Source: Phorcus lineatus
Taxonomy: Eukaryota; Mollusca; Gastropoda; Trochida; Trochidae
NCBI GenBank assembly: GCA_921293015.1
Contig: OV121092.1
Coordinates: 32,309,764-32,373,763 of the forward strand
Length of the DNA: 64,000 bases
Reading direction: 5' to 3'
Below the pieces are notes generated by a model. That model ran no database searches. It was not told where the DNA came from and was given only the letters and a program-made list of their open reading frames with translations. Shown here in pieces: positions 1-64,000 of the stretch. Position 1 is the stretch's first letter. Every line of letters starts with the position of its first letter. The position numbers were made by a program, and so were the translations under genes.

Positions 1-3000
1 TTGGATGCCAGCGTACTTTACCGAGGTTAACTGTTGCCTAATTTTTCTGAAAGGGTCACGATCACCGACATACGAGATGCTGTGTGTTACCAGGATATCG
101 GTTCACCGGACATGTTTTACGACATGATCGAAAACGGATGAAGGATATATATCAGTGTATTGATATTAACATGTTTATAGCGTGAATGTAACGCCGGTTA
201 ATGGTGCTTTGTTTCTCCCTTGTCATTTGAAGAAACGCTTCACTTTTTTAATATCAACACCCTTCGGAGTATGAAACTTCTGCAGCTTCTTTGTGCACTT
301 AGTTTATCCGCCATGTATACTCGTTCAAAGCTTAGTAAACTGGTACATAAACTTACAGTAATTTGTCTAGCAGACTGCGTGTTGCCGTACCCGCAACTAG
401 GTATATGCACGTTCACATGTGGCTACTTCCTCGCATTCGCCCACGGATGCATTGGTTCTTAAATGACACAGGGTTGTGTTCAGTATACTAGGGGTTGTCA
501 CAGCAACAAAATAGTCTGCACACAGAGTTTACTCCACGGCTTTACACTCGGCGACAGGCGAGCTCGAACCCGACACGTCAAGGTCCCTGGCAGTCGCCTT
601 GGCAGTCTCGGCCAGCAATAATCCAATATTTGAGGCAATCAGCTAGACTCAACAACCGAAAATGAATAATCAATGATTAAGAGAATATAATGTATAGATA
701 ATATTATTATCCCTTTCCGTACACAAATAAAATATTGGCCAGACAAGCGCCTTTTCAGAGAGACTCAACTCACGATGTCGCTGCTTTCGAGGCTTTCGCG
801 AATTCGTACCAAAGACTACACAATGTCATCTTTGATTACTTACCACCATGTCTTTGAATTAGGTTTCAAACTCATCAAAGATCGATAAAGATTATCCTTA
901 ATCTACTGACTTACGATAAAAACACTCTTGCCAGACAGCAATATTTGAAATTGTAAATCAGAGTTGATTCTATTCTATAGTTTGAAATACACAAAGACAA
1001 ACTTTTTATCGGATACTAATGAACATGCACTAAAGAGTTTGTAGGATTTGATCTTTTACATCTATACATTCTGCTTATATAACTGAAATGTGTTGAACTA
1101 CCTGGTTTAAATTTGACATATCGGTTTACCTGCTGTCAAGAGCAGCCATCTGTCCTACAACCTTTTAGCATACGGTAAGGTTTATTATAATAAAATTTCG
1201 CAATTTGATTTTACGCATTTTCCTGAACGTTATATGGTTGAGAGCCCTGTCATGTGATGTTACCCCAGAGGTTCTTTACCCATGAACTCAAACAAAGTCG
1301 TTCATACTTATCGAACATGTTCCAATCGATCTAGTACTTTTGAACGTTATCCGGAACTTCTTCAAAGGTTCCAACATCGAATCTAGTAACTAAACTTATG
1401 TGTTTAAAAATCTGACTCATCATATTCGACTTCCTTAAATTCAATAAATTGAAAAGGAGTAATTGCAATAGATCAATTTCTCAATCTAGCTGTAATATAA
1501 TACGTCCCGAAGTCCGTTATTAATTCTCTAGATGTATTGACGGATCAAAACATCTAGCTTTAACTAGATTGATCAATTTCTCAATTATAGATTTTCACGT
1601 TTCTCACATAGGTGGTTGTTTAAATGAAACGAACGAAACGAGATGCATTTTAACAACGCCAGATAAACTTCAAATTACGACCATTATTGGGAACGATGAC
1701 GTGACGGACCAGATAAAAGTCTTGATGTATCCATACTCTACAAGGGAGGAACGAACGCTTAGTCATTGTAATCACAACTTTACTTTATACAACTCATGTT
1801 CACATCTTTGGCGAAGGGGAACGAACAAAGGGCGGCGCGTGGCGGCCGCCATGACATAATGCATAAGGCAGATAAGTCTGATCTCGTGTCCTTGCGTGTA
1901 TATTATTTTTGTCTACGCTTAGGTCATCATGTTTAAGCGCTGCTAGTCCGCAATATCATGAATTTCATGGAATAAAAGTATGTAAAATGTTTGGATGGGA
2001 TTTTTTTCTCTTTGCACAATGTTACTTGTTAAGAGGCTGAGAAATAATTTGTATTACTTCCCTATCCAATTCCCTATATCTTTTCTAAATCATAAGAATT
2101 GATGTCAGTTTGTGTGTTTGCAATAAAAGATTTACTATGCCAAAGGTACATTAAAACCTTTAATATGAACCCGCTCGCGAACTTGCTTGGTACACAAAAG
2201 TTTGAATGTAGCTTTGGCATCGTTCATCTTCGATTGCAAACACACAAAATGACATTCAATTCTTAAATATTTATATAAATTAATGCAGAGATTCAATCTC
2301 GTGCGTGTACAACCACTTTATGAATAATGATTCCGAACATCACGTTATCATAACATCAATAAACGGAAATCGCATCATGTACTTGCGTTCACGCCATACA
2401 TATATTCATTAAACAATGGCAAGTTTGGTCGTGAGTAATCATAACCTATGTCAAATCACGAACAGTTGTAATGAAACACTGTATCAAATCTTTTAGAGGT
2501 ATCCCCATACATAATATATTAATTCATACTTGATATTCAAATATGGATAAATATGAAACATAAGCTGGTGCCTCTTTTTTTTCCATTTGCATCTGATAAC
2601 ATGAAAGGATGAGCTTAAAGTTTGAATTGCAAGAAACTTTCTTCAACGCAATAAAAATTTGAATTTTTTCTTAAGAAGACGGCATTTCATATCGACATAG
2701 CTGTCTCAACAATATCGCACCTAACGTTATCTTAGATGATGTTAAAGTAACCGTGTCACCATTAATGTCGAATTAAATGGAAAAATTTGGAACAATCTGT
2801 TCTTAACAATTTAGAAAGGTGCGTATGGTTTAATACCATTTAATCTTGCGAAACGAATGTTTATTTTACTGTTCATGTGTGAATTATTTGTGTTAGATGT
2901 TATGAACGACCACAGATGCTTTCTATCAATAAATCATCTGTCAGAGCTATTGTGGCCGGCACATTATATCTCGTTACTCCTCTTTCAATGTTGAACGTTA

Positions 3001-4136
3001 TCACTGTCTGTTTATTGAATAATGGAACCTTATACCATTTTGTCATTTATGATCGGATGCCATGCTAACTGAACATTTTACAGATTGTCCCGCTGAGACG
3101 CCAAAATTAAGAAATAACTGTACCCGCTTACCGGATATATTAACTCAAACCTCTGAATAACAAGGTAACACCAAATATGTCAAACGTATTAATGTCGAGA
3201 TCTGAATTGATAATCAATGTGGTACAGAGGGGTAATGACACATGTCTCTGATTAAATGAGGAAATCCAACTTAATGTAAAGTTAAGCGTTAAAAGCATTC
3301 TGTAAGACCGCTACAACTCAACTGGAAAAAAGTTTGCTTTCGTGTTCGGAGTAAGTCAAAATATCATTAATATTTTATCTACACAGTTTTTCAAGTAATT
3401 TCTACATCAAATTTTTTTTTCATAATAGGACTTTTTTCATCAAAGTCAATATTCCATTAAACACTTTTTTTGTTCACCAAATTCATTTCCTAAGTCAAAC
3501 TGAAAAAGGAACGCGACCCGAAAAAGTACAATAATTGCATGGTCATATTGCAGATCGTGTTCAAAATATAACATTATTTAGTTAGAATATATATCATATA
3601 TTTAGACGTAAACATGTTAACTTTGCTTAACACATATTCCATAAGTCATATACTTTGGCAAAGCCACTTTATTGAACTAATTATTCTTGCAGAGCAAACA
3701 GTGATCACTAACACTAATCTTTCCTGTCTCGTTTGCAATAATTTTGATTTTTATGCCAGTTTTACAGTTTTCGACATTCCTCAATGATCTTATCGCTGTT
3801 TTATGTTCTTTCTTTAAGACCTTGAAGAAGCTTAGCAGGAGCCATTTTCAGTGCACTTTTATCTGGAAAAACCCTTTCCGGCTTGAATATGAAAACATGG
3901 CTGAAAGTTTCAGCAACCATAGTGTGCGTGCACGAAGAACATTCATTGACGTGTAAATGGCATGAAAATCACGAGATGCATACTCTTCAATTGGATATAA
4001 TAGCCTGTCATTCAAAGGTACCCTCACATCTTTTACCGAAATGGAGAAAAGTGAATGTAGGGCTGTTATCAAATATCTGATTCTAAAAAAATAAAAAAAG
4101 GAAATTCATGGGGATATGTTACAAACATAAGGTGAA
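1..4136. other. Non-coding AT-rich flank, no gene recognised
   Basis: No exon-like or family-recognisable frame. Open frames at 220-462, 1569-1859 and 3744-4080 lack homology signs and code only briefly. The stretch around 1790-1860 is locally GC- and CpG-rich. A small MITE sits at 1468-1579. At 525-610 a GC-rich patch contains a GGTTCGAGCTC-like box on the - strand, possibly a SINE scrap, which I could not confirm. Confidence 0.5.
1468..1579 (+). mobile_element. Small MITE, family F (copy 1)
   Basis: Bounded by repeats of GATCAATTTCTCAAT and by inverted AATCTAG...CTAGATT ends. The core TAATATAATACGTCCCGAAG recurs in reverse orientation at 39187-39295, inside transporter intron 3. The two diverged copies at unrelated sites show it is an interspersed element of about 110 bp. 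Confidence 0.6.
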
Positions 4137-5130
4137 TATACTTCTTCATATAGCACCATTAAACATTGGTGTGCTGAATTTAAACGGGGTAGAGTAAGCA
4201 CTAAAGACGAGCCCGGTCTTGGTAGTCCATCGGATGTCACCACAGGTGAAAACATTGAGGCTGTTCTTGACACAATAATGCAAGACAGGCGCGTGACTAT
4301 CAGATACTTACCTTATACTCGCCAAATCAGTAAACCATCAGTTGAACGCATTACACATGAACATTTACATATGAATAAGGTATCAGCACGTTGGGTTCCC
4401 AGAATGTTATCTGAGGACCATGGTCAGTCAGCAACTTCTTGACGAGTAGACCCAGAATAATTTTTCGCTCATGTCTTTACTCAAGATAGAACGTGGGTGC
4501 ATCATTTTGATCCCGAGACAAAAAGCTTAAGCATGCAATGGACGCACAGCACAGCATATCACCCAACCAAAAAAAGTTCAAATCTTGTTCCTTCAGTCGG
4601 CAGGTCATGGCATCCGTTTTCTGGGACTCTTAGGTTGTTATAATGATTGATTATTTACTGAAAGGTTTTACAATCATTGACACTGATTACGCAAATGAAC
4701 TACGACAATTACTAGAAAAAATCAATGAGAAACGAAGGGGTAAACTGCGGTGTGTGGTTGTTGCAGGACAATGCTCCCGTCCACACCATCCAAATTGCAG
4801 TCAGTGCAGCACAGGATTGTGGGTTCAGGATTCTCCCCCACCCTGCCTATTCTCCAGACCTGGCCTCCTCAGATTTCCTCCTCTTCCCTCGACTGAAAAC
4901 AGAGCACTGTGGCCAAAGGTTTGAAAATGACGATGACGTCTTTGCAGCAGTAGAGGAGTTCTTGGGGTCTTGTGATAAGAACTGGTTTTCAGATGTGTTA
5001 CAGATGTTATAAAAACGCTGGAGCAAATGCATTGAGGTCAAGGATGATTATGTCGAAAAATAAGTCATAAAAATGTGAATGTTTCATTGATTTTGATGGT
5101 CAGACCGGAAAGTTTTGGGACTCCCCTCGT
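4137..5130 (+). pseudogene. Inactive mariner (DD34D) transposase
   Basis: Broken reading frame recognisable end to end: STIKHWCAEFKRGRVSTKDE, GENIEAVLDTIMQDRRVTIR, MNKVSARWVPRML, WDS-stop-VV, IDYLLKGFTI, INEKRRGKL, LLQDNAPVH, PHPAYSPDLASSDFLLF. The catalytic D of DNAPVH and the D of SSD are separated by 34 residues, the mariner spacing. Several stops and at least one frameshift (near 4750) inactivate it. The 3' end CAGACCGGAAAGTTTTGGGA followed by CTCCCCTCGTA looks like a mariner terminal repeat; I do not find the matching 5' repeat, so the element is 5'-truncated. Confidence 0.88.
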
Positions 5131-7639
5131 ATGTTTTACGTCACGACGTGATGGGATCTGTCGTACGACCATGGGTAAGGGTAGGATGATTTGAATTTCA
5201 ACTATGCAGGCTAGAATGCACGCAAAGTTCTGAAAATTGCTGTAAACACGAGGGAAAGGACCAATAAGAGTGTTCGACTATTTGCCTGGCGTGCAAATAT
5301 TTTGCTTTAAAATTGACAACATTTTTTGCCATTTGTGCAAAACTTTCTTAGGATTTAAACATTTGTAAACAAAACAGAATGCAAACAATCCCAACGTGTA
5401 GTCGCCAAAGATGTGCTGATATTTTTCTCTCTAGATCAAATCAAAATTTTCATATAGAATGTCCAAATTTCCGTCTGACCTTTATATTTAAATTCAACAT
5501 AACTTGTATTTACGTAAGTTGTTACGACACATATTAATATTTTTAAGCCAAGAGAATGACATTTCGTAGTCGTTTACACACTTCTCCTTTGATTATGCCA
5601 GACGCATATGACATTGGTGCCATTTGAAGGAACCGAAGGACCGAAATAAATAGCTATGAATCAGTAAAGATCAGACAGGATAAGGTGAGTGCTTCTTATT
5701 GCTGTCGAACAGCAACATGAGTTTTCGCTATCAGAGACTAACAATAATATATTAAAGTTACAGACAACACAATAGGTAAAGAGGTATGAAAACAGGTTGT
5801 CCGGCTGGTACCACTTCAATCTTTTTTAAACATCCTAAATGACTTAGACGCTGAGATGTGAATAAAATATTATGGTAGATAAATACATTGTGTCACTGGT
5901 GTTGTTTAGATTATAAATATACACGAATTAGTTCATACTTCGTTACCCCAGGCTGAATGTTACAAAGCTCTTCACTATATTAACCCTTGAATTTTCATCA
6001 TGAAAATCTGCACTGAAATACTGGAATTATATAATTTGCGCTTTTAACCATTTGATAAAATACTTAAACATGCATGCGATATTTAATGTATGTACAGATT
6101 TTTAAAGCCAAATTTGTGAAATCACATGGATTTTAAGATGCGTATAAAATGAGTTTTTTCCTGGGAAGATAAATGAACGAATTTGTTTAAGTGTAGACGC
6201 ACTAGTTAGCTTTCGTCATACGCCGTGGGAGTACATGGGAAGATGAATGCAGTACAATATAATATTTCTTGATTTTTCAATATATATAAATTGTGGATCA
6301 CTAGCAACCGCTTAAATCTTCGGAAGTTAATAATATTAGAATAGAATAAAAAATATCTTCATCTACAGAAGAATATAAGTATTATATTGAAAGACCATCT
6401 CTCACCTAGTCTCTTTATATAATGTTGCGTTTTAAGGAATGTATACATTATCTTCATTACTGTCTACCTCTGTTCGACTTCCCTGCTACAGCACTTGGTC
6501 ATATCCTCCACCTTTGACCAGTCCAGTGTGTGTGTGTGTGTGTGTGTGTTAAGGCACTTACATATAGTGTAGTACGGTAAATATGAAGAGAATCAAAGGA
6601 ACTGTTCTTGAAATATGACTCATCATGAAGGTTTCCTTCTAGAAAAGAAATTTGGTGGTGACCTTGACAATCATCTCAAGGTTACTTGGGTTATTTTGGC
6701 CCTGCGGTTTTACAAAATGTATTTCACATTAAATACTAACATTGCATGTTTATGATTATGTATCATCGATTTACACAGTGTTGATATAGATACAAACAGC
6801 TATGATTATTGTATGTATACAACGTCCAATACACCATCCCCGGTAACCCTAAGATCTCTGTTCCGATACCCTTCACAAGGTTTTCATCGTAAAATGAGCG
6901 TTGTGGTACAACAGTACATCTTTCTTGATATAATTGTAGTTTACATTCTTTTATCCATGCATATTTTTAATGGAAGGCTGTTCAGAGGATATGCTACAAA
7001 GGGGACACAAATTTCACAAACGCCGCCTCATTGGCATATTATCCTATGAATAATTTTGACAGAGTTAGTTGTTTATTTCTTGCAGTTGGTAAAGAGACCC
7101 AGTGGGCTGATTAGCAGAAGAAAGTTTTATCGAAACATTTTCATTCAGAAAATGTGCATTAAATCATTTTGAATATCTTTCATTATTAAACGTTTATCAT
7201 CTTAAACCATGCTCCTATTTACGCTTATGCGTACAGAAATGCACGCACTAATTATAACATGTTCAAACATATACTATAAAAGTGCTTGTCGGAATTATCT
7301 ATTTCTAATGAGAGAAATTGAGATCTATTAGTTGGGTGTCGTAAATAGAAATTTCGTCACGTAGATGTTTCTAACATACATATCTCAAAGTTTGTTGAGT
7401 TGGAGGTTAACTTGTCTTCCTAAAATGTGCTGTAGAACGTTAAGTTTAAAAAAGTTACGTGATCTCACGAAAAGACAAATGTGTTAAAACGCAAAACAAT
7501 CTTTTCAAAAGCAGTTTTCAAACGAACGTTCCATGATTGGTTAAGTAATTCGGATCTATTTTTAATGATTAAAATATGTTTACAGCGCCAGCCGTCCGTC
7601 TGAATTAAGGGACGGCCTTTCTCAGTACCTGTTAAAGAA
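5131..7639. other. Non-coding, no gene recognised
   Basis: AT-rich sequence with no supported exon. Contains a (GT)12 microsatellite at 6526-6549. The frame at 6813-7049 has no recognisable domain. Confidence 0.45.
6526..6549. repeat. (GT)n microsatellite
   Basis: Twelve uninterrupted GT units. Confidence 0.97.
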
Positions 7640-8055
7640 ATGATAACCAAATTTGTTGTATGGCTTCAAGGTATCAACACCTAGATGGAGTGTGAAAATG
7701 AGATGCGTGCAATTTTTTCCCGGACTAATTACCCTTTGTGAACTTTGTCCGAGGCTAACTTGAAATGTGACGGCTTTTCACAGACATTATTTAGGATAGC
7801 ATTACAAAATCTGCTACGTGTATAAAAGGTTTCGATACCTTGATCGATTTCGAAAATGAGAATTATGCAATAATTTTTCTACGGAGCTATTGCCTTTGTC
7901 CCGGTTTTTTTTCCACTTAGTTTGAGCCTGTCTTGTCAGAGGAGAGCTTTTCTAAGAAACTAGTTGAGACAGGATTACCAAATTGTGTTCATAGCTTCGG
8001 AATTTCAAAAGTTTAATTTAGATCTAAAATGAAAAGCATGCAAGTATTTTTTTAT
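7640..8055. repeat. Degenerate tandem array, unit about 160-170 bp
   Basis: The phrase ACCAAATTTGTTG...GCTTC...GTATCAACACCTAGAT recurs in diverged form at about 7643, 7801 and 7973, each followed by GAAAATGAGA-like text, a run of T and a CTTTGT phrase. About 2.4 copies. It resembles in style the CCAAATTTGGTG arrays at 57.0 and 62.0 kb but is a different unit. Confidence 0.6.
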
Positions 8056-8814
8056 TTGTTAAAGTGATTTTTTTGCATTTGGGAAAATGTTGTTAGTCGA
8101 ATTAAGAACCAATTTGGCGGGGGATTTTGATAACCATGTCTTTTACGAATGATTGGGTTGACTAATGAGACGTTCTAATCCTCTGGAGAAAATAATATTG
8201 GCATGAAATAATGCTTTTTAGAGAAAAATTTAAGCAATAAATCTTTAAGATATCGTGCAAACTAATTGACTGTTGAGGTTTAGAAAAAGTCGATTTTTCA
8301 TAAACAATGGTTTAACTAAGCTATATAACCGTGTTATTACAAACAAATCCCCCCATGGTATACTTTACTGATATTTCAAATAAAAACGCTTTCAACAATT
8401 TATTCAAAAATGTCGGACAAAAAGTCACAGATATTGCTCAGGAAGGGCTTGTAAGCAGTATCTGGTCGAGTGGGTGAGTAACGGGCTGTGAAAAGCCTTC
8501 AGCAGTATTTCAGATATTCAACACATGGGTGAAGATCGTCCAAAAGAGTGTGGATAAATGCAAACAATCAGAGCCCGGCTTAAAATGTCAAATCTTGCCG
8601 ATGGCTATCAAGCCTCGTCGCTGATTGGCTAGAGCGACCTCTATAGAACAATACTCGGATCAGAAATGCAGCGACGTGATCAATGCTACACGTTGGTGAT
8701 TCACTAGGCAAACCTTGAGTGTTAACATCACAAATTTCAGTCTAGCTCACTCACATGTTTATCTCTGTAAAGGAGCCTGATTGAAACTTTGTATCAAATA
8801 TAATGAGAATATTA

Positions 8815-9356
8815 AACGACCTTCCATTTAATACTATTTTTATTAAACGAGTAAATGATTTAGTACGAAACGAGCGAAAGCGAGTTTGATACCAATGGGA
8901 AAAATGAGAAAAAGTATTAATTTGAAGGAAGTTTAGTATTATGTTTATTACTTGACCTCAGTAATTAAGCATGATTCCTGAAAGTGTACTGAAACATTTC
9001 CGCGACTAGGCCGCCATTGGCACAGTGGTGCCAACATTGTGACGTCACTACCACGCAATATCATGGCGCCATAGGTGCAGCGGTACTACACTAGTTTAGG
9101 CGAGGTGAGGTGAGTTGGTGTTTAACGCCGCTTTAAAGATTATTTCACCTGTATCGCGGCTGCTAGTATTATGGCAGGGAGAAAGCCCGCAACACCATTA
9201 TGGCTATGCATTGCGGTGAAACATGCGAGCGTCGCCTGGAACTAGCGAACCATGGGTGGTACTATGCTGAAACTCAGCGTAGCATTGCACTTACACTAGT
9301 TCAATATCGCCGTTTAAATATTACTCTGCAGTATCTTACACGGGCGAGTAATAAGT
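8815..9356. mobile_element. Interspersed element family G (copy 1), interrupted by a SINE
   Basis: Starts CCTTCCATTTAATACTATTT and continues through ACGAGCGAAAG, GGTGCCAACATTGTGACGTC and the end CTGCAGTATCTTACACGGGC. The same order of segments occurs at 34055-34389. The left half contains a short inverted repeat (CTTCCATTTAATA and TTAATTTGAAGGAAG). The SINE at 9097-9292 splits it. Confidence 0.75.
9097..9292 (-). mobile_element. 5'-truncated tRNA-derived SINE (family S1) with target-site duplication
   Basis: Reverse-strand copy of the 3' portion of the SINE seen at 59266-59579, sharing ACCACCCATGGTTCGCTAG, GCAATGCATAGCCA and the (CTCAC)n tail. It lacks the tRNA-like head. Flanked by the 9-bp direct repeat ACACTAGTT (9088-9096 and 9293-9301), typical of LINE-mediated insertion. 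Confidence 0.85.
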
Positions 9357-9907
9357 ATATTTATCTGATGAGGTAGTTGATGATTTTAGAGTAATCGTGT
9401 TTCCAACGATATTTCAGTTATTGAACGGGAGAATTAAAATCGTGACAAAGAGATCAGGGAGAAAAGGTAAAGATACGCGAAATAAGATGAAGCCTGCAAA
9501 TTAAACAATGACAGACATGGTCTGCTTTCTATCCTTCGACCGGTTGACCGAGTTTGGATGTCGTGACCAGGAACATTTTGGCTCCGTTTGGAATAGGTCT
9601 CGGGATCACTGAAGCACCAAAACCACTAAATAGCAATAAGATATTGAAGCAAATGGTTGTTTAAGGTACTGGCGCACGACAATATTTCGAAACTACAACT
9701 GATTCATATATAAAGCATTAATTCCGCTTGACCTACGATATCACATATATTAAAGTATTGCTTACAGCCAGAAGAGAGAAAACTGTAACCCATATGTATA
9801 TTTTAATAACAATTCTGATAATATGTTCTTGAATAAGTTAAGTTACAAGATTGATTTGATAAGCAATATTTAATCCTTTGTCCTCTTTCAGATATAAGGT
9901 AAACTAA

Positions 9908-10095
9908 AATGCAGCACACGTTACTAATTCAGCCGTTTATAGCTTTCCATACCTTTTTTCGTTTTGTGCACAGCTGACCATAGATTTTTTTTCTAATCCG
10001 ACCACAGCCGTCTTGAGTTATTCGTTGTTGATTGCAAGTCAATGGTAAAGAGAAATAACTATTTCATTACATCGATTGAAAGCTAAAGTGAGTGC
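9908..10095 (+). repeat. Interspersed repeat family H (copy 1)
   Basis: Shares an ordered set of phrases (CACGTTACTAATTCAGCCGT; TCGTTGTTGATTG; TTTCATTACATCGAT) with 51020-51200. Diverged, identity unknown. Confidence 0.5.
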
Positions 10096-10253
10096 CTCTG
10101 TTATGCCCTTTTTGTTAAGGATGCTATAAGCATTTCATGAATGACTTGAGGAGCTCATAACACAAACGAAAAGACAGACCTACTGGACACCATCCAATAG
10201 GTAACGAGATATTTCTGACATTGAAAACCAGTTAATACTTCAAAGAACATAAC

Positions 10254-10532
10254 ATGCATTTCCAAGGGACTAAAGTCGCAAAATTCAACGCAATTCCTGA
10301 CCAGACACATGGAAATGTATCATCGTCTGACAAGGAATATTCTTTAACCGCTGAGGAGATCCTAAAAAACTGCATCCAAAACGACCTGCCAGCTGAAGAA
10401 CGTTAAAAATATCATCAGGAATTTAAACGACAACATAACTTATTTAAAAAAACGCTTCCTGATCTCGAAGTCAGATAGGTTGATTGAGAGGACTTTGATG
10501 CCATTATAGATGGGCACGATTGGCTTTGATGT
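10254..10532 (+). pseudogene. Decayed protein-like frame, unrecognised
   Basis: A single frame reads protein-like across about 280 bases with only in-frame stops as damage. It runs 50 codons from ATG, ending DLPAEER-stop, then KYHQEFKRQHNLFKKTLPDL, EVR-stop, VD-stop, EDFDAIIDGHDWL-stop. Composition (charged, helix-like) differs from surrounding AT-rich translations. I do not recognise a family; a transposon-derived protein is one possibility, chance another. Confidence 0.3.
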
Positions 10533-10885
10533 TAAGGATTAGGAAGCATTTGGGTCCAATCAAAAACTGAAACGTGTCCCTCTGTGTACTGTGAATTAGT
10601 TTTGTATCTTTAGAAATCTTCCTCATTTAAATAACCAATTCGGACAGAAACATTTAGTACTCAACACATATATAATATCTGCTTGAAGAATCCAAATCGG
10701 CCCTATAATGTTGAATTTTTATATTCTAAGGGATCCAGATCATTTGATTACGGTTTTTGCGGCTTAGCGATTTTATCAACTACAATTTTTTTCTATAACA
10801 CGATCTTTTTTCACAATTTGGCAAAACTGTTACGATGACATTTTTTAAAAATATATATTTCAAAGTGATAGCACTTGGCCGAAGA

Positions 10886-10935
10886 AAACTCTGGGTATTA
10901 GGAAGGAGCGAAAGCGGATTTAGCAGGATGCATTG
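10886..10935. repeat. End fragment of fold-back family E
   Basis: GGAAGGAGCGAAAGCGGA followed by TTTAGCAGGATG resembles the right terminus of the elements at 28195-28503 and 29127-29443. Confidence 0.5.
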
Positions 10936-11015
10936 ACATGACATTGTTACGACGTTTACAACAGACTCATTTGAAGTTAAATGATCTCCAACTTTATATG
11001 GAACACAGATCACCG

Positions 11016-11443
11016 CATTCTCTCCCAACAGAGGTAGCTCCGTCATAAATTCCTACACAACCTCTGTCTTAATTCGAAGGTTTCTTGTGTACGAAATGTA
11101 GAACGCTAATTGGATGCAATCAAAGTTAGTTGTGCAATCTGCGACGCCGTTTAAAAAGTTATCATTCAAATCGCCTAAGTTATTACTGTAAGCTTTCCAA
11201 AAGCTAAACTTTATTCGAATATGCACCTTGCCTCATTTTCCGAGTGTTTCATTGCATAGGCCTGTGTGACATCAAATATGTTAATTATGCATTCATTGTT
11301 TTCATTGGCTGAAATATAGCCAGGTAGTTTAAGTTGCAACATTGTCCCGCTAGGGGAAGGTGCCGGAAGCTCGAGAAACCTTCGAATTAAGACAGAGGTA
11401 GTATAGGAATTTATGACGGAGCTACCTCTGTTGCGAGAGAATG
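11016..11443. mobile_element. Inverted-repeat (fold-back) element, arms about 70 bp
   Basis: Left arm 11016-11086 and right arm 11372-11443 are near-perfect reverse complements (for example AACAGAGGTAGCTCCGTCAT against ATGACGGAGCTACCTCTGTT). The loop is about 285 bp and has no recognisable coding capacity; - strand open frames here span the arms and are artefacts. Confidence 0.85.
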
Positions 11444-11449
11444 ACAACA

Positions 11450-14400
11450 CCGGGTCATAATGAATTCCCAATCACTCTCTCCTAAAATGACTAGATACAC
11501 TGTTAAGTATAGACTGTGAAGGTGTTTCAACCAGGGGGAATCTCAAAACATTGTTTTTAGAGGGGGCGATGGGTTTTGTTTAATGACGTGGGCCCATTAT
11601 ATGGAACAGACGATGGGACCATAATTGCTTACTGATCATGATAAAATTATAAAAATTTAACAGTGTTTATCTCAACGCTTGCTAAGGAGAGCACATCACA
11701 ACTGTCAAAACGTAATGTTGAACAAAGCATTGTTCGAGCTCTTTGATTTCATAGAGAAACATGCCATGCCATGTCAGATCCAAATAACGTTCAATAATTT
11801 CCTTTGTCAAGTCGAATAAATGCTGGATCTATAAAAAGCTTGAACAGATTCAAACGCGAATTGACAAACTACTATTTGGCCGTTGAAAACTGTTTGTAAC
11901 ATTCTGTAACTCCATTGTAGAGACATAAAACTTCCAAGGAGAGGATTACAACTCCCATTCATTGCTCATATGTTTTAATATGTCAATCCAAAATTTTAAC
12001 TTTAATTAAAATCTCTTTGCCACTAATTTAAGACACGTACCTGATTTTTATATTTTGTACATAAGAATATGTTTTGAAACTTAGCCACGAATGGTAAAAA
12101 TATGCCAAATCCCCCTTTGAGCTTTCTTTCGTTGCCATACCTTTGATGGACATCATAATGTGCGTGACAATTGACATTGCAAACGAGATTGTATAACGAG
12201 CGTCTTTGAAAGGTGTTTTTTGTGAATGTCACCGCAAACGAAACGAGCGTCTTTGACATATTTTTTCGTTAATCTTTTCTTCATTTTATTACGTGATGGA
12301 AAAGTGTTTTTTTTACATCTTCATTAGCTGAGTTATCAATAATCTTAAGTCGAAAGTAAAAAAGAATGATATAAGAGCATAATCATTTTAAGATAACAGT
12401 TTTTTTTAACCGTTCAAGCACTTTCATAAACTTCACACCTTTGGATGTCTCCTCAAAAATAATCTAATTACAGCAACATCAGTCAACAAAACTGGCCCAC
12501 AGGCATTAAGTGCAGATATTGATCCCATTTTATTTCATCCTCTGGATTAAATTTTTCGGAAGATATCCTTGCTCTCTATTTAAGAAGACAATCATATTCT
12601 GACATTCATTTTTTGTTTTCTGATTTATAAATGCAAGCAAGGATATTACTTTCTGTTTTAATATCTATAGTATGCATGTAAAACGTTTCCGCATACAATG
12701 TTTACAAAGTGGCGAGTAGAAACGGTCAAATATGGAAATGTACACACTCAACCCGCATACAGGATTCTACATAAATTTAAACCAAGCAAAAAGACACAAT
12801 CCATCCATACATTTTTTTTCTATTAAACGGTTAATACATAAACTGTTCTTGATAAGCAATGCATGAATAATACACACGGATTAAGGACATTGTAGTGTTC
12901 AATGTTAATGAGAGACAAATAACAAGGTTTCAAAATAAACATTCTTGAATGTCGCATAACGTATAAATAAAGAAACAATAACTTAGAAAATACAATATCC
13001 TTTCACAAATTAGTATTTCAATTAATTGTTTTCGCTCTTTTATGTTACCATTTATAATGTTTAAAAATGCATTAGATAGAAAGTCGTTCAGTATGACTAT
13101 TTCACGAAACAAGTTGAAACCGTGACTTCATTTGATGTTTTCTATATATTAGCAATGTTGCTACTCTTAACCTTTAATTATAATGATTTTTGGATTTATT
13201 AAAAATAGTGTTTTGGTTTAACATGACACTTTCGGACACATGTCACTGTTAGGGACAATTATTAATGATAATTCTAGTAAATAGAGTTAAACGACCTCTC
13301 TATAGTCCACCTTTTCCTTAATATGAAAATAAAAAAGGTATGTGACCACATTATATTCATTCAAGTGACAAATTAAGTTTGAGAGAGTGACAGAATGACA
13401 AGTGACTTTTTCTTGTAAATCTGTACAATGGTTTTGTATTTCATGTTCTTCAAGATAAGTGACAATGGTGATTTGATTAATGAATGCAGGGATTCGCTAA
13501 TTTTCTCTTCTGGTGTATACTACTTCGGGGATTATCCTTCAAAGAGGTTTCTTAGTGCATTGGTCATACAGTGCAGTTAATTTCTAGTAATGATGAACTA
13601 CACAGGCTTGTAAAAAGCGAAATATAAATCAACTCAAAGTAAATAAAGCTCTTAGATTTCGATAGTCATAAAGGTTGTCACACTTCATAAAGAAACAAAC
13701 ACAAAAGAGGTTGTCCTTTGATTATTATGTAACTACAGTTTTTCATAAATATCATATTTTCCATCTCGATACAGACATTTCAATGCACAGTATAGTATAT
13801 TACTGCTTTGAATTTATGTTCTCCTTATGTATATCACAGGGACGGTTTATGAATGATGAAATTAGAAAAGAGGGTTTGCTAGGAAGCGTTTTTAACTAAA
13901 ACGACATTGTTCAATAAATCTTTACATAAGACATTTACTTCTCTTGTGTGAAACAGAATAAATAATGGTCGTGATATTATCAGATTTCCTGACTGACACC
14001 CTTGACCTCAATTAACTTTTCAAGACGAGGTGACAAAACTATATTTTCTAAACACAGAAATAATTTATGTAGAAAGAGAAAAAACCCACTAAAAACTAAA
14101 AATTGGTATGTATATGGTAGTATATTTTGTTTTGTACTTTTTTACTCACGAACATTCAACACACAAAAAGTTCACAGTGTGATACATATTGACATCAGTG
14201 CTTGGACTGAAAAAAATTAAAAAAGAAGCAATAATTCAATGAAGTGTCAAGGAAAATGAGAACAAAGAAAAGATGTTGAAAGGAACAAAAACAAGTGAAA
14301 TAATTGGCTTTTATCCAAGGGATTAGTAGAAAAACATGGTCATAAAAGTTGAAGAATGAGACGGTCTTTTCGGGTAACTGGGAAAACATCAATAACGTGG

Positions 14401-14500
14401 ATATTCAAAGACGTATGGCTACAACAAAAATCAGCAGACACTTAGTATTCTTTGAGGAATGTATTCAAATGGGACAGTTGCACGTTTCTCACATAATCAA
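11450..14500. other. Non-coding, no gene recognised
   Basis: AT-rich stretch with scattered short frames, none with recognisable domains, splice-bounded exon character or repeat identity. Confidence 0.45.
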
Positions 14501-14504
14501 ACTG

Positions 14505-14821
14505 ATCTCGCGAAAGCAAAATTAAGTTTCAAATTCAAAGACAATGCTGATTAATCAAAAGAAACAGTTTTAAAACGAACGTACCTGTAAGCTATGCAAA
14601 TCCCGTTCCCTACCTCAAATAATTAAAAAGGTTTTCAAACACAAATGGCCGACGGTTTATTTTGTGCTTTATACGTGTTTTATACTCGATACTTGCTCTA
14701 CGACTATTGGTATGAATGAGATGTTTGACCCTCTGAAGATGATACATTTGGCATGAATTAACTTTTATTGTGAAAACATTTAGGATAAACTGTATTAAAA
14801 AAGGTGCTGGTGTCCCTTTAA
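14505..14821. mobile_element. TTAA MITE family A, truncated copy
   Basis: Carries the family core (CCTACCTCAAATAATTAAAA, CAAATGGCCG, TGTTTGACCCTCTGAAGATG, TTGGCATGAA) and the right terminus GGTGTCCCTTTAA, matching 23075-23394 and 43050-43459. The left terminal repeat is not evident. Confidence 0.7.
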
Positions 14822-14919
14822 GGAAACAATGACGTTGGCGTTAGAATGGCTAACTAGATTCAAGGCTGCGAAATTTCATGTTCCAAAGGGTTTCGATTAT
14901 TTCATACTTTGGAACCAAA

Positions 14920-15045
14920 TTTGCTTAATAAATAATCACTTGAAACTGCCATTGTCAGCAATGTCCCCTGATATTAATCCAATTGAGCATCCCAGCGACA
15001 GATTGGTAAAAGAAATCGTTATCCACAAAACCTGTGGAGACTTGA
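14920..15045 (+). pseudogene. Tc1-type transposase remnant
   Basis: Contains LPLSAMSPDINPIEHPSDRL, the Tc1 pattern W-P-x-x-SPD-x-NPIE-x-x-W/S-D around the second catalytic Asp. The rest of the catalytic domain is unrecognisable. Confidence 0.65.
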
Positions 15046-15880
15046 GGCATTCTTATATCAGGAATAGCAGAAATATCTCAAAGTACAAATTAAAGATGCT
15101 TAACAGTGACATTTGTTATTCAAAAGACACTGACTAAGTCAATATAGAAGTTTTTCTTATCTCACGCAATAGCCACAACCATGGTCGGAATTTATTTATA
15201 AGGCTTCTTGAGGAACCGGAGCAAGGTAAATACATACATAAATTGCTAATCGTAAAAATTTGTTTTAAGTTGAAGTTGTCACGGTGTTTTTCGTGGGAAC
15301 CTAAAAATATAAGAATGGCATACAAATGATTTTGAAATAAAATGTATTTGAAATAGATTTTGAAAATATATATATTTATAAAATTGTTTTAATATTGTTA
15401 TATGGTAAATTTATCAATTCCTCATCATTGAAGTTGATCAAGGCAGCCGCTGCAATTAGGTAATTGTCAATGAGCCTAATATGTATATGGTAAAAAGGTA
15501 TCGCTAACAATTCAAGGTTTTGAACTATCACTGCCTTTGAACGGAAGCTAATTACTTGTAATTTGAATTAATGTCAAATTCATATCTCTCACTGCTTAAG
15601 AGCTTAAAAGCTTTCTATGTACAGCTTGATAACTTCTTCTACAAAGAAATAACTGCTTCAATTTCCATCACTATAATTCGTTTAGAAATAGCAAGTTGCC
15701 TCGCAAATACAAGTCTGTTTGTTACTGATTGGTTAAGATCACGACGACTTTGTGTGATTAAGCTTTGAATTCGGAAAAGAAATGGCATTGGTGTTATTTT
15801 CATCACGAATAAATTCTTGATTAAAGCGAGGCTTTATAATCTCCATTAGCCAAGTTGTCTGTGCACAGAATTTAAGATTC

Positions 15881-15984
15881 TGAGCCTAGATTTTCGAAGC
15901 TCTCTCAGCACTAAGACAGTCCATAAATTAACATTGACTTACGAATATCTTAGCATTTAGAGAGCTTCGAAAATCATGACCCTC
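15881..15984. mobile_element. Palindromic MITE family P (copy 1)
   Basis: About 104 bp with inverted arms: ATTTTCGAAGCTCTCTCAGC opposes an arm ending TTTAGAGAGCTTCGAAAAT. Same family as 49025-49131. Confidence 0.8.
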
Positions 15985-18900
15985 GGCTTTTTATGTTTTG
16001 AGAAAATGAAAATAGGCCTTTGGGTTGCTTTGAGAAGACGAAAATAGGTTTTAAGGTTTTAAGGTTTAAAATCAACTTTATATTGGCGCCGCGTTTTAGC
16101 TTGGCTGTTATAATCACTAATGGTTATTGCAATGATAAGATTTAATATAATCCTTTAATTGAGGGAGTTTTAATGCCATTGTGGAGAATTACCTAGCTTA
16201 TCAGGGGAAATAGTCACCATAAACCTTTCTGGCTTCAATGAGAGAGTTCGAATTTAACGTATCTTCAAAAATGTTCAGCTATCAGATACGTGGATGAATA
16301 CTATTCAAAAGAGAACGGACATATCAGGGAGAAAAGCAATTGAAAAGGAAAGGGAAAACCGAAAGAAAGGCGTAGTGAGGCTCTGTAACCAAAACTTGAT
16401 TAAACTTATCAGGGGATAAAAAGTAATCAAATCTACAAGTAAACTTATTTGGCTGAGTGGTCTGTAGAAAACATTTCAACTTTATAGACCTTTCCATCTG
16501 TAGAAGCGGATTGAACTAGGTATTTGAAGTTTGACCCCTGTTCCCCTTAACGAAACTTCGAACTCATCTAATGTACAATCGATAATCATCACTTACTTCG
16601 ATGTCTTTGCACAACATTTTAGCTTTCCATGGCTGTTTATTACGGGTTAGATGACGAAATAAGTCTAAAATGCGTGTCCCAGTGATCCTCACGTGAGGCG
16701 TTTGGCTAACCAAATCTTCAAGCCATAATTCTCAATGGACAAGGAGTCTGTTCACAACAACTCAGCTTTCTAGAGCTAGTGATTCTGTAGCAGAAGTTGC
16801 AAATAGCATTCTAAGGGTTGGGCTAAAGGTACGGCTTTATCAGAAAATGAAACAAAAGGTAAACGTTTTATGATCCTTCCATGTCGGAATGCCATGCCAT
16901 AAGCCCACCAGGCCTTTCAAGCCGCGGACGCCTATCCTTGAAAAGAGAGTATGTTAAATAAGGTTAACAGTAAGCGACAATAAACTATGTACTATGAATG
17001 TACAATGTAAACGCATGGTGTTCTGCAACGCGTATATCTACTCTGTATGTCATCCTAGTCTGGCACTATCCGTAATTGAATTCTAGAAATGGATACAATG
17101 ATTTACTTCCTCTGCAATTCATTTGTGAAAGCCTTTTATGTCAAGGAAGTATTTAGCAACCAGCGAATTCATGTCTCTTTCTGCAAGTTTTCAGATATAA
17201 AAGGTCTCATTTCGGATTTTTGACAGAAAAGCGGTGTCTCATTTGACGGATAACTTTAGATACATAATGGCAAAAATAGATACTAGTATTTGATACAATT
17301 TACTCTTTCAAAATGCTGGGTTGCACTTTACATAATTATGCGTGTGAGCGGCCTCAAGTGAAAATGGTTTGTAGTTTGTTGGTTTCAAGGTTTGTGGTTT
17401 GTGTAGTGGATCATCCATATGTGAATTTAGACATCAAATTTATAAAGATAAACAGCACTCATACCGCGCTGAATTTCTTATCCAAGGATTCCTCCATATT
17501 GGTCGTTTCATATGACCTTGGCGCTCCAGCAATTCACTGACGAGGGTAGATGACCTTCTGCAAGATTTGATATCTAAACTGGCTCCTGACTGTATTCAAT
17601 TATGGAAGAAAAAGGTTAACAGACAAGGCCACCTCATATGAAGCATACAGCTGCGAAAGTTTGTTCATTTCCGCTATAGCTGTAATCCTGATGTAATTTT
17701 GGTTTACTTCGTGCCTCAATGAAATAACTTAAGCAGAACTGACAAAGGATCACTCATTGCAAACACGTAAAATAGACATTTTTTCTCTTCTCGAGGAAAC
17801 ACCAATTTCGAAATCGACATAAGGGGTAATTTTTTCAAATTTCGATTTCAATAAATTTTAATTACAATATTCGATATTGCCTCAGTGAGAAAACAATCAG
17901 CACAAGCACATTGAAAAATATGCAAAGGAACATGTCTTGTTATCAAACTTATAAAACTTGTTAAAGAAAAACAAAATTCCGAAATGTTTACCCCTGGTCA
18001 ATTCAATGATCTGCAAAAAATGTTACGATAAACTATTGGACGCGATATACGTTTGCTTTAGAATATGATTGATTTTCACTTTTCGAAAATTCAACAGTCG
18101 CCTTTTCATTCGCAATGCTATGATGACTCAAAGACATAAACAAAAAGTTCATGATATTTGCATTAGGATATGCAGGTATTTGAACAAACTTTCGTTATGC
18201 AACTGTAAAATGAAATGGCACTGAAGGTGTCCAAAATCAACAAAATATCACCAAGTTGGTTAGAATTTATATGGAATGTTACAAATTAATTAAAATTAAA
18301 TTCTAATTGCTTTTTGAAATCGATTATATAGGAAAGGATGTGACTTAAAGAAATGAAATGTGTGTCCAAGCACTCTCAAAAATGCTTCCTATTGAGGGGC
18401 ACACTTACAGTGCTGGACACATGGACAATGGACTTCCCATCGTTTAAGATTGTAATAAGTATGATATCGACGGAGGACATAACTTCCTGTCTGTTAAAGG
18501 AGACAAGAGATATTTAACTTAAATGAGATTGAAGAGCATGAAGCTTGTTTCGTTTTATTGATCCCAATGTGATCTCTTACATGTATATTTGGAATTCTAA
18601 TAGAGGTCTGAATCCGATTATCGACCTTAAGGTTTGATATATTGCTGAAGCCGGCTTAGTTTGTAGCCATGGCTTTATGTTCAAATACTCACTATAACAC
18701 CCGGAACCTTTCATCAGGAAGTTAGGACTCAGAGTATCCGCCCTCGACTCTTGATGTGTAATGAACACCTATTCAGGCTTGAATATCATTAAAAAGAATG
18801 TGCTCAGAGGAACTTGGTTTGTTGTGTCTTTTATGCTCAAAAAGTACACTTAAAAATTCACTTATGATTGTGATTCCATGGTTGGCATCAATTGTCCTGT

Positions 18901-19399
18901 TTCCGCTCAAAGTAAGCTGGAAGGGAATTCTCTCTGCCGATGCATGCAGTGCAGCAGCCACCCCAACGACATCAACAAAACAAAACGGAAGATGTTGGCA
19001 AAACTAGAAGGAGACATTATGTTCCAATGTAATCCAGTTCCAAACAGCACGGAAGCGAGGACAGTATAACGTCGTTGGGGCCAGAGTGATGTTGTGTTGT
19101 ACAAAAGGTCGTCCCTTACGATTGATTCAGCATCATAATTTAGAGCGGAAAATAAGGCAACGCAAAACAGGTTAATGGCAATCTAACCACTCAGATGTAA
19201 ATTGGCAACAGAATCCAAACACTCTTTTCAAACAGGACATTGCTCGATCCCAAGAGGTTTATTACTTTTTGGAAGTACGATTTATAAGTACGAGCATAAA
19301 CCGTTTTTCATATGTCAGAAATAACAGTATTGAAGTTTCAATACTGCTTGATTCCTTGACAGTTTTTGATGATATTAGATTCTATCAACGATTTACATA
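15985..19399. other. Non-coding, no gene recognised
   Basis: No supported exon. Overlapping open frames on both strands at about 18.77-19.10 kb stand out by base composition but give no recognisable protein. Confidence 0.4.
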
Positions 19400-19539
19400 T
19401 GTGCATTTATCACTAATGGTAACTGGCATTCTATCATAGGAACATGTTCGCTATTAAATTTTTTTCAGTATTCGGCATGTTATGCGGTTCTAAACGAATG
19501 AAATGCAGTAAAGAAGACTGGTGCATTAATGTTTTAAGG

Positions 19540-20080
19540 GAAATGCTGGCACATAGATTTTAACACACGTTAATGGTGACACATTAAATGACACTCAACA
19601 AACCGTTTAAAGATGGAATTGACTGCATAAAATGATTTTTCTGCAGCATGACGCGTCTGGATTTCTGTAACATGTGACAAATATCACATGAAAGTGATGT
19701 ATGGTCCAAAAGGAAAAAAACTTTCTTCTGCATTCAGCTTCGTCCATTAATTTTATTTACAGTACCATGTATTATTTTAAAATAAGTGTCAGACAAGTTA
19801 TATGTTGGAATGCGCATATATGGTTTTTCAGCAGGTATCAAACTAAAGATTCAAGATAAAACATTTTTTGCATCAATCATTGTGACACATTTCTTGCTTA
19901 TCAATCAGCAAACTTCTTTTCATACCGCACACTATCTTATCAATTCAGAAGTACGGGTAAGGTAATTGTAAGCAATTAAGTAGTATTTTAAAGTTTGCCT
20001 GTTATATATGAATTTCAATGGTACCATGACATTATTAAATGATAAATTTGTCTTTCAGGACATGTTTCTAATAAGAATAT
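19540..20080 (+). repeat. Diverged duplication, copy 1
   Basis: Shares ordered phrases with 21066-21600: ACACATTAAATGACACTCAA, TGCAGCATGAC, TCTGTAACATGT, and later ATCAATCA...TTATTGATAAG-like text and TAATATTTTAAAG. Orientation and order are the same. Confidence 0.6.
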
Positions 20081-21065
20081 GTGCAGTCAATAACTAAAGC
20101 GAAATTTGGTTGCGATCACTTTAAAGTTAAACAATTAATGTGTTTCACTCTCGGGAAGGAATTATCATTGAAATATTAAAACGTATGGGTTTCTTTATAT
20201 ATGTATATATATAAAATAATTCATACTTTTAGTTGGTTCTGATGTACATGATGTTTTTTGTACTTTTAACTTTTATGTAAAAACAAGTTTCATGTAAATG
20301 TTTATACCTTGAGAGGTTAATAATGATCATCCTACTTGTATTGCACCCAATGCGCTGGTATGACAAGCATTAGAAGGTGGTTTCAAATGTGGACAGTTGT
20401 AATTTACTAAATGATACATCCAAAGTTGTTTGGGAGAAACACTAAAATAGCAAAATGTCGGAATGAGAAATCTTGGAATTTGTTTATTCTAAATGTTATT
20501 CAACAAAACACATGATTTTTTTAATTAATATTTTTTGAAAATGCTACAGGATTATGACAATACACTAAACGAGTTACATATTCCGAGTTACAGATAATTT
20601 CTATACAGATTTTCCTGATTAAACGTCTTAGAGGTGGTTGTGAAAAGTATCATACCAATAATCCCTGGGAGACTGAGGATGAATTTCCGAATGAAAGCAT
20701 CCCAAATACAATGTCTTCTTGTCAAACCATAAAAATCCACAAATGATATGTGTCATGATCACGTATGGTATTGAAAGCATCGACTGAAATTTAATCCTTA
20801 AATATATATGTAGTACTTTAAGGAGGTACTGTTCAAAACAGAAAAATCAATACTTTTAAATACCAGAAATAATTTTGCTTGATTTTAACAATTTTGAATA
20901 ATATTAGTTATTCTTTCCAACATATAAAGATGAGCAATTATCATTATGTTCAAGCTTATATTTAAACCATTAATTTCAAATATTGAAAATGTTTATATAT
21001 TATCTTTAAAACTTCAGCAAGAAATATTTTCTTGACACATGCTAAGAATTGCACGTTAATGTTTG

Positions 21066-21600
21066 AAGGAAAATCTATCCCATAGATCTATAACCCGTTA
21101 ATGGAAACACATTAAATGACACTCAACTTGCCTTGTATGGACAAAATTGACAGCAAAATATTTTTCCGCAGCATGACATTTCTGCTATATGTTAAATGGA
21201 ACTCTGTAACATGTTACAGCTTTTTCACGTGGATTAGGTAATGTTTCATAAGGATAAAAAACTCACTTTTTTGCAACTACTCACAAGTTTTGCAACTACT
21301 TTACACAACCATGCATTAACTTGAACAAGATCATATATAATCAGATAAGTATAAGGGGATGTGTTTTGAATATGAATAAGCACATACATGTATCAGCTTT
21401 AAAATCTTATAAAAACACCTAATTCATCTAAATTTGTCACACATCAATCATCGAAAGAACATTTTTCTAAGAACCGTCATGTCATTTATTGATAAGTGCA
21501 GCTAAGGTAAAATTAAAGAATTCAGTAATATTTTAAAGAATGTCTTCAATGTATCAATTTTCGAAATATCTTGGAATAATGGAATGATAAATTTGCATTT
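21066..21600 (+). repeat. Diverged duplication, copy 2
   Basis: Counterpart of 19540-20080, about 1.5 kb away; contains CCGTTAATGGAAACACATTA, CGCAGCATGACATTTCTG and TCTGTAACATGTTACAG. Confidence 0.6.
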
Positions 21601-22185
21601 CTTGAATCGTTTCCTATTAAAAGATTCTGCAATCAGCGCTTAAGCACAAGGTTGGATTTTAGGTGGTAATGTAAACTGTAACATTCATAAACATATAGCA
21701 TTATAACACACCAGTCAAACCATTAAAGGATAACAATATCATATCATTTTTACTGAACTTCTTTCAAACGGAGCATTATAACTATCGCCGAAACAGGCGC
21801 ACTTAGTTCTTACAAGAATGATTACTATCGGACATGGATGAACATCAAATAGTTTCCTAGTTGCGAAGTTCGAGACCCAGGAGATTTCTAGGATCAGATA
21901 AATTCGGTCCACTTATGACAGAGTTTATCTTTAGTATGGATTGAGAAATCACTTGTGTGAAATAAAACAAAGAAACAATGACTTTGAGAAAAATAGAGAA
22001 ATATTCATGACATAAATCGTTCCAGATCAAGAACATAACTCCTAAAAGGTTTAGGTTTTTTTGTATCTTTTTCATATTCAAGATAAAACAAAATGATAAA
22101 AAAGTTACTATTGAATAAGATTATTTTTCGAAAATGAAAACAGAGCATTTTCAAGAGTAATGCACTTATATCATGATGGCTATGT

Positions 22186-22326
22186 AAGTATTAATGCATG
22201 TAGAAAGCCCACAACACTAATGTGGCTATGCATTGTGGTGAAAGGTGAAATCTGCAAGCATCGGCTGGATAAAGTGAACCATGGGTGGCACTGCGCTGAA
22301 TATTCAGTGTAGCTTTGTACCCAAAA
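22186..22326 (-). mobile_element. SINE family S1 fragment
   Basis: Reverse-strand match to the body of the SINE at 59266-59579: CCACCCATGGTTCAC, CAATGCATAGCCACA and GGGCTTTCTACATGCA. The tRNA head and tail are absent. Confidence 0.8.
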
Positions 22327-23074
22327 CTTACTGCATGTGGAAAGGTTGTCTACTATTTTCTGAAATTTCATATTTTTTCTTTATTAAATTGTTATTTCCT
22401 TACGTGTTGATGTTTAAATGATTTGTTAAAAACGCTGTTATCTGGGAAGCTGACATTGGAGGGATTTGATCTGATAGAGTTCAGGATATTCTAGGAGTTC
22501 TGCGGATTTATGATATCATTCGTATGATAACATAGCAGGATGAATTCAAGACAACGGCATGTTAGTACCATTTGTGGAATAACGAAATGTTAGAAAATAA
22601 ATGAAATACTAATTAATCTAAGGTATTCCAATTCCATATAGCATAGGGCAGGACATCATTTACTATTTTTCCCCCCGTTAATATCAAATAATGGCCTTAA
22701 TGAACCAGGTCCTATAAACTGAGTTCAACAAGGCGGATTAACAGGTCATCATTTCCCCTATGAGAAGATGCAGCTTTGGGGGTTAGATTTGCCAAAGTGT
22801 AGCGTGATATATGTGCATTTAGATTTGCATGAAATACAAAGATATACAAGTATGCATAAACCTTTGAGAATCGACTCTGCGCTCTGTCTCTCGTGTGGAG
22901 ATCAAATTGAAGTAAATGGCCAGGAGAATCAAAATAAATATTCCTGTTGCCAGTCTTCTGACTGCTTTTCCTTCCGTCACGTTCTGAAGAGAGTTCATGA
23001 TATTTCATGAAAGGATGGTAGCTTTGAAGATAACTATTGGTTAAGAGGGACAGTAGGTAATTTAGGTAAACAAA

Positions 23075-23394
23075 GAGATCTCGCGAAAAATGAAAATAAA
23101 TCTTAACAATTGCATTACAAGACTTTTGTTCAAAACGAGTAAAAAACGAACGTGACATTTTCGATTAAGCTACGTAAATCCAATTCCCTATCTCAAATGA
23201 TGAAAAGGTGTTCACAATTAAATGGCCGCCTGTAGTTTTCGCTTGACACTTAAATTATGTTCTACAACAACGGAAACTCGGGTTGAGTAATGAGATGTTT
23301 GACCCTCTGAATATAATGCATTTGGCATGAACCAATATCTATAGGGAAAATAAGAAGACAAAATATTTTTAAAATAAAGTTCTACTGACCCTTT
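23075..23394. mobile_element. TTAA MITE family A, copy with decayed ends
   Basis: Core phrases CCCTATCTCAAATGATGAAA, AAATGGCCGCC, ATGTTTGACCCTCTGAA and TTGGCATGAA match the other family A copies. The right end is CTACTGACCCTTTCG. Confidence 0.7.
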
Positions 23395-24235
23395 CGATTG
23401 GTCAGAGGATCAGGTAGATCAGCAAGAATGGAAGAAAACGTGTACATTAGTATTTACGTTTCAAAAAAATGTTTAATTATTCAGTGAAAAGTGAATCCGG
23501 GTTTTTCCATGAAAAGAAGTGCAAATTGAGATTTCTAGGAATGAAAAAATCTCATTTTCACTACAATTTGAAAGGAGAAATTAACATAGTTTAGTCCTTT
23601 GAAGTACATTATTCTCCCTTCAGGTATCGATTGCCCGTTCCGCGCCCACACGTAGTTGACGATAGACGCCTTGTTGCGATGTTTTTGGTATTTCAGTGAT
23701 TGGAACTATCATAGTAGACGAATCGTATCAGGATATACAAGGACAGTTTGTCACTGAGATCCATTCGAGAACTGACTTGCATATTAATTGGTCCGACTGA
23801 GAAGAAGTAAAATCTAGCCTAATCAGTCCTATTTTTGTATGTTATGTTATGTTGACGACTTGTTAAAATCAATTTTTCTTTTTTATTCTGCCCGTTCGCT
23901 TTCTATTTCTTATTATAATTAAATTCCCTTCTGAATTTCAAGTTTCTTTAGTAGTCTGAATGATCCTCTTAAACCAGATCCAAAAAATCAATTGATAAAA
24001 TTAAAAAATAATTTTCAAAATTTGAAACATTCTCTTGGCAGGTTTTGCCTGAAGCTTGTAAAAAGTTTGAGTTGCGAAATGCACCGACTCAATCAGGGAT
24101 GGGGGACATTAAAAATCCTCGAGTTCCGAATTCTAAAACTTAATTGTCATATTTAGTAATATTCGTCTCGAAATATAAAATGACTTCCATCATGGACGAG
24201 CCCCAAATTTTGTAACAGACTGACCCATAGTACAA

Positions 24236-26290
24236 TCATGAGTAGGTAAATGTTGGATGAGCGTTATAGAAAACACTAGAATTTCTTAGTTTCCTAACTT
24301 GACATAGAAATAGACATAAATTGTTAATCACATCTTTATCTGTTGATGACATAAGATTGACAAAAGTGTATTGTGAAATTGGATGTTTAAGATATTTGTC
24401 AAGAAATATTTTCCTTATATCCGAATAGGCTTTACAGTAGAGTATCACACGTATTTCATCTTAAATTAAATTAAGATTAGACTCTTTACAAATAGGGCAA
24501 AATGTTAAATCATAGGGGACATTGTTATATCTGTCACAATACGTGGTTTGGTTGGGGACTCGCTTATGAGCTAGCGAGTGGTACACTTTCCTAATAAATA
24601 CAAAAGAAGGTTTTTCATAGTTTTATTACAAAAACAATCAAAGTATCTTACATCAACAAATAATTAACATTCTACTCCCTACCTCCCTAACCTAACTTAA
24701 CCCATACTTACTCTACTCCACATATACTTTACCCAAACTCCATCCAAGCCATTGCTTTACCAGGCCGAAGCCCCTGCATTTCTCCCGCATAAGCTGTTGT
24801 TTTTTCTTGTCCCAAACTTTTTCGAAACTACTCGTGCATCACCTTTTTAACCCCTCCAGTCATCTATCATCTTCTGGGTGTGTTTCACCCTTGACCAATC
24901 ATATTCTGTATTTCCTCTTATGACAGCAGTCACTCAAAAGTGCTGTTTTAACCTATGACCTCTACCTACGCCCTTTGACCCGGTTACCTCTGTACTATAA
25001 CCCTTATGACATCACCAATTACTCTCTATTGGTTTATCCAATTTCGGACAACTGTTCAGTTATTCATAGTTTCACGATACTGCTTTGTTTTCTCTCTCTT
25101 CAATTCTAATTGTCTCAAAGTATTGGACATCTGAAATGACTTAAGCCAAATGTTCCAATGAATAATCTTGACAAAATGCGTTCCATACGTCTACCCTAAT
25201 CCAAAACTCATTTCATATTCGTGTTTCGCCTATTTAATAACCCAATGTCACGCGTTGTATTGTACTAAATGTCCTTTGCTCTATTGATTCCTTTCTCTCC
25301 ATATTTGCTACTTTCTAATAATATCTCTCTGTTAAAACCTTATTTTAAATATACTGAATGTCTCCCAATAAAACCCTATTCTAACTTATTCTCAATCTCT
25401 CTACATAAGATATATACCAGTCTCTGAGACAAGCTTAAATTTTCCAAACCTGAAATTGGACAAACAATTTCTTAAATGAGAAGGGATATCTAATCTTAGA
25501 TATGTTTCAACATTGAGGAGAGACTTGAAGAGTTTATGATTAACACACATAGTTGGAGAGATGAATGCCAAACTTGTGAGAGATTATCAGACAACCTTTG
25601 TTCAAAGACAGAAATAAACCCATTAATATCTCTAACATCCTGGGAAATCCAAACGAAAGCAAACCCAAATTTTAATAAAACTCTTTTGATATGAGATGCC
25701 CATGTAATGCGACCAGATTCATCCAGAGACTTTAACATTAAATAAAACTGATGAGATAATCTATGACTTGGAAGAGTTAAAAGTCTACACCAAATTTTTT
25801 ATTGCCCTTGTAATATAATTTAGTTGAAGAGGTAATCTGCTACATTCACCATGAACCATACTATTACAAGTATTTTTGCCTACTTTTAAGAAAGACTTTC
25901 AAGTGTTAATCTGAATTTGTTCAATGATTTTACAATAAGTAACACCCCAAATTTCTGAACCGTAGCAGAGAATAGGTTTAACCATAGCATAAAATATTCT
26001 GAAAAGATCCACACATGAAAAATAACCTACCCTTTTTTGGTACCTATAGATTGCCATTAGGGCTATATTAGCTTGAGAAGCCAGAGTCGTTTGAGCTTTA
26101 GTCCATACTAATCTAAGAGTGAACACTGTACCCAAGTATCTATAGTAAGAAACCACCTCCAGCTGTTGTCCATGAAGAAACAATTTTTCATAGTGTATAA
26201 TTGGTCCTGAAAACAATAACTTTAGTCTTATCGATATTAACTTTCATACCAGTAAGTTGACAAAATTTTGTAACGTGAATTAAGAAACTG
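24236..26290 (-). pseudogene. Non-LTR retrotransposon (LINE) remnant, reverse-transcriptase thumb to C-terminus
   Basis: On the - strand in transcript order: a broken KVNIDKTKVIVF-type segment (about 26230-26290), then GQQLEVVSYYRYLGTVFT and AMVKPILCYGSEIWGVTY (25899-26216), then ITWASHIKRVLLKFGFAFVW (25496-25738), then LDIPSHLRNCLSNFRFGKFK in another frame, then CDRYNNVPYDLTFCPICKES (about 24476-24550) and the C-terminal frame 24236-24448. The order matches the LINE RT thumb (LGxxFT, ILxYGSExWG) and the zinc-knuckle-like CPxC end. Frameshifts and an insertion of about 0.8 kb (24600-25410) show it is dead. Confidence 0.8.
24981..25089 (+). repeat. 109-bp direct repeat, left copy
   Basis: Nearly identical to 26615-26723 (starts CGGTTACCTCTGTACT, ends ATACTGCTTTGTT), with only a few differences seen by eye. 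Confidence 0.9.
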
Positions 26291-26614
26291 TCCCCAACAA
26301 ACTATAATAAACAAAAGAGAAAACAGTATTAACAATAATGTAATATTTAATGAATACAATAACAAAAGAAGATAGATAAATACATATTCACTTAAGCCCT
26401 TGGTCAACACAACAGTTGAATTTGAGTCTTGTCAATAGTTTTTTGATAATTACAAGCGAATCGGGGACAACAGACATGAAACTATAAGTAAGCTGCCTTC
26501 TCTCAGCTACCCCTTTTATAGATTACTACTCTTCTTTAAACTTCTAGGTTCTAGTATCTGTCACAAGTCAAAGCATGTCGGATGTATTAAGATTGCAAAA
26601 ATTTTATACAATAC

Positions 26615-26723
26615 CGGTTACCTCTGTACTGTAACCCTTATGACATCACTAATTACTCTCTATTGGTTTATCCAATTTCGGACAACTGTTCAGTTATTCA
26701 TAGTTTCACGATACTGCTTTGTT
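26615..26723 (+). repeat. 109-bp direct repeat, right copy
   Basis: Counterpart of 24981-25089, 1.6 kb downstream. Both lie in sequence that interrupts or abuts the LINE remnant. Confidence 0.9.
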
Positions 26724-27264
26724 ACTCAGTACAATTTGGAACATGGCCTTGTAATCACATGTAGTCAGGAGTGTTCGTTATAGGATAAGAACTATTATTT
26801 ATCAAGCACTTGCGATCGGAAATGTCAGACCTTATTAAAGGTCAACATTACCTCAAGTACATTGTGCAGCGTTGGTGATCAGCTGATTGAAGTTCATTTT
26901 TGGTTACCTAGGGCTGAATTTTCGTTGCTGTTAACTTTTAATCAAGAACATCTGCAGTGAATTAACCTGGTCTAGAAGTGAGTACGCCAATAGAAATGGG
27001 ACGTCGATTGGACCAGTGAGCCTCTCAGAAGTCGATGCCAAGAATGCCCGAGTCTACATTGAGTAGAATGGCTGGCAATTTCAGCACTCGCTTCTTTGAG
27101 TGGCATTTTAGAAATTGATATGATGAAGAAAATAGGAAATTTATGGATTAACAACTTCTTTATTGCGTGCACTCTTTCATAACAATCATTGGGAAAAGTT
27201 TCCTTTGCAATTTCCAAATTACCATCTCGATCATATCTAATATGGGACAGATTTTAATTCAGCG

Positions 27265-27719
27265 TTAAAGGGACACACGCATATTATCGTTGTCAAATAC
27301 TGTCAAATGCCTTAAATTGTGTCAGTGAAAGTTCTGGTTGTTTCTGAAAATTGGCATCTCCATACTTATTAGTTCAGTTAAGAGGCAATATACGGATGAT
27401 GGTCACAAAATGAGTTAAAAGTAATTCATGAAAGTTATATACAGCATACAAAACAACAAGTATACCTTGGTAGTGCTGATAAGGTCATTTAACAAACATA
27501 ATAATTATTGTATATGGAACGAAGAATTTCGACTTCTTACAAATTATATGATTTTCTTTCTATAATTGAAAACAAGAAATATCATTCTATTGGAATTTTA
27601 GCGATGAAGATGTAATTTTGTAAATGCAATTTGAACTTCACTCAGTGCATAAGGTATTTTGGCTCTTATCTAAGACACATGCAAAATTTATGAAACACAA
27701 GAACTCTGTGTCACTTTTA
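27265..27719. mobile_element. TTAA MITE family C (copy 1)
   Basis: Left end TTAAAGGGACACACGCATAT; right end TATGAAACACAAGAACTCTG then TGTCACTTTTA, an imperfect inverted match. Interior similarity to 46970-47448 (TTTCTGAAAAT, ATTAGTTCAG, TTATTT/C-AG) supports one family. A 61-codon frame inside is fortuitous. Confidence 0.65.
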
Positions 27720-28194
27720 GCAAGCAATTATTTCCAACTAATAACTCTTTTGACTAACTTTATAGAAACTGACTCATGGGTGGGTAATTTGAGAAACAAA
27801 ACATTCTGAAGAGAGGACCAGTATAGATCAAGTCCTGAGTGACCGAAGTTTATTTGAATGATGAATATTTTTTTTCATCGACGGCTTTCTTATAGGGCGT
27901 GGTGTAATCTTCTGTCATCAAACTAATGTTACAGATGCATTCTTTTATTTCATGGCATTTGTGTGTGTCTTGATAGGTGCCAATTTATCATAATTTATCA
28001 TATCAATAACAGAATTTCATATTCATGAACACTAACTCGTGAAGTGGTAATCAAAAAAAATAACGCAACTAATACATTGTTTCACTCAATCTAATATGGT
28101 GGCAGTTTGTTTTACTTTAAGGTTATTTCCTAAGAGACGTTAATACAAGTACATTAATATGCATATGCACACACTCTACAGGTAACATTAAACC

Positions 28195-28503
28195 TTACTG
28201 CTAAATAAGCTTATATGAATCCTCACTCGCTCCTTCGAATACCCTGATCTCTTTCAAGCCAAAAGCCTCGTTCGGCTTCATCGGCTTGATATTCGTGGCT
28301 TAGTTAACCTGTTATTATTTCAGCCAATGGAATGTCGTTATGCAAGGAGCGTGAAGCTGCTGTCTTCTGTTGCTGAATGCGAGTCGTCTCATTGGCTGGT
28401 TCGAAAGCTAGCTATACGAGGCTTTTGGCTTGAAGGAGATCAGGGCATTTGGAAGGAATGAGAGCGGATTCGTATGGGCTGATTTAGCAGGATGACATTA
28501 AAT
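28195..28503. mobile_element. Fold-back element family E (copy 1)
   Basis: Long inverted arms: left CTGCTAAATAAGC...CCCTGATCTCTTTCAAGCC...AAAGCCTCG; right CGAGGCTTTTGGCTTGAAGG...GATCAGGGCATT...GCTGATTTAGCAG. The central phrase TTATTATTTCAGCCAATGGA is shared with copy 2. Confidence 0.85.
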
Positions 28504-29126
28504 ATGTTCAGCATAGTCTCTACATTACATCTTTATTGAATTTTCATCGGATAAAACACTATGTCTGCATAAACACAAAACTCATAGTTCCGTTTTCGAA
28601 ACACTGATATAGAGTTTCCATTCATGTGTCGATGATTTTGGTCTTTATGGTTGAAAAGTCACTGCCTTGCGCCATACTGAACGAGTTTGAGTTTCTGATC
28701 AACCCTGCGTTAATTCAAGCATCCTAAACACGTCTGGGTGAGCTTTGGCGCGGATTTTCTCAAGATGCCTAATATGAAGGTGACGAAAGCGGTGACAATA
28801 GCATAATTTACACGTGCTAGAAATATCTAATTGCCGCTAGCCCGACGTTTTTCAGACTAGTTGTACCACGTTTGCTGTTAGGATGTGAATTTTCGGGAAA
28901 TTAAAACACTGAAAAAAATAGAAAGATTACAGCTAAAATGTCTTAAATTAGTTTCTGGTTAAAGGTCTACTACACCGAATTTATGGTTTACCGGGAACTT
29001 GATTATAGAGAACATATTCAGCTGAAAATTTTCTGAACGACTTATTTCATATGGGTGTAAACTGATATTTCGGTTGTTTGGCATGTAGTAGTTGTTCCAG
29101 GAATCATGTTAGGAGCGCCGCCTGTA

Positions 29127-29443
29127 TCCTGCTAAATCAGCGTATACGAATCCGCCCTCGCTCTTTCCTTACTCTGATCTCTTTCAAGCTTAAAGCCTCG
29201 TACGGCGGGATCGGCTCGATATTCGTGGCTAAGTTAACCTGTTATTATTTCAGCCAATGGAATGTCGTTATGCGAGGAGCGTGAAGCTGCTGTCTTGAAA
29301 CTTAAGCGATTATCCATCCGGGTGGTGCCGCTGTTGCTGAATGCGAGTCGTCTCATTGGCTGGTTCAAAAGCTAGCGATACGAGGCTTTTGGCTTGAAAG
29401 AAATCAGGGTATTTGGAAGATGTGAGAGCGGATTCATATACGC
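29127..29443. mobile_element. Fold-back element family E (copy 2)
   Basis: Same structure as 28195-28503, with left end CCTGCTAAATCAGCGTATAC and right end GAGAGCGGATTCATATACGC. It has about 30 extra central bases (GAAACTTAAGCGATTATCC...) absent from copy 1. The frame at 29078-29284 is contained in it. Confidence 0.85.
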
Positions 29444-31199
29444 CACATTGAAGGCTAAAATGCACTCAATTTCTGAATTTCTGAAAACACGTCTGGGGAA
29501 AGATTTGCATGGTATCAGTGAACCATTGACTTTACCTTAAATCTAGTGCTCCTTCAATAGTATCGGCTCACTAACCTTGTTTACCAAAATGACCCTTATC
29601 GTAAACAACATTCTCCAGCCACATTAAATCCTGTGACGTTGTAGTTGACGTTATCTCTAAACTGTTTATGCCTTTGTATTTATTTTTCGACCGTTTGCTA
29701 TTATTAAACATTCATACATTTACGCTTCTCTGAATATTCAGACTTCTCAATCCCTCGTGCTGCAAATATTACCTACAAGAGCAATCATATTGAGATTGAG
29801 AATTTTCATATGATATCCTTGTGCAAAGATTACTAGGCTTTTGTTACCGTCTTTTTCGTTATTGCATATGACGTCACATACTGAATGCTATGTCGGCGTA
29901 ATGACAGTGTATGCTTGAAAGTAATATTTAGCGCATTTTCCTCCATCAAAATTTGTCCTGAATCCTCTGTCAACCAGCGCTTAATTTTCCTAAAACACTT
30001 TACAAATAATACCTTGGAATTTTATCAGGAATATTTTATTTAAATCCTGTCCTGTCTTGTTATGAAAAGCCATGTAATGGTACGAAATGATACGGGAGGC
30101 TTTACAGTTAAATTCAAAACATCTGTATGTTGGAGACCTTCGCCTGAATATTGTTTTACCCCTCGCTCTTTCTCGGGAAACATTTAAATCTTCATTTATA
30201 CTTCAACTTTATCTTCAACGAAAGGGCTAACTACCCAATCATGTAGGCGTTGAAAGTCTAAACAACAGGGGTCATTGCGTAGGCAGTGTTAAACAGATAT
30301 CTTATCAAGATAACGTCAAAAGGTTACGTTAAAAACAACATAACAAAGCCTTGAAACATAAACATTGTTTGTTTTGGAATTACCAAACAAGGTAAGTATT
30401 TTATTGAAAAAATCAGTGGACCCCATGTTTATGTTATGAAGAACGACTATATTAGTTGAATAATGACACGGACTGTACATAGCAATTCTTACCTTTATAT
30501 CACTATATACTGAACTCATTCACATGTAGATACTGTTTAGCATGTTCCAAAATAGTATTTGGCAAATTTTTTCGTGCAATTACAAATCCCTCAATTGTTC
30601 TGTTTTTGATCAAAATTGAAATTTATAACTCTGTATCGCCATTTCACTGATCAATTCACATTAAAATGGTACTTTTCAGAATTAGTACTGTTCGTTCTAA
30701 TAGCACCATTGACCATGTTAGACATGTGCTGCTTAAGCAATCCATGGAGTGCCTTTTAACGTCTTTGTCAATTAAGATTGGCTAGCAATTTAGCGGGCAA
30801 CCGATCTGATTAATTACCGTGCCAAACTCTTCTTATCCTCTCATCTAATGCTTTTTCAATAAGGCTTCATTGCCGTGTTGCGAAACGGATCCTTATCTTC
30901 AACTCCACACTATTACACACTGATCTCTTAATCATTTTACTCATTTGTTATCTATCATTTTCTGTTTGCCTTAATCATTGTTTCATGTTCTTCCGAACGA
31001 TTTTATTAGACATCTAAACAATTACACTAATAGCAAAATGCAATAAAACAATCATTTCTATCGAATGAAATTAACTTATTTCTCCATTGCCATACATTTT
31101 TAAAAAAAATACCCGTTGGCACTAACCTTATTTACACATTTTTGGGTCTCATAATTCAGTTCAAATAATCACCCAATCATATTTGGCTTATATGTGTTA
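29444..31199. other. Non-coding, no gene recognised
   Basis: AT-rich; no supported exon or repeat structure beyond short homopolymers. Confidence 0.4.
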
Positions 31200-31204
31200 C
31201 AGTC

Positions 31205-31335
31205 AATGTCTAAAATCAGTCAATCTGTAGATTGACTGATTCACTCAGGCAATGTATAGATTGACTGAAAAAAAGCAGTCAATGTACAGATTGACTGAAA
31301 ATTAAGGCTGATTTTCAGACAGATTGACTGAAATG
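31205..31335. repeat. Cluster of AGATTGACTGA motifs with dyad symmetry
   Basis: CAGTCAATCTGTAGATTGAC is an exact short palindrome. AGATTGACTGA then recurs at three more places and TCAGTCAAT/CAGTCAATG on the other strand, within about 130 bp. Confidence 0.8.
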
Positions 31336-32269
31336 AATTATGCTCAATAATGGGTCAAAACAATAACAAACAGTAATGTATATGCTCATAGTTTTATTGA
31401 CATATCATGGAATATTTCAATTGTTTGAACTGGCTGCCATATACTGGCTATATACTTAATCCACACTTAAAACACACGTCAGCAATATGAGCATGGGAAA
31501 CGGGGATTGAACCTCGACTCATTATCAACAACGAATATTCACTGTCAAAATGAAGTATGAAAATGAAGATTCAATTTTTAAACAATTATTGAAAATTGAA
31601 TCTTACTTTCACACACTATCTTAATAGCAAAATGTCCCTCAAAATTTCATTTACGTCACAATGATTTATATTCAAGTGAAAAAATGTTGATATGTCTTCA
31701 CTCTAAACGGTTTATCGAGCATTGACGCAGATCCTACGGTATTACTTTCTGTGCTTTTTAAAAACATGTGAGGCACAAGGGGGAACAACAAAACTATATC
31801 TTTTGAAATTGTAATTGTGATTTTTTTTCTGAAAATAAAGAAGTTAATCATCCAATAACCACTTCAAGTCGAGACTATAACGTTTAGAATGCCACTCGAT
31901 TAACTTTCGTACTATCAGAATTTTTTTATCTGTCAACTGATATACAATCCAACTAGAAACGATGTCGTAAATGTATATTAATACAATTATCGAAGGTCAG
32001 CAACTAGCATATCTGACTAGAACAATTGGAATGTAAACAAATATTTGGATAGTTATCTCACGAAAATTTATTGAATCTTAGCAAAGTGAAAACAGACTTG
32101 TTTTCTATAATGTTACCAAGTACATAGTCTATACGTATCTATAATTGTCATTCCTTTGATTCAAATTCTTTCTATGTGAAGTAAAGTTTTCACACTCAAC
32201 AACGCAGACATTTGCCTTCTAACCGCGTACATCTTGACACTGGTGATATCACGAGTGTTTACTTCATAG
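31336..32269. other. Non-coding, no gene recognised
   Basis: No recognisable exon. Could include the transcription start or 5'UTR exon of the downstream transporter, but nothing diagnostic is visible. Confidence 0.35.
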
Positions 32270-32925
32270 CACAAGGTAAAGCGAACATTGAGAACAGGTG
32301 CTATACTTACCTGTTCAAGATTGAGAAATAGTTGTTTACTTCACTGCACAAGGTAAGATTAGAAACAGTTGTATACGTAAATGTATAAGGCAATGGGAGT
32401 TTGAGAAACAGCTGTACACGTCCCTGTACAAAGTGCGAAGGAGATTGAGAAACAAGTGCTTCCTTTACAAAATAAGAAGGAGAGAGAGAAACAGGTGTAT
32501 AGCTATATGTAAAAGGTGAGAAGGAGAGAGAGAAACAGGTGGATAGCTATATGTAAAAGGTGAGAAGGAGAGAGAGAAACACCTGTACACTGTCAGTAGG
32601 AGACGGAGAGAAGTTGTATGTTAGCATGCATACAGTTAGATGGATATTAGGAAACAGGTATTTAGTTCACTGGAAGGAAAGAAGGAGATCTAGAAACAGC
32701 TGTATACCTACATGTAAAAGGTAAGAAGGAGATTCAGAAACAGGTGTTAACTTACCTGAACACGATTAGAAAGAAATTTGAGAAACACGTGATTATTTCA
32801 CTGTATAAGGTAAGAAGGAGATTGAGGAACAGGTGTTATACTTACCTGTTTGCGGTCAGAAGGAGATTATTGAACAGATGTATACTTTACTAGATAATAG
32901 TAGGCAAGGGATGGGGAAACAGGTG

Positions 32926-33002
<77 letters not shown>

Positions 33003-33115
33003 GCTAAAAAGGAGATTGAGAAACATTTGCTAACTTACCTGTACGAATTATATAAAGATAGATTGAGAACATATGTAGTACTTACCTGTACAATTTATGA
33101 AAGAAAATGTGAAAC
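32270..33115. repeat. Degenerate minisatellite upstream of SLC28
   Basis: Variants of AAGGTAAGAAGGAGATTGAG followed by AAACAGGTGTATACTTACCTG recur about 15 times at 40-65 bp spacing. Two adjacent units (32495-32580) are almost identical. An AT microsatellite interrupts the array at 32931-32996. Confidence 0.85.
32931..32996. repeat. (AT)n microsatellite
   Basis: About 33 AT/TA dinucleotides inside the minisatellite. The 66-codon frame across it, with poly-(Tyr-Ile), is an artefact. Confidence 0.97.
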
Positions 33116-33456
33116 ATTATTCAATGGAAATGAAACGACTTAATAGCAACAACAATTTCAATTTATTCATGGAAGTAGATTCCTATATAACTTGACCTTC
33201 ATATACATGTACGGAACATTATCTGTTTGTTTTGTATTCACCTATTATCAGTCAGGAAGCAAGAATTAGTCATTCGTTTGTGATTCATCACAAACAAATT
33301 CTTGCGGTTATGGCTAGAATTAATTTTAATCGATAACTGTTTTTGTGTTTCTAACCCAAATCTGTTCTGGAACTTTTACAAAGCAATTGCCGTCCAAACA
33401 TATAGATTATCAATTTTTTAAAATTTTTCTCAAACACATATTTTCTTACAATGCAG

Positions 33457-33522
33457 ATGTCTCAGGCAGTTGACAACCCTGTGTTTATTGGCGACGTGGA
33501 TGCTTCTCCGACGATAAGAAAG
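33457..33522 (+). CDS. SLC28A3-like: SLC28/CNT coding exon 1 (residues 1-22)
   Basis: Encodes [20 protein letters not shown] and then RK, ending at the donor AAG|gtagaa. The ATG at 33457 directly follows a pyrimidine-rich acceptor-like tract ending in ATGCAG, so this is probably the second exon of the mRNA, with a non-coding exon upstream. Another in-frame ATG at 33451 would be usable only if that acceptor is not spliced. This exon is less certain than the others because CNT N-termini are poorly conserved. Confidence 0.72.
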
Positions 33523-36500
33523 GTAGAAATTTCTTATCAAATACAATGTCATAATAAACAGATCTTAACACTACAAAGAAAATGTTGTCTACTTCAAAGA
33601 AACAACTGAACGACAAGTTTGACAAAGTATTAGAATAAATAATGATATAATGTTTTATGTCTTTTCATGATAAGGTTTTATCAACTTTGAAGAGAGTATT
33701 TTCTTTTCTAATCTTCTCTGGTCGGTACCGTTTGAGGGCACTTAATCGACATTGCAGTTTACCCATCTATCTTGCTAAATTGACGTCATTGCTGTATTTT
33801 TGCAGTGAACATCTTAGTTGTTCAAATGGAACAAATGCAAACGTCAAAGACACATGAACAATTATTGTCATATTTTTAACGTTAAAGACAATATGTTGTA
33901 CAGGTACATGTATCAACCATTGAATCGTTTGGAAAAAGTCATTACCGGTCTGTATAATATAATGTTTAGAAAAGTTAGACGTCGAAATCTATATTTTTCA
34001 AGAGGTTAGCAAGTTGTTGCAAATGATTCCGAGTGTCATTGAAAGAGGATACGTAACGACCTTCCATTTAATGCTATTTTTGATAAACGAGTTAATGATT
34101 CAGTATAGAACGAGCGAAAGTTCGATACCAAAAAATTAACGAGTTTGGTAAAAATATTATTAAATTGAAGGAAGTTTAGTATTATATATCTTGAGGTCAG
34201 CAATCAAGCATGATTGCCGAAAGTGTACTGAAAAAAGATATCAGCGACTTGGCCACCCTTGTGACGGCGGTGCCAACATTGTGACGTCACAACCACACAA
34301 TATTATGACGTCATGCGTGCAGCGGTTACTAGGTTAATATTACCGTATAATCATTACACTGCAGTATCTTGCACGGGCGGGTAATAATTAGCTTTATTGA
34401 TATATAATATGAAATCTCTTTTCAGCGAAAACAGTACACTTTGGATAATGGCGATGAAAAGCATATGAAAGAGGACGATGATGAATTAGATGATGACGAC
34501 GAGGAAGATGACGCCGATTACGAAGCAAACTGCTGCAGTCGCTTGTTGCTGGGTATTCAAAGTGCGGTCGTCTCGTGTTTCCTTAATAACAAGAAGATTC
34601 TCAAATATTTGATCGGTCTAGTGTTGGTGGTTCTCTACTTTGCCTATTTTGGATATGCGATGTATTACGAGTTCGGCGATGATGGCTCTCTCAGACTGCT
34701 TGTATGCACATGTATTGGAGTGTTTCTGGTTGCGCTCAACTGCCTGCCCGATGTGTGTTGGAGTCCCTTCACCAAGTGTGCCTTCTTGATGAAAGCAAGG
34801 CCCATTCTAGGACGCGTTGTGCGCTGGTAGGTATTAACATTATTACCCGTATAGTGAAACATAGGTAGTGACATATTTTCAAATGTGCACATGTGCACGG
34901 TGTGCGCGTTGTCCGCATTCTTCGATAAACATTATTACCCAAATAGTGAAACATAGGTAGTGACATATTTTCAAATGTGCACATGTGCACGTTGTGCGCT
35001 GGTGCGTAATAAAACACGAATGAATTCGCCTCTGACGCTCTTGCTCTTGTTATACAAAATGTGCACTCTTTTTGGAAATGACCTTTAGGGTAATAAAATC
35101 TAAATAGCGAGTTAAGAGTATCAATTGTTCAGCTTATAGTTAATCTCATCATCACAAGGATATCAATCGAGTATGACTTAAACTTGTCTTAAACATGATC
35201 TAGATTCACAAGCAATGACCTACATTTATGAAATAAATGCTATCCTTGACTCCTACTGATACTTTATTTGAAATGTTTTCTATACAACGTGTTTGTAACC
35301 ACAGCATGAAATGTTTAATCAACCGAAAAAATTAATCAAGTCCCTTTTTGCGCTGTATCTGTAAATAATAACATAACAATGCTGAAAGAAATATTATTGT
35401 TGCATTGTTTTTGCTGCTTTTCAAGAGTTCAGCATTATCCAAATCACTTTTGCGTTTTGTTTTTTTGAAGGGTATATTAATACATAAATCTGAAAACCTT
35501 TGTTGTCTGCTTCACTCGTCTAGCTAAATAAATAGACTTTAAAATTAACCTGGATTTGGGATATGAGATTGCTTCCCTGTTTGTGACCTATTTAGATACG
35601 GATATATATAGGTGAATGAAAGAACTGTTAATGGTTTATTCAGGACAGTAGGCTCCACTAGTCCTTTTGCAAAGGGATTCGTTTTGTGCGCAGAAATGAT
35701 TCTCATTTAGAACTTTAGAAAATAACTTCTTACGTCTTGTTAAAATTTGACACAAAACTTAGAAAGCAAGAATTACCATCATACTATCCATCTATGTACG
35801 TTTTATGCCATATCATATTTTGTTAAAGAGTTTATTGAGGCAAAACAAATCTAAAAAATCGCCTTGACCCTTAAAATGGATGGTAACCATTTTCAGATTC
35901 AGTGCAAGCATCTTCACTAATAACAGTGTTAATGTATTTTTTAACTGCAATAAAGAAGTTGGCTATCCAAAAAACTTGGCTTTCATCTCTACGATTCAAA
36001 AGAAGGGATTTTGATATTCGTTACTAATACTCGCCCGTGTCATTCAGTCAGACGCTAACTGATTAAATGATCGCAGAATCACTAAAGCTAATATTTGAAC
36101 TACCTATCCATAAAGTATTATCAACACAACATTACAGCTGAGTATTCTATTTCTGGAAACGAATTAAGACTCTCAATTTATTTTCAGCAAATCTCGGATT
36201 TTTTGTCACGTTAAAGAGCCACTCCGTGATTTTCATAACATATTATTTTCCATTCATACGAACCTAAATGTCATATGTGGTGATATGAAATCAAAACATC
36301 TTACTTTTCATGTCCAAAAGACATTAAATGACAAATACTGGTTTTCCATGAAAGTTTAATAAAGCCTTATAAATGGACAGAGATGTAGATATCACGTCCA
36401 TTATACATGGATAGAAGTTATATAACCAAACAAACACAATCAACTCCTAACTGCCCTCCTGACTGTTTTAGATAAGTCTCCAAAATTACGTTTGACAATC

Positions 36501-39500
36501 TGACGCGGGCCACTGTGCGGTTTTCGATCATAATTACGACGTTTTACCTTCATATTTTCACCGTACAGAACCAATAAGCTTTAAAATGTGTCAATTTTGT
36601 TAACAGTAGATACTTGGCGATCAAATGACACCATTGATTAAGTTTAGAATGTATGACTCCAACAACTCACGGAGTGGCTCTTTAATGATCACAGAATCAC
36701 TAAATTTTTAAGCATTTGAACTACCTATCCACAAAGTAGTATCAACACAACATTTCAGCTGATGATGATTCTATTTCTGGAAGCGAATTAAGACTAACTT
36801 TATTTCCAAATAAAAATTCCGGATATTTGTCACGTTAATCAACTCGTGTTGGTATATGTCATCAACTGAGGCTGGAGTAAGCTTCTCTATGTTTGCCTAT
36901 TGATCCTACTTTATTATAGGGCAGGGTATATAGCAGCGTATGTCATTCTTACAAGTATCTAGGCAACACATGTTGGGAAGCAGATCAATATCCTATATTA
37001 ACTACTAATGGGGGCTATTTGTTTTTGCTGTGAAACCCATGTGAACTTCATACACGGAATGCTAATCTGAGTTTGATTTCTTCTCTGAATTATGGTCAAG
37101 CGATTGAAATGTGAATCGTTACCTTTTATGATTATTTGTCTAAACGACAATGCACTCAAATTAGTAGAAACAAAGTAAAGTAAAGTGCAGTCCCTGTACA
37201 CCGACATCCTAGTAATCCGATATTCCCTGTAAACCGACGTATGTTGATTTGGTTTTTTATTTAAAACATATTTCATTCAATTGTAAAAGGGTTAGGATCA
37301 GGTTATCTTACATATAAACATCCTGTCATCCGAAACAATCCTCAAAATGCATCCTTTTATCTCGAAATTTGTGCCTAGTTAAAAGCAGCGTAAGCTTAGA
37401 AAGGACTGTGCATGTACATGTCGAGGAAATATAACTATATGCTTTAAACTCAAACAGGAAGTTGAACGTAGATAAGCATATAGCATGAGATCATTACATA
37501 CATACGGATATAGAACTTTCTTAAAGAGACTTTCTGGAGTCACCCATGGACAATGTTATCATAAGTATCGGAACAACTGATACAGAACACTAACAATTTC
37601 AGGCTAATCGGTCCAGTTCAGGGCAAAAAGGACAAAAGTCGCGATTAAAGTGACACAGAGTTTGCGCCTCAAAATCTCATTGAAAACTTATCAAAAGCAA
37701 AAGGCTAGATTAGATTTCATATTATATGAAAGTAGGTTAACCGTATCATGTTGGTTAAAGATGCGATTCTTCTCCTGGCATATGCAAGGCGGTTGTTCTA
37801 TTATCATTGAAAAATAGTTATTAGCATACAAATAGAGATTATTACCCGAGGAGGTGTGTCATATGACATTTACGAAACGAGTGTGAATTTTTTTTATCAA
37901 CCGAGCGAGAGCGAGGGTAATACACAAATTTCGCACGAGTTTCGTAAAAGTCATATGACACACCTTCGAGTGTAATAATTTCTTTATTACCGATTCCGTT
38001 CCATCTAAAACGCATTGAAAATATGTCACTGCTTATGATGAACAATATGGGTAATAAATGGCGTTATGAATATATGAGATTTGTTCAGTTGATACCAGTA
38101 TACATGGCAGTTTGGTCCACGTATTTTCCTCAATGATGTTGTCGAAGCCTCTAGTCTTCATCCCCATGGTTTATCCTGTTCTTATGAGAGGGCTTTGTAA
38201 GCCAAGATAATACTCGTGCAGGAGAGCCTTCCAAGCGGCTAAAAGACCACCCCTGCGTTCCCAACAGGGTATTAACTTGGCTTACAAAGTGTTCTTATCT
38301 CATAATATCTCTCTTCAGTTTTCTATTTTTAACCTAAAGATGTTTACTTAAAGGTAAGAATATGAAATGACTCACTCTTTGAAAAAATAAATTCCAAATT
38401 CAAATACCAATCTGACAAGACCGTCTTTCCCGAAAACTTCAAACAGCTCAACACTAAACCCGATGGTCAATATACCACAATAACTGAACTGAATTCAACG
38501 TCAAATGAAAGCCTCTGTCCTCGGCATCGGCCGCAGGGTTGGACAAAAGCCCTGCCTCTTGGCTTAGCCCTTGGGCAGCGGGATTTGTTTTGACGAAAAG
38601 GCCTTATATGTCTCTCGATAGGCAACGATTCCCCCATAATGTTTTTAAGCAAAATAATGCATACTTTCATATATTTCATAGCTCTTGATAATTCTGTCGA
38701 TCAACTCTAAATATTTTGTAGTTTGAAATTGTTCCATATCAAAATAAAGATTGACTGTTTTATTCGGTTTATAAATGTTTTGATAAATATCGTTCTTTGT
38801 CAATAATGTTTTCAACGGTTCCCTAAAAGCAGGTATTGACTTCTCATCAGTATATATATGAATATATATATGTGTATATATTATTTGTATATTGACATAT
38901 CAACTGTGCACATCTCATCCAAACATGTCTACAGGATCTTTTACGTTATGGCTGTGGCTGCTATTGTTCTAAGTCTCATCTTTACCGTCGGTAAAGAAAA
39001 CCCAGACAACCTCCTGTCTCTTGCTGGCCTTGCAGCTTTCATATTCCTGACTTTCATCACGTCATCCAATCCTGCCCGGGTGAGTCCACATATTTTTCCG
39101 AGCAATTTACTATCGTTGATATTCGTATAAAACTATGTCACTGTAGTTTCACTATTCCTCAACAAAAACACAAAAAGGAAAAGAGAAGGTCCCATTGATG
39201 CAACCTAGTTAAAACTAGACGTATCCATCCGTCAATGGCGGACTTCGGGACGTATTATATTAGAGGTAGTTTAACTAGATTGCCATTGATAATTTGGTAT
39301 CTGACAAAATAAATGACAATCAAAGTATATTATTAACACTCACAATGTTTTAGTTGAACATATAATTCTAATAGATAAAAAAAATCCATGATTTTCGAAA
39401 TTGTTATTCATATATTCTTGTCAATACCTTACTTTGGAAAAGGTCCAACTTATTAAAAGATCTTACAATATGTGAATAAAGATTCCTAATCGTGAAGACC

Positions 39501-42500
39501 CCAATAACCTTTTGCACCTTCTTCTTGTCATCTGATATGGCAATAAACTCTTCTTTGCCAAGGCCTCGCTAGTTTACATACTATTACTATTCGGACTCTG
39601 TTAAGTTTACTGCTCATCCAACCTTTGCAGGTAAACTGGCATCCTGTGTTCTGGGGCTTGTGTGTGCAGTACTTCTTTGCCCTATTCATACTGCGTGTGG
39701 ACTGGGGTTATCAGGCTTTCAAGTATCTCGGGGACAGAGTCACGGAGTTCCTCGATCACGCGCAGGAGGGAGCCAAGTTCGTGTTTGGGGATAGCTATCT
39801 GGACCACAGATTTGCATTTTCCGTATGTTGAACATCAAATCATGAGTATGTCGATTCCGTGCAAACTTCTTCCGCAAGGCATAACTCGCGACTACATGAT
39901 ATTACATCCTTGCTACATTACTAAAATTCGTTAATGTTTTGCAACGCTCCCTTCAGCGAATATTGTGTCAGGAGGCCTGTTATTGGAATACAGAGTTCAG
40001 CTGCAGTACGTTGTTAAGCTTGGACAAAAAGGTTGAGAAAGAGCTGCAAGGCTTGAATTAATCATTCCCTTCCTCACACTAAGAAACGAGATAAGAGACT
40101 TCCGGTATCTGCTCGGGCGAGAATCTGAATCACAATATGTCCATGTTCGTCCAACAGGAAATGGGTACCTGGTGAAGCAGTGTGTTCGTGGTGACTTTCT
40201 AGCGACAAATATGTCAGCTTGCATAGACCGGGGTATCAATGTTGGTAGCGCTTTAAGCATGCACTAGTGGATGCGTTATATGAATATCTACATTGTTATC
40301 ATTATCATTAATTATCCAGGTATGAGCACGAGTTATGTCTGGTGGCAGAAGTATATTCAGTGTCAGAAATCGAAGTCATTTTGTTCTTGTAAACTAGATT
40401 TATATATTTAACGTTGTAAACTGAATTTGAAGATTACCTATGTTTCTTCGGATGTTTTACAATTTTCACATTTAACATTTTAACACTGTAACCGAAAGAC
40501 ATGGTACACACTTGTATAAACACCCTAAAATTGTTTTTGAAAAAAAACCTTACCTAAAAAAACGTTTTCTTACACGTATTGTATCATATTTCTAGATACT
40601 ACCAGTGATCGTGTTCTTCAGTACTGCAATATCAGTTCTCTATCATCTCGGCGTTATGCAAGCTATAATCAAAGTTCTAGGCCGTGCTCTAGCTTTTTGT
40701 CTGGACACCACACCAGCCGAGTCTCTGAATGCTGCAGGCAACATTTTCATAGGAATGGTGAGTTGATTGAATAAGGTTAGCTATCATGTGAATGGTGAGC
40801 TGATGTAATAGTATTGTTATTGTTATTGGAATGGTATGATTGAAATGTTGAGTTGATGCCGTCACAAGTGGCATTGTGCTGTTATAGCACGGTGAGCTGA
40901 ACCGATGAATTGATGTTATTATTAGAAGGGCGACTTGAATTGATATTATGTTATTTATGAAATGGTAGGTTGGTGCAATCTTGTGATTGGTAAACAGTGA
41001 GTTAAAGCGGACACGTGAGGTATAATGCTATTATATGTTATGATGAAAACTGAATATGGAATACAACAAAACATTTGATGAAATCTTTGAGTTTCAAAGT
41101 TTATGAAATATAACCATTTCCAAAACAAGAAGGAAGCCTGCTCCAAATAAAAACGGTAAAAAAGGGTAATTTGATATTCAATGATATTCGTACAAGAGAA
41201 TCATCTATTGATATTAAAGCGAACAGCAAGATTAAAATGTAGTTAGAATTGTTTCAACGTAACACTAGAAAGGTTGTTGACACCTTATTAAAAAAATTGA
41301 CCCGATTCGTTGAACAATTTTACCTTTAACAATGATACTTTAACTTCTACCCAGGACTAGGATTGAGATCATTATCATTAACATTACACTAATACAATTA
41401 CCATAACAATAACCATTATCGTTGCATCACAGTCACCAGGTTCATTGTTATTTTATGCCCATGATAATCACTACTGTTTTCGTCATATCAATGATAATAA
41501 TCGAAATTGGCACTATGAGGTACATAAAAAAACACGATTCTATTACCGTTGCCAGAATATCGATTACATATGTCGATAAATGTCATCGTAATTGTTATAT
41601 CAATCATATAAAGTAATGTCAGGAGCATCATCGCATAGGACTTTTCTCGTCTCTTTCCGACATTATGTAATATGTGTCGAAAGAATTACTTTTACTACAA
41701 TAACCAACATAAGCGCCATAATGATTAACAAGCCAACATCATCAACCTCACCAGAATGGGACATGACGATCTTCCATATCCCCTTTTTCACATTCAAATC
41801 ACCTATACCATCCCACTCGCTGTCTGCATTACCATCGGCATCACAATCGGCAATGTTGTCCAAAAAATGTTGTCGCAATCATAACCACATGTCAAATCAT
41901 CAAATGAAAACCATAACCATCACCGAAATTGACATCATTAACAGATTTAGAACCGTTTACACTTGTTTACATTTTCGCTCTTTAGTTTTAACAAGATCGT
42001 TCTATTTTTTTTTCTTTTCTCTTTTTGGTATAGACGGAAGCTCCACTGATGATCAGACCGTTTCTGCCTGTAATGACAAAGTCAGAGATCCACGCTGTGA
42101 TGACCGGAGGCTTCGCTACAATAGCAGGAACAGTGCTAGCTGCATATATATCATTTGGGGTGAGCTTCTTCGAAGTTTGTGTCACATTTATGCAAGAATA
42201 GAATATTTTTAGGGATAATTAAAAGTGAAATGCCGTATACACGTATTGAGTTAACAATTTCGAACGTATTCAAACAGCGCTAACAACTTACATTAGAGTC
42301 AATGCCGTATACACGTATTGAGTTAAGGATTTCGAACGTATTCAAACAGCGCTAACATCTTACATTAGAGTCAATGCCGTATACAAGTATTAAGTTAACG
42401 ATTTCGAACGTATTCAGAACAGCGTTAACATCTTACATTAGAGTCAATGCCGTATACGATTTCGAACGTATTCAAACAGCGCTAATATCTTACATTAAAG

Positions 42501-45500
42501 GGGCAGTAGCACGTTTTTTAAACACCAAATTCATATCAAGGACGCGAAAATAAATGTGTCCAAATAAAATACAATAATAATAAATTAACATGTGTATGGC
42601 GCTTACATGGCACATGCTCAAAGCGTGGACACAACGATTATTTACATGGCTATAGGAGGAAGGTCTATATAGTTATAATGTGCAACAAAGAAGTGTGTTT
42701 TCAACAAGCGTTTGAAAGAGGTAAAGTCAGTTGCTGTTTTATGGCCAGTGGGAGAGAGTTCCAGAGAAGAGGGCCACAACAAGTATAGGATTTCTTACCA
42801 AAAGTTTCAAGTTTTTAGTGAGGTAGAGAAAGCAGATTTTGACTTTGGGAACGCATTTGACTTTCTGGGATGTAAGGGTGAACCACTTTGAGGGATTGCA
42901 TCATAGAGACTTCTGCAAACGAAACACATCAGTTTGAATTCAGTTCTTGATTCTACAGGAAGCCAATGTAGATCTTTCATGACAGGTGTTTTGTGACAGT
43001 GTTTTGGAGTGATGATTCAAAAAGGTGTTATGACGAAGGTATATCATGATTGGTTTGTTATGCGAATCAATTTCCCTATCTCAAATGATTAAAAGGTGTT
43101 TACACAAAAATGGCCACCAGTGGTTTTTGCTTAAGATTTGATTATTTCTACTATGACAACGGATGATAGGATTGAATAATGAGATTTTTTTAACCTCTGA
43201 AGATGATGAATTTGGCATAGACTATTGTTTATTGGTGAAAATTTAAAGAAATTTCCCTATTTCAAATGATTAAAGGGTGTTTACACAAAAATGGCCACTA
43301 TCCCTGCTTAGACTTGATTATTTCTGCTATGACTACGGATGATTGGATTGAATAATGAGATTTTTTTACCCTCTGGAGATGATGAACTTGGCCTTAACTA
43401 TTGTTTATTGGTGTACATTTGAAAAAGACATTTTTTAATACGTGCTACTGTCCCTTTAAATTACAAGATGTTATCCCCTAAAGTGGTGATTTCTGCTGGA
43501 AAGTATAACCTTAATTCAAATCTATTCACCATAACAACAGCAAAATGGTTTAAAGTATCGATTTTCAATCAATCTCGACCCCAAAAAATATAGTTCTGCA
43601 CTGTGTAACGCAGATTATATTTCGGTTGGGCATCAATAAATTACACGTTTTTCTTAAACTTATAAAGCAGAAACTTTACAGATACGGCTGATATTTGCAG
43701 GTTATTCAACTTGTGAGTTTGGATTTGACTCACATAAACGGCTATCTGGATTTTTTTATAATAAGTACTAATGTTCATACTTTTATCAATGTGTAAATGT
43801 TTCGAACTTATAACAGCAAATATTTAGTGCATATAAAAGCCAATCATTCAATGTCAGAATACAACTTTCAATACAATATCTATACAACGCGCAATTTCAC
43901 TAGCAATATCTTTTCCGTTAAGGAGGTTGACACCTAAAATTTAAAAATCATAGTTTTTGTCAATGTTTGAGTTGTTTTGAGTTTACAAAGAAAATATTTA
44001 GTACCTAAAAAGCCGAATATCTAATGTCTTGAAATCACTTAGTGTCTCTTGAAATTGAATTGTTAATAGTCCATTCCTCGCACCTTGCCTTGCTGGCAAT
44101 GTTTACTCAGTCAAGTGGGTTGACACCTGTTCACCTATATACCTAATCTCTGTTTAGGTACCTGCGCAACACCTATTATCAGCGTGCGTTATGTCGGCCC
44201 CTGCTGCTCTGGCCATCTCCAAACTCTCCTGCCCAGAAACACAGAAATCCAAGTCAACATCGGACGATTTCAACAGACTGGAAGGAGGGTGAATTGGGGG
44301 ACATATCTTAAACTCACTGATAAAATGGGCCAGTTTAATCACGTTCAAAACCACCAGATGGCATATTTCGCCTTCTCATTGTACTTTAGTTTATTTGTCC
44401 TGACAACCGTCTAGAATTTGTTTCAAATATTCCATTTTCGGTCTAGATAATTTTAAGCTTATTCGACATTTCCCTCGCAAGATATGCTCACGCCATTCTC
44501 ATTCATTGTCCAATATTGACCTTTTCAGTGTCAGTTCTTTAGCCTACTGCGCCCTCATTTGATAGAAATATAACTTGAAGTTACACACAATCGTCGAAAT
44601 ACTGCCGCAACCACAAAGTGTGACGAACGACTGTAAGGCTTTTTTGAGCCAGTGATTTAGACTGGCGCGAGTTATGTATTTCGGGGTCAATTTTTTCATT
44701 CCTCAAATATTTTTTGCTTACCAGGGATGCGAGGAATGTAATTGAAGCCCTATCAAATGGAGCGTCCATGTCCATAAAGTTGGTTTCAAATGTGGCAGTC
44801 AACATCATGGCCTTCTTAAGTGCTCTCCACTTTGTCAACGCTACTCTCGGATGGCTTGGAGCACGAGCTGGTGTCCCTGATTTATCCTTCCAGGTACCCA
44901 TCCTAACGGATGCAATTACAAAGACAGTGTAATAAACATCAATGATAAACATAGGATAAAACGTGAAGATGATGTTGCTGACCGCAATATTTTCTATGTT
45001 GTGAGGGTTATTTCTGACCTTAATTATAATTAGAGGAAGTCGTGAAGATATATCATGTGAATTCCTGATAATTAGATTCTTTGTCGTAAAGACTGAATGA
45101 TAATTAGAGTATAAGTCGTGAAGATATTATAACTGACTTCCTGATGAATATATTCTTTGTCGTGAAGACCTGAATGATAATTAGAGTATAAGTCGTGAAG
45201 ATATTATAACTGACTTCCTGATGAATATATTCTTTGTCGTTAAGACCTGAATGATAATTAGAGTATAAGTCGTGAAGATATTATAACTGACCTCGATAAT
45301 ATATTTTATTTCATGGATATATCAATTATGACCTAAATGATAGTTAGTAGATAGGTCTGGAAGATGATAAACCTAAATCATGAATATATTTAAAGGTATG
45401 TTCATCACCTCAATGATAAAAAGAGGATATTTCGTGAAATTATTTTTACTAAACTTAACAATAAATTACGCATAGGTCCTAAAGATAACATTTCTAACCT

Positions 45501-48500
45501 CAATAATAGATGGTAAATCGATCTTGATATGTGTGGAAATACGTTTTTATGAAATCAGATTAGTTTTTGATAAATCTTTGCCTTTCTGATACATGCTTTA
45601 CACTGCATTTGTATTTTTTTTTTATATCATTTTGATATATCAATTGTATGAAACTTATGTACATCATCTTGCAGTTCATATGTTCTTATGTGCTATACCC
45701 GGTGGCTCTTTTTATGGGCGTGGAACCGAAAGACTGCAGGGCGGTTGCCGAACTCGTGGGAATAAAAACATTTGCAAACGAATTCATCGCATACAGTCAG
45801 TTGTCTACGTACATTGACAACAGGAAGGTTTATGAAAATTACACACAGTCGTTTAACGACAGTAATTGGGTGCACCATAAAGACGATATCATCCTTCTGG
45901 ACTGGGATAACAGGACTCTCACGGGGGGTATTCTCACAGTAAGTATAATTTCTTACTTACTAACCTTTGAACATTCTTTAGCTCCACTTACTACATTTCT
46001 ATAATGATTGTTTCACTTTACGCTTGAGTCTTGTTACCTTCAAGGAAATACGCGACCAATCACTGAAACATTACATTTGTACTATTACTACTACTGCTGC
46101 TACTACTACTACTGCTGCTACTACTACTACTGCTGCTGCTACTGCTACTGCTACTGCTACTGCTACTGCTACGACTACTACTACTACTACTACTACAACT
46201 ACTTCTACTACTATTACTGCCCCTGCTGCTGCTGCTACTATTGAAAATACTACTACTTCTACTGTTGCTGCTGCCGCTACTGCTACTGCTACTACTTCTT
46301 CTACTTCTACTACTACTACTTTTACTGCTACTGCTGCTGCTACTGCTACTACTACTATTTCTTCTACCACTACTACTTCTACTGCTGCCGCTAATGCTAC
46401 TGCTACTGCAACTACTTCTACTTCTACTATTACTGATACCCCTGCTGCTGCTGCTACTACTGAAAATACTACTACTTCTACTGTTGCTGCTGCCGCTACT
46501 GCTACTGCTACTACTTCTTCTACTTCTTCTACTACTACTTTTACTGCTACTGCTGCTGCTGCTACTGCAACTACTTCTACTTCTACTATTACTGATACCA
46601 CTACTACTACTTCCTCAACTACTACACTACTAATACTACTTTTACTACTACTACTACTACTTTTACTACTACTACTACTACTACTACTACTTTTACTACT
46701 ACTGATACCACTACTTGTGCTACTACTACTACTGTTACTCCTTCTTCTACTACTACTACTAACATATCGTTTATACAATTTTACAGATGATGTTAGAGCT
46801 TATGCAACTTGATCCAATTTCTGAAATCTTTCAATAATTGAAATATCATTTGGGTAAATTGAGTAAAATGAGTAAATATTCATATATCATTAATCATTAT
46901 ACTGTCATCATTTACCTTATGTCTTTAACTTCCATTGGATACAAATATAAATGTTATGACATATAGTACTTAAAGGGACACACAGTATGTGCTAGAATCT
47001 AATTGATCAAATGTTATAAAGATGTTATTTTATGGAGAGGTATTGATTATTTCTGAAAATCATTGTTTAATTACTGATCAGTTCAGTATGGAGACAATAA
47101 ACACGCTTAAGTTGTAATTTATTATCGAAAACTGGAAAATGGCGCTCTTCAATGACTCAAAAGTATTTCTGGAAATTTATTTACATCAGATACAAATAAA
47201 ATATTATGTTGATAGAGTTTAGGATATCAATTAAGTAATATTCATGTAGATTAGATGCATTTTTTTACTTAGCATTTATATGGCGATTCTTCTATTATCA
47301 TTGAAAACGAGAAAATATCCTAATTTTGACATTTAGAGTTAAAGATACCAGTTAAGGGACGATATTTGAAGTGAACTGAAGACAGATGGTATTTTGCTCT
47401 TATTTCAGCCAAATAAATATTTATGAAACATACGCTGTGTCACTTTAAGCAAAATAATTTCATGAATAGAAGTTCAGATAGTTTTTCAAAAACGATTGTC
47501 ATTATCTCGAACAGCAAACTTATAAAAATTATATTTTATTTTTAGCCGGTAATTACGTTTGTACATTGAAACAAGGATTGTAATTGCTTTCCAGAAATGA
47601 TGATACGCATGTACACGTATGACAACTATATTCAATATAAAAATGTTTTACGCAGAAAACAATTTAAAAAATCCTCTTAACCACTGTCAAATTGCAAAAA
47701 GGTAAACATTTCAATTATGTTGAAAGTGTTCTTGAAATAAATAATTGAAATTAAACCTTAACGATCATTCTCAAACAATATGAAATGTTTATCGTTACCA
47801 AACACGTAAAACCTTATATAATATTTAACATTTTTCTATAATGACAACATTAAGATTTTGCAGATGGAACTAATATTCGCATCTCCTATTTTCCTGATCG
47901 TGCAGGTTTTTTTTTTAAAGCTTTGCATGTGAATGGTTCTTATTTGCGTTTTGAATAGTTATTATTTTGATATGTTATTATATCATAGCTCTTTAAAAAA
48001 GAGAACAACTGATGTGTTTGGATGAAATCAGAACTATAATTTTTCAATATTTCCTTTATCAAAGAAACACGATACCTGAGAAGCTAGCTCGAAAAAGCCT
48101 CTTTTTATACAAGTTTGATTATTACATATCATTTTATAACAAATCTATTGCCAATGCTTAAATTCTTGTTTTCGAAATTGATTGATTCTTGCATGCAGAT
48201 GCATACCAAACGTTTGTTCACTTATCTGCGTATAACTGAGAAATATTGTCTACATTGGTAACATTTTACTTTTCATGAGATCCATTAGAAATAAGTGCTA
48301 TAGTGCCTGTAAGTGAAGTGTAAAGTATCAATGGAATAAGTTTACCTCGCTTTTACGATCCCAATGATTAATCATTTTAGAAATAACAAAATGACTCAAA
48401 ATATATTGCCTTAGCACGTGTGTGAATCCTAAACTGTGACAGTATTGTTTTTATAGGGCACACGCATTGGCCGATTATCAATATAACGTTCTACCTATGG

Positions 48501-49325
48501 TTACTCTTTCACACAGTGCACCCCATATACACTATTTTCTGGTTGTTGGTTTTGAATTAATGAGATTTCTTTCATCAGCCACGTTCCGAGGTGATATCTA
48601 CCTATGCTTTGTGTGGATTCTCCAATGTTGGCTCCATGGGGATCATGTTGGGGGGTCTGGGCGCACTTGCACCATCCAGAAAACGTACGATGACGTCATT
48701 GGTATTGCGTGCCATGATCGCTGGAAACATTGCATGCTTTATGACAGGTTGCATTGCAGGTATGGACCTTTACGGACATATTTCAACATATAAAATCATT
48801 TGTTTCATATCATTGTATAATAAAGGGATATTCATTTGTATGACTTATATCTTGTCAGTGCATCAATGAATAATATGGTGATTCGTAATATCAAAGTTCA
48901 CAATAATCCATTAAAAATTTGTTCTGTATATCATTGGTTAATTTGATGGTATATGTGTACAAAATCTTGGTTTTTGGAGTTCACCCCATATTTTTCTATG
49001 CCAGCTCCTCATTGTATTAAACGTGGGCCTAGATTTCCGAAGCTCTCTTAGTGATAAGATAGTCGTAGGTCAATGCTAATGTATGGCTTACTACTATCTT
49101 AGCACTAAGAGAGCTTCGAAAATTTAGGCCCTGGCTTAAACCGTTATAAAAGTTAAATTGGTAATTGCATCAGGTAGGAAAAGCTACATGTTATAAATAA
49201 TAGTTTGGCCTCGGTCTTGGAGAAAAACAAATATGTAAACTTAAAGTAATCATATTCTTGGTTAATTCTTACTACATGTCTCTGTTCTAAATTTTTTTGC
49301 AGGTTTGATGTATAAAGAATTTTGA
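33457..49325 (+). CDS. SLC28A3-like: Concentrative nucleoside transporter (SLC28/CNT family), complete, 11 coding exons
   Basis: Predicted 619-residue polytopic plasma-membrane protein that couples inward Na+ flow to nucleoside uptake. Coding exons: 33457-33522, 34426-34826, 38935-39079, 39631-39822, 40596-40757, 42034-42159, 44158-44288, 44725-44893, 45675-45938, 48579-48759 and 49303-49325. Every intron is GT-AG and the frame stays open throughout. In order the protein has an acidic cytoplasmic N-terminus (D/E-rich about 38-53), hydrophobic segments from about residue 82, the substrate-site motif GMTEAPL (321-327), [14 protein letters not shown] (347-360), the family signature [12 protein letters not shown] (493-504; family form G/A-X-K-X3-NEFVA-Y/M/F) and [15 protein letters not shown]. 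Human CNT1 and CNT3 are about 650 and 690 residues, so this protein is short; the deficit includes a C-terminus that stops six residues after exon 10. The start follows an acceptor-like tract, so a 5'UTR exon probably lies upstream. The paralogue assignment (A1/A2/A3) is not resolvable here. Confidence 0.95.
34055..34389. mobile_element. Interspersed element family G (copy 2, uninterrupted)
   Basis: Begins CCTTCCATTTAATGCTATTT and ends CTGCAGTATCTTGCACGGGC followed by GGGTAATAA. It is the SINE-free counterpart of 8815-9356. It lies in transporter intron 1 and ends about 36 bases before the exon 2 acceptor. Contains TGACGTCA twice (34284 and 34308 areas). Confidence 0.78.
34426..34826 (+). CDS. 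SLC28A3-like: SLC28/CNT coding exon 2
   Basis: Follows the acceptor CTCTTTTCAG and ends at the donor CTG|gtaggt, two bases into a codon. It encodes the acidic cytoplasmic segment, a Cys-Cys-Ser linker, and the first two hydrophobic helices (about residues 82-105 and 112-130). The CNT-like stretch [10 protein letters not shown] and the end [11 protein letters not shown] join in frame to exon 3. A TAG lies immediately after the donor, so unspliced RNA would terminate here. Confidence 0.93.
34812..35010 (+). repeat. Local duplication spanning the exon 2 splice donor
   Basis: Two copies about 90 bp apart of AACATTATTACCC...ATAGTGAAACATAGGTAGTG...TTTTCAAATGTGCACATGTG. The exon 2 end GTTGTGCGCTG|GTAGG is echoed as GTTGTGCGCTGGTGCG at about 34994-35009. 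Confidence 0.88.
36211..36685. mobile_element. TTAA MITE family B (copy 1)
   Basis: Terminal inverted repeats TTAAAGAGCCACTCCGTGA and TCACGGAGTGGCTCTTTAA are exact. The interior (GTGATATGAAATCAAAACAT, TTCGATCATAATT...ACGACGTTTTACCTTCAT) matches the copy at 60636-61071. About 475 bp, no transposase, in intron 2. Confidence 0.92.
37838..37980. repeat. Inverted repeat element in intron 2
   Basis: Left ATTATTACCCGAGGAGGTGT and GTCATATGACATTTACGAAA oppose right TTTCGTAAAAGTCATATGAC and ACACCTTCGAGTGTAATAAT. The centre has GAGCGAGAGCGAGGGTAATA. Related-looking inverted structure at 55020-55200. Confidence 0.75.
38191..38292. repeat. Short inverted repeat
   Basis: CTTTGTAAGCCAAG (about 38193) and CTTGGCTTACAAAG (about 38277) pair as a 14-bp stem around a roughly 70-base loop. 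Confidence 0.75.
38935..39079 (+). CDS. SLC28A3-like: SLC28/CNT coding exon 3
   Basis: Acceptor TCTACAG|GATC. The first base completes Trp156, and the exon ends CGG|gtgagt in phase 0. It encodes two hydrophobic segments ([16 protein letters not shown] and [16 protein letters not shown]) and ends in TSSNPAR, aligning with the CNT TM3-TM4 region. Confidence 0.94.
39187..39295 (-). mobile_element. Small MITE, family F (copy 2)
   Basis: Reverse-strand relative of 1468-1579, with CTTCGGGACGTATTATATTA and ends CTAGTTAAAACTAG / GTTTAACTAGATTG. Lies in SLC28 intron 3. Confidence 0.6.
39631..39822 (+). CDS. SLC28A3-like: SLC28/CNT coding exon 4
   Basis: Acceptor TTTGCAG|GTAAAC, donor TCC|gtatgt, 64 codons in phase 0. 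It encodes [19 protein letters not shown], the [10 protein letters not shown] stretch, and [19 protein letters not shown]. The FVFG and D/E-x-Y-x-DH-x-FAF pattern is a strongly conserved CNT block. Confidence 0.95.
40000..40312. mobile_element. Probable diverged SINE-like repeat in intron 4
   Basis: Contains AGGAAATGGGTACCTGGTGA, GACCGGGGTATCAATGTTGG and TAGCGCTTTAAGCATGCACT, then a TTATCATTATCATTAATTA tail, an arrangement typical of SINE bodies with simple-sequence tails. No tRNA head was found. The - strand frame at 39997-40260 lies within it. Confidence 0.4.
40596..40757 (+). CDS. SLC28A3-like: SLC28/CNT coding exon 5
   Basis: Acceptor TTTCTAG|ATACTA, donor ATG|gtgagt, 54 codons. It contains [20 protein letters not shown] and [17 protein letters not shown]. 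The last codon is Met322, the residue before the TE of the nucleoside-binding motif. The donor motif is imperfectly repeated downstream at 40791-40800. Confidence 0.95.
40753..40845 (+). repeat. Degenerate repeats of the exon 5 donor at the start of intron 5
   Basis: AGGAATG|GTGAGTTGAT (true donor) is followed by GTGAATGGTGAGCTGATG (about 40788) and TTGGAATGGTATGATTG (about 40829), so donor-like sites recur at about 37-bp spacing. Confidence 0.65.
42034..42159 (+). CDS. SLC28A3-like: SLC28/CNT coding exon 6
   Basis: Acceptor after a long T tract (GGTATAG|ACGGAA), donor GGG|gtgagc, 42 codons. It encodes [20 protein letters not shown] and then [20 protein letters not shown]. The Glu of TEAP (residue 324) corresponds to a conserved substrate/cation-site acidic residue. 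Thr355-Val356 occupy the selectivity pair. A 206-codon open frame over this exon is in a different frame. Confidence 0.96.
42229..42496 (+). repeat. 72-bp tandem array (about 3.7 copies) in intron 6
   Basis: AATGCCGTATACACGTATTG...TTTCGAACGTATTC...CAGCGCTAACA...TTACATTAGAGTC repeats with starts near 42229, 42301, 42373 and 42447. The last unit has an internal deletion. The array stops exactly where MITE A begins. Confidence 0.95.
42495..43459. mobile_element. TTAA MITE family A carrying a nested repeat and an internal duplication
   Basis: Termini TTAAAGGGGCAGTAGCACG and CGTGCTACTGTCCCTTTAA are inverted repeats. About 42583-43040 is a foreign insert (starts ATGTGTATGGCGCTTACATG, contains ACATGCTCAAAGCG like the SINE S2 tail, then GGGAGAGAGTTCCAGAGAAG and AGGAAGCCAATGTAGAT). 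The MITE core then occurs twice in tandem (about 43070-43250 and 43251-43425). Lies in SLC28 intron 6. Confidence 0.88.
44158..44288 (+). CDS. SLC28A3-like: SLC28/CNT coding exon 7
   Basis: Acceptor TGTTTAG|GTACCT, donor GG|gtgaat, ending two bases into a codon. It encodes [20 protein letters not shown] and then [20 protein letters not shown]. This matches the CNT block V-P-x-x-HLL-x-A-x-VMSAPA followed by the PET-x-K cytoplasmic loop. Confidence 0.95.
44725..44893 (+). CDS. SLC28A3-like: SLC28/CNT coding exon 8
   Basis: Acceptor CTTACCAG|GGATGC; the first base completes Gly408. Donor CAG|gtaccc. It encodes [20 protein letters not shown] and then [20 protein letters not shown], the conserved N-x-x-EA-x-x-GA-x-x-S-x-x-L-V-x-N-I/V-A-V-N block of CNTs, ending DLSFQ. 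Confidence 0.96.
45040..45300 (+). repeat. 77-bp tandem array in intron 8
   Basis: GAATGATAATTAGAGTATAA...GTCGTGAAGATATTATAACT...GACTTCCTGATGAATATATT...CTTTGTCGT-AAGACCT repeats at 45095, 45172 and 45249, with decayed units on both sides (about 44930-45500 shows weaker echoes). Confidence 0.93.
45675..45938 (+). CDS. SLC28A3-like: SLC28/CNT coding exon 9 with family signature
   Basis: Acceptor CTTGCAG|TTCATA, donor ACA|gtaagt, 88 codons. It opens with [18 protein letters not shown] and carries the CNT signature [12 protein letters not shown], with Ile in place of the usual Val in NEFVA. The following loop has candidate N-glycosylation sequons (NYT, NDS, NRT). It is longer and more polar than the vertebrate CNT3 loop, which I compare only from memory. 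Confidence 0.96.
46081..46760. repeat. Compound trinucleotide microsatellite (ACT/GCT)n in intron 9
   Basis: About 680 bases of ACT, GCT and TCT triplets. An internal block (about 46226-46330) is repeated near 46440-46560 with the same GAAAATACTACTACTTCTAC phrase, indicating block duplication. Open frames of up to 262 codons on both strands are low-complexity artefacts. Confidence 0.97.
46970..47448. mobile_element. TTAA MITE family C (copy 2) in intron 9
   Basis: Ends TTAAAGGGACACACAGTATG and CATACGCTGTGTCACTTTAA are imperfect inverted repeats. About 480 bp without coding potential. Sister of 27265-27719. Confidence 0.8.
47449..48578. other. Rest of SLC28 intron 9, nothing recognised
   Basis: AT-rich intron; no exon or repeat identified apart from homopolymer T runs. 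Confidence 0.5.
48579..48759 (+). CDS. SLC28A3-like: SLC28/CNT coding exon 10
   Basis: Acceptor TTCATCAG|CCACGT, donor GCAG|gtatgg, ending one base into a codon. It encodes [32 protein letters not shown] and [18 protein letters not shown], the conserved C-terminal CNT helices. Overlapping open frames of 108 and 92 codons are read-through of this exon in one wrong and one correct frame. Confidence 0.96.
49025..49131. mobile_element. Palindromic MITE family P (copy 2) in intron 10
   Basis: 107 bp, almost perfectly self-complementary from end to end: GGGCCTAGATTTCCGAAGCT and CTCTTAGTGATAAGATAGTC oppose GACTATCTTAGCACTAAGAG-type text and AGCTTCGAAAATTTAGGCCC. Lies between exons 10 and 11. Confidence 0.92.
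49303..49325 (+). CDS. SLC28A3-like: SLC28/CNT terminal coding exon 11
   Basis: Acceptor ATTTTTTTGCAG|GT. Completes Gly613, adds LMYKEF and stops at TGA (49323-49325). Vertebrate CNTs have much longer tails, so this is a very short C-terminus. An alternative longer last exon further downstream cannot be excluded, but the acceptor is strong and a poly(A) signal follows 73 bases after the stop. Confidence 0.8.
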
Positions 49326-49397
49326 AGAGGACATATTCGGACTTTTTGTACTTTTATATTATTCAAACTATTGTCTATCGTCAAAAATATGTTTATG

Positions 49398-49403
49398 AAT
49401 AAA
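49398..49403 (+). terminator. Candidate polyadenylation signal AATAAA of the SLC28 gene
   Basis: Canonical AATAAA hexamer 73 bases after the transporter stop codon, followed by T/GT-rich sequence (about 49410-49445). This would give a short 3'UTR. Confidence 0.6.
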
Positions 49404-49889
49404 CTCGTTTCGGTAAATGTACATTTGTAAATAACATGTAACGTTTATATAAAGTTAAAAATTAAATTTCATCTATGATTATAGCATACAAGCATAAAAT
49501 GATTATACAAAGGCCAAATATCAATGTCCTTGAATACAGTTATCATATATAACTATTCTATTTTTTTAATGTATGTACTTTTCTATGTACACATGAAGTA
49601 ACTTCTTATTAAATCCTCTATTGTGAAACAATGTTTTAAAAATTCCACATGCATGAGCCTTTGCTGCAATTGAAAACTTATTTATCAAGATTCCTCGTGA
49701 TTGTTCAGAAAAAAATCCACAAATACCACACTGTATATATCAATTATGTTAAAATATAATCGTGTGTACGTATTTTAAAACTGTACTAAACGATGTGAGC
49801 TAACACTATCTTGTAGTTCACGAGGAAGATGTTTGATTCATTGTTACTGTACATCAAGGTGTAAATGCATTAGAGTGCTTTATTATCTG

Positions 49890-50309
49890 TAAAGGCATTG
49901 TGGTACGTTTTCTCTGTTAAAATTTTCTTGATTAAATATTAACCTATGCTAGTTATCTGGAAAAAAAACCCATTTGTTAACCTGTCCATCCGGAAACTAT
50001 ATATATTATTTCAAATGATTGTACTCTTGGCCATGAGGCCTCGAATACTGAATAAACTTCTTCTTTTCTTCATTACTGATGATGCCAAAATAAGATGTAA
50101 GGTTTCAAGCACTATCTGCATGCGGCCATTTATGAGTGAATATCTTAAAATCATTCGAGTTTGGGAAATGTATCCGCACAGCTTAAACAAACTGGGTACA
50201 TTCATTTTAGAACTCCTCTTTTCCTGAAGAAATCTTGTAATCGGTAACATAAGATTTCATTTTAGGGATAACCCTTTATTTCCTGAGAAAACGTGCAATT
50301 GTGCCTTTA
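49890..50309. mobile_element. MITE family A, inverted, diverged copy
   Basis: Ends TAAAGGCATTGTGGTACGTTTT and AAAACGTGCAATTGTGCCTTTA are imperfect inverted repeats. The interior GCGGCCATTTATGAGTGAAT matches the copy at 61068-61404 (GGGCCATTTTTGAGTGAACA). Confidence 0.72.
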
Positions 50310-50343
50310 AGTACTTGAACTTGTAATGTATGTTGACATCTAA

Positions 50344-50587
50344 TGACACGATTGATTAAAATTTTATATAACTTTGATGTGAGTAGTTGTATCAAAGACG
50401 ATCTAAATCTGTATTCCCTTTCCTATATGTTTTGAATGGAGATGCATTGGTTCAATCAAGTATGAATTCAAAATACTTATCAGTCGGTGTATATAGTGAC
50501 ATGATTGATAAAAATTTGATAAAACTTTGATGTGAATAGTTGTATCAAAGACGATCTAAATCTGTATTCCCTTTCCTATATGTTTTA
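50344..50587 (+). repeat. Two direct copies of a roughly 90-bp sequence
   Basis: TGACACGATTGATTAAAATT...GTTGTATCAAAGACGATCTA...CCTATATGTTTT at 50344-50434 recurs at 50497-50587 with few changes, separated by about 60 bp. Confidence 0.93.
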
Positions 50588-51019
50588 CTTATAAAATGGG
50601 TGTTTACATCGGTAAGTCTATTAGTATCGTTTGAAAAATAAAGCCAATTCCATGTAATGCTTTTATTCTGACATAAAGGAAGACGACATCAATTGAACAT
50701 GAAAAGATACTTCAACGGCGTTTTTAATAGAATATACGAGATCTTCCTGTGACCCCTGAGACATTGTCGAAACATAAAGGACAAAACTAAAGAACATACT
50801 CTCCTTATTGGTCAATATAACTGTTTTCCCCTAATACTCTGTTACAAGTGAACCATTTTCCTGCCAATTAATACCTAAGTCTTTTAGACTGCAATAAAAG
50901 AAAGTTCTGAAACCAGCGACGTTCGTTTAGATTGAAATTCATTTCATGATCCCGTCACCTTTTAGAGGACTGGAGCTCAATCACCTTTACGATGCGCACA
51001 TTTTCTGACGAGAGCGGTG

Positions 51020-51200
51020 ATTCGGCACACATTACTAGCTCAGCCGTTAATAACAGTCCATATTCAATCCTTTATCTGCACAACTAACTTAGATTTCGTA
51101 TTAGCCGACTTCGGTCGTCTAATATTTTTCGTTATTGATTGATGGTCAATTTTAAAGTAAATACACATTTTATTGCATCAATAGAGATCTCAGGTTAGTG
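51020..51200 (+). repeat. Interspersed repeat family H (copy 2)
   Basis: Counterpart of 9908-10095 (CACACATTACTAGCTCAGCC; TTCGTTATTGATTGATGGTC; TTTTATTGCATCAATAGA). Confidence 0.5.
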
Positions 51201-52372
51201 ACTATGTCTTGTGACTATATTTTGATATCCATTAAAATAGCCAACATCAACGTGGAAATGCGTGCTATACTTTAACTTTCAGAAGTCCCCTTATGTACTA
51301 TATTTAAATGAAAAACTAAAAACCTACCTCTAATGTTAAACGTCCTACGTCAGCTATTTTTTAAAACCAGATTTAGAAAACTTTGAACAATCTGCTTTCA
51401 AATAATGAAATTACTCTCAAACTTGGAATCGATACAAGAGACCTTATTTTCCTCAATTTAAAAACTTGGTTAATTAAAAAGAACATGCATGTTTATTTTT
51501 GAACGTGAGCAACAGACATCATAGCCTAACCTATATGAACGAAGCTCTGTAATCCCACTGCAGACGTGTAATGATAACCTTCAAGGGATGGAATCGATGG
51601 AACAGACGGCGTGCCGAAAAGCGTTTTATTGCCAAGGGCGCAAAGTGGGGTTTTTTTTGCCGGACGGAGAAGCGTTATTTCCTTTTTGGTATTTTTCACT
51701 TTTTTCGTGAAACTTCTTGAAACTTTGACGAGATGAAATTGAGTCTTTTATTTGTTTCTTTCAATGTTACTAACCACGTCTGTCTTGTCTGAAGTGTTCA
51801 TCAACATGCATGGAAATTAATTTGTCCCTCCTTTGGGAAAAGAATGTCTGAATTTCTTTTTTGTTTAGTAAACATTGCTTCCATTAACCAACATCAGCAT
51901 AAAGCGAACATCCTTTTCTGGTTCACTAAAGTCAAAGGAATCAGGAAGTAGCAAAAAACGAAAGAAAAAACAAAACATAGTTTATTGGAATTACAACGAA
52001 AGAAATAACAAACAAAAATTTATCGAAAATCTAATGATGAAAACAAATGGACACAATGGAATGTCTACGTTTACTAAACATGAGATATCTCATGTACATC
52101 TGGATCCTATATAAGAATATTATTTCTCTTACTTCTTCTATCTAACTAGGAATGGCCATAAGCAACACCTTATTGGCCAGGTGAGCTTATATACACTGAC
52201 CCTTTTTACGATAAAGATTGAAGAGAAAATTGTTATAATAACTATTTATGACAATATGATGGATTTCAAAAAACATGAATGGCACAGAAAATATTGTAGG
52301 TTATATTCAAAATAAAAGAGACATGTCGTCGTATATATGAACAATTGTCTCATCAATTGAAAGCAGCAATGT

Positions 52373-52612
52373 CGTGATACTGAAAATAACTAAAAACGTG
52401 ATATTGAGAATAACTAAACATGTGATACTCAGAATAACTAAACTTGTGATACTGAGAATAACTAAACTTGTGATACTGAGAATAACTAAAAACCTGTTAC
52501 TGAGAATAACCTAACATGTGATACTGAGAATAACTAAACATGTGATACTGAGTATAACTAAACTTGTGATACTGAGAATAAGTAACCAGGTGATGTTGAG
52601 AATAACTAAAAA
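52373..52612 (+). repeat. 24-bp tandem array, about 10 copies
   Basis: Unit GTGATACTGAGAATAACTAA plus ACAT/ACTT/AAAC, repeated without spacers over 240 bp. The - strand frame through it (Tyr-Ser-Gln-Tyr-His repeats) is an artefact. Confidence 0.96.
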
Positions 52613-53693
52613 CAGAAAATAACATTGTGAAAACCTTTTTGTGATTCAATACACAAAGCATGAGCAGCACAAATGTTGTGAAGGATTTTTTTAATTTTCC
52701 TAATTGGATAACTTTGTTATTTACTTTCTTGCTCAAATTCTTGATTTATATAATCCTCATCATTTTAAAAACTGTTTTACTTTATAACATCGTAAAAAAA
52801 ACTTGGCTAGATCTCTGAATATAGATTTAGATATGAACTTCAAGGAAAGAGAAGAAAATAACAATAATAAAGACAATTCAAAGCACAAACAATAGCCAAA
52901 GGAGAACAAATTATGCACATTTCTCGTATCATTTTCCTTTCAGATTTGAAAACATTTACAATCTTAGCATCAACAATTTGTACATTCACTGTTACTTCAG
53001 AGTAATTGTTGCATCACAAGCAATGACTTCTGGTATTTTTGTCTTCAGATTGTTTGAACAAAATAAATCTTACTGATATCATATTTTTTGGTATGTTATA
53101 TGCACTGACATACACAAACATGTTGATAATACACAAATAATGCATGCATATTTTTAGAGACATCCGGGTAACTTGTTAATCATAAAGTGTTTGAAGGGTA
53201 ATTAGAATTGGCATACATAAGAACAACAACATTTTCTTTCTCGAGATTTCTGTAAACTAAAAATTACAATGATTTCACTAAAAGTAATTGTTATCCAGAT
53301 AAAGTAAAGAGTAATGATAAAGTAATTGTTATCCAGAGAATTTTGTTGTTCTTGCTTGATATGAATGGCAGACTTTCAACCTTTAAATTCAAATGGGGAT
53401 TAGCAATAGTGCCTTTAAAACTAATATTAATGGAAACATAAATAAAAATAAATCACGATAAACACTATGTAGTAGGTTTATATCATTTGACATCATATTC
53501 AAATTATTGAAAAGCTGATACTATATCATTTCGATCAATCAAACAATTGTAAACTGAACAAAATAAGATTTTCAATATTGAGATTTTATGAAGTCCCTAC
53601 CATGATCCATATGACCTTGAAATTTTGAATATAATAATTAATTATATATCAATATTGGTATTTAAACTTTTTAAAAAAGTTTTTGGATTATAT

Positions 53694-54035
53694 CAAAGGG
53701 GTAGTGGCACGTTTTTAATAAGTAAATAAAAGGATTTCACAAAAACAAAAATAAAGGTACCAATTGCAAGACAATCCAAAAGATTCCAAAAATCTAAGTG
53801 AATCTTTTTCCAACACTAAATAATTACCCTGTAAACAGTGTTCACACTTAAATAGCAGCCTGCAGTTTTCGCTAAATTCCTGATACTCGATACTTTCTTT
53901 AATGACTACAGATAAAGGGATTGAGTACTTAGGGGTCTGACCTTCTGACACTAATGCATTTGGCATAAATATATATTCACTCGGGAAAAATTGTAGAAAT
54001 AAAATTCCCCCAAAAATTTGTTTCTGAACCTTTAA
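53694..54035. mobile_element. MITE family A, diverged copy
   Basis: Left end CAAAGGGGTAGTGGCACGTT. Core GTCTGACCTTCTGACACTAA and CATTTGGCATAAA. Right end GAACCTTTAA. Matches the family order seen at 23075-23394. Confidence 0.7.
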
Positions 54036-55576
54036 AACCTTATAACAAATTTGACAAAAGTCGTTTTTAAAATCAATCTTTTTTTTTCATATCAACCGAC
54101 ATGCAAAAGCTGTAAAGCAGATTGTCTTCAGAAAGCATTAGGTCTCCGGGTAAACATTTCGCAAAATTTTGCATGGATATTATGCAAAATATAAGTATAG
54201 AATGATCTTAATGGAATGTCATGACTTAACAAAGAAGTTGGACCTCAACACTTTCTTCCTGATCACAATAACCAGAAAAATAAAAGCAGTTTTCTCACTC
54301 CTCTTTTCGGAGACTCCCCTGGAGTTATTCGTGTCACATGACAAAGGTTATCAATCGTTTCATTTTATGTTAAAGTAATATCAAATACGGATATTAATAT
54401 TGCGCTAATCCACGTCACTGAGGGAAATGCTCTAAGCGCATCCTGCAGTATACTGAGCTATGCTCAGGACCACGTGCCACCACAAATATGTGTCTTGATT
54501 TTCTTAGAAAAACAAACCATTTACCACTGCACATAGGCAGCAATCAGACAAATGTAGTTTTCAAAACTGCTTCGAAACAGACAGAAGTGCTAATTGAAGT
54601 AGATAGTGTTTGATAAGTTACACTAGTTATCATTTAAGTAAGACGTGTGATTTCGGCTTTTGCCGATATAAGTCATTTTGTTTTATTTCAATATAATGTG
54701 AGATATTTTGTATCCAATATGAGCAAAAAATGGTATATAGGCACATGATTCATGAAAATTGCAGAATGTCTCATGATTAAAATAAAAGATTGAGTCAATG
54801 ACTACCACATAACATACTATCAACAATTGATTCTTTCTATTTTTAGAACTCATTTAACCCTTTTTGGAAAAGGATCAAACACAGAGCCTCATAATCAGTT
54901 AGTGGTACTGAATGTCCTGACAGCTCAACCATTCAGCCACCAAAACCCCACTGTCAATGCCAAGCAATTTGTAGTTAAAATCATAAACCTTCTAATGTGT
55001 CTCCAAGGTTTAAAGCATGATAATTATGTGTCATATATAGAGGATATTATATCAGTGTCCCTGACATACTATGTTTATGACACGAGTGCTTAATATTAAT
55101 ATTTCCTGAGCAAGGCGAGGGACATACTGATATTGAGGCACAAAAGTCGTAAACATAGGATGTCATGGGGACGAACATGACATTTTGTTTATTACCGAAG
55201 TCGATAAATCAAAGAAACTAATCAAAATCAACATCCAAGAAAAGGCATAGGTGCATTTAGAACAAAACCTCATAGGCAAACTGTGACGTCAAAGCATTGT
55301 TTTTGACGTGAAGTCTCAATGAAAAAATGATATTTTGCCCTAGGGCATCGTATGAAAAATATGATTGCCCTCGTAGGTAATAAAGATAGTTATTCTTGGA
55401 GACAATTAGGCCTAAGTGATTACGCAATGGACAGCCACAGGGCAGCAGAGAAGATGGTCTTATGCAACCAAGAAATGGAGAATCCCACTCATGTGACTTG
55501 TGATGTCAAATATATCAACTCAAGATGATGGTATCTTCTAGTAGATACCGCTTGCTACCCAAAAAGCTGTTTCCTC

Positions 55577-55975
55577 AGTTAAAGTGACACAGAGTTTGTT
55601 TCATAGATTTTGTTTGTGGCTTGAATAATATAGAAAATACCTCATGATTTGAGTGAAGTTCAAATTGCCCTTCAAAAGTTGCATCTTCATCTCTTGAATT
55701 CCAAAGTTTTGATATTTTCTCTTTTTCACTTGTAAATAAAAAACAGTCATATAATGTGTAGAAGTCAAACTTCTGCCTCCCATTTATAAGCATATTTGTT
55801 AAATGACCTTCTATATAAACTATATTTATCCTTGTGTCCGCTTTCAATAGGTTTTTAAAATTATGCCTCACTGTCCGGTTATCAATCACAAATCTTGAGT
55901 GTGACCCGTTTATTGTCACTATAATGAACTGATAAGCATTAAAATAATGATTTTTAAAACAACTATTTCCCAATC
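55577..55975. mobile_element. MITE family C, partial inverted copy
   Basis: Starts TTAAAGTGACACAGAGTTTG and continues with text complementary to the right part of 27265-27719 (TTTCATAGATTTTG, ATGAACTGATAAGCATT). The far terminal repeat is not identified. The 132-codon - strand frame here is inside the repeat. Confidence 0.5.
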
Positions 55976-56606
55976 AAATAACACCATTTACGAAGTTTGA
56001 AATGCTTTACCCTAACAACATACTCTGTGCTCTGTTACTAAACTGGCACCAACCTAACCTTTGAATAATTAAAGTGAAATGCCTGAGCGGCTCTTGGCAT
56101 TTCACCATGTAATTCCATAAGATTGAAAACAGAGCTTTCAGTACCTTAAACAAAGACTATGAATTTGTTTAATGTTTACCCTTGGTTATTGAGGATGAAT
56201 TTCTCGAATTAACTCTATAAATTTTAAAAAGCTTAAATTTAAATCTATTTCCAAATGTTGCTAAGAATGAAACATGATTAGCAACAAATGTTTTCTTTTA
56301 AGATTTATGTCTCAGGCTTTTTAATTTTTTGCAGATGTTTTTAAATATTGATACATAAAAAGTTATATTTTGTTATCACACATCATTCATTTTCTAAATA
56401 AGATTAAAAGTTATTAATAATTAAGTTATGAATGAAAATAAATAATTCCAAACACATCAAGTGTTTTTCACAATTATGACTTTCTAAACTCAAAGCATAA
56501 ACTTTTCATGATTGAAGATAAATCATAAATCTTGATTGTGGATATATAAATCATGAGATCAACTTTTAAAAAAAGGATTTAGCATTTTCATCAAAAATTT
56601 AATAAA

Positions 56607-56785
56607 TCAGAGAAGTTCGTCATCATCGTCGTCACTGTTAAGAAGATTGGGCTCCGAATCCTGAAGAAGTTGACGATAATTCATTGGCCTTGCATTTCTT
56701 AATCGACGTCTTTTCAGAATGAAAGCAATAGCTCCAATAAGGACAAACAAAACAAGAATGCCAGCAATTGTCAGCGGAATGATAT
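56607..56785 (-). CDS. ACP2-like: Acid phosphatase last exon: transmembrane helix and cytoplasmic tail
   Basis: Acceptor TTTTTTTCAG|ATATC. Encodes a hydrophobic helix (PLTIAGILVLFVLIGAIAFI), KRRR, then a roughly 30-residue tail with YRQL (a YxxPhi sorting motif) and the terminal DDDELL (a [DE]xxxLL dileucine motif), then TGA. The tail resembles human ACP2 in having a membrane-proximal YRxx motif, but is longer and very acidic at its end. Confidence 0.88.
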
Positions 56786-59700
56786 CTGAAAAAAAGCAAC
56801 ATTAAACCTAGAAAGTGTTTAATTCACAAAAATGTATTCTCAAAGTTGTTTGAGAATGATTTTTTTTTCTTTGCTGATAACATTTTATTGCACATGTGTA
56901 TGAAGTACACAAGTATAAGATTTTCTTACCAAGGAACGTTGTTTTAGAATGATGCTTCCACAAGAAATCCTTTATTCTAAAGACAAAGTCCAAGATGATG
57001 CTATTTAAACAACAGCATGAACTGAAGAAAGTTCAAATCCCGAAAAGGCACATGTACATGTTATGTAGTCGCTGTTTACCAAATTTGGTGATGATTTGTA
57101 AAATAATTCAGAATTATGCTCTGAAAACGAACACCACCCTTGAAACGCCAAAGTCCAAATTGTTGCCATGGAAAAAAATAAAATAGAAAAAAGTTCAAAG
57201 TCCCATAAAGCACATCTACATGTTACAAAGAGGCTGTATAGCAAATTTGGTGATGATTTGTCAAATAGTTTTAGAGTTATGGTAACGCCGATGCTTAAAA
57301 ACTCAACGAAGAACAATATGTCTCCCGATCCTTATCTGCCAAATAGGGGTGACCTAACAATGCCAATAGGTCCGGTTCTTTAAGTAACTTGCCTACTTTA
57401 CCTTTAAGAAGATACTTATTTATAACTGACCCACTTTCTTCCCGGGATTTGAATTAGTGACGTCCTATTTTCATGGATTTAAGTAAGTGTCCTACTTTCT
57501 TCTGGGATAAATGTGACTTATTTCTTTTCACCAAGAAGTGACTTGGTTTTCCCTTGTATGGGTGACTTACTTTCTCAAGGATTTGAAAATGTGACTTTCT
57601 TTCCTCTCAAGGACTTAATCAAACGACCTACTTTTTTCTTCAGGATTTGACTAAGTGACTTTTTATTTTCTATTTCTTTTACCTTCTCAAAGAACAAGTG
57701 ACTTACTTGTTACTGGAATACATTACTAATTTTTCAAGGTATTGAAGAAGTAACCTTATTTCTTTTCAAGGACTTAATGGTGACTATATTTCTTCTCCAG
57801 GATTGAAAAGATATTAAATTATGTCATTTTTCTTCTAAAAAGGACTAAAATGTGTGACTTACTTTCTCCAGGATTTACAGAGCCCCAAACTGGTCCGCAC
57901 TCTGCTGCGCGGTTCTCTTCTCTCAAAGTCACATTCTTTGCTTGTGTCAGAAACTGGGTCAAGGGACATAACTCTTCACATCCTGTGGAATTACATACCA
58001 TTGGCAGTGATTAGTTTTAAAGGTAGATTTTCAAGCAAGTTGGTTTATGGGATCTTTATGACAGTGTCAAAAAGATGTATATCAAACCTTCTGGCAGATG
58101 ATTAAGACTTTTGCATTCTTCAAACTAAAATGAGTGCAAAGTTAACGAGGGGTCAAAATTAACAATACCATTTTGACTATTGTACTTCTCAAAAGTATTT
58201 GTCAAAATATATCTACACAATTATATCATATTTAAATCTTGTCTGATCCTGAGGACTACACATTACATTTTACTAGTCAAAAATTTTTTCACTGACGAAA
58301 CCAGGCTATATACATAGATAAAAAAGTTTGTCTTTGATCTATCATTGATTATCATTGACAGATGTCCTTAGCCAATCAGAAGAGATGCCTCAAGTCTTCT
58401 GAGCCTCATTTGGACATCCGTGAGCAACTAAAATTTGCATCTCGATGAATAATTTGATTCCTTAGTTGTATTTAAAGATATTAATTCTAAATTGATTTAA
58501 ACATATTTTATTCATGATATTTATATACGTGAATGGATTGGCCAACAAGCTCTGAAGAGCTTATATCAAGGCCGCTCTGAATTCTAATTCTAAATTTGCA
58601 CTTGGATGTGTGTAGATTTTAAGCGTTTTTGACTATACACTGCAAAAACTTTCATAACAAATATGAATCACATTGCTTAAAAACTAGTGTGCTTTGGTTT
58701 CATGATTTACTAAAATGCTTGTAAAAATTATTTCTAGTGATCTTTTCATTTCTATCTAATTGTTGATCATAAAGCATATATATTGCTTATTCACAAAACA
58801 AATATAAATTAAATATAAAAAGGAACCCTCTTTACAACAAATCAAAATTAAGTGATCACTTAAATGAGACACACGAAAAATATAAAAATGGACATAATTA
58901 AGCTATCATATGTTTCATTACGTCCAGAGGGGAGGCAGCCATTGTCGTTACCTGGTATTTTCAGAGTATAGGGATCCTTGGTGGTGTCATTGCGGTAGAG
59001 TATCTTGATGAAATTGAGATTCTCCTGTTTATGTAGTTCTACCATCACACACGCAGTGTAAGGCGGCAGTAAATCATTGAAGATATTCAGGGATGACAGG
59101 AAAGTGCTTACAGTGACGTCATGCTGAAAATTAATAATCCATTTATATTAGAATTAATTCAAGTTTCAATGTAACCACAAACCTTCTCTGGAGTACGAGA
59201 AGATGATAATGAATGAAAAGATAATCATTACTGGTAACTAAAGGATGAATAGAGTAATCAAAATTTGGGGACGGGATAGCGCAGTGGTTAGCGCATTCGG
59301 CTTTGGATCAAGAGGTCTGTGGTTCGAATCTCGCCAGGGGCTCAGCAACTTTGTCTGCAGTTGAGAACTGTTCTACAGGCAGTCAGGTTTGGGTGCAATG
59401 CTGCACTGAATTTCAGCGCAGGACCACCCATGGTTCGCTAGTTCCAGCCGATGCTCGCAGGTTTCAACGCAATGCATAGCCACAATGGTGTTGCAGGCTT
59501 TCTCCATGCAATAATACTAGCAGCTGCGAGGTAAGAGAAAGCGGCGTTAAACACCATCTTGCCTCACCTCACCTCACCTAAACAAAATTTAACCTCTCGC
59601 TTAAAACCCAATGTTTATAAAAATATATAAAAAATAGGGTATTTTTCTGCTTCAGTCAAAATAACAGATGGATATATGAACAGATTAACAGTTAGTGCAA

Positions 59701-62700
59701 GTGTGTTAAACAACTGCTGCTTGGTCAATATTTCAGCCTTTGAAAGACAAACAGGTGGTTTAATAATCAATCTCACAATTTTCCTTTTAAAATAATGAAC
59801 AAATAAAGACTCACAGCGGAGTAGACCATTAGTTTCTTTGCATCTGCTGTTTTGTGAACTTGAGCGTAAATATTTTTTATCATATTTTCCAGAAGAGGGC
59901 CTGAAACAATAAATATAGAGTCATTCATGAACATAAGTTTATTAACCTCCAAGGCTTTAAAAGATTATAGATGTAAAGTATAAAGAAACTGGTTACAATC
60001 GATGTTAAATTCTAATTCAGAGTCTTTTCATGCCTGCAATAATCCTCTGAGCATCTTTAGTTCTTGCATATTTATCCATGGTGGTGCGCAGCTGTAACAG
60101 TCGAGGGACATACTTCACCATCCACGGCGGCTGGCTCATATTATGTTGACTCTGAAGTGTAGAAAAATACTAGTATCTTTTCAACATACAAAAGTAAGAT
60201 AAATAATTACATAATTATAATAATTAGGATATTTATATGGCGCCTTTTCCGTGTTCAAGGACATGCTCAAAGCGCTACCTACATTATTACCCTGAGGGAA
60301 GTGTACTTTCAAAGCAGCTACTTAGCGCTAAGCGCGACTGTATAGGTCCGTAGATCCCTATATTCAGGTACCCATTTTAACAGCTGGGTGGACTGAGTGC
60401 AATGTGGATGAAGAGCCTTGCCTAAGGACACAACACAGTTTTGGACCAAGGTCACAAATGTTTGGTGTCTCCACCGGGATTCGAACCCGAGTCGTCGGCG
60501 GAAAAGGCCAGCATGCTAACCACTACACTACTGTGCTCCACACACATGTGTGTTGGTATTCAAATGGCACTATAGTACTTACTCAAAAGCTACCTACTTA
60601 GGTACCCAGAAAATTGTAGTTTCTAGGTACAAATATTAAAGAGCCACTACTTGATTTTCATGACATATTATTTACCTTTGATACAAACCTAAATGACATA
60701 TGTGTTGATATGAAATCAAAACATCTTAACTTCTCATGTCCGAAAGACATATATATGACAAATACTGGTTTTCCATCAAAATCTAAAAACAGCTTGATAA
60801 ATGCAGAGAGGTGTATATCACGTCCAATATAACCTAACAAACACTATCAACTCCTAACTGCCCTCCTGGCTGTTTTAGATAAATCGCCAAAATTACGTTT
60901 AAATATTTGACGCGCGCCACTGTTCGGTTTTCGATCATCATTGCGACATTCTACCTTCATTTTGTCACTGTAAAAAACCTACAAGCTTTAAAATGTGTCT
61001 CTTTGGTAACAGTCGATACTTGATCAAGTTTGGCATGTATGACTTCAACAACTCACGGAGTGGCTCTTTAAAGGGACAGTAGCATGTTTTTTTAAAATAA
61101 TTATTTCTTTATTTATTTTACTCAATAAACATTTGTTAATCGCATATGTATTATTTTCAGAGGAGCAAAACAGATCTATACATCACCTGAATAGGAAATG
61201 ATAAAGTATTAAACAAAAAAACACTGGCGGGCCATTTTTGAGTGAACATCTTTAAATCATATGAGGTAGGGAAATGGATTCACATAGCTTCAAAGAACAT
61301 GGTTCGTCCTAAAACAGTTTGTTTTCATAAAAAAAACATCATCTTGCAATTGAGAACATTTTTTTTTTTTGAGATAACATCTAAAAATGTGTTACTGCCC
61401 CTTTAATAGCTAAGTGGAATTAGTGCTATGTGGAAGTGCCCTGCCATGGGACACAATACAATTTTAGTTCCAGGTCACAAATGATTGTTGTCTCCACTAA
61501 CCCAGGCCTTTTGTGTTTGATGTCAACATGTTTGTCACACCAATGTGCCCACACATGCAGAAGGATCAAGCTTTTTCTAAACCAGTCACTCACGGGATTG
61601 AAAATTGTAATTAGCAAACTAAATCTTCGATGTTGTATTCATCTTACACAAGATCATTGTTCTACAGTGGTACAGTATTTCACAGTTGTGTAGAAAATGC
61701 CTTTCTATAAAAGCAAAATCAGAAACCTCAAGATGTTGGAAATTTAGATAGACATATCTACACATCACCATTGTTTCTAATGCCAAATTTCATCAAGCTA
61801 GGCATCATAAATTAAACTAGAAAGTGTTTTTACTCGTAAAAACAGATGTCTCCCACTTACACCATTTCAGCATATTTGTCTTTTTAAAAATTTTTTTTTA
61901 CAGTTTTTTAAACTCAAATAAGATTTAAGAATTTTGTTTATAAACAATTTAACATAAACTTTAGGTTTTGGTTAATGAACGTCTCTACGGTTTTGACAAA
62001 ATATTAACTACATATGATTCAATTTAAGATTAAGAAAATATAAAATTGAAAAAGAAGTTGAAACCCCCAAAAGGCACACAATATGAATGGAATATGTACC
62101 AAATTTGGTGAAGATTGGTCATGTAGTTTTCAAAGTTATGCTCCAAAAACTAACCCTACCCTTTAAAATGACAACTTCAAACTGTTGCCAAGGAAACAAA
62201 AAAACAATTGAAAAAGAAGTTAAAACCCCAAAAAGGCACATCTACATGATATGAATGGGATGTGTACCAAATTTGGTGAAGATTGGTCATGTAGTTTCAG
62301 AGTTGTGCTCCGGAAACTAACACTACCAAAACTGTTGCTATGGAAAAATAAAATTTAAAAATTTAAAAAGAAGTTGAAACCCCCAAAAGGCACATCTACA
62401 TGATATGAAGAGGATGTATACCAAATTTGGTGAAGATTGGTCAAGTACTTTCAGAGTTATGCTCCGGAAACGCTCGGGAATGCCAACGCGGACGCAGACG
62501 CGAACTCGGCCAAAACCAATAGGTCTCCCGACCCTTCGCGGGTAGACATAATAACGGATAGATAAACAGACAGACAGAGAGTGATTTAATAGAAGGGAAT
62601 AAATGAAATATCTTTAATCACTGAAATGTTTGAATCATGGTGAATAGAATTATCACTCAAGTTTGTACCTTAGGAAATTCAAGAGTTTAAAGGTTTAATA

Positions 62701-63321
62701 CAATAACTGATGAAAGTGTTTTTACTTCTTGATGATGATTCAAAATCCCATACCTCACAGAAAACAGCATCTTCTATAACATGTATGCTCTCTCCGTTGA
62801 CAATCATTCCTGTAAGTTTAGAAAGCTCCTTGAACATATCCTGAAAAGACATTTAGATTGTAATTTAACTAATCAATAATACCACTTATGTCTTACCCAT
62901 CACTTTCAGTAATCTTTAAGGATATGTTTTCATATCTGTATATTTTTGTAGATATTAATAGATATCATGGTATTGTAGGAGCTATGAGGTTACTAATACC
63001 AGGATGTCATTATCAGTATGCTTTTCAATTCTGAAATTATCGTGTTTCCTGTATTTAAGTTTGTAAACATGCAATAGGAATGGTGTGGCATTTAAGGGGT
63101 TAATTTGTCAGCAAAAATCCACTCAAAAGTAAGAGTGAAACTGAAATAGCCTTAAATTATTTTTACATCATTGCTTGTAACACACCACAGGTTTATTTAA
63201 AACTTTTACATTTGACATTAAATACCTTATTTTCCTTGACATAACTTTTGTAATCTTCTGACGTTTGACGCCATTTTTTCTCCATCATTTCAAAGGTTTG
63301 ACAATTACTAATTCCAAATAG
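56607..63321 (-). CDS. ACP2-like: Histidine acid phosphatase, lysosomal/prostatic type, 3' six exons (5' end off window)
   Basis: Type I membrane acid phosphatase of the histidine phosphatase superfamily, which hydrolyses phosphomonoesters at acid pH in lysosomes or extracellularly. Exons in transcript order: 63226-63321, 62754-62840, 60034-60151, 59815-59900, 58952-59123, 56607-56785 (245 codons plus stop). Frame and phase agree at every junction. Landmarks: NCQTFEMMEKKW, then LSKLTGMIVNGES, VFCESQHN, GPLLENMIKNIY, the catalytic HD motif in YSAHDVTVS, LLPPYTACVMVEL, YRNDTTKDPYTLKIP, a transmembrane helix (PLTIAGILVLFVLIGAIAFI), a KRRR stop-transfer and a short tail. Missing upstream are the signal peptide and the RHGxRxP nucleophile region, roughly 170-180 residues by comparison with the ~420-residue human ACP2. 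Whether it is a strict ACP2 or ACP3 orthologue is unclear; the transmembrane helix and tail favour the ACP2 type. Confidence 0.92.
57000..57330. repeat. Tandem repeat, about 160-170-bp unit with AAATTTGGTGATGATTTGT
   Basis: Two units: AAAGTTCAAATCCCGAAAAG...ACCAAATTTGGTGATGATTT...GTTGCCATGGAAAA and AAAGTTCAAAGTCCCATAAA...GCAAATTTGGTGATGATTTG, ending ATGTCTCCCGATCCTTAT. Same family as 62045-62560. Lies in the last intron of the acid phosphatase gene (56786-58951). Confidence 0.85.
57380..57890 (+). repeat. Degenerate array of GTGACTTACTTTCTTC...AGGATTTGA units
   Basis: About a dozen diverged units of 35-50 bp, each with (A)AGTGACTTACTTTCTTCTC and (C)AAGGATTTGAA-like halves. Lies in the last acid phosphatase intron. 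Confidence 0.8.
57891..58951. other. Rest of the last acid phosphatase intron
   Basis: No exon recognised; overlapping frames at 57819-58105 on both strands have no recognisable domain. AT-rich sequence follows. Confidence 0.5.
58952..59123 (-). CDS. ACP2-like: Acid phosphatase exon with catalytic His-Asp
   Basis: Acceptor ATTTTCAG|CATGAC, donor CCAG|gtaacg. Begins with the HD dyad whose Asp acts as proton donor in histidine phosphatases. It continues VTVSTFLSSLNIFNDLLPPY and YRNDTTKDPYTLKIP, closely matching lysosomal/prostatic acid phosphatase. The sequence TGACGTCA occurs inside this exon. Confidence 0.96.
59266..59579 (+). mobile_element. tRNA-derived SINE, family S1, near full length
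   Basis: Head with pol III A box (GATAGCGCAGTGGTTAGCGC) and B box (GGTTCGAATCTCGCC), then a body with ACCACCCATGGTTCGCTAG and GCAATGCATAGCCACAATGG, then tail CCTCACCTCACCTCACC. Fragments of the same family occur at 9097-9292 and 22186-22326. Lies in an acid phosphatase intron, opposite in orientation to the gene. Confidence 0.92.
59815..59900 (-). CDS. ACP2-like: Acid phosphatase exon
   Basis: Acceptor TGTTTCAG|GCCCTC, donor GCT|gtgagt, 86 bases. Encodes GPLLENMIKNIYAQVHKTAD and then AKKLMVYSA, the helix and strand leading into the catalytic HD. Confidence 0.92.
60034..60151 (-). CDS. ACP2-like: Acid phosphatase exon with apparent GC donor
   Basis: Acceptor CACTTCAG|AGTCAA. Encodes SQHNMSQPPWMVKYVPRLLQ onward to KDAQRIIA plus one base. 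The only downstream boundary that keeps the frame is GCAG|gcatga, a GC donor; the next in-frame codons run into TGA. Joined to the next exon it gives RIIAGPLLENM, as expected for the family. Confidence 0.82.
60221..60540 (-). mobile_element. tRNA-derived SINE, family S2, near full length
   Basis: On the - strand the head reads GGAGCACAGTAGTGTAGTGG then TTAGCATGCTGGCC and the B box GGGTTCGAATCCCGG. The body contains GTGTTGTGTCCTTAGGCAAG and the tail AGCGCTTTGAGCATGTCCTT ending GGCGCCATATAAA. Lies in the intron 60152-62753 of the acid phosphatase gene. Confidence 0.9.
60636..61071. mobile_element. TTAA MITE family B (copy 2)
   Basis: Left end TTAAAGAGCCACTACTTGAT, right end ACTCACGGAGTGGCTCTTTAA. 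The interior matches 36211-36685. It abuts MITE A at 61068, sharing one TTAA. Confidence 0.9.
61068..61404. mobile_element. TTAA MITE family A (337 bp)
   Basis: Ends TTAAAGGGACAGTAGCATG and TGTGTTACTGCCCCTTTAA. The interior GGCGGGCCATTTTTGAGTG is complementary in order to the other copies (inverted orientation). Confidence 0.88.
61404..61500 (-). mobile_element. SINE family S2 fragment
   Basis: TAGCTAAGTGGAATTAGTGC...GTGCCCTGCCATGGGACACA...GTCACAAATG...TGTCTCCACTAACC is a diverged match to 60380-60485 in the same orientation, lacking head and tail. Confidence 0.65.
62045..62560. repeat. Tandem array with CCAAATTTGGTGAAGATTGG units and a distinct end
   Basis: Three units of about 150-180 bp, each with GAAGTTGAAACCCCCAAAAG, TACCAAATTTGGTGAAGATT and AGTTATGCTCC(G)GAAA, then a GC-rich terminus (GCCAACGCGGACGCAGACGC; AATAGGTCTCCCGACCCTTC; GCGGGTAGACATAATAA). 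Lies in the intron 60152-62753 of the acid phosphatase gene. Confidence 0.9.
62754..62840 (-). CDS. ACP2-like: Acid phosphatase exon
   Basis: Acceptor CTTTTCAG|GATATG, donor GAG|gtatgg, 29 codons. Encodes DMFKELSKLTGMIVNGESIH and then VIEDAVFCE; the final CE joined to SQHN reproduces the C-E-S-x-H-N segment of ACP2/ACP3. Confidence 0.9.
63226..63321 (-). CDS. ACP2-like: Acid phosphatase exon (first in window)
   Basis: Acceptor ATTTTCAG|CTATTT, donor AAG|gtattt, 32 codons, phase 0. Encodes LFGISNCQTFEMMEKKWRQT and then SEDYKSYVKENK, aligning with the CPRF/Y-x-x-L helical segment of lysosomal acid phosphatases. No further exon is recognisable between 63322 and 64000. Confidence 0.86.
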
Positions 63322-64000
63322 CTGAAAATAGAGATGATATTTAAATAAAACAATGTCATCAATTCAAATTTCCCAACAGGTCATTTCTGTTGATGCGTAA
63401 CAGTATAAACAAGTTTTTGCTCTTTATGCATTGTGATATAAAACCCTCAATTTGTTTAACTTTTGGATCGGTAGAGAGTCAAGAATTTAACAAAACTAGA
63501 ATCAAATCACATTTTTTTCCTTTAGAACAGAGTCTTACAAAAGCAAAATCTAATTTTACTTAAAATCTAATAAAAACTCATAATATAATAGAAATGACAT
63601 AAAATATTATAAGACACAAATGCCTCAGTTTCACTTTTGACTCGATAGAGAACCAAGGATGCAAAAAACTAAAATAGAAATAAGACACATTCTTAACTTG
63701 GAAATAAGAGAAAAATAAAAGAATTTACTTCTTATAAATATTGTAATAAAAATAAACATAAAATATTGTTTGCGCCACTGAGCAATATACAAACCATAAT
63801 TACTCTTGAAATTGAAAGCAAACATTGAAGTTCAACTTTTATTTTTGTGGTAGGGTCCTCATATTGTGAATTGGCTGTGAAGGATATATGAGACTGGTGG
63901 GAACTAGGTTACATCCATATAGCAATTGAGAGGCCTGGCACCATAGACAAAATACCATTATTTTCCGTCATTTTTAGTCTTTGAATAATTAATAAAAGTC
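63322..64000. other. Acid phosphatase intron running off the window
   Basis: AT-rich, no exon recognisable; the upstream exons (signal peptide, RHG motif) must lie beyond 64000. Confidence 0.6.

Follow-up and report, generated by a model that had tools for sequence, protein, structure and literature searches.

A Phorcus lineatus SLC28 gene with a CNT2-like base pocket within a diversified family of paralogs

Gene structure and family assignment

The window, a stretch of 64,000 nucleotides of the Phorcus lineatus assembly (contig OV121092.1), holds one SLC28/CNT gene, which lies on the + strand at 33457-49325. Spliced at GT-AG boundaries, it comprises 11 coding exons totalling 1860 nt, which encode a protein of 619 aa (Table 1). 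The spliced frame has no internal stops and ends with TGA at 49325, and both a GT donor and an AG acceptor are present at each of the ten introns separating the coding exons. Because another in-frame ATG is present two codons 5' of the start codon used, the residue numbering could move by two.

The initial annotation had called this gene an SLC28 transporter, and the assignment holds, since three CNT domains scored over their Pfam cut-offs (PF01773, 5.3e-26, 91.4 bits against a cut-off of 27; PF07670, 2.4e-18, 67.0 bits against 29.6; PF07662, 1.1e-71, 241.3 bits against 32.3) and the protein is similar to solved CNTs across its core. The closest proteins of solved structure are bovine CNT3 (8tzd and 8tz1, 5.5e-149), human CNT3 (6ksw, 6.4e-138) and vcCNT of Vibrio cholerae (3tij, 1.2e-86). 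The ribose-binding residues E500, F566, N568 and S571 are all kept, together with the sodium-site N317. CNT3 has the same ribose residues and a core identity of 57% (bovine, 8tz1), and vcCNT has the ribose residues and the N317 equivalent at 41% core identity; as the vcCNT match begins only at window residue 182, the bacterial protein is without the N-terminal helices. The loop between HP2 and TM10 is longer in the window protein than in bovine CNT3 (34 residues versus 12, counted between aligned blocks), and the long loop of exon 9 carries N-glycosylation-type sequons (NYT, NDS and NRT), as read from the sequence.

Splicing of the window also returned, with the same numbering, the residues that the annotation had singled out as the substrate-site quartet, Gly321-Met322 and Thr355-Val356. 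As claimed, Gly-Met ends exactly at the exon 5/6 junction (40757|42034), which sits between the codons of Met322 and Thr323 and splits no codon, and the alignment to bovine CNT3, human CNT3 and vcCNT is free of gaps at this junction.

Table 1. Coding exons and pocket residues of the SLC28 gene (positions in the window)
Feature	Position	Strand	Basis
Coding exon 1 (aa 1-22)	33457..33522	+	splicing; similarity search of paralogs did not recover exon 1
Coding exon 2, covers the acidic N terminus and the first membrane helices	34426..34826	+	splicing; like exons in several paralogs
Coding exon 3	38935..39079	+	splicing, paralog comparison
Coding exon 4, bulk of PF01773 (Nucleos_tra2_N, aa 186-258)	39631..39822	+	splicing, Pfam
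Coding exon 5, last residues are hairpin HP1 N317-I-F-I-G321-M322; starts PF07670 (aa 267-364)	40596..40757	+	
Gly321 (GGA, 40752-40754) and Met322 (ATG, 40755-40757), equivalents of hCNT3 G340/Q341	40752..40757	+	alignment; hCNT1/2 pair correspondence from PMC5465479 (in excerpt)
Coding exon 6, T323-E-A-P and TM7	42034..42159	+	splicing, alignment
Thr355 (ACA, 42130-42132) and Val356 (GTG, 42133-42135), equivalents of hCNT3 S374/V375	42130..42135	+	alignment; PMC5465479 (in excerpt)
Coding exon 7, PF07662 (aa 369-613) begins	44158..44288	+	splicing, Pfam
Coding exon 8	44725..44893	+	splicing, paralog comparison
Coding exon 9, HP2 with ribose-site Glu500 (hCNT3 E519) and long loop	45675..45938	+	
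Coding exon 10, TM10 with F566, N568, S571 (hCNT3 F563, N565, S568)	48579..48759	+	
Coding exon 11, final codons and stop TGA	49303..49325	+	splicing

Several repeats lie in the introns of the gene. Intron 9 contains a (TAC)n trinucleotide array at 46080-46761 (227.7 copies, 72% match), which is spanned by an open frame of 276 aa, probably without meaning, and further tandem arrays were found at 42229-42457 (72-base unit, intron 6), 43069-43420 (176-base unit, intron 6) and 45016-45305 (77-base unit, intron 8). Outside the gene, transposase-like remains at 4131-5009 on the + strand gave weak Pfam matches to HTH_32 and DDE_3, both under the cut-off; they look to be of mariner type.

SLC28 paralogs in the same genome

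A PF07662 profile search of the 957.8-Mb assembly, in which the window lies on C19, gave at least 47 exon matches, which fall into at least 13 SLC28 loci. Ten of these lie on C19, from 28.7 to 42.1 Mb, while C1 carries two and C17 a single one. The pocket could be read in 12 loci, all 12 quartets differ, and GM/TV occurs in the window gene only (Table 2).

Table 2. Pocket quartets of the 12 readable SLC28 genes
Locus	Label	Quartet
Window gene		GM/TV
C19:28.68 Mb		GQ/SV
C19:32.57 Mb (L010-L012)	P32.57	GM/SV
C19:34.66 Mb	P34.66	GF/SM
C19:34.84 Mb	L014	GS/TT
C19:35.25 Mb	L015	GP/SI
C19:38.45 Mb	L016	GL/GV
C19:38.47 Mb	L017	GM/GV
C19:38.84 Mb (L018)	P38.84	GQ/GV
C19:42.06 Mb		GQ/PI
C17	PC17	GL/SV
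C1:10.42 Mb	L022	GW/SN

The exon pieces from the 12 readable genes contain no stops. At the remaining locus, L021 (C1:10.41 Mb), which adjoins the similar L022, exons 5 and 6 were not recognised and exons 9 and 10 have one stop each, so that it looks like a broken copy. The complete ribose set E-F-N-S is found in half of the readable genes (the window gene and those at 28.68, 32.57, 34.66 and 38.84 Mb and on C17), although these six are not all canonical, since the C17 gene has Ser at Glu324. In the genes L014, L015, L016 and L017 the ribose Glu is replaced by N, S, P and P, respectively. Their cores are otherwise readable, and the loss of the Glu suggests that these four paralogs may carry other substrates or may have lost transport. 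N317 and G321 are invariant across all 14 rows of the site table.

Codon 322 is followed by a GT donor, and exon 6 is preceded by an AG acceptor, in 12/12 readable genes. The residue reading the base is the final exon 5 codon in every one of them, and 11 of these codons end in G (CAG, ATG, CTG, TCG, CCG, TGG), the other being TTT; the splice donor after codon 322 may restrict which residues can be reached there.

Seven different residues occupy the Gln site 322 among the 12 readable genes, with Met found three times at this site, Thr twice at 355 and Val seven times at 356. If the residues assorted independently, about 0.3 GM/TV genes would be expected in 12, or about 0.1 with frequencies excluding the window gene (hand arithmetic). 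A single occurrence among genes so diversified is mildly, not strongly, surprising. The initial annotation had not anticipated a family. As the genome has at least 13 loci and all 12 readable pockets differ, a lone CNT2-like quartet weighs less than it seems, and the diversified family may be a better lead than the window gene alone. Among the matches listed in a search of invertebrate and molluscan SLC28 literature, no such expansion was found in titles and abstract openings, which is a weak negative; the consulted part of PMC9993606 has nothing on SLC28.

Relatives, tree and variability

For the outside comparison, 39 relatives (36 from prokaryotic genomes and 3 from viral contigs) were fetched from prokaryotic and viral collections with peptide patterns which do not cover the quartet and which reach close relatives only. 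Site 322 is Gln in 31 of them, and neither Met at 322 nor Thr at 355 occurs in any of these 39 prokaryotic and viral relatives. Trees were built from the 12 own-genome genes, bovine CNT3, and 13 bacterial rows from the 39 relatives plus vcCNT as outgroup, thus with no CNT1 or CNT2 row; they did not include exons 1-3 and 11 (nor, in the main tree, exon 4), and L021 was kept out of both alignments and trees.

Eleven of the 12 own-genome genes group together in a clade (98/98) that excludes bovine CNT3, its sister (96/89). P38.84 falls outside, in agreement with its gene structure, since it lacks the intron that separates exons 6 and 7 in all 11 clade members. Its placement is nevertheless unsure, because a single clade of all 12 genes is not firmly rejected (p-AU 0.056); it has an intact ribose site, 59% core identity to the window protein and a GQ/GV pocket as in vcCNT. 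The window gene, on a short branch (0.14), groups with P34.66 (89/93), and the two are joined by P32.57 and PC17 (80/89). Two pairings, both named after the tree had been seen, were rejected, namely the window gene with P32.57 alone (p 0.009) and the window gene with bovine CNT3 (p-AU 0.004), the latter being the proxy by which CNT2 descent was tested in a tree lacking CNT1 and CNT2. The fewest changes on the tree are at least nine at site 322 (three for M versus the rest) and seven at site 355 (two for T versus the rest).

The initial annotation had left open whether the quartet is ancestral or convergent. This question now leans towards convergence, as the gene is nested in the 98/98 own-genome clade and its nearest members have Ser at 355, from which GM/TV is probably a derived state convergent with that of CNT2. 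In the simplest reading of the tree, Thr355 likely appeared along the branch of the window gene alone.

P32.57, which lies on the same strand at a distance of about 220 kb, shares GM at HP1 with the window gene and has Ser rather than Thr at 355. The two genes are 35% identical at third codon positions and 76% at first and second positions, and therefore look old and maintained by purifying selection. Values of dN/dS were unusable: four of the six pairs compared had saturated dS, another had a dS of 3.4, and the last failed because of a stop codon.

The idea that site 322 evolves faster than any other site in the protein was rejected (rate rank 132 of 407). In a comparison of variability between the 11-gene clade and bacteria, in which 15 representatives stood for the 36 prokaryotic genome loci and the 3 viral loci were not used, the gain at site 322 ranked 15 of 285 and that at the ribose Glu ranked 7; with only the six ribose-intact genes the result for site 322 was weaker (rank 26 of 294). 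From the ranks 15 of 285 and 132 of 407, the base site has become more variable in the 11-gene clade, yet it is no outlier in the whole protein.

The base pocket and its predicted selectivity

The CNT2-like pocket of the window protein is real. The identification of the quartet as that of human purine-selective SLC28A2/CNT2 agrees with the names of the human CNT1 mutant S319G/Q320M/S353T/L354V, which becomes CNT2-like, while S319G/Q320M by itself makes the transporter broad (PMC7440666, in excerpt). The hCNT3 counterparts of the four positions are G340/Q341/S374/V375 according to the same excerpt, with which the part of PMC5465479 used here agrees. Human and bovine CNT3 have GQ/SV in our alignment and vcCNT has GQ/GV, so that the window protein does not have the CNT3 quartet, and Gln at the Met position, which had been claimed for human CNT3 and vcCNT, is confirmed in both and extends to bovine CNT3.

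In sodium medium, hCNT3 G340C lowers the uptake of thymidine, adenosine, inosine and guanosine relative to uridine, Q341C lowers that of cytidine and thymidine, S374C has a normal profile and V375C is still broad (PMC5465479, in excerpt). It is reported in the consulted part of PMC4139061 that Gln154 of vcCNT is in direct contact with the base and that Val188 packs against it, so that Met at this position removes a polar base contact. Thr355 may have little effect where the background is like that of CNT3, given the S374C and V375C profiles. In hCNT1, the background of the swaps, Thr-Val took the transporter on to the CNT2 type, and by analogy it could act likewise in the window protein. Residues beyond the quartet matter as well, since hCNT3 and vcCNT have the same listed contact residues and a different base preference (PMC7440666, in excerpt, where the Q and A mutants of hCNT3 E519 show no uridine binding).

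We consider it probable, from sequence comparison, that the window gene encodes an intact SLC28 importer of the own-genome expansion, whose pocket went from GQ/SV to GM/TV in convergence with CNT2 and which prefers purines. The product, presumably expressed and active, would be an elevator-type, sodium-coupled nucleoside importer, one of about a dozen such genes in this genome. Its base pocket would probably derive from a CNT3-like GQ/SV, a starting state that we infer, by the replacements of Gln by Met and Ser by Thr, and this combination, with which human CNT1 takes on CNT2 behaviour, would most likely have been reached independently. The predicted substrates are most likely purine nucleosides (adenosine, inosine, guanosine) and uridine, with cytidine and thymidine imported poorly; the purine preference put forward in the initial annotation is plausible on these grounds, and its interpretation as a whole is partly supported.

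The alternatives to this reading overlap in part, and their probabilities need not add up to one. It is possible, though we would not expect it, that the CNT3-like background keeps pyrimidine transport and thus a broad selectivity despite the quartet, as could be argued from the broad uptake left by S374C and V375C, from the unequal preferences of hCNT3 and vcCNT and from the core identity to bovine CNT3; against this stand the replacement of the base-contacting Gln by Met, with the effect of Q341C on cytidine and thymidine, and the fact that the CNT2-like hCNT1 mutant carries Thr and Val as its changes in TM7. We find it unlikely that the pockets of the paralogs merely drift under weakened constraint and that GM/TV is an accident without functional meaning. 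The seven residues at site 322, the assortment estimate of 0.1-0.3 genes, the loss of the ribose Glu in four paralogs and the stops at one locus would fit such drift, but the window gene retains all four ribose residues on a short branch, it shows conservation at first and second codon positions, and E-F-N-S is kept in 6/12 genes.

Within vertebrates, CNT1 and CNT2 are each other's closest relatives. This counts against an ancestral GM/TV shared with vertebrate CNT2 by descent, which we hold to be very improbable even though the four residues are identical and the tree contains no CNT2 row, because the quartet is absent from the nearest paralogs, from bovine CNT3 and from the 39 fetched prokaryotic and viral relatives, and the pairing with bovine CNT3 was rejected; in this tree, descent of the quartet from a CNT2-like ancestor, or membership of the gene in CNT2, is not supported. 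It would be more surprising still if the gene were not expressed or if its true transcript had another exon 5/6 junction, given the ten GT-AG introns, the open 619-aa frame, the donor and acceptor shared by all readable genes and the gap-free alignment to bovine CNT3. Convergence on the CNT2 quartet in a purine-preferring importer thus stays our preferred reading, with the convergence itself likely.

If the uptake prediction is true, evolution has repeated a four-residue switch that experimenters engineered in human CNT1. To hypothesize further, and only tentatively, one SLC28 gene may have given rise to a dozen importers in which the base-reading position was retuned gene by gene (Gln, Met, Leu, Phe, Ser, Pro or Trp), with at least one copy re-evolving the CNT2 purine pocket and the four without ribose Glu carrying substrates other than ordinary nucleosides. 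If the uptake prediction holds, the genome also offers a natural series (GQ/SV, GM/SV, GM/TV, GL/SV, GF/SM and GQ/GV) in which the residue for base preference can be tested. P32.57 (GM/SV) and the window gene (GM/TV) are one quartet residue apart, although the proteins differ elsewhere (68% core identity), and for P32.57 a broad, CNT3-like selectivity is predicted from its Ser at 355 and the hCNT1 S319G/Q320M precedent.
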